DNA of 21,571 nt from a virus. The first letter of the stretch is position 1; the number at the start of each line of letters is the position of its first letter. The position numbers were made by a program, and so were the translations under genes. The notes below the pieces were generated by a model. That model was not told where the DNA came from. It did no database searches and saw only the letters and a list, made by a program, of their open reading frames with translations. Below, in pieces: positions 1-21,571 of the stretch. The DNA is taken from IMG/VR virus record IMGVR_UViG_3300047357_000778, positions 1 to 21,571 of that record; one strand, 5' to 3'.

Positions 1-1093
1 TTTTATGATACCAAAAATTTATTCTACTCCAGGCATTCTTATTAGTTGCATTTCTTTGTAGTACAATATAATCTACTGGTGCTCTATCGGCAACATCAAT
101 TGTAAATTTTAAATTGCTGTAGTTTGGTGCCGCCTTTAATTGTTCTACTAACTCGACTACGTTTCTTGGTTGTGTAGATGAATGCGTTACTGATATTGTT
201 GTAGTTCCGTCACCGAGTTCTGTGATCCCATTATATCTGCTTAATGTACCAACATTTATTGTTTTAATTTCTGTTTTAGATTCAGGCTCACCACTACCTT
301 TAATGTAAACTTCTGGCTTGCCTACATCTGATGTAATAGCATCTCCGGTTTGTGGTGCAAGATATGTTACTACGTCTGTAACAGCACCTGCTGTTTTATA
401 TGTAAGATCTATACTTGCACTAGTGTAGTTAGACGATGTATATCTTGAACTTAAATTAATCTCTTTTTTAGTAAGTGTAATACTTTCGCCCACTCCTTGT
501 ACAACATATTCTACATTAAGTTTTGTACTAGGTATTACATAATCTCCTGAGAAAGAAACTATCATACCATTACGGAATGGTTTACCGCCATTAGGTGTAA
601 ACGTTTTCTCACCTATAATATCTTTATCTATATCAATATAATTTGCTACTGAGCCTGTAATAGATATTGTTGAAGGTCCTTTAGGATACCAGTAGTATTC
701 TTGATAGTTTACAAACTTATCAATATTTATTGGTGGTAAAAATGAAGCAAATTTTTCTGAGAAAATTTTGTTATGATTCTTTGTGTTGACACCATATGTT
801 TCTAATGTTTCTACAAGTTCATCATAGAAGAATAAATTTTCACTGTTACCAGTTGATGTATTGATTGTATTAACAGTCGGTGTTAATCCGTAAAATCTTT
901 TTACTGTGGTAGGTTCTGCTAGAAACTTTCCAGCAGTATTAATATCGTCCTTGCTAGGCGAACCAATATATCCTTGTATAGTTTCTACGTTGGATTTACT
1001 GAATAACTGCTCAACAGTACTTTCAAAGAAGTTTTTAATCGCAGTAGTTTGAAGTACCGCGGGTAACTTTTGGTAAACTTTCTTTTCAGACAT
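1..1093 (-). CDS. Virion structural protein, partial (C-terminus beyond the left edge)
   Basis: The reading frame stays open from ATG at 1093 down to base 1, so about 364 residues of the N-terminal part are visible. The protein begins MSEKKVYQKLPAVLQTT and contains aromatic motifs such as PPINIDKFVN, YYWYPKG and INFWYHK. I recognise this style from large structural proteins next to gp6 in marine T4-like phages, but cannot assign a T4 gene number. The start lies 3 nt after the gp6 stop, so it is the third gene of a gp25-gp6 operon, which points to a baseplate or tail role. No signal peptide, membrane segment or catalytic motif is seen. The family is inferred from style and gene order; that it is a real coding region is well supported by length and clean coupling. 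Confidence 0.8.
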   Translation of the reverse strand, partial: MSEKKVYQKLPAVLQTTAIKNFFESTVEQLFSKSNVETIQGYIGSPSKDDINTAGKFLAEPTTVKRFYGLTPTVNTINTSTGNSENLFFYDELVETLETYGVNTKNHNKIFSEKFASFLPPINIDKFVNYQEYYWYPKGPSTISITGSVANYIDIDKDIIGEKTFTPNGGKPFRNGMIVSFSGDYVIPSTKLNVEYVVQGVGESITLTKKEINLSSRYTSSNYTSASIDLTYKTAGAVTDVVTYLAPQTGDAITSDVGKPEVYIKGSGEPESKTEIKTINVGTLSRYNGITELGDGTTTISVTHSSTQPRNVVELVEQLKAAPNYSNLKFTIDVADRAPVDYIVLQRNATNKNAWSRINFWYHK

Positions 1094-1096
1094 TTA

Positions 1097-4000
1097 TTAT
1101 GATCCTAGTGTTTGGTTATCTAATCTACTTACGATTTCAATATCGCTTACTGTTGCTGTATTAACAAACAGTTCATTTGGTTCTGCTTTAACTTGAAACA
1201 ATTCTCCAAATTTTCCTGATGTATTCTTAGGTAATATTACAATACTACCTATGCTACCACCAAGCCTTTGATGAATAAATGAACTTAGTTCTGTAAAGTA
1301 AAATGATTCTCCGAACTCCCAATTATTAACATTGAAATATGTGTTAATAGCAGTTATAATTCTTGCTTTTAATTCATTATCACTGACTTGATCTGAAAGT
1401 TTAACAATTTTAAATTTTGCTTGTACAGATTCGTCTGCTTGTGGGCCAAACAATAATTTAAACTTAGCACTTCTATAAACTAAAGAATCACTTGCAGTTT
1501 TATACTGATCTAACTGAGAAAACTCAGATGCTAGTTGATCACTTGTTGGTTCTAAAGGAAATGCTCCTACTGGTCTTGCTTGCCACTGTCTTACTTCTGT
1601 GTAATAACTTGTAGTTAGTACTACCATTTCTACAACGTTGCTAATACTTGGATCTATTCTAACGTCACTAGGTGCAACATGGTTCCAACGAATTGTTCCT
1701 GGTGCAATAAATGGTGCGGCAGTATTTTGTGTCTTACCTCTACCGTTTCTAACAAAATAGTCTGTAGTTTCAGCAAGTTTAACTTGACTTGTTGCTGTAC
1801 TTAAAGGTGTAAGTTGATATGTTTTCATATCGTCTGCTGTCGTAACAATTAAACCTTTGCTGTTTACTAAGTTTTCAAATTGTAATGCAACTGTCTTGTT
1901 TTTTACAACTATCCACTTAGATGTGCTTAACTTAACATCTTTTTTATATGAAGTTGGGGAAACACTATCTCTTGTATCGTCAATGTTTAAACTTTCTTCT
2001 CTTCTAAAATCATGTATGATACCACTACATGGCTTATCATACTTATATCCGTCGAAGTCTGTGTAATATTCAAAGTACACATAATCTGAAGAATCAACAT
2101 ATTCTAAAAATTGTATAGGTCTGTCTGGTACTAAATCATTATCAGTATCTAGAGGCGCAACAATTACTTTACTACTTTCTGTATATCCATCGGACTCTTT
2201 AAAACTGTCAACTACTTCCCATTCAATTGGCTTGTCGAGTTTCTCTTTACTATTTTCGTAATGTATAACTAACTTATCTCTGTAAGGTGGGTTAGCAGAA
2301 CCATCTCTGGAGAAATGATAATCTCCGTTTTGTACTCTAGTGTAAGATAATTTTCCAACGCCTGTTACTGTGTCATATGACTTTAGAAATAGTCTTCCTA
2401 GCGACGGACTGCTGTCTTGTGAAGTACCATCTGTACCCCATGATTTGACTGTGTCGTCTACACCTGCTCCAGTGGCTGATACACCATTTGCTGTAACAAC
2501 TTGTGCATTTGCTCTAAATATTTTTTCTTGCCCTGGCGAGCCTTCGTTAGGTACTTGTCTGTAAATAATATAAGGTATTGATTCGGACGTATCAACAAAA
2601 TTACTACCAAAGGTTGTATTGTTAAATTCAAAATCAATTTTGCTAGGTAAACTTTGTATTGTACCCATGTTGTTAGCAATAACTACATTAGTTTCACCTG
2701 TGATTCCACCTACTTGATGGTATGTGTTTAATGTAATGACGGCTTCTTCAACATATCTATTATTTGCCACTTGCTCTGCAACTGTTGTTCCGAATGTTTT
2801 CATAATGCCAAAGTTACTTACCCATTGAGTATCAACGTCAGTTGCTTTTGTATCTCTGGTCCTTAGTGGTATATTGATAGCAAGTCCTACTGGTTCTATA
2901 GCAAGTCCTACTTCTGTATTTTTCCACTTTGTACCACTCCATTCAAATGTTTCTGAAGTGCCCGGCTTTGTATTTGTACTTGTAATAATAATTGTATCTT
3001 TATTACTTCTATTATCACTGCCTAATGTTTTTACAGATTTTACATTGTAAAATTTAAGGTCTGCTTCACTTTGTACAACATATTCGTTGCCACGAATCGT
3101 CATTTTATACTTGTAATTATTAATATCAATAGCACTATACTCCATGAGTATAACCCAACTGTTTGGACCTGCATTAGTTGAATTTAATGCATATGAACCT
3201 GTTTTTGAAGCAGTTGTTAGCTCTGTGCTAGGTATCTTATACCATGTATCTGTTAATAAGTTATATCCCATACCGAACGTTTCTCTGTTCTTAATGGCAG
3301 TTTCGAAGCCATTTGCTCCACTAATCTCATTAGTAGAAAACAACTTTCTCATTGAAATAATTACTTCTCTAACTTCGTGCAATGAATCTACTTCTTCACT
3401 TAATGTAATTGGTCCTATGCTTGTACTTAATCCTGCACTTAAGGCTCCATTGTTTTCAATGTTTACTATTCTTACCCATTTATGAGAACCTATGTCGTCT
3501 GCTGGATCAACAAATTTTAGGAATGTATTTTCCTTAAACATTGATGTAGAATCTAATGTATTAACTAAAACATTTCTATTGCCGTCTGTAAACTGTTCGC
3601 TGATATAACCTGAATTACTAGTACTGGTAAGAGGCAATGGATTCCACACTACTTGATTTTGTGTTTCATATCTAAAGTTTGCATACGCACCACCGGTTGT
3701 AGGATCTGTCCATGCATTCCTCATTCTGTAATACACAAAGTTATTTACTTTCCTATCTTTGAGTGCATTTGGTATAATACTAGAAACAACTTCCAATGCT
3801 GTTGTGGCATCATTGACAATTATTTCTTGTGTATGATTTGTATCATTAGAATATATGTATGCATCGTCGGCAAACGTGTCTATGTTATGATATGTTCCTG
3901 TTGGATCATTGATATCAATGTAACGACTATGTCCTGAATGAGTTCTATTAATAGATTTTACTTTTGTAATATTACTGCTTTGTGTTTCAGGGAACACATT

Positions 4001-5311
4001 ATAATCTTGTGCGGACACCATTCTGTTTTGTGTATAGAATGTTTTAGGTGCTCTGTCTTTAATTGCCGCTAAACTTTCTGCAGGAGAACTATTGCCTACT
4101 TTATATTGTAGGCTGTATGTTATTGCTAGTTTTTCTGCTTTACCTGAAGCACTTGTATAAGGGATAGTTATTGTTAAGTTTCTTGCTTCTTCAGGGTTTA
4201 TTGTGTATCTCGAAGGATCACTTGCTCTATACCATGCTCTATAAATTCCTGTAGGGACGTTTCCAAATTCACCGTCTGAGAAACGTAATCTAATACCATT
4301 GCTATCGCCTATATTTTCTACAGAATATAAATTTCTAGTTTCTAAACTTTTGCTATTGTAATTTAATGTTTGTCCTACGGTGTTAGGTATTTTAGTCCAC
4401 TTGTTAAGTATTCTTCCGCTAGTATTAACTTCTTGTAAGTAAACATCTGATTCATTGATATTTGCTACTTCAATGTCTTGAACTCTTCCTTCTCTAGGTA
4501 TAGTAAAGTTAAAATCTTCAAACTGTAATTGTCCTTGCCTAAACATCACAAAAAAGCCAGTATCAATACTGCCGTTTCCTTTGCCATCATTTCTATACAT
4601 TAGATTAAACAAATTTGATGGATCTGGGTGTCTCTCAAAAATGTGACTGTTATCTTTAAAGTCTGGATTTACGATATTGATTTGTTTGTTTACACCCGAA
4701 ACCTTAATTGTATTATTATAAACAATAGGAGAATTCAGCGGAGTATTAATCTGATAAAGTTCTGTTTTAATATCTGCAAGAGTACCTGCTTTGATAGGAG
4801 ATGTAAATCTATTTGTACTGCTCATTGCAGAGTTTAAAATTGTAACAAACTGTTCGTAGTTGTCAGTGTTGTTTGCATCGTCCCAGTAAATTGGTCTATT
4901 ACTAAGATTAAGTCCATTGCTGTCAGTCAACTGCTCTGAAGTTTTTACACTGGTTATTTTCATTAACCCACTTGCTGGTAAATTTCTTTTAGGATTGTAT
5001 CCTAACATTCTGGCAAGTTTAAATACTGAGTCTTTTCTTTCTGCTGTTTCTAAAAAGTTTTCTCTAGTATTGATATCCATTCTAAATGCCAATGACTGAG
5101 ACAGATATGCTAATAATTCTATGATAGCAATAAATTCTGAACTTTCAATATAGTCGTTAAAGTTTTCTGGAAAATTTGTTTTAACATAATCAACCATTGC
5201 ACCACGCATGGTATCAAAATCGTATGCTTGATAGTTTACTTCGCTATATGCTTTGTAGGCTACTTTCCAATCCTCAGCGGCAAATAAATTATTTTGTCTA
5301 CTTTTAGCCAT
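1097..5311 (-). CDS. 6: Baseplate wedge protein gp6 (enlarged)
   Basis: gp6 is the baseplate wedge subunit that forms the inner ring of the T4 baseplate. The N-terminus (about residues 30-115) has the typical gp6 pattern: FDTMRGAMVDYVKTNFP, then SSEFIAIIELLAYLSQSLAF, RMDINTRENFLETA and LARMLGYNP. The C-terminus (about 1285-1390) has the baseplate_J-like stretch with NELKARIITAINTYFNVNNW and FTELSSFIHQRLGGSIGSIV. At 1404 residues it is about twice T4 gp6 (about 660), so the middle carries a large beta-rich insertion. The ATG overlaps the gp25 stop as TAATG, which indicates translational coupling. The next gene starts 3 nt after its stop. The identity of the two ends is strong; the function of the central part is unknown. 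Confidence 0.9.
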   Translation of the reverse strand: MAKSRQNNLFAAEDWKVAYKAYSEVNYQAYDFDTMRGAMVDYVKTNFPENFNDYIESSEFIAIIELLAYLSQSLAFRMDINTRENFLETAERKDSVFKLARMLGYNPKRNLPASGLMKITSVKTSEQLTDSNGLNLSNRPIYWDDANNTDNYEQFVTILNSAMSSTNRFTSPIKAGTLADIKTELYQINTPLNSPIVYNNTIKVSGVNKQINIVNPDFKDNSHIFERHPDPSNLFNLMYRNDGKGNGSIDTGFFVMFRQGQLQFEDFNFTIPREGRVQDIEVANINESDVYLQEVNTSGRILNKWTKIPNTVGQTLNYNSKSLETRNLYSVENIGDSNGIRLRFSDGEFGNVPTGIYRAWYRASDPSRYTINPEEARNLTITIPYTSASGKAEKLAITYSLQYKVGNSSPAESLAAIKDRAPKTFYTQNRMVSAQDYNVFPETQSSNITKVKSINRTHSGHSRYIDINDPTGTYHNIDTFADDAYIYSNDTNHTQEIIVNDATTALEVVSSIIPNALKDRKVNNFVYYRMRNAWTDPTTGGAYANFRYETQNQVVWNPLPLTSTSNSGYISEQFTDGNRNVLVNTLDSTSMFKENTFLKFVDPADDIGSHKWVRIVNIENNGALSAGLSTSIGPITLSEEVDSLHEVREVIISMRKLFSTNEISGANGFETAIKNRETFGMGYNLLTDTWYKIPSTELTTASKTGSYALNSTNAGPNSWVILMEYSAIDINNYKYKMTIRGNEYVVQSEADLKFYNVKSVKTLGSDNRSNKDTIIITSTNTKPGTSETFEWSGTKWKNTEVGLAIEPVGLAINIPLRTRDTKATDVDTQWVSNFGIMKTFGTTVAEQVANNRYVEEAVITLNTYHQVGGITGETNVVIANNMGTIQSLPSKIDFEFNNTTFGSNFVDTSESIPYIIYRQVPNEGSPGQEKIFRANAQVVTANGVSATGAGVDDTVKSWGTDGTSQDSSPSLGRLFLKSYDTVTGVGKLSYTRVQNGDYHFSRDGSANPPYRDKLVIHYENSKEKLDKPIEWEVVDSFKESDGYTESSKVIVAPLDTDNDLVPDRPIQFLEYVDSSDYVYFEYYTDFDGYKYDKPCSGIIHDFRREESLNIDDTRDSVSPTSYKKDVKLSTSKWIVVKNKTVALQFENLVNSKGLIVTTADDMKTYQLTPLSTATSQVKLAETTDYFVRNGRGKTQNTAAPFIAPGTIRWNHVAPSDVRIDPSISNVVEMVVLTTSYYTEVRQWQARPVGAFPLEPTSDQLASEFSQLDQYKTASDSLVYRSAKFKLLFGPQADESVQAKFKIVKLSDQVSDNELKARIITAINTYFNVNNWEFGESFYFTELSSFIHQRLGGSIGSIVILPKNTSGKFGELFQVKAEPNELFVNTATVSDIEIVSRLDNQTLGS

Positions 5312-5685
5312 TAACTAACACCTTCTTCTAATTGTTGAGTATAATTCAAGTATAATGTTTCGACGGAATTAAAAGGTACAACGTCTATAACTACTTCGGC
5401 ACTAATAGCATTATCTAATACTAGTACCTTCACTTGTTTCTCTTCGACCCTAGGGTCTCTTGTTAAAATCTTTTGTATATCTTCTTTGACAAGTTTCTCT
5501 ACTTGCCCTGTTGCTGGGTCCATAAGCAAATCCCAAATAATAGTACCAAAATTTGGTCTCATAGGGCGTTCGCCTTTCTTTGTGTACAACTCATTTTTCA
5601 AATCTCTAATAACACAATCTTTACCTGTTACGGTATAAGGTGCTTTCACTTTGTCTATTGTACTGAATCCTATTAACCTAGCCAT
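5311..5685 (-). CDS. 25: Baseplate wedge protein gp25
   Basis: gp25 is a small lysozyme-like-fold (not enzymatic) wedge protein that joins the sheath end to the wedge. The sequence has the family core: CVIRDLKNELYTKKGERPMRPNFG is split here as RDLKNELYTKKGE and RPMRPNFGTIIWDLLMDP, followed by a beta-strand tail. The length (124 residues) is close to T4 gp25 (132). I chose ATG at 5685 (MARLIGFST). An upstream in-frame TTG at 5706 would add seven residues but overlaps the GATAAATA promoter-like box. There is no Shine-Dalgarno in front of the ATG. Its stop overlaps the gp6 start (TAATG). It is the first gene of the minus-strand operon that continues through gp6 to the left edge. Confidence 0.92.
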   Translation of the reverse strand: MARLIGFSTIDKVKAPYTVTGKDCVIRDLKNELYTKKGERPMRPNFGTIIWDLLMDPATGQVEKLVKEDIQKILTRDPRVEEKQVKVLVLDNAISAEVVIDVVPFNSVETLYLNYTQQLEEGVS

Positions 5686-5690
5686 ACTGT

Positions 5691-5698
5691 TATTTATC
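5691..5698 (-). promoter_or_regulatory. Late-promoter-like box GATAAATA before gp25
   Basis: The minus strand reads GATAAATA, one mismatch from the T4 late -10 element TATAAATA. It ends 5 nt before the gp25 ATG, so initiation at the usual distance would place the transcript start at or very near the ATG. The same 8-mer lies before the gp48-like gene, the gp26-like gene and the tape measure gene. Confidence 0.55.
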
Positions 5699-5734
5699 AG
5701 AATCAATATAATGGGTTTTATTTTACCAAAAAGG

Positions 5735-5775
5735 TTGACATATTGCTGTAAACATGCTTAAATACACATAAGCAT
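5735..5775 (+). promoter_or_regulatory. sigma70-like promoter with overlapping palindromic operator
   Basis: TTGACA at 5735-5740 is followed after 17 nt by TTAAAT at 5758-5763. A perfect 7-bp inverted repeat, ATGCTTA at 5754-5760 and TAAGCAT at 5769-5775, covers the -10 and expected start site. This is the position of a repressor operator, or of a hairpin at the start of the transcript. It faces the small plus-strand gene that follows. Confidence 0.5.
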
Positions 5776-5838
5776 AGTAATTATGTGAAACTAGCAACAT
5801 TGGTTGTTGCTCCCATTAATCGGAATGAGGATTTCGAA

Positions 5839-6081
5839 ATGCGTCACCTTACCAATGTGTTCAATGAAATTTGGGCACTTGCAGAGGAACGTAATCGACA
5901 AGGTGCAGGTTTTATTAGGATTTACGAATCTAAAAAACGTTATGTTACCTTTGGAATCTATGATTCAGTTACTAAGAAATATTGTTTGTTTAACACAATC
6001 AATCTTGTTGGTAATTTTCGATACAACTCTAAAGTTGTACCACCTGAGTTTGCAGAAATGCGAAATTTGGTGACCGGCTAA
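5839..6081 (+). CDS. Small protein of unknown function
   Basis: An 80-residue protein beginning MRHLTNVFNEIWALAEERN. I do not recognise a family. It is mixed alpha/beta in appearance, with the stretches GAGFIRIYESKKRYVTFGIY and CLFNTINLVGNFRYN and no transmembrane segment. The ATG at 5839 has a good Shine-Dalgarno (GAGGA, 7-nt spacer). A GTG at 5785 in the same frame would add 18 residues (reading KLATLVVAPINRNEDFE) but has no ribosome site. It is preceded by a host-type promoter with a palindrome and followed by a strong terminator, so it is a single-gene unit of the early type set between late structural operons. An alternative frame (5804-6073) is rejected because its composition is less protein-like. 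Confidence 0.75.
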   Translation: MRHLTNVFNEIWALAEERNRQGAGFIRIYESKKRYVTFGIYDSVTKKYCLFNTINLVGNFRYNSKVVPPEFAEMRNLVTG

Positions 6082-6085
6082 GCAC

Positions 6086-6107
6086 AGGGCAGGCAACTGC
6101 CCTTTTT
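6086..6107 (+). terminator. Rho-independent terminator
   Basis: A perfect 7-bp stem, AGGGCAG at 6086-6092 and CTGCCCT at 6097-6103, with a GCAA tetraloop. With the T that closes the stem, it gives a run of five T (6103-6107). It begins 5 nt after the stop of the preceding small gene. The reverse strand has no T-run after the stem, so it acts only on plus-strand transcripts. Confidence 0.9.
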
Positions 6108-6111
6108 AACC

Positions 6112-6119
6112 TATAAATG
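6112..6119 (+). promoter_or_regulatory. Late-promoter-like box TATAAATG
   Basis: Seven of eight bases match the T4 late -10 box TATAAATA. It lies just after the terminator and 32 nt before the preferred start of the next plus-strand gene, so it could restart transcription for that small gene late in infection. Confidence 0.4.
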
Positions 6120-6151
6120 TAATGTTTACACGAAAAGATGTAAATATATGT

Positions 6152-6319
6152 ATGGCCAATCATGAAATAACAGAAGCCGAAACTTATAGAAGAATGGTGT
6201 TGGGTTTGGAAAATAAGGTTAAACTGCTTGAAACTGCTGTTAAGCAAGAGCAAGAAGCCAAATATAATGCTTATAAAAGAATAGACGAACTCAGCAAAAA
6301 ACTACAACAAGTTTCTTAA
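6152..6319 (+). CDS. Small coiled-coil protein of unknown function
   Basis: A 55-residue charged helical protein, beginning MANHEITEAETYRRM, with heptad-like spacing through LENKVKLLETAVKQEQEAK and KRIDELSKKLQQVS. No family is recognised. The length and high Lys/Glu content suggest a dimeric coiled coil. An upstream ATG at 6122 in the same frame would add ten residues (MFTRKDVNIC), with no clear ribosome site for either start. The gene ends 3 nt from the stop of the converging gp5 gene. Confidence rests on the protein-like composition and the promoter-like TATAAATG upstream. Confidence 0.6.
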   Translation: MANHEITEAETYRRMVLGLENKVKLLETAVKQEQEAKYNAYKRIDELSKKLQQVS

Positions 6320-6322
6320 AAA

Positions 6323-9088
6323 TTACGGGTTAGGGTTTTTCTTAACGTAAAACTCTTCACGTTGCGTTTTGATCATTTCTGCCAAGTCAGCCCAAGAAAC
6401 GCCACCATCAGGTAAATCACCAAAGTCTAAGTCCATTTCATCCGGTGACTGATACAGTTGTGATTCATACAGCCTTCTACCTTGTAATACAGGATCAACT
6501 GTTCCACCTGGCTTATCTAGAATCCATTTTTGCATTTCTCTGCCTACAAGATTATGTTTGCTTGGATCATTTACATAATCTTTAAGTCTACTATTTGCAA
6601 ATGCTTCTGTGCCTATGCTTTGTGCAAAACTTGTAAGTGCTAATTTACCATTCTCATGAACAGGTACTTCAATATCAGATGATATGTCGCTGTAAATTTT
6701 ATTCATGTCTCCTACAAGTCCTAGTGTTGCACCAACAGGTCCTATGCCTTTACTAAAGTCTACAAGTTTGTTACCAAACTTATCAACAAAAATCATTTCA
6801 CCATCAACTGGCATTTCTATTCCATGTGCTTTTAATTTGTTTACTAAGTCTTGTGCATCTGTGGCAGTTGCAATAGCATCATTGATTAACCCTTTCATGT
6901 CTTTGACCTGAGCCGATAACATGTCTAAGTCAAATCCAAACTGATCTAATGCAAATGCTTCCATTTGAGCCTGTAGTGCTGTGAGTTCTTTTTGTAATCC
7001 AAGTATCTTTGTCATTAATGCATTATTAGTTGGAAATCTTATAGGTGGTAATGCGGCTTTAAATCCTGCTATTAGGGAACCCATTCCTGCTAATTCTAAC
7101 AGTTTAGTTGCATCCATTGTTAAGAAGTTGTTCATTATACCCATTGCTTTATCGTACATTGGGTTGCCGCTCAATAATTTATCTGCGGCGCCGGCAGGAT
7201 CATCTACAGCACTCATTATATCGTTTGCGGCGCCATTTACTGCGCCTATGCCGTCTTGTATTTCTCCTGTTGCTGTACCAACTGCGTCGGAGACGCCTCC
7301 AATAGCATTGCCGGCTTTATCAACATAATTAGCACCTTTATTAGTACCTTCTTCAGTTTGCACATCGTCAGGTTTGGCTTGTCCTTCCTCACTTGAAGCC
7401 GGAGGTAGTTTTTCATCTACTGTTTCATCTTGTGAAGGTTCTTGCTCTGATGCTGATACAGGATCTGCTTGAGCATGTGAGCTGTAAGGTTCTTTTGTAA
7501 CTAATGCTGTAAGTATAGTAGAAATTTTATCTTGTTTGCCTGTGCGTAAGCCGGCAGTAGGAGCCATTGGTTTGGCTTCTTTCTTATTTTCTGCACCTAC
7601 TTCTGCGGCACCTTCTAAATCACTGCCACCGTCGCCGTCCGAATCAGACGTTACGCCTGGTTCTGGTCTATTAAACTCAGGATCTTTTTCTGCCGCATCT
7701 TTAAATTTATTTGCTTTTATTTGTGGTGCTGGTACTGCCGGCATGGCTGGCATTGGGATTGCGCCGGAACCGCTGTTAAGTAATACTGTAGAGCCTAATA
7801 AAGCAACTGGCGCCGCTGATGTTAATGTTGCCCCTGTTGCCGCTATGGCCTGGAATGCACCAGTTGTTATCATTGATATCCCGTCTCCATTTGCCAGTGA
7901 AGTACCAGTAGTAAACAAATCAATTTTACCACCGCTTGTTGCAACTCTACCTGCGGCACTTAGATCCATATCTCCGTTTGCTGATGTTATTGCAACTCCT
8001 GTACCACCAACCCCTGTAATTTCATTTACTGCTTCCATTCTGATGTTACCACCTACACCTAGTGGAGGTAATCCTAATGCGCCTAACTCTGGTATTCCTA
8101 CATAATCTCCACCTGCTTTTCTATCACCAGCGGCTTTCATTAATATGTTTTGCCCTGCTTCTAGGTTCAAGTTTTGATCTGCTCTAATATTCATATTGCC
8201 TTCGGCTCTCATATTAATTGAGCCTTCGCCGTACAAATTAATATCTCCATTGGGGGCTAATTCAAACCATGCATTACCTCTTTTATTAATCATGTATATA
8301 CTACCAGTTTGATCATCTAGTAATACTTGTACGCCGCCCCTAGTTCTTAATCTTATTAAACAGTTATCACCTTTACTGTCACCGTCGTCCATTATGAACT
8401 GGTGCCCGCCTGTTCTGTGGTTAAAATTTTCTGGGTCTCTTCTACCTGGTGTTAATACACCAAATACTGAGCTCGGTGATTCTCTTCTTGACGAACTAGT
8501 GCCTGCGCCTCTAAGAGGATCTTGCAATAGTCCCTGTAAAGTAATACCTTCTGCTAGATCTACATGTACTGGTCTAATAGCATCATTATGAGTAGTTCTT
8601 TCGTCTCTTCTGTTTTTCTCTGCTACAGGCATTAGCAAACTAGGATCAGAATAACTTTTACCTGCTCCTAATCCAGGTACCATGTGTGTTAATCTATCTG
8701 GGAATATACAACTAAGAACAAATGCTTGACTAGGGTTTGCATCTGCAAATGTTATTAATACTAAATTACCAATGTCTGGTGGTACCATCCACATACCATA
8801 ACTTTTTTGTGTTCCTACATAGTCTTTGACATCTTCGCCTAATCCTTCTACATCAGTTGATCCTGCAAAAGGTGAGCTCCATCTACAAGGAATATATGAA
8901 GATGTATTTGCTCTACTGCCATCTAGTGCAGGAACAAATACCTCTACTCTACCTGTTCTTGAAACGTCTTTGGTAGCAACAACTTCAGCAAGAAACACAC
9001 CCAGTAGAGAACGTTTATTGAGATGCTTCTCATACTTTCTTCTACTCTGATCGAGTTTGTGCTTTGTCTTGTTAAGATTTCTTGCCAT
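6323..9088 (-). CDS. 5: Baseplate hub/spike protein gp5-like, without recognisable lysozyme domain
   Basis: The N-terminal OB-fold region (about residues 28-135) has GVFLAEVVATKDVSRTGRVEVFVP, split as GVFLAEVVATKDVS and GRVEVFVPAL, then MWMVPPDIGNLVLITFADAN, typical of gp5/VgrG-type spike proteins. Residues about 260-340 contain short beta-helix repeats (GSINMRAEGNMNIRADQNLN, NLEAGQNILMKAAG) as in the gp5 needle. At 921 residues it is much longer than T4 gp5 (575). I see no T4-lysozyme-like catalytic segment between the OB fold and the helix. The second half is Ala/Asp/Glu-rich, with a linker at about 465-620 and then helical sequence. It is the last gene of the gp48-gp53-hub operon, with its ATG overlapping the previous stop (TAATG). 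The cell-puncturing spike role is inferred from the family. Confidence 0.82.
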   Translation of the reverse strand: MARNLNKTKHKLDQSRRKYEKHLNKRSLLGVFLAEVVATKDVSRTGRVEVFVPALDGSRANTSSYIPCRWSSPFAGSTDVEGLGEDVKDYVGTQKSYGMWMVPPDIGNLVLITFADANPSQAFVLSCIFPDRLTHMVPGLGAGKSYSDPSLLMPVAEKNRRDERTTHNDAIRPVHVDLAEGITLQGLLQDPLRGAGTSSSRRESPSSVFGVLTPGRRDPENFNHRTGGHQFIMDDGDSKGDNCLIRLRTRGGVQVLLDDQTGSIYMINKRGNAWFELAPNGDINLYGEGSINMRAEGNMNIRADQNLNLEAGQNILMKAAGDRKAGGDYVGIPELGALGLPPLGVGGNIRMEAVNEITGVGGTGVAITSANGDMDLSAAGRVATSGGKIDLFTTGTSLANGDGISMITTGAFQAIAATGATLTSAAPVALLGSTVLLNSGSGAIPMPAMPAVPAPQIKANKFKDAAEKDPEFNRPEPGVTSDSDGDGGSDLEGAAEVGAENKKEAKPMAPTAGLRTGKQDKISTILTALVTKEPYSSHAQADPVSASEQEPSQDETVDEKLPPASSEEGQAKPDDVQTEEGTNKGANYVDKAGNAIGGVSDAVGTATGEIQDGIGAVNGAANDIMSAVDDPAGAADKLLSGNPMYDKAMGIMNNFLTMDATKLLELAGMGSLIAGFKAALPPIRFPTNNALMTKILGLQKELTALQAQMEAFALDQFGFDLDMLSAQVKDMKGLINDAIATATDAQDLVNKLKAHGIEMPVDGEMIFVDKFGNKLVDFSKGIGPVGATLGLVGDMNKIYSDISSDIEVPVHENGKLALTSFAQSIGTEAFANSRLKDYVNDPSKHNLVGREMQKWILDKPGGTVDPVLQGRRLYESQLYQSPDEMDLDFGDLPDGGVSWADLAEMIKTQREEFYVKKNPNP

Positions 9089-11748
9089 TAGTCATCTTCC
9101 CCTACTGGTACATCTGGTCTTCTTCTACCGTCTGGTAAGTGAGTTTTGCCATATTTGTAATCCCATTGCCTTTGATTTAAACGTTTGCCTCCAGGGTACA
9201 AGAAACTTGCAGTTCCAGGTATAGGATCAGAGAAAAATGATTCGTAGCCTCCTGCTTTTGTTCCTATTGGTCTTGCAACTACTGAGTCTTTATATGAGTT
9301 TGCAAGTTCTACTGCTGACGGATTCGCATCCAAGCCTGCCGCTTCATTCAGCATACCATCCACCTTATCATTAATGGCTTCTACTGACTCATTAAGCATG
9401 TCTTCCGCTGTTTTTCTTGGTTCTTGTGTTGGCACAACTCTTTGTGCATTTACATCTACAGAGTATTCGCCGCCTGAAAAATTATTTACTACACTAATCA
9501 ATCTATATATTCCACCAAAAGTTCTTGAGACACCATCGCCTTTCCAGTAACCAGTATTTAGTTGACTGTCCTCATCTCTCCAATCCATATCGAACGTTTT
9601 TGGGGAACGTAATCCTAAGTAAAAGTGATTGTCATCTTTGTAAAAATTTGCCGCTTCTGACGAAGACGGGTCTTCGTTGTCTCTGCCCAAATACCAAGGG
9701 TCTCCTCTGAGAGTCATGTCTAACTGCAATAAAAATCCTACGTCATTTTGATGTTGACTTGCTATAACACCAAATAATGTATTTTGCACACTACCTTTTT
9801 TAATTGTGGCGTTTTCTTGGTCATTTTCAGATTCGTTTGATGTTGCATCAACTTTTTGTTTAACTGCTGTGGCTTCTTCTACTTTTTCAAATGTTAAATA
9901 TCCAAGTTTCTCTAAATCTTCTGCCGCTATAGGTGTTTCCATTGGATTAACTAAATCTACAGAATAGTTATAGTCGCTAAGTTCTGGTTCGTATTCTGGA
10001 AAAGGTTCTGTTGCAGTTACATTATTTTGTGCATTTAATTTTTTTAATGCTTTGCTGTCTAATGCATTTTCTAATGCTTGTTGATTTGCATCATTGTTAC
10101 CTTGTAATGCACCTGAAATAATTTCGGTGTCTAACCCAGTTGCGTCTTCCAGTTGTTGTACTAATCCAGATAACCCATTTTCTGCTATATCTTTAAGTTT
10201 ATTAATATCATCTAAGAAATCAGAAAATATATCTTCTGCTGTTGCATTTGCTTTGTCTTCGATAAATTCTTCTACGGCGCCTTCTAATGTTACATCTTGA
10301 TCTACTGGCACAGGTCCTGCTTTTTCAGAAAGTACTAGTGCGGCTTGTCCAATAGCACCGCCGGCCGGCGGAACCATTAATGCAATACCATTTTCATACT
10401 TGATATCTAAATTAATAATTTGGTCATTAAGTCCTGTGAAAATGTAGTGATATGCTTTTTTAAGTCCGCCTTCATCAAATATTTGTTCTGCTCTACTTTT
10501 GTATTCTTCTTTTGTGACTGTTGCTTCTTTGGCATCTATGACTATATCTGGTCTAGAACTTTTGTACAGCCTCGGTTTGTATGTTACTTTGTGTGCATAT
10601 CCATTTCTATTTGCGTCAAATTTTAATTGCTCTACGTTTGCATCCATTTTAAACCAAACAACATACGCCTGTTCTAATTTACATGGTGTAGACGGATCGT
10701 CCATTACTTCTTTTCTACTAATTTTTTCGTAAAACTCCCCATTCATACTAAGCAATGTTGCAAAGTATTTTTCAATAGTCATATCCTTTGGTGCATTAAT
10801 TTTATCTTCTTCGAAAACTGCTTCTACTTCTTCGCCTTCTTCTGCAGGTTCATCTACTAATGTCTGTTTTGCTGTTACGGCATCACCTATCTCGTATGTG
10901 GCATTTAGTATTCTGTTCCGATCGTCCATAGTAGCATCTGAAGTTGTATATACGGATTCGTCGCTTATTTTGTCTTGTTTGGCTGTTCCATCTTCTTCTC
11001 CTTCGCCTGAACTGCCAATTAGTTCGCTTAGGTCAAATTCAAATTCATCAGGTACTAAGTGATCAGCACATGTCTCTGAATGATACTTGTTTAGTTCTTC
11101 TTTGAGACTATCCACATGCTCTGTGATAGTGGAACCTTTTGTGCTTAAATTTGTAGGAATTTTAAAAAGTGGACTTGTAAATGCAAAAGACTTAGATGGC
11201 AATGTTGTTATGTCATACCTACTACCTTCGGAATCTATTTCTACATTAATACCTGTGATATTAAGTTTCCATCTAAAAGGGCCTGCTATGTCGGCAAACT
11301 GGCCGCCTTCGTCCTCATCATCTATATCTGCGGCTAGTCCTTGAAATTTTATTTCTAAAAACACAATTGGCATGTAGTCATTTTCTTGATCTAAGAATGC
11401 TCTTGCCATTTGCATTTGATCTAAGAATGTTGCCGCACCTGGCTGATGTACTGTAAAGTCTACTGAAATAGCATTAGGGCCGTCTGTGTTTGTTAATGCT
11501 TCTATTTTAATATCATCTATTGTAGCGGCAGTTACACCTGTTTGTGCTAGTATAACTTGATCTTGTGGTTGACATGTCAATGACGGATCAAACGATGCTA
11601 CTCCGTCTTTTGCCCCAACAGACAGTTCTTTCCTCATCATATACAACTTAGCATTGTATGTTGGTGTTGCATAGTTGTCGAGAATATTGCCGAAGACTTG
11701 GCCTACGTATGGATCATCAATTACTGGTACGTTATATGTGCTAGCCAT
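9088..11748 (-). CDS. Structural protein, probable baseplate hub (gp27-like by position)
   Basis: An 886-residue acidic protein lying between gp53 and gp5. The C-terminal part contains FLLQLDMTLRGDPWYLG (about residues 690-706) and GGIYRLISVVNNFSGGEYSV, patterns I associate with tail hub proteins of the gp27/gpD type. The N-terminus (NVPVIDDPYVGQVFG) is beta-rich. Two low-complexity stretches, near residues 260-330 (Glu/Asp-rich) and 500-600 (Ala/Asp/Asn-rich helical), split the likely domains. T4 gp27 is 391 residues, so this would be a strongly expanded version. The gene starts 1 nt after the gp53 stop and its own stop overlaps the gp5 ATG. Direct coupling to gp5 supports a hub role, because gp5 and gp27 form one complex in T4. 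Homology itself is not proven here. Confidence 0.6.
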   Translation of the reverse strand: MASTYNVPVIDDPYVGQVFGNILDNYATPTYNAKLYMMRKELSVGAKDGVASFDPSLTCQPQDQVILAQTGVTAATIDDIKIEALTNTDGPNAISVDFTVHQPGAATFLDQMQMARAFLDQENDYMPIVFLEIKFQGLAADIDDEDEGGQFADIAGPFRWKLNITGINVEIDSEGSRYDITTLPSKSFAFTSPLFKIPTNLSTKGSTITEHVDSLKEELNKYHSETCADHLVPDEFEFDLSELIGSSGEGEEDGTAKQDKISDESVYTTSDATMDDRNRILNATYEIGDAVTAKQTLVDEPAEEGEEVEAVFEEDKINAPKDMTIEKYFATLLSMNGEFYEKISRKEVMDDPSTPCKLEQAYVVWFKMDANVEQLKFDANRNGYAHKVTYKPRLYKSSRPDIVIDAKEATVTKEEYKSRAEQIFDEGGLKKAYHYIFTGLNDQIINLDIKYENGIALMVPPAGGAIGQAALVLSEKAGPVPVDQDVTLEGAVEEFIEDKANATAEDIFSDFLDDINKLKDIAENGLSGLVQQLEDATGLDTEIISGALQGNNDANQQALENALDSKALKKLNAQNNVTATEPFPEYEPELSDYNYSVDLVNPMETPIAAEDLEKLGYLTFEKVEEATAVKQKVDATSNESENDQENATIKKGSVQNTLFGVIASQHQNDVGFLLQLDMTLRGDPWYLGRDNEDPSSSEAANFYKDDNHFYLGLRSPKTFDMDWRDEDSQLNTGYWKGDGVSRTFGGIYRLISVVNNFSGGEYSVDVNAQRVVPTQEPRKTAEDMLNESVEAINDKVDGMLNEAAGLDANPSAVELANSYKDSVVARPIGTKAGGYESFFSDPIPGTASFLYPGGKRLNQRQWDYKYGKTHLPDGRRRPDVPVGEDD

Positions 11749-11749
11749 G

Positions 11750-12052
11750 TTAACCTGAAATGTTTCTAATTGAAGACATTGCAGGTAATTTTATAGTAGT
11801 TCCTGCTGTAAAGTCTCCTAGTGGATCTTTTAATATATCCGGATTCCTCGCCGCAAACACCCACCATAAAGTTGTTCTTTCATAAAGTACATGAGCTAAT
11901 TTGTCAGGTCTTTCCTCGTATTCTGCGGTGATAGTAAATGTTTCATCATCTATGCTTTTTCCAATTCTAGGCATGTTTACATTGATATCCATAAACTGAT
12001 TATCTCTGTATTGAGCATTTCTCAAAAAACTATCTTGTTTATATTTAGGCAT
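11750..12052 (-). CDS. 53: Baseplate wedge protein gp53 (short form)
   Basis: A 100-residue protein with a LysM-like core: LAHVLYERTTLWWVFAARNP, then DILKDPLGDFTAGTTIKLPA (residues about 53-93). T4 gp53 (196 residues) joins neighbouring wedges and its N-terminal part carries this fold. Only that part is present here, as is common for LysM-like gp53 relatives. The start ATG overlaps the preceding stop as TAATG and the next gene begins after 1 nt. It is the second gene of the late operon that starts at 12963. Confidence 0.85.
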   Translation of the reverse strand: MPKYKQDSFLRNAQYRDNQFMDINVNMPRIGKSIDDETFTITAEYEERPDKLAHVLYERTTLWWVFAARNPDILKDPLGDFTAGTTIKLPAMSSIRNISG

Positions 12053-12963
12053 TAGATAAATCCATCCTTATATGATTCACCGCTTGTAAGAGTGTCGAGG
12101 TTAAACTTCCTTCTGAGTTTCTGTGGTGTGTACGTTGGTTCTAAGTTGACCATTAAGTTACATCTAGTAGGTACATGAGTAACAGTATCGCCTAATTTAA
12201 CTGGAACATAGTCAACTTCTTCAGGTAACTGAATGCTATAACTGGTCATAACAACAGGAACCTTGTTGAACATATGGTCTCCCATATATTCAAATAATAG
12301 TACAGGAGGTGGTCTTCCGTAATCTCCTTGCTTCACTGCTTGATCACCAAATGCACCTTTAGTTGCTATTTTACAAAACGTAAAAATTGCTAACAAATAT
12401 CGTGCTTCATAAATGTCGTTTGCAGTAAAGTCAGCAGTTATAGGTAGCATTGGTGGGGTACTATTTTGAAATGTCTTAATTTGATAGTTCATACCTTGCA
12501 TGTGGCCATCGGCGTAATTCGATTGCCCTGTTACCACAATAGTTGGTGTGTATTGCCATACCATACCACCAGACTCCTCAATTGGTTTAAGCAAATAATC
12601 ACCTGAGTCACCTTTGGTAGTTTTTTGGTAGAACATACTTTCACCACCTTTTTTAGGTCTGAGTCTTGCTCTCCAATCATAAGACTTTTCTAATGTTTCA
12701 TCTTCAGCAATTTTGCTACTTACCTGCGACATCAGTTCTGCTTCTATTACTAACTGCCCAATTCTTGCATCAATTTCTGTGGCTAGTAAATTAGTGTTTG
12801 GATTGTTTGGTAGACCATAACCCGGAAAAGCAGAGCCTAACATACGATCAAAGAATGTTTTAGCCAGCGGATTTTTGTCACCAAGTTTACTACTGGCTTC
12901 TGCTATTTTATTGTTCAGCAGTCCATTGAATGCATTCTTAGTTTTAGATAAAAAATCAACCAT
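12052..12963 (-). CDS. 48: Tail tube cap / baseplate protein, gp48-like
   Basis: A 303-residue protein starting MVDFLSKTKNAFNGLL. The central and C-terminal part has WQYTPTIVVTGQSNYADG, DFTANDIYEARYLLAIFTF, GRPPPVLLFEYMGDHMFNKV and QLPEEVDYVPV, the pattern of gp48/gp54-type tube-cap proteins that start tube assembly on the baseplate. T4 gp48 has 364 residues. I chose ATG at 12963 because it has a clear Shine-Dalgarno (AGGAG, 6 nt upstream). A longer frame to 12996 would run through the GATAAATA promoter box. It is the first gene of the gp48-gp53-hub-gp5 operon. gp54 is the main alternative; gp48 is preferred by overall feel only. Confidence 0.68.
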   Translation of the reverse strand: MVDFLSKTKNAFNGLLNNKIAEASSKLGDKNPLAKTFFDRMLGSAFPGYGLPNNPNTNLLATEIDARIGQLVIEAELMSQVSSKIAEDETLEKSYDWRARLRPKKGGESMFYQKTTKGDSGDYLLKPIEESGGMVWQYTPTIVVTGQSNYADGHMQGMNYQIKTFQNSTPPMLPITADFTANDIYEARYLLAIFTFCKIATKGAFGDQAVKQGDYGRPPPVLLFEYMGDHMFNKVPVVMTSYSIQLPEEVDYVPVKLGDTVTHVPTRCNLMVNLEPTYTPQKLRRKFNLDTLTSGESYKDGFI

Positions 12964-12980
12964 ATTGTCTCCTATATTAG

Positions 12981-12988
12981 TATTTATC
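12981..12988 (-). promoter_or_regulatory. Late-promoter-like box GATAAATA before gp48-like gene
   Basis: GATAAATA on the minus strand ends 17 nt before the ATG at 12963. A start site about 6 nt further down would leave a short leader that still contains the AGGAG ribosome site. This is the best-placed copy of the motif and supports its reading as the gp55-dependent late -10 box. Confidence 0.65.
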
Positions 12989-13037
12989 AACATCATTAAG
13001 TACTGTTTTTATTTTTCACTATTTTGACAAAAACTAC

Positions 13038-13065
13038 TTGACTTTTGTTAAGTATAATGTATAAT
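13038..13065 (+). promoter_or_regulatory. sigma70-like promoter of the gp55-gp47-gp46 operon
   Basis: TTGACT at 13038-13043 and TATAAT at 13060-13065 are separated by 16 nt, near the sigma70 optimum. A second TATAAT lies at 13053-13058 and a second TTGACA at 13024-13029, but their mutual spacing does not fit. The gp55 ATG at 13097 has GGAG at 13088-13091. No GATAAATA box is seen on this strand here, so transcription by the unmodified host polymerase is likely. Confidence 0.7.
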
Positions 13066-13096
13066 AACTGTTTAATATTATAATTTTGGAGACCAC

Positions 13097-13969
13097 ATGG
13101 CACAACCTAAGAAGGTAAATTACCTTAATAATAAGGACATTCTTAAGGAAATCCACAAAAGCAAAATGAGTTTTTGTTGGCTATCTGACGAACAGTACTT
13201 CCAGCATGACATCATTGTTGACGATGTCAAGAAGATTAATAAAACAGCGATTAAACAAGCAAAAGAGAACCAAGCATCAAGAATTCAAAGCGAAGCCTAT
13301 GCAGAAGCAATGATACAGCACGGTAGCGGTGATTACAGAAACAAGCCTAAACAAAAGGAATTTGCTGTAGACATTGACACAATTTCTGATGAGGACGTAA
13401 CTTTTAGAGTTATGACCATGGAACATATACCTTTAGAGCCTGGCAGAAAAAAGAATCCTAGAAATGAAGCAGAAACTAAAGCAAAAGTAAATTTTCCACC
13501 TTTTAAACATTACGCATTTCAAAATGGCGAACTCAAAGAAGTATCAAGAAGCCATTGGGAAGGAAGTTTAAGTAATGGCAAATTTAATCCAGGTGTAGGC
13601 AGAATCACAAACAAATTAGGAACTATGTTTTTAAAACTTGTAGAAAGGTTTAGTCATAGAGCCAACTGGCGAGGTTATACTTATGTAGACGAAATGCGTG
13701 GACAAGCATTAGTTCAACTTAGTCAAGTAGGCTTACAATTTAATGAAGCAAAGTCAGACAATCCTTTTGCATATTATACAGCGGCAGTTATTAACAGTTT
13801 TACTAGAGTACTCAATTTAGAAAAACGTAATCAAAGTATTAGAGACGATATTTTGATTGACACAGGGCACTTACCAAGTTATAGTAGACAGATTAAACAC
13901 GAAGATGAAATGAGAATACTTCGAGAATCAATTGAATCAGGGAAAAGCGATGAAGGAGCCTTTGATTAA
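13097..13969 (+). CDS. 55: Late-transcription sigma factor gp55 (with long N-terminal extension)
   Basis: gp55 replaces the host sigma on RNA polymerase and directs it to TATAAATA-type late promoters together with the sliding clamp. The C-terminal half (about residues 170-265) carries the sigma-2-like segment: GRITNKLGTMFLKLVERFS, then GQALVQLSQVGLQF, NPFAYYTAAVINSFTRVLN and LEKRNQSIRDDIL. At 290 residues it exceeds T4 gp55 (185) by about 100, nearly all at the N-terminus, which is charged and unrecognised. The acidic end SDEGAFD could be a clamp-contact tail. It is the first gene of a plus-strand operon with gp47 and gp46, next to a sigma70-like promoter and divergent from the late baseplate operon. 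Confidence 0.88.
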   Translation: MAQPKKVNYLNNKDILKEIHKSKMSFCWLSDEQYFQHDIIVDDVKKINKTAIKQAKENQASRIQSEAYAEAMIQHGSGDYRNKPKQKEFAVDIDTISDEDVTFRVMTMEHIPLEPGRKKNPRNEAETKAKVNFPPFKHYAFQNGELKEVSRSHWEGSLSNGKFNPGVGRITNKLGTMFLKLVERFSHRANWRGYTYVDEMRGQALVQLSQVGLQFNEAKSDNPFAYYTAAVINSFTRVLNLEKRNQSIRDDILIDTGHLPSYSRQIKHEDEMRILRESIESGKSDEGAFD

Positions 13970-13972
13970 TTT

Positions 13973-14989
13973 ATGTCACAACTTTTTAAAAATGCCGCGT
14001 GTTTCACGGATATTCACTACGGCCTAAAACAGAACAGCAGGTTACACCTAAACGATTGTGCTAGATTTATAGACTGGTTTATTGCAGAAGCAAAAGCCAG
14101 AGACTGTGAAACATGTATTTTCTTAGGTGACTGGCATCATCATAGAGCAAGTATTAATGTTGCTACTATGAATGCTTCAATTAACGATCTTAAAAAACTC
14201 AGCGATGCATTTGAAAAAGTGTATTTTATATTAGGTAATCACGATTTATATTATAGAGATAAACGTGAACTTAACAGTATTGAATATGCTAGAGACTTGC
14301 CTAACTTTGTAATGATCGACGAGCATTTCTTACAAGATGATGTAGCAATTATTCCTTGGCTAGTTGGCGATGAACATAAAACATTAAGTAATATACAATG
14401 CAAATATATGTTTGGGCATTTTGAACTTCCATACTTTAAAATGAATGCTATGGTAGAAATGCCAGATCACGGTGGTATAAAGGCAGAAGACTTATCTGGA
14501 CCTGATTATGTGTTTAGTGGTCATTTCCACAAACGTCAGTATAAAAATAACATACATTATATGGGCAATGCTTTCCCTCATAACTACTCTGATGTAGGTG
14601 ATGCAGATAGAGGAGGAATGTTTTTAACATGGGGAGAAGAACCTATATATGTTAATTGGGAAGAATGTCCTAAGTATAAATCCTTTACACTAAAAGAACT
14701 ATTAGACAATCACGAAACACTTTTAGACGAATATACTTATTCTCGAGTTAAACTTGATATTAGCATTTCGTATGAAGAAGCAAACTTCATCAGAGAAAAG
14801 ATGGCAGAGCAGTACAATGTAAGAGAACTGCAACTAATTCCTATAAAAGAAGAGGAAGAAGCATACGAAGGTGGAGAAATAGAATTTGAAAGTGTTGATA
14901 AAATTGTGATAACACAGTTAGAAACTATTGACTCTAACACCATTGATAAACAAAGACTTATCGACATCTACAACGGAATAGAAATTTAA
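13973..14989 (+). CDS. 47: Recombination endonuclease subunit gp47 (Mre11-like)
   Basis: gp47 is the Mre11-type metal-dependent nuclease that pairs with gp46 to resect DNA ends for phage recombination-dependent replication. All calcineurin-like phosphoesterase motifs are visible: TDIH (D13, H15), GDWHH (G52-H56), GNHD (88-91), GHFE (148-151) and SGHFHKRQ (182-189). The length of 338 residues equals T4 gp47 (339) almost exactly. It starts 3 nt after the gp55 stop and ends 1 nt before the gp46 ATG, so the three genes form one operon. The closest ribosome site is AAGGAG at a long 15-nt spacing, which suggests dependence on translation of gp55. Confidence 0.95.
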   Translation: MSQLFKNAACFTDIHYGLKQNSRLHLNDCARFIDWFIAEAKARDCETCIFLGDWHHHRASINVATMNASINDLKKLSDAFEKVYFILGNHDLYYRDKRELNSIEYARDLPNFVMIDEHFLQDDVAIIPWLVGDEHKTLSNIQCKYMFGHFELPYFKMNAMVEMPDHGGIKAEDLSGPDYVFSGHFHKRQYKNNIHYMGNAFPHNYSDVGDADRGGMFLTWGEEPIYVNWEECPKYKSFTLKELLDNHETLLDEYTYSRVKLDISISYEEANFIREKMAEQYNVRELQLIPIKEEEEAYEGGEIEFESVDKIVITQLETIDSNTIDKQRLIDIYNGIEI

Positions 14990-14990
14990 T

Positions 14991-16757
14991 ATGTTAAAGA
15001 TTAAAAACGTATCTGCAAAGAATTTTATGAGTGTAGGTGCTCAAACCCAAGCAGTAAATTTTGACAATGTTAACCTAACATTAGTTCTAGGTCATAACTT
15101 AGACATGGGAGGAGATGGTAGCAGAAATGGTACTGGTAAGACTACTATTATTAATGCACTCAGTTATGCATTGTATGGCGAAGCATTAACAAACATCAGA
15201 CGTGATAATCTCATCAACAAGACAAACGGTAAAGGAATGATAGTTACTGTTGATTTTGAAATAGATGGCACTGAATATAGAATTGAAAGAGGCAGACGTC
15301 CTAACACTTTAAAACTTTTTGTCGATGGAAACGAAGCAGGGGACCAAGAGCAACAAGGTGATAGCAGAGAAACACAAAAAGACATTGAAAAAATTATTGG
15401 ATTCCCTCACTTAATGTTTAAGCATTTAATTGCATTAAACACTTACACAGAACCCTTCCTTGGCATGAAGCCAAACGATCAACGAGATATGATTGAGCAA
15501 CTACTAGGTATAACTGAACTTAGTGAAAAAGCAGAAGTCCTCAAAGAACTTATGAAGGACAGTAGAGACAGAATTAAAGAAGAAGAAATAAAAATTAATG
15601 CCATAGAGGCTAGTAACAAACGTATCGAAAAAAACATAAACGAGATTACTAGCAGAAGTAAAGCATGGCAGAAAACACACTCTGATAAACTTGAAGACAT
15701 GGCTACTTCTATTAGTACATTAATGGAAATAGACATTGAGCAAGAGATTACAGCACACAAAAGTAATGCAGATGTGTTAGAGCAAAAGACTGCTATTAGT
15801 ACAATAGAAAAAGAAAAGACAACCAGTGAAACATCTTTAAACAGAAGTAACATAAAAATTTCTGAACTTGAGAATAATATAGTAAAAGCAAAAGAAGGTG
15901 TATGTCCAGCCTGTGAACAAAGCACAGCACACTTAGACACACATGAAGAATATACAAAAGATTTAGAAAATAAACTTGTTGAAGAAGTAAAATACAAAGA
16001 AGGCATTGAGCAACGTATCAAGGAACTTGATGAAGCATTAGATGAATTAGGCGAGTTACCTGACTTGCAAAATACTTTCTATGAAAGCCTAGAAAGTGGG
16101 TTAGAACATAAGCATAATCTAGATACATTAGAAAAACAACTTGAAGAAAAAGCAGACGAAGTAAATCCATATGATGAGCAAGTTGAGAATTTACGTGAAA
16201 CAGGCTTACAAGAGATAGACTTTGAAATTATAAACGAGATTACACAATTACGAGAACATCAAGAGTTCTTATACAAACTACTTACAAGCAAAGACAGTTT
16301 TATCCGTAAACGTATTATTGATCAAAATATTGCATACTTAAATCACAGACTTGCACATTACTTAGACAAGTTAGGCTTGCCACATGATGTAAAATTTGCA
16401 AGTGATTTAGGTGTAGAAATTACAGAGTACGGCAGAGACTTAGACTTTGACAATTTAAGCAGAGGTGAACGTAATAGACTTATACTTGGACTAAGTTGGG
16501 CATTCAGAGACATATTTGAAAGCCTTAATCATTCTATGAATTTAATGTGTGTTGATGAACTTATCGATAGTGGTATGGATACTACTGGTGTAGAAAATGC
16601 ATTAGCAATACTAAAGAAAATGAACAGAGAACAGTCTAAGAATATATTACTCATCTCACACAAAGAAGAATTAGTAGGACGTGTGAATAATGTACTTACA
16701 GTTGTAAAAGAAGGAGGCTTTACAGCATATAATACTGATACAGAGTACATATCATGA
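14991..16757 (+). CDS. 46: Recombination endonuclease subunit gp46 (Rad50/SMC-like ATPase)
   Basis: gp46 is the ATPase partner of gp47. In order: Walker A GSRNGTGKT (43-51), a Q-loop-like region LIALNTYTEPFLG, a long first coiled coil (about 165-300), a zinc hook CPAC (305-308), the returning coil (310-440), ABC signature LSRGERNR (about 489-496), Walker B MCVDE with D522-E523, and an H-loop ISHKEE near 555. The length of 588 residues is close to T4 gp46 (560). It starts 1 nt after gp47 and its stop overlaps the next gene (ATGA). All catalytic motifs are intact, so it should be active. Confidence 0.96.
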   Translation: MLKIKNVSAKNFMSVGAQTQAVNFDNVNLTLVLGHNLDMGGDGSRNGTGKTTIINALSYALYGEALTNIRRDNLINKTNGKGMIVTVDFEIDGTEYRIERGRRPNTLKLFVDGNEAGDQEQQGDSRETQKDIEKIIGFPHLMFKHLIALNTYTEPFLGMKPNDQRDMIEQLLGITELSEKAEVLKELMKDSRDRIKEEEIKINAIEASNKRIEKNINEITSRSKAWQKTHSDKLEDMATSISTLMEIDIEQEITAHKSNADVLEQKTAISTIEKEKTTSETSLNRSNIKISELENNIVKAKEGVCPACEQSTAHLDTHEEYTKDLENKLVEEVKYKEGIEQRIKELDEALDELGELPDLQNTFYESLESGLEHKHNLDTLEKQLEEKADEVNPYDEQVENLRETGLQEIDFEIINEITQLREHQEFLYKLLTSKDSFIRKRIIDQNIAYLNHRLAHYLDKLGLPHDVKFASDLGVEITEYGRDLDFDNLSRGERNRLILGLSWAFRDIFESLNHSMNLMCVDELIDSGMDTTGVENALAILKKMNREQSKNILLISHKEELVGRVNNVLTVVKEGGFTAYNTDTEYIS

Positions 16758-17182
16758 CTTGGTTATACAACGGAGATGTGATAGATACACTTCCCGACGA
16801 CTGTGAAGCATTTGTGTACTTAATCACAAATAAGAAGAACGGCATGAAGTATGTTGGTAAAAAACTTGCTAAATTCAAAACGACCAAACCTCCCTTAAAA
16901 GGCAAAAAAAATAAACGTCGTGGTTACAAAGAAAGCGACTGGAAAACTTATTGGGGTAGTTCAGATCATTTGAATGCTGATGTTTTAAAATATGGAGAAG
17001 ATAATTTTATCAGAGAAATTCTTCATATGTGTCCTAGCAGGGGTATCTCTAGTTACTTAGAAGCCAAAGAACAGTTTGACAGAGAAGTACTACTAAGTGA
17101 CGATTACTATAACGGCATAATCAATGTTCGTATAGGTGGTTCTAAAGTTCTTAAAGAACATTTAAAAAACCCAAATATTTAA
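16754..17182 (+). CDS. GIY-YIG domain protein (possible nuclease)
   Basis: A 142-residue protein with GIY-YIG features: VYLIT at 21-25 in place of GIY and KYVGKK at 32-37 in place of YIG, then a basic insertion (about 37-57, many Lys/Arg) and SDWKTYWGSS at 61-70. YLEAKEQF (101-108) offers Glu residues for the metal site and YYNGIINVR (118-126) the conserved Asn. In this superfamily such proteins include homing endonucleases and repair nucleases. No DNA-binding tail typical of I-TevI is present. Its ATG overlaps the gp46 stop (ATGA), which suggests a stable role with the gp46/47 unit rather than a recent insertion. It converges on the oxygenase gene with a 21-nt overlap. Function is inferred. 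Confidence 0.75.
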   Translation: MTWLYNGDVIDTLPDDCEAFVYLITNKKNGMKYVGKKLAKFKTTKPPLKGKKNKRRGYKESDWKTYWGSSDHLNADVLKYGEDNFIREILHMCPSRGISSYLEAKEQFDREVLLSDDYYNGIINVRIGGSKVLKEHLKNPNI

Positions 17183-17632
17183 ACTCCATCTAACACCGTC
17201 GATAATTTCTTTTACTTCGTGTTTAGTATCACCTTTAAACAAAATACAATCTCCTATACATAAAGGAATTTCTTGTTGGTCAACTATTACTTCGCCACCT
17301 GCGTAAGCATTATTCAATGCTAATAAAATTGTGTACGTTGAAGGATCGCTATGCAATTTACATACATCTCCCTTTTCGTACATACATACATACATATTAC
17401 TGTTAGAATCAATTTTTAGTAAATCTGTTATCCATTGTTCTGTGTGTTTTTCAAGTCTAATACGTTTAGTGTTAATAAAATTTTCACTCCACTTCCCTGG
17501 TAAAAGAGAACCTTTACCAAACTGTTTTAAAGAATTAGTGAATGTAGGCAGTTGGTTTATAATCTGTTCACACTGATTGCTAGACAAAGCCTGTCTAATT
17601 ATTGTTGGCTGAGTACTTGGCATCTTGATCAT
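17162..17632 (-). CDS. 2OG-Fe(II) oxygenase
   Basis: A 156-residue protein of the prolyl-4-hydroxylase-like 2-oxoglutarate/Fe(II) family. The iron-binding triad is visible as H94-S-D96 (in KLHSDPSTYT) and H138 (in GDTKHEV), with R148 ten residues later to hold 2-oxoglutarate. The core strands YTILLALNN, GGEVIVD and DCILFKG match the double-stranded beta-helix. Such enzymes are frequent in marine T4-like phages; the substrate (protein, nucleic acid or small molecule) cannot be read from sequence. ATG at 17632 or 17623 are both possible and neither has a clear ribosome site. CATAAGTA at 17638-17645 on this strand is a weak late-box candidate. Upstream lies the 590-nt stretch with the predicted RNA. 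Confidence 0.85.
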   Translation of the reverse strand: MIKMPSTQPTIIRQALSSNQCEQIINQLPTFTNSLKQFGKGSLLPGKWSENFINTKRIRLEKHTEQWITDLLKIDSNSNMYVCMYEKGDVCKLHSDPSTYTILLALNNAYAGGEVIVDQQEIPLCIGDCILFKGDTKHEVKEIIDGVRWSLNIWVF

Positions 17633-17687
17633 ACATATACTTATGACATGTTCTACTCAAAAAAATATTATGTGTGTAATACTTAGA

Positions 17688-17695
17688 TATAAGTA
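17688..17695 (+). promoter_or_regulatory. Possible late-type promoter box TATAAGTA before the predicted RNA
   Basis: TATAAGTA differs from the T4 late box by one base and lies directly upstream of the folded region on the strand its wobble pairs support. The surrounding AGATA-TAAG-TATCT is palindromic, so the match could be chance. Confidence 0.3.
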
Positions 17696-18097
17696 TCTAT
17701 TGAATACAAACATGGCACCCACAGACACAAAGTCTAACTTCTAAAAACACATACAAACAACACATACGGTTGACGGGCCAATTATGATTCCGTTGCGAAA
17801 CCCACCCTGACGTGAGGTGGTAAGCATGAGCATTGGTTGTTATGCGATTCTTAGCACTACCCGAAAGGATGCTGAAATGTCCACCCACTGGTGAGATACA
17901 TTTGCTAAGTCTTAATAGTTGTGAAAAGTATTGCTATACTCTATATTCTCATGTGTGAAGCGAGATGAGATTAAAAATCGACGCAGGTTTGGTAAGGTCA
18001 GAGCCCAATAGAGTGCAAACAAAATACCTGTCTTCGTTTATGGCTGACGTGTACTCGCATGAAGTCTTTTTTATGGAGCCTTATTGCTTGGCTTCAT
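17696..18097 (+). ncRNA. Predicted large structured non-coding RNA, unknown family
   Basis: No credible protein gene lies in 17633-18221. Instead a near-continuous chain of hairpins can be drawn. H1: GGTTGACGG 17768-17776 with CCGTT 17790-17794 and AACC 17799-17802. H2: CCACC 17802-17806 with GGTGG 17816-17820. H3: GCAT 17824-17827 with ATGC 17842-17845. H4: TTAGCA 17851-17856 with TGCTGA 17870-17875. H5: AAATGT/ACATTT (17875-17880, 17898-17903) around CACC/GGTG. H6: AGTAT/ATACT (17927-17940). H7: TCTCAT/ATGAGA (17947-17970). Then CAGGT/ACCTG and GTCAG/CTGAC cross each other (17984-18048), and H8: ATGGAGCC/GGCTTCAT (18073-18097). Loop GCCAAT (17777-17782) can kiss loop ATTGGT (17832-17837). 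Several stems need G-U pairs on plus and would be A-C on minus, which sets the strand. It is not a tRNA, tmRNA, RNase P, SRP or 6S RNA that I recognise. The ends are uncertain. Confidence 0.6.
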
Positions 18098-18134
18098 ATG
18101 ACCTCGGTATCTGCATGAAATCGATTAACTTAAT

Positions 18135-18223
18135 AAAAAAGTTTCAATCAAGTGAATGAAGTGAGTGAAACGAACGAATGAATGTAGATTGAAAAGACAC
18201 GAAGTGTCTCATACTTGAAACTT
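18135..18223 (-). terminator. Terminator region of the gp26/gp51 transcript
   Basis: On the minus strand, a first hairpin just after the gp51-like stop has AGACAC/GTGTCT arms (18209-18204 and 18200-18195) with a TTC loop and a T-run to 18192. Further on, AAGTTTCAA (18223-18215) can pair perfectly with TTGAAACTT (18147-18139), followed by four T (18138-18135). Either or both would end transcription before the predicted RNA on the opposite strand. Confidence 0.55.
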
Positions 18224-18455
18224 AAAATTCTTCTACAGATTTGCCTGACTTGATCTGATTATATTTGTTAATTACTTTTATAGTAACTTCACGTTCTTTA
18301 ATAGACATCATCTGAGTTTCTTGCCAAGATATACTACCTCCGCTATACACGGCTATTTCTATAAGGCTTTTTTCTAGGGTATCGGCTTCTTTGCGGAGTC
18401 GGTTAAGTAACTCCAATACTGCCTCGGGTTCTGCTTTTGCTAAGAAGCCATGGAA
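18222..18455 (-). CDS. 51: gp51-like hub-assembly chaperone region, read by -1 frameshift from gp26
   Basis: A 77-codon reading frame in the -1 frame relative to gp26, beginning FHGFLAKAEPEAVLELLNRL and continuing as a charged helical domain (LRKEADTLEKSLIEIAVYSG, SWQETQMMSIKERE, SVEEF). It has no ATG anywhere; the only possible independent start is TTG at 18416 with a modest GAGG 5 nt upstream. Position after gp26 and the small helical character fit the gp51 baseplate hub assembly catalyst of T4-like phages, but sequence identity was not tested. The first codon given is the one reached after the AAATTTT slip. The fused product would be 357 residues (280 from gp26 plus 77). As in lambda G/GT, the extension may recruit tail subunits to the tape measure. 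Confidence 0.65.
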   Translation of the reverse strand, partial: FHGFLAKAEPEAVLELLNRLRKEADTLEKSLIEIAVYSGGSISWQETQMMSIKEREVTIKVINKYNQIKSGKSVEEF

Positions 18456-18461
18456 AAATTT
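18384..18461 (-). promoter_or_regulatory. Predicted -1 programmed ribosomal frameshift signal
   Basis: In the gp26 frame the mRNA reads GTA AAT TTT TCC. This contains the slippery heptamer A AAT TTT (18461-18455), of the X XXY YYZ form, four codons before the gp26 stop. After a 5-nt spacer, GGCTTCTT (18449-18442) pairs perfectly with AAGAAGCC (18391-18384), an 8-bp stem. Its 50-nt loop holds an inner hairpin GGAGT/ACTCC (18414-18410, 18399-18395). Slippage by -1 leads into the open 77-codon extension. Confidence 0.7.
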
Positions 18462-19294
18462 ACAGGGTCAAAACCAATCGTTGCTGGATAAACATTTTCA
18501 CATTCCTCACAGGATTGTTGAAATTCTTTGTTTACACCTAGATTGTTTACTTCTGAAATTTGTTTTTCAATCTCATTACCAATACTTGCTTCACAGTTCT
18601 CTAAGAACTCTCTGATACTGTTTACATCAGTGACAATAAATTTTTCACCATCTGCTTCGCCACTAATACTGTTTACACTATCAACAATAAGTTGGAAGTT
18701 CAAGCCAGCAATGCTTTTGAAGTTTTCATTGAATGCTTTGAGTTGTTCCATTTCGTCTTTTACTTCTTGCAATGCTTGTAAACTTCTCTGTGTTTTAAAG
18801 TTGGCAAGTCCTGCCTGTATTGTGTTTTCATATAAGAATGGTTGTATAGTTATTTCCAATCCAGAATCTGTTGTGAATTTGTAATCTTCTTGTACAGTTA
18901 CCATTGCGTCTAAGCAACCTTCCACACTTGCCGCACCTACATTTTCTGCTTCACACTTTGGACATGTAGAAGCAACTTTTATTTCGTCGCCGTATGTTGC
19001 ACCTTGTATTGCTATTAATAATGTATCAACATCGTTGCTGATCATTTTTCTTGGTTGTTTGATGCTAGGCACACAACTTTTGATAACCTGTGCTACTGCT
19101 TCTCCATTTAGCAATGCGTCTGGATTTTTCATGATCATTTCGTCTTTTGCTGTCATTGGAAAAATAGGCAATTCATCTGTATCAGGCCAGTCTATGATAT
19201 TGTCGTCATAGTATTTCCCGCCTGTTGGTATTTTTGTGTACATCTTAGGTGCACGGTAAAATCCTGATAGAGGGTTGTTATTACTTTTTGCCAT
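18440..19294 (-). CDS. 26: Baseplate hub assembly protein gp26-like (T4_baseplate family)
   Basis: A 284-residue protein starting MAKSNNNPLSGFYR, with the family N-terminus MYTKIPTGGKYYDD and ELPIFPMTAKDEMIMKNPDA, LLNGEAVAQVIKSCVPSI and DVDTLLIAIQGATYG. In T4, gp26 (208 residues) helps assemble the baseplate hub. Here two CxxC pairs (C111/C114 in STCPKCEAE and C262/C265 in SCEECEN) could form one zinc site enclosing the C-terminal helical domain. ATG at 19294 is chosen for its AGGAG ribosome site 8 nt upstream; a longer frame to 19345 adds only hydrophobic residues read through the leader. The last codons lie on a predicted -1 frameshift site. It is divergent from the tape-measure-like gene. 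The chaperone role by analogy with lambda gpG is inference. Confidence 0.85.
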   Translation of the reverse strand: MAKSNNNPLSGFYRAPKMYTKIPTGGKYYDDNIIDWPDTDELPIFPMTAKDEMIMKNPDALLNGEAVAQVIKSCVPSIKQPRKMISNDVDTLLIAIQGATYGDEIKVASTCPKCEAENVGAASVEGCLDAMVTVQEDYKFTTDSGLEITIQPFLYENTIQAGLANFKTQRSLQALQEVKDEMEQLKAFNENFKSIAGLNFQLIVDSVNSISGEADGEKFIVTDVNSIREFLENCEASIGNEIEKQISEVNNLGVNKEFQQSCEECENVYPATIGFDPVNFSMAS

Positions 19295-19318
19295 ATTAAA
19301 ACTCCTGTTAATAAAAAG

Positions 19319-19326
19319 GATAAATA
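19319..19326 (+). promoter_or_regulatory. Late-promoter-like box GATAAATA toward the tape measure gene
   Basis: The plus strand reads GATAAATA, 67 nt before the ATG at 19394. It faces the minus-strand copy at 19358-19365, so the two transcripts would start about 20 nt inside each other. Confidence 0.55.
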
Positions 19327-19357
19327 GTATAAAGATGATACGCACTTATCCAAAAAC

Positions 19358-19365
19358 TATTTATC
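19358..19365 (-). promoter_or_regulatory. Late-promoter-like box GATAAATA toward gp26
   Basis: The minus strand reads GATAAATA, 63 nt before the gp26 ATG at 19294. It is identical to the boxes before gp25 and the gp48-like gene. Confidence 0.55.
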
Positions 19366-19393
19366 ATCGTTAAAATGGTACTTAATATATATT

Positions 19394-21571
19394 ATGGCTG
19401 AAATGATTACAATCACTATTAATGGGGAACAAATTAAGGTTCCTGCATGGTCTACTGATTCTACTCAGCAATCATTGATAGATGAAATCAATAAACTTAA
19501 TAATCTTTCTAAAGCTCAAAAAGAAGCAATGCGTAAACTTGCTGAAGAAACAGCAAAAGGCAACAATACTGAGAAAAAACAGAATGATGAATTGATTAAA
19601 GCAATCAATGAAATAAAAGATGAGTCCAAAGGTGGTGCAGGCGCATTCCTAAAGGATCTTGATATTGTTGGTAGTGGATTTAAAGTTTTAGGCGGCACAC
19701 TAGCCATTGGACTTGCGGCATTAAGTACTTTTGTTTATGCTGTAAAAGGATTAGGCGATGATTTAAGAGATTCAAGAGGAGGAACCAGTTTAGACTTAGA
19801 GGGCGGTGGAGACATGGCTTCGGGTGCTCAGTTTAGAACCTCCATGCAGATGCTGGGCTATACAGCAGATGAACTGAATGCTAGATTCCAGGATACATCA
19901 GCCATTGTAGCAGTAGCAGGCAGAAAGTCATTTTTTGAACTAACAAAAGAAATACAAAATTTAACAGGTGCAGGTGGTAATTTAGGTTTAAGCCTTGTAC
20001 AAATTGGTGAAGCATTAGATAACGATTTAAAACTTAGACAGCAAATTGGTATCTTGAATATGCTTGACGGCAATGCTCAAGCAAAACGTTCTGCAAAATT
20101 ATATGAGATGCAGTTAAAGGCAACTGCAATACTTGGTAAAAGTATTGATGAAATATCAGGCTCTGCAGATGACACTTTAACAACAAATGCTTCTGTGCAA
20201 CTATTATTACAGTCAATGGGCGAAGGCTCTCAAGGATTTGTAGATCAAATTAATAGAACAGCAAGTGAACTATCAGCATCAGGATTAAGCCAAGGTGTAA
20301 ACAATGCTATACAAAATGCAATGTTGGAAAGTGTTGCATTTAGAACAGACGCCGGCGGTGATTTGTTTGAAGCATTAAGTGTACTAGATGCACAAGCAGG
20401 CTCAAATCTAACAGAAAGAATACAACAAATTAATGCACTAAGTAAGTCAGATCCAATTGCGGCACAAAAACTTATGTCAGAATTTGGACCTGCATTGGTT
20501 AATTCTGCTAAGAGTCTAACGGATGAACAACTTGCAGAGATTAGGCCTCTGATTGAGAACTTTGGGGAATTAGGCACACAACTTAATCTATCCATAGGTC
20601 AATTAAGACAGTCAGGTAAAGCCGCTGAAGATATCAGTGAGTTGGCACAATCAGCCGCAACATACGACAATGCTCTCAAGAAATTTAATTCCAGTATAAA
20701 CGGAGCAACAACCTCATTATTTGGTGCCTTTGGCACACCTCTAAGTCAGGTTATGAATGCATTTACAGAAAGTTCGAGGACACTGGATGGCGTTGCAATA
20801 ACTAATAAAGAATACATGAAGCTCACAGATAAGCAAAAGTTACAGGTAAAAGGACAAGCAGGCATTTTTGAAACACTTAACGAAGTGTTAGAGGATATAA
20901 TGGAAGCATTCACTGGCTTATTTGGTAAAACAGATGAAGCAACTGGTAAAGTAGCCAGTTTTGCAGACATGATTAGAACTAAATTGAATCCTATTATTAA
21001 GAATGTGGGAGAAAAATTTGCCAACTGGATTGACGGTCTAACAGCACAAGACGTAGAAGGATTTATAGATAATTTTATCAACGGACTTAGATTAGTAACA
21101 GGAGTAATTTCAACACTAGCAAGTGTTATAGGCGGTATCCTCAGTTTTATTATTGATACAGACACAGATGAGAACGGAGTAGAGCAATTTGATTTAAGTG
21201 GTACAATAATTAATGCAATGCTGATTGCCTTTGGTGCTAGTGTAGTTAAAAAAGCCATCGGTTCACTGTTCACAGTTGGTGCTGATAAACTTATTAGCAA
21301 AATACCAGGAGTTGGCAGTACAGGTAAAGATCTAGAAAAGACTGGTAAAAGTGCAGGTAAGGGTGCAAAAGGCATGTTGGCATTTGGTGTAGCCGCCGCA
21401 GGTGTTGGTGTTGCATTATTTGGTATATCAGATGCAATGGAAACATTTAAAGAAATGACCACAGGAGAAATTGTCAAAGGTGTTCTTGGTATTACAGCCG
21501 CATTATTACCATTTGGAGTTGCAATAGCACTTCTAGGAGCGGCAGGCACAGGCCCACAAGCAATAGGTCTG
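19394..21571 (+). CDS. Tape-measure-like tail protein, partial (C-terminus beyond the right edge)
   Basis: The frame is open from ATG at 19394 to the last base (726 codons visible). The protein starts MAEMITITINGEQIKVPAWS, followed by a charged helical part (about 25-80) and a hydrophobic segment at about 93-117. A long polar, Gln/Ser/Ala-rich helical region follows to about 560. Further hydrophobic segments lie near 566-588, 660-676 and 697-718. Long helical stretches broken by Gly/Ala-rich hydrophobic segments are typical of tail tape measure proteins, which set tail length and may help DNA cross the inner membrane. The adjacent gp26/gp51 frameshift pair supports this, since tail chaperones usually sit beside the tape measure. 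It is not recognisably T4 gp29 by sequence. A different internal virion protein is the alternative. No strong ribosome site is visible. Confidence 0.7.
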   Translation, partial: MAEMITITINGEQIKVPAWSTDSTQQSLIDEINKLNNLSKAQKEAMRKLAEETAKGNNTEKKQNDELIKAINEIKDESKGGAGAFLKDLDIVGSGFKVLGGTLAIGLAALSTFVYAVKGLGDDLRDSRGGTSLDLEGGGDMASGAQFRTSMQMLGYTADELNARFQDTSAIVAVAGRKSFFELTKEIQNLTGAGGNLGLSLVQIGEALDNDLKLRQQIGILNMLDGNAQAKRSAKLYEMQLKATAILGKSIDEISGSADDTLTTNASVQLLLQSMGEGSQGFVDQINRTASELSASGLSQGVNNAIQNAMLESVAFRTDAGGDLFEALSVLDAQAGSNLTERIQQINALSKSDPIAAQKLMSEFGPALVNSAKSLTDEQLAEIRPLIENFGELGTQLNLSIGQLRQSGKAAEDISELAQSAATYDNALKKFNSSINGATTSLFGAFGTPLSQVMNAFTESSRTLDGVAITNKEYMKLTDKQKLQVKGQAGIFETLNEVLEDIMEAFTGLFGKTDEATGKVASFADMIRTKLNPIIKNVGEKFANWIDGLTAQDVEGFIDNFINGLRLVTGVISTLASVIGGILSFIIDTDTDENGVEQFDLSGTIINAMLIAFGASVVKKAIGSLFTVGADKLISKIPGVGSTGKDLEKTGKSAGKGAKGMLAFGVAAAGVGVALFGISDAMETFKEMTTGEIVKGVLGITAALLPFGVAIALLGAAGTGPQAIGL

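Follow-up and report, generated by a model that had tools for sequence, protein, structure and literature searches.

Organisation of the gp26 locus

The DNA analysed here, referred to throughout as the window, is a 21,571-base virus record from IMG/VR. Its minus strand carries a gene for a gp26-like baseplate hub assembly protein of 284 aa (18443..19294), read in the 0 frame and closed by a TAG stop at 18440..18442. This product, the short form, was assigned by its matches to the T4_baseplate family PF12322 (E 8e-12; 45.7 bits against a curated cut-off of 24.5) and to the baseplate hub family phrog_150 (E 4e-17), and by an AlphaFold model (pLDDT 82), predicted with alignment rows from IMG/VR only, that matches the viral 'Baseplate hub assembly protein, bacteriophage T4-like' (E 4e-25). 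Alignment with relatives favours ATG 19294 as the start of the gene, which we prefer over the upstream GTG at 19345.

Near the 3′ end of the gene lies a set of features that an earlier reading of the sequence alone had interpreted as a programmed −1 frameshift signal. The slippery heptamer A AAT TTT sits in the gp26 frame at 18455..18461 on the minus strand, and four sense codons (TCC ATG GCT TCT) separate it from the TAG. It is followed by a 5-nt spacer, TCCAT (18450..18454), and by a putative stimulatory stem of 8 bp, the 5′ arm of which is GGCTTCTT (18442..18449) and the 3′ arm AAGAAGCC (18384..18391), both identified by folding and by covariation. An inner hairpin at 18395..18414, in which GGAGT (18414-18410) faces ACTCC (18399-18395), was also found by folding and is less conserved, with 64% of cells paired. 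The −1 frame runs open for 77 codons after the slip to a TAA at 18224-18222, and this extension (18222..18455, minus strand) is marked out by its open frame, its conservation and its likeness in HHalign comparisons to the C-terminus of gp51. The predicted fusion has 280 + 77 = 357 residues, with FDPVNF joined to FHGFL at the junction.

The sequence-only reading had thus placed the heptamer, spacer, stem and inner hairpin correctly, and its figure of 357 residues for the fused product agrees with ours. It had also described the −1 frame as lacking an ATG; the length and openness of the frame stand, but there are two ATGs, at codons 49-50. As none occurs among the first 48 codons, no ATG could start the full extension.

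On the opposite strand, a large divergent ORF of 726 aa (19394..21571, plus strand) runs off the window. The corresponding ORF in relatives is 829 to over 960 aa long and is also present in several jumbo phages; a match to a tape-measure family was found in one relative only, and it was weak (L025, E 7e-4), and the ORF of the window itself gave no such match. Its position makes it a candidate, and it may be the tape measure gene. That the frameshift lies beside the tape measure, as the earlier reading has it, is only inferred here: the large adjoining ORF is divergently transcribed and lacks a tape-measure family match in the window.

Further along the minus strand, a 2OG-Fe(II) oxygenase-like gene (17162-17632; PF13640, E 1e-7) adjoins the tail genes. 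Between it and the end of the extension lie approximately 530 nt without a convincing gene (17690-18220), for which Rfam returned sub-threshold matches only (Polynucleobacter-1, 18.6 bits against 37); the region had no excess of folding (z 0.07), and a 22-nt probe drawn from it found no other copy in IMG/VR. The window is probably giant-phage DNA, since one member of its clade, L346, lies on a contig of 339,794 bases (IMGVR_UViG_3300024228_000554).

Conservation of the slip site

Two scans of IMG/VR were used to assess whether the signal extends beyond a single record. The first, with the gp26 protein as query, returned 42 loci, 39 of which included the 3′ end of the gene; every one of these 39 had AAATTTT 19 nt ahead of the stop and a −1 extension of approximately 77-79 codons. 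The second, with a profile of the clade, returned 56 distinct loci that partly overlap those of the first; one of its patterns includes FDPVNF, and so selects amino acids but not codons. The heptamer was present in all 56 and the same combination of slip site and stop in 55. In the 56th locus, L307 (1800-1930), AAATTTTTTC is retained and the usual gp26 stop is replaced by TCG, so that the short form extends several codons further with the slip site intact.

Codon usage around the heptamer is unusually rigid. A codon alignment of 25 relatives contained 72 columns in gp26 with an invariant, degenerate amino acid, and only 4 of the 72 used a single codon (GTA, AAT, TTT and GCT), all within the last seven codons of gp26. 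In the rest of the gene AAT is about as frequent as AAC, and TTT makes up approximately 70% of Phe codons. Because the heptamer occurs in every relative checked, and synonymous codons are frozen only around it, these alignments indicate that the arrangement of the slip site is more than chance.

Most members of the clade have two overlapping in-frame heptamers at this place, A AAT TTT and T TTT TTC, and slippage at either would give an identical junction peptide. The second has been lost several times through a change of TTC to TCC, the window included: the tree requires five changes at this heptamer, three of them forced by well-supported branches. Since T TTT TTC was repeatedly lost and A AAT TTT never, slippage in the window clade would most likely take place on A AAT TTT. 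We also considered whether loss of the second heptamer was offset by a stronger RNA structure, and rejected this; the uncorrected p of 0.02 became approximately 1 in a sign test that took relatedness into account (three independent pairs).

RNA structure downstream of the slip site

Folding of the window RNA from 18460 to 18380 gave −21.1 kcal/mol (z −2.8), a value reached by one of 200 shuffles. For a comparison between lineages, 75-nt windows were folded against dinucleotide-shuffled sequence. Directly after the slip site, the window clade had a mean z of −2.3 and cyanophages one of −2.2, where the upstream control windows of these two groups gave −0.6 to +0.3. The mean was −2.9 for five reference phages and between −1.5 and −2.1 for jumbo phages, and upstream windows taken over all groups ranged from −0.95 to +0.4.

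In the close relatives of the window, the outer stem shows covariation at two pairs (alignment columns 13-78 and 19-72), and the substitutions at 19-72 leave the amino acids of both reading frames unaltered. The signal fades further out; RNAalifold found no common long stem over 18 relatives, and the stems vary by lineage. In Atu_ph07 an outer stem of 10 bp encloses an inner hairpin, a plan like that of the window, whereas S-PM2 has a long hairpin. The expectation that the stem would be kept with compensatory changes is thus confirmed for two pairs in the close relatives, but other lineages fold different stems.

Occurrence in cultured phages and cyanophages

The cultured relatives of the window gp26 are giant phages, at 24-35% identity. 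All 12 jumbo phages examined (Phosso, GAP32, Atu_ph07, PA5oct, Vibrio 2.275.O, RaK2, CBB, XaC1, 121Q, Munch, XacN1 and RAS14) carry a poly-T heptamer, either T TTT TTC or T TTT TTT, at the matching FF, together with a homologous −1 extension of 70-80 codons. In Salicola phage SCTP-2 (L361), the neighbouring genes 88 and 87 may represent the same layout of gp26 plus extension; the extension match is weak (27% identity, E 0.04).

S-PM2, P-SSM2, HTVC008M, phiM12 and KVP40 each have one PF12322 gene over threshold, with a poly-T heptamer and a −1 extension, and in a separate scan T TTT TTC stood ten nt ahead of the stop in each of the 52 distinct cyanophage-like loci. The records of S-PM2, P-SSM2, HTVC008M and KVP40 annotate gp26 and a separate short gp51, and the annotators of KVP40 described this short protein as similar to 40 residues at the C-terminal end of T4 gp51. 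Cyanophage gp51 has been reported to lack the first ~200 residues (Sullivan et al. 2010, PMC3037559), and fusion to gp26 would supply it with a domain homologous to the missing part.

A separate observation concerns the cyanophage-like loci (L065, L066 and L081-L160), in which GAG GGN often occurs no more than 24 nt upstream of the poly-T heptamer. Of the 41 Glu codons in that stretch, 31 are GAG, against 28% elsewhere, in a count that ignores relatedness. As a lead only, this hints at a ribosome-binding element inside the gene, like that of dnaX.

Relationship of the extension to gp51

The description of the extension as gp51-like was upheld by HHalign, most directly in the cyanophages: their extension matched the C-terminus of gp51 at 96.8%, and their fusion matched T4 gp51 at 99.2% over 12-283 of 292 positions, extension included. 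Direct comparisons were weak for the window clade, whose extension matched the C-terminus of gp51 at 62.7% (81.7% when the jumbo phages were added), and the window plus jumbo fusion reached only 13% against the whole of gp51. The link from the window clade to gp51 is therefore made stepwise, from the window clade to the jumbo phages (98.8%), and from the combined window plus jumbo fusion to the cyanophage fusion (98.9%, end to end). By these steps of profile comparison we consider the extension homologous to the gp51 C-terminus.

The gp51 of T4 combines a gp26-like domain and the extension in one chain, and gp26 and gp51 match each other at 99.0%. T4, 44RR and two further phages, one of Acinetobacter and one of Klebsiella, have two paralogous genes; the first two and the Klebsiella phage showed no comparable slip site. 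As genes 26 and 51 of T4 are paralogues, the T4 lineage seems to have exchanged the frameshift for two genes. A tree built on the gp26-like domain places the gp26 and the gp51 proteins of the two-gene phages as sister clades (95/85) within the frameshifting lineages, with KVP40 next to them on weak support (85/69). The tree fits a single replacement of the frameshift by duplication, with the long gp26 branches as a reason for caution.

We lean, with modest confidence, towards a broader history in which the common ancestor of the T4 superfamily, taken to include the giant phages, would already have used the frameshift, and a single gene duplication later took its place in the T4 lineage. In the window clade, A AAT TTT would have come to overlie the ancestral poly-T heptamer, which subsequently disappeared several times, so that the slip site was swapped and the junction peptide left unchanged.

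A probable programmed frameshift and its likely products

The slip site, the frame and the localized RNA structure, kept in every relative checked, strongly support the original proposal of a −1 frameshift joining gp26 to a gp51-like extension. The frameshift signal is almost certainly functional, to judge from these patterns, and this uncultivated marine phage very probably relies on a programmed ribosome slip to obtain two tail-assembly proteins, one short and one long, from a single gene. In the mechanism that we propose, most ribosomes would read the gp26 frame and stop at the TAG (18442), giving the 284-residue protein. A minority would slip back by one base on A AAT TTT, aided by the RNA stem 5 nt downstream, and continue for 77 codons to give the 357-residue fusion. 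The short and long forms would be the counterparts of T4 gp26 and gp51, respectively, and the pair would serve the tape measure and the hub in tail assembly. We infer the slippage itself, its frequency, the ratio of products and the chaperone role, and we place high confidence in the account as a whole, that is, a frameshift yielding a chaperone pair of 284 and 357 residues.

Might the extension instead be a separate small gene, a short gp51 with its own start and no fusion? Such genes are annotated after gp26 in the four records named above, and in the window TTG 18416 opens an ORF of 64 aa, initiation at which the sequence-only reading had itself put forward as the case that would speak against a fusion. 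However, the corresponding position is not TTG in any of the 56 distinct relatives, and this internal start was rejected as not conserved; in 46 of the 56, moreover, the first 45 codons of the extension contain no ATG. Conservation of the open −1 frame begins at the slip site, ahead of any start, a separate gene would leave the AAT TTT codons of gp26 free to vary, and T4 gp51 itself joins both parts in a single chain, all of which makes a stand-alone gene highly improbable. Homopolymer T runs are generally error-prone, and a sequencing or assembly error in one contig could in principle break one gp51-like gene in two; the heptamer, the stop and the −1 frame all recur in many independent metagenome contigs and in cultured phage genomes, and this agreement rules such an error out for practical purposes. 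A +1 shift was likewise rejected, as in most cases that frame closes a short way past the stop, and its length is not conserved.

As for function, a short protein with a minority −1 long form is the pattern of a tail assembly chaperone pair, and for this reason the two forms are most likely such a pair. T4 gp51 is needed for baseplate assembly without forming part of the particle, and both it and gp26 are classed as hub assembly chaperones (PMC3004832). It is conceivable, therefore, that the frameshift is real and the long form acts in hub assembly only, with no chaperone pair for the tape measure. Searches of the extension against Pfam, PHROGs and NCBIfam gave no match to a chaperone family; Foldseek found no significant match in the PDB for either part of the protein, and sequence searches of solved structures found no relative. 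A fold comparison returned the HK97 chaperone 2ob9 (Z 5.3 over 90 of 104 residues), amid unrelated rows of similar Z. Against a role confined to the hub stand the production of short and long forms by −1 frameshifting, which is a hallmark of tail assembly chaperones, and the assignment of T4-like chaperones by Vladimirov et al., as relayed by citing papers. We consider the restricted role unlikely, though a good deal less so than a stand-alone gene. The T4 protein gp29 is both hub component and tape measure, and the two roles may be one.

Comparison with known systems

Frameshifting is reportedly described, in a published abstract on these chaperones, as apparently conserved in several T4-like groups, with T4's own group using separate genes. 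The work in question (Vladimirov, Gautam and Davidson, Virology 2022, 566:9-15) is cited for T4-like chaperones in PRFect (PMC10885494) and in the Adele paper (PMC12846349), according to which short-form chaperone genes of T4-like phages carry poly-T frameshift sites and some T4-like phages have, in place of such a site, two separate genes, one short and one long and fused. Frameshifted chaperones of T4-like phages, among which the mechanism is deeply conserved, were thus already reported in 2022, and the window is a solid further example; the suggestion that such a signal links T4-like phages to chaperones of the G/GT type is consistent with that study, as represented by the papers citing it, but is not new. 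What is added here is a marine clade, the A AAT TTT site, quantitative evidence and the jumbo phages, which may already be in Vladimirov et al. The range of the frameshift now takes in giant phages as well as an uncultivated clade present in many metagenomes, and the lineages form a natural series for studying both the swap of a slippery site and the replacement of a frameshift by gene duplication. Relative to the T4-like chaperones of that study, as cited, the window clade is alike in its short and long forms; the slippery sequences there are poly-T, whereas the window clade uses A AAT TTT and the window itself has lost the poly-T heptamer.

The features that the window shares with G/GT-type systems are the slippery heptamer, the conserved, overlapping −1 frame without a start, and the localized RNA structure downstream, a feature common in such systems though not required. 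Phage λ G/GT differs in its slippery heptamer and showed no sequence relation to the window in family searches, and the large neighbouring gene of the window is divergent and not just downstream.

T4 gp26 and gp51 belong to the same family as the window gene (PF12322, phrog_150), but T4 and its near relatives have two separate paralogous genes without a slip site where the window has one frameshifted gene. The short 'gp51' of cyanophages and KVP40 (phrog_634) resembles the extension in its place after gp26, its −1 frame and its similarity to the C-terminus of gp51; it differs in its heptamer, T TTT TTC at ten nt from the stop, and in its length of approximately 60 codons, against A AAT TTT and 77 codons in the window. 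In cyanophages, what is listed as a short 'gp51' is very probably the tail that frameshifting adds to gp26, and the records of this group would therefore annotate the pair wrongly.
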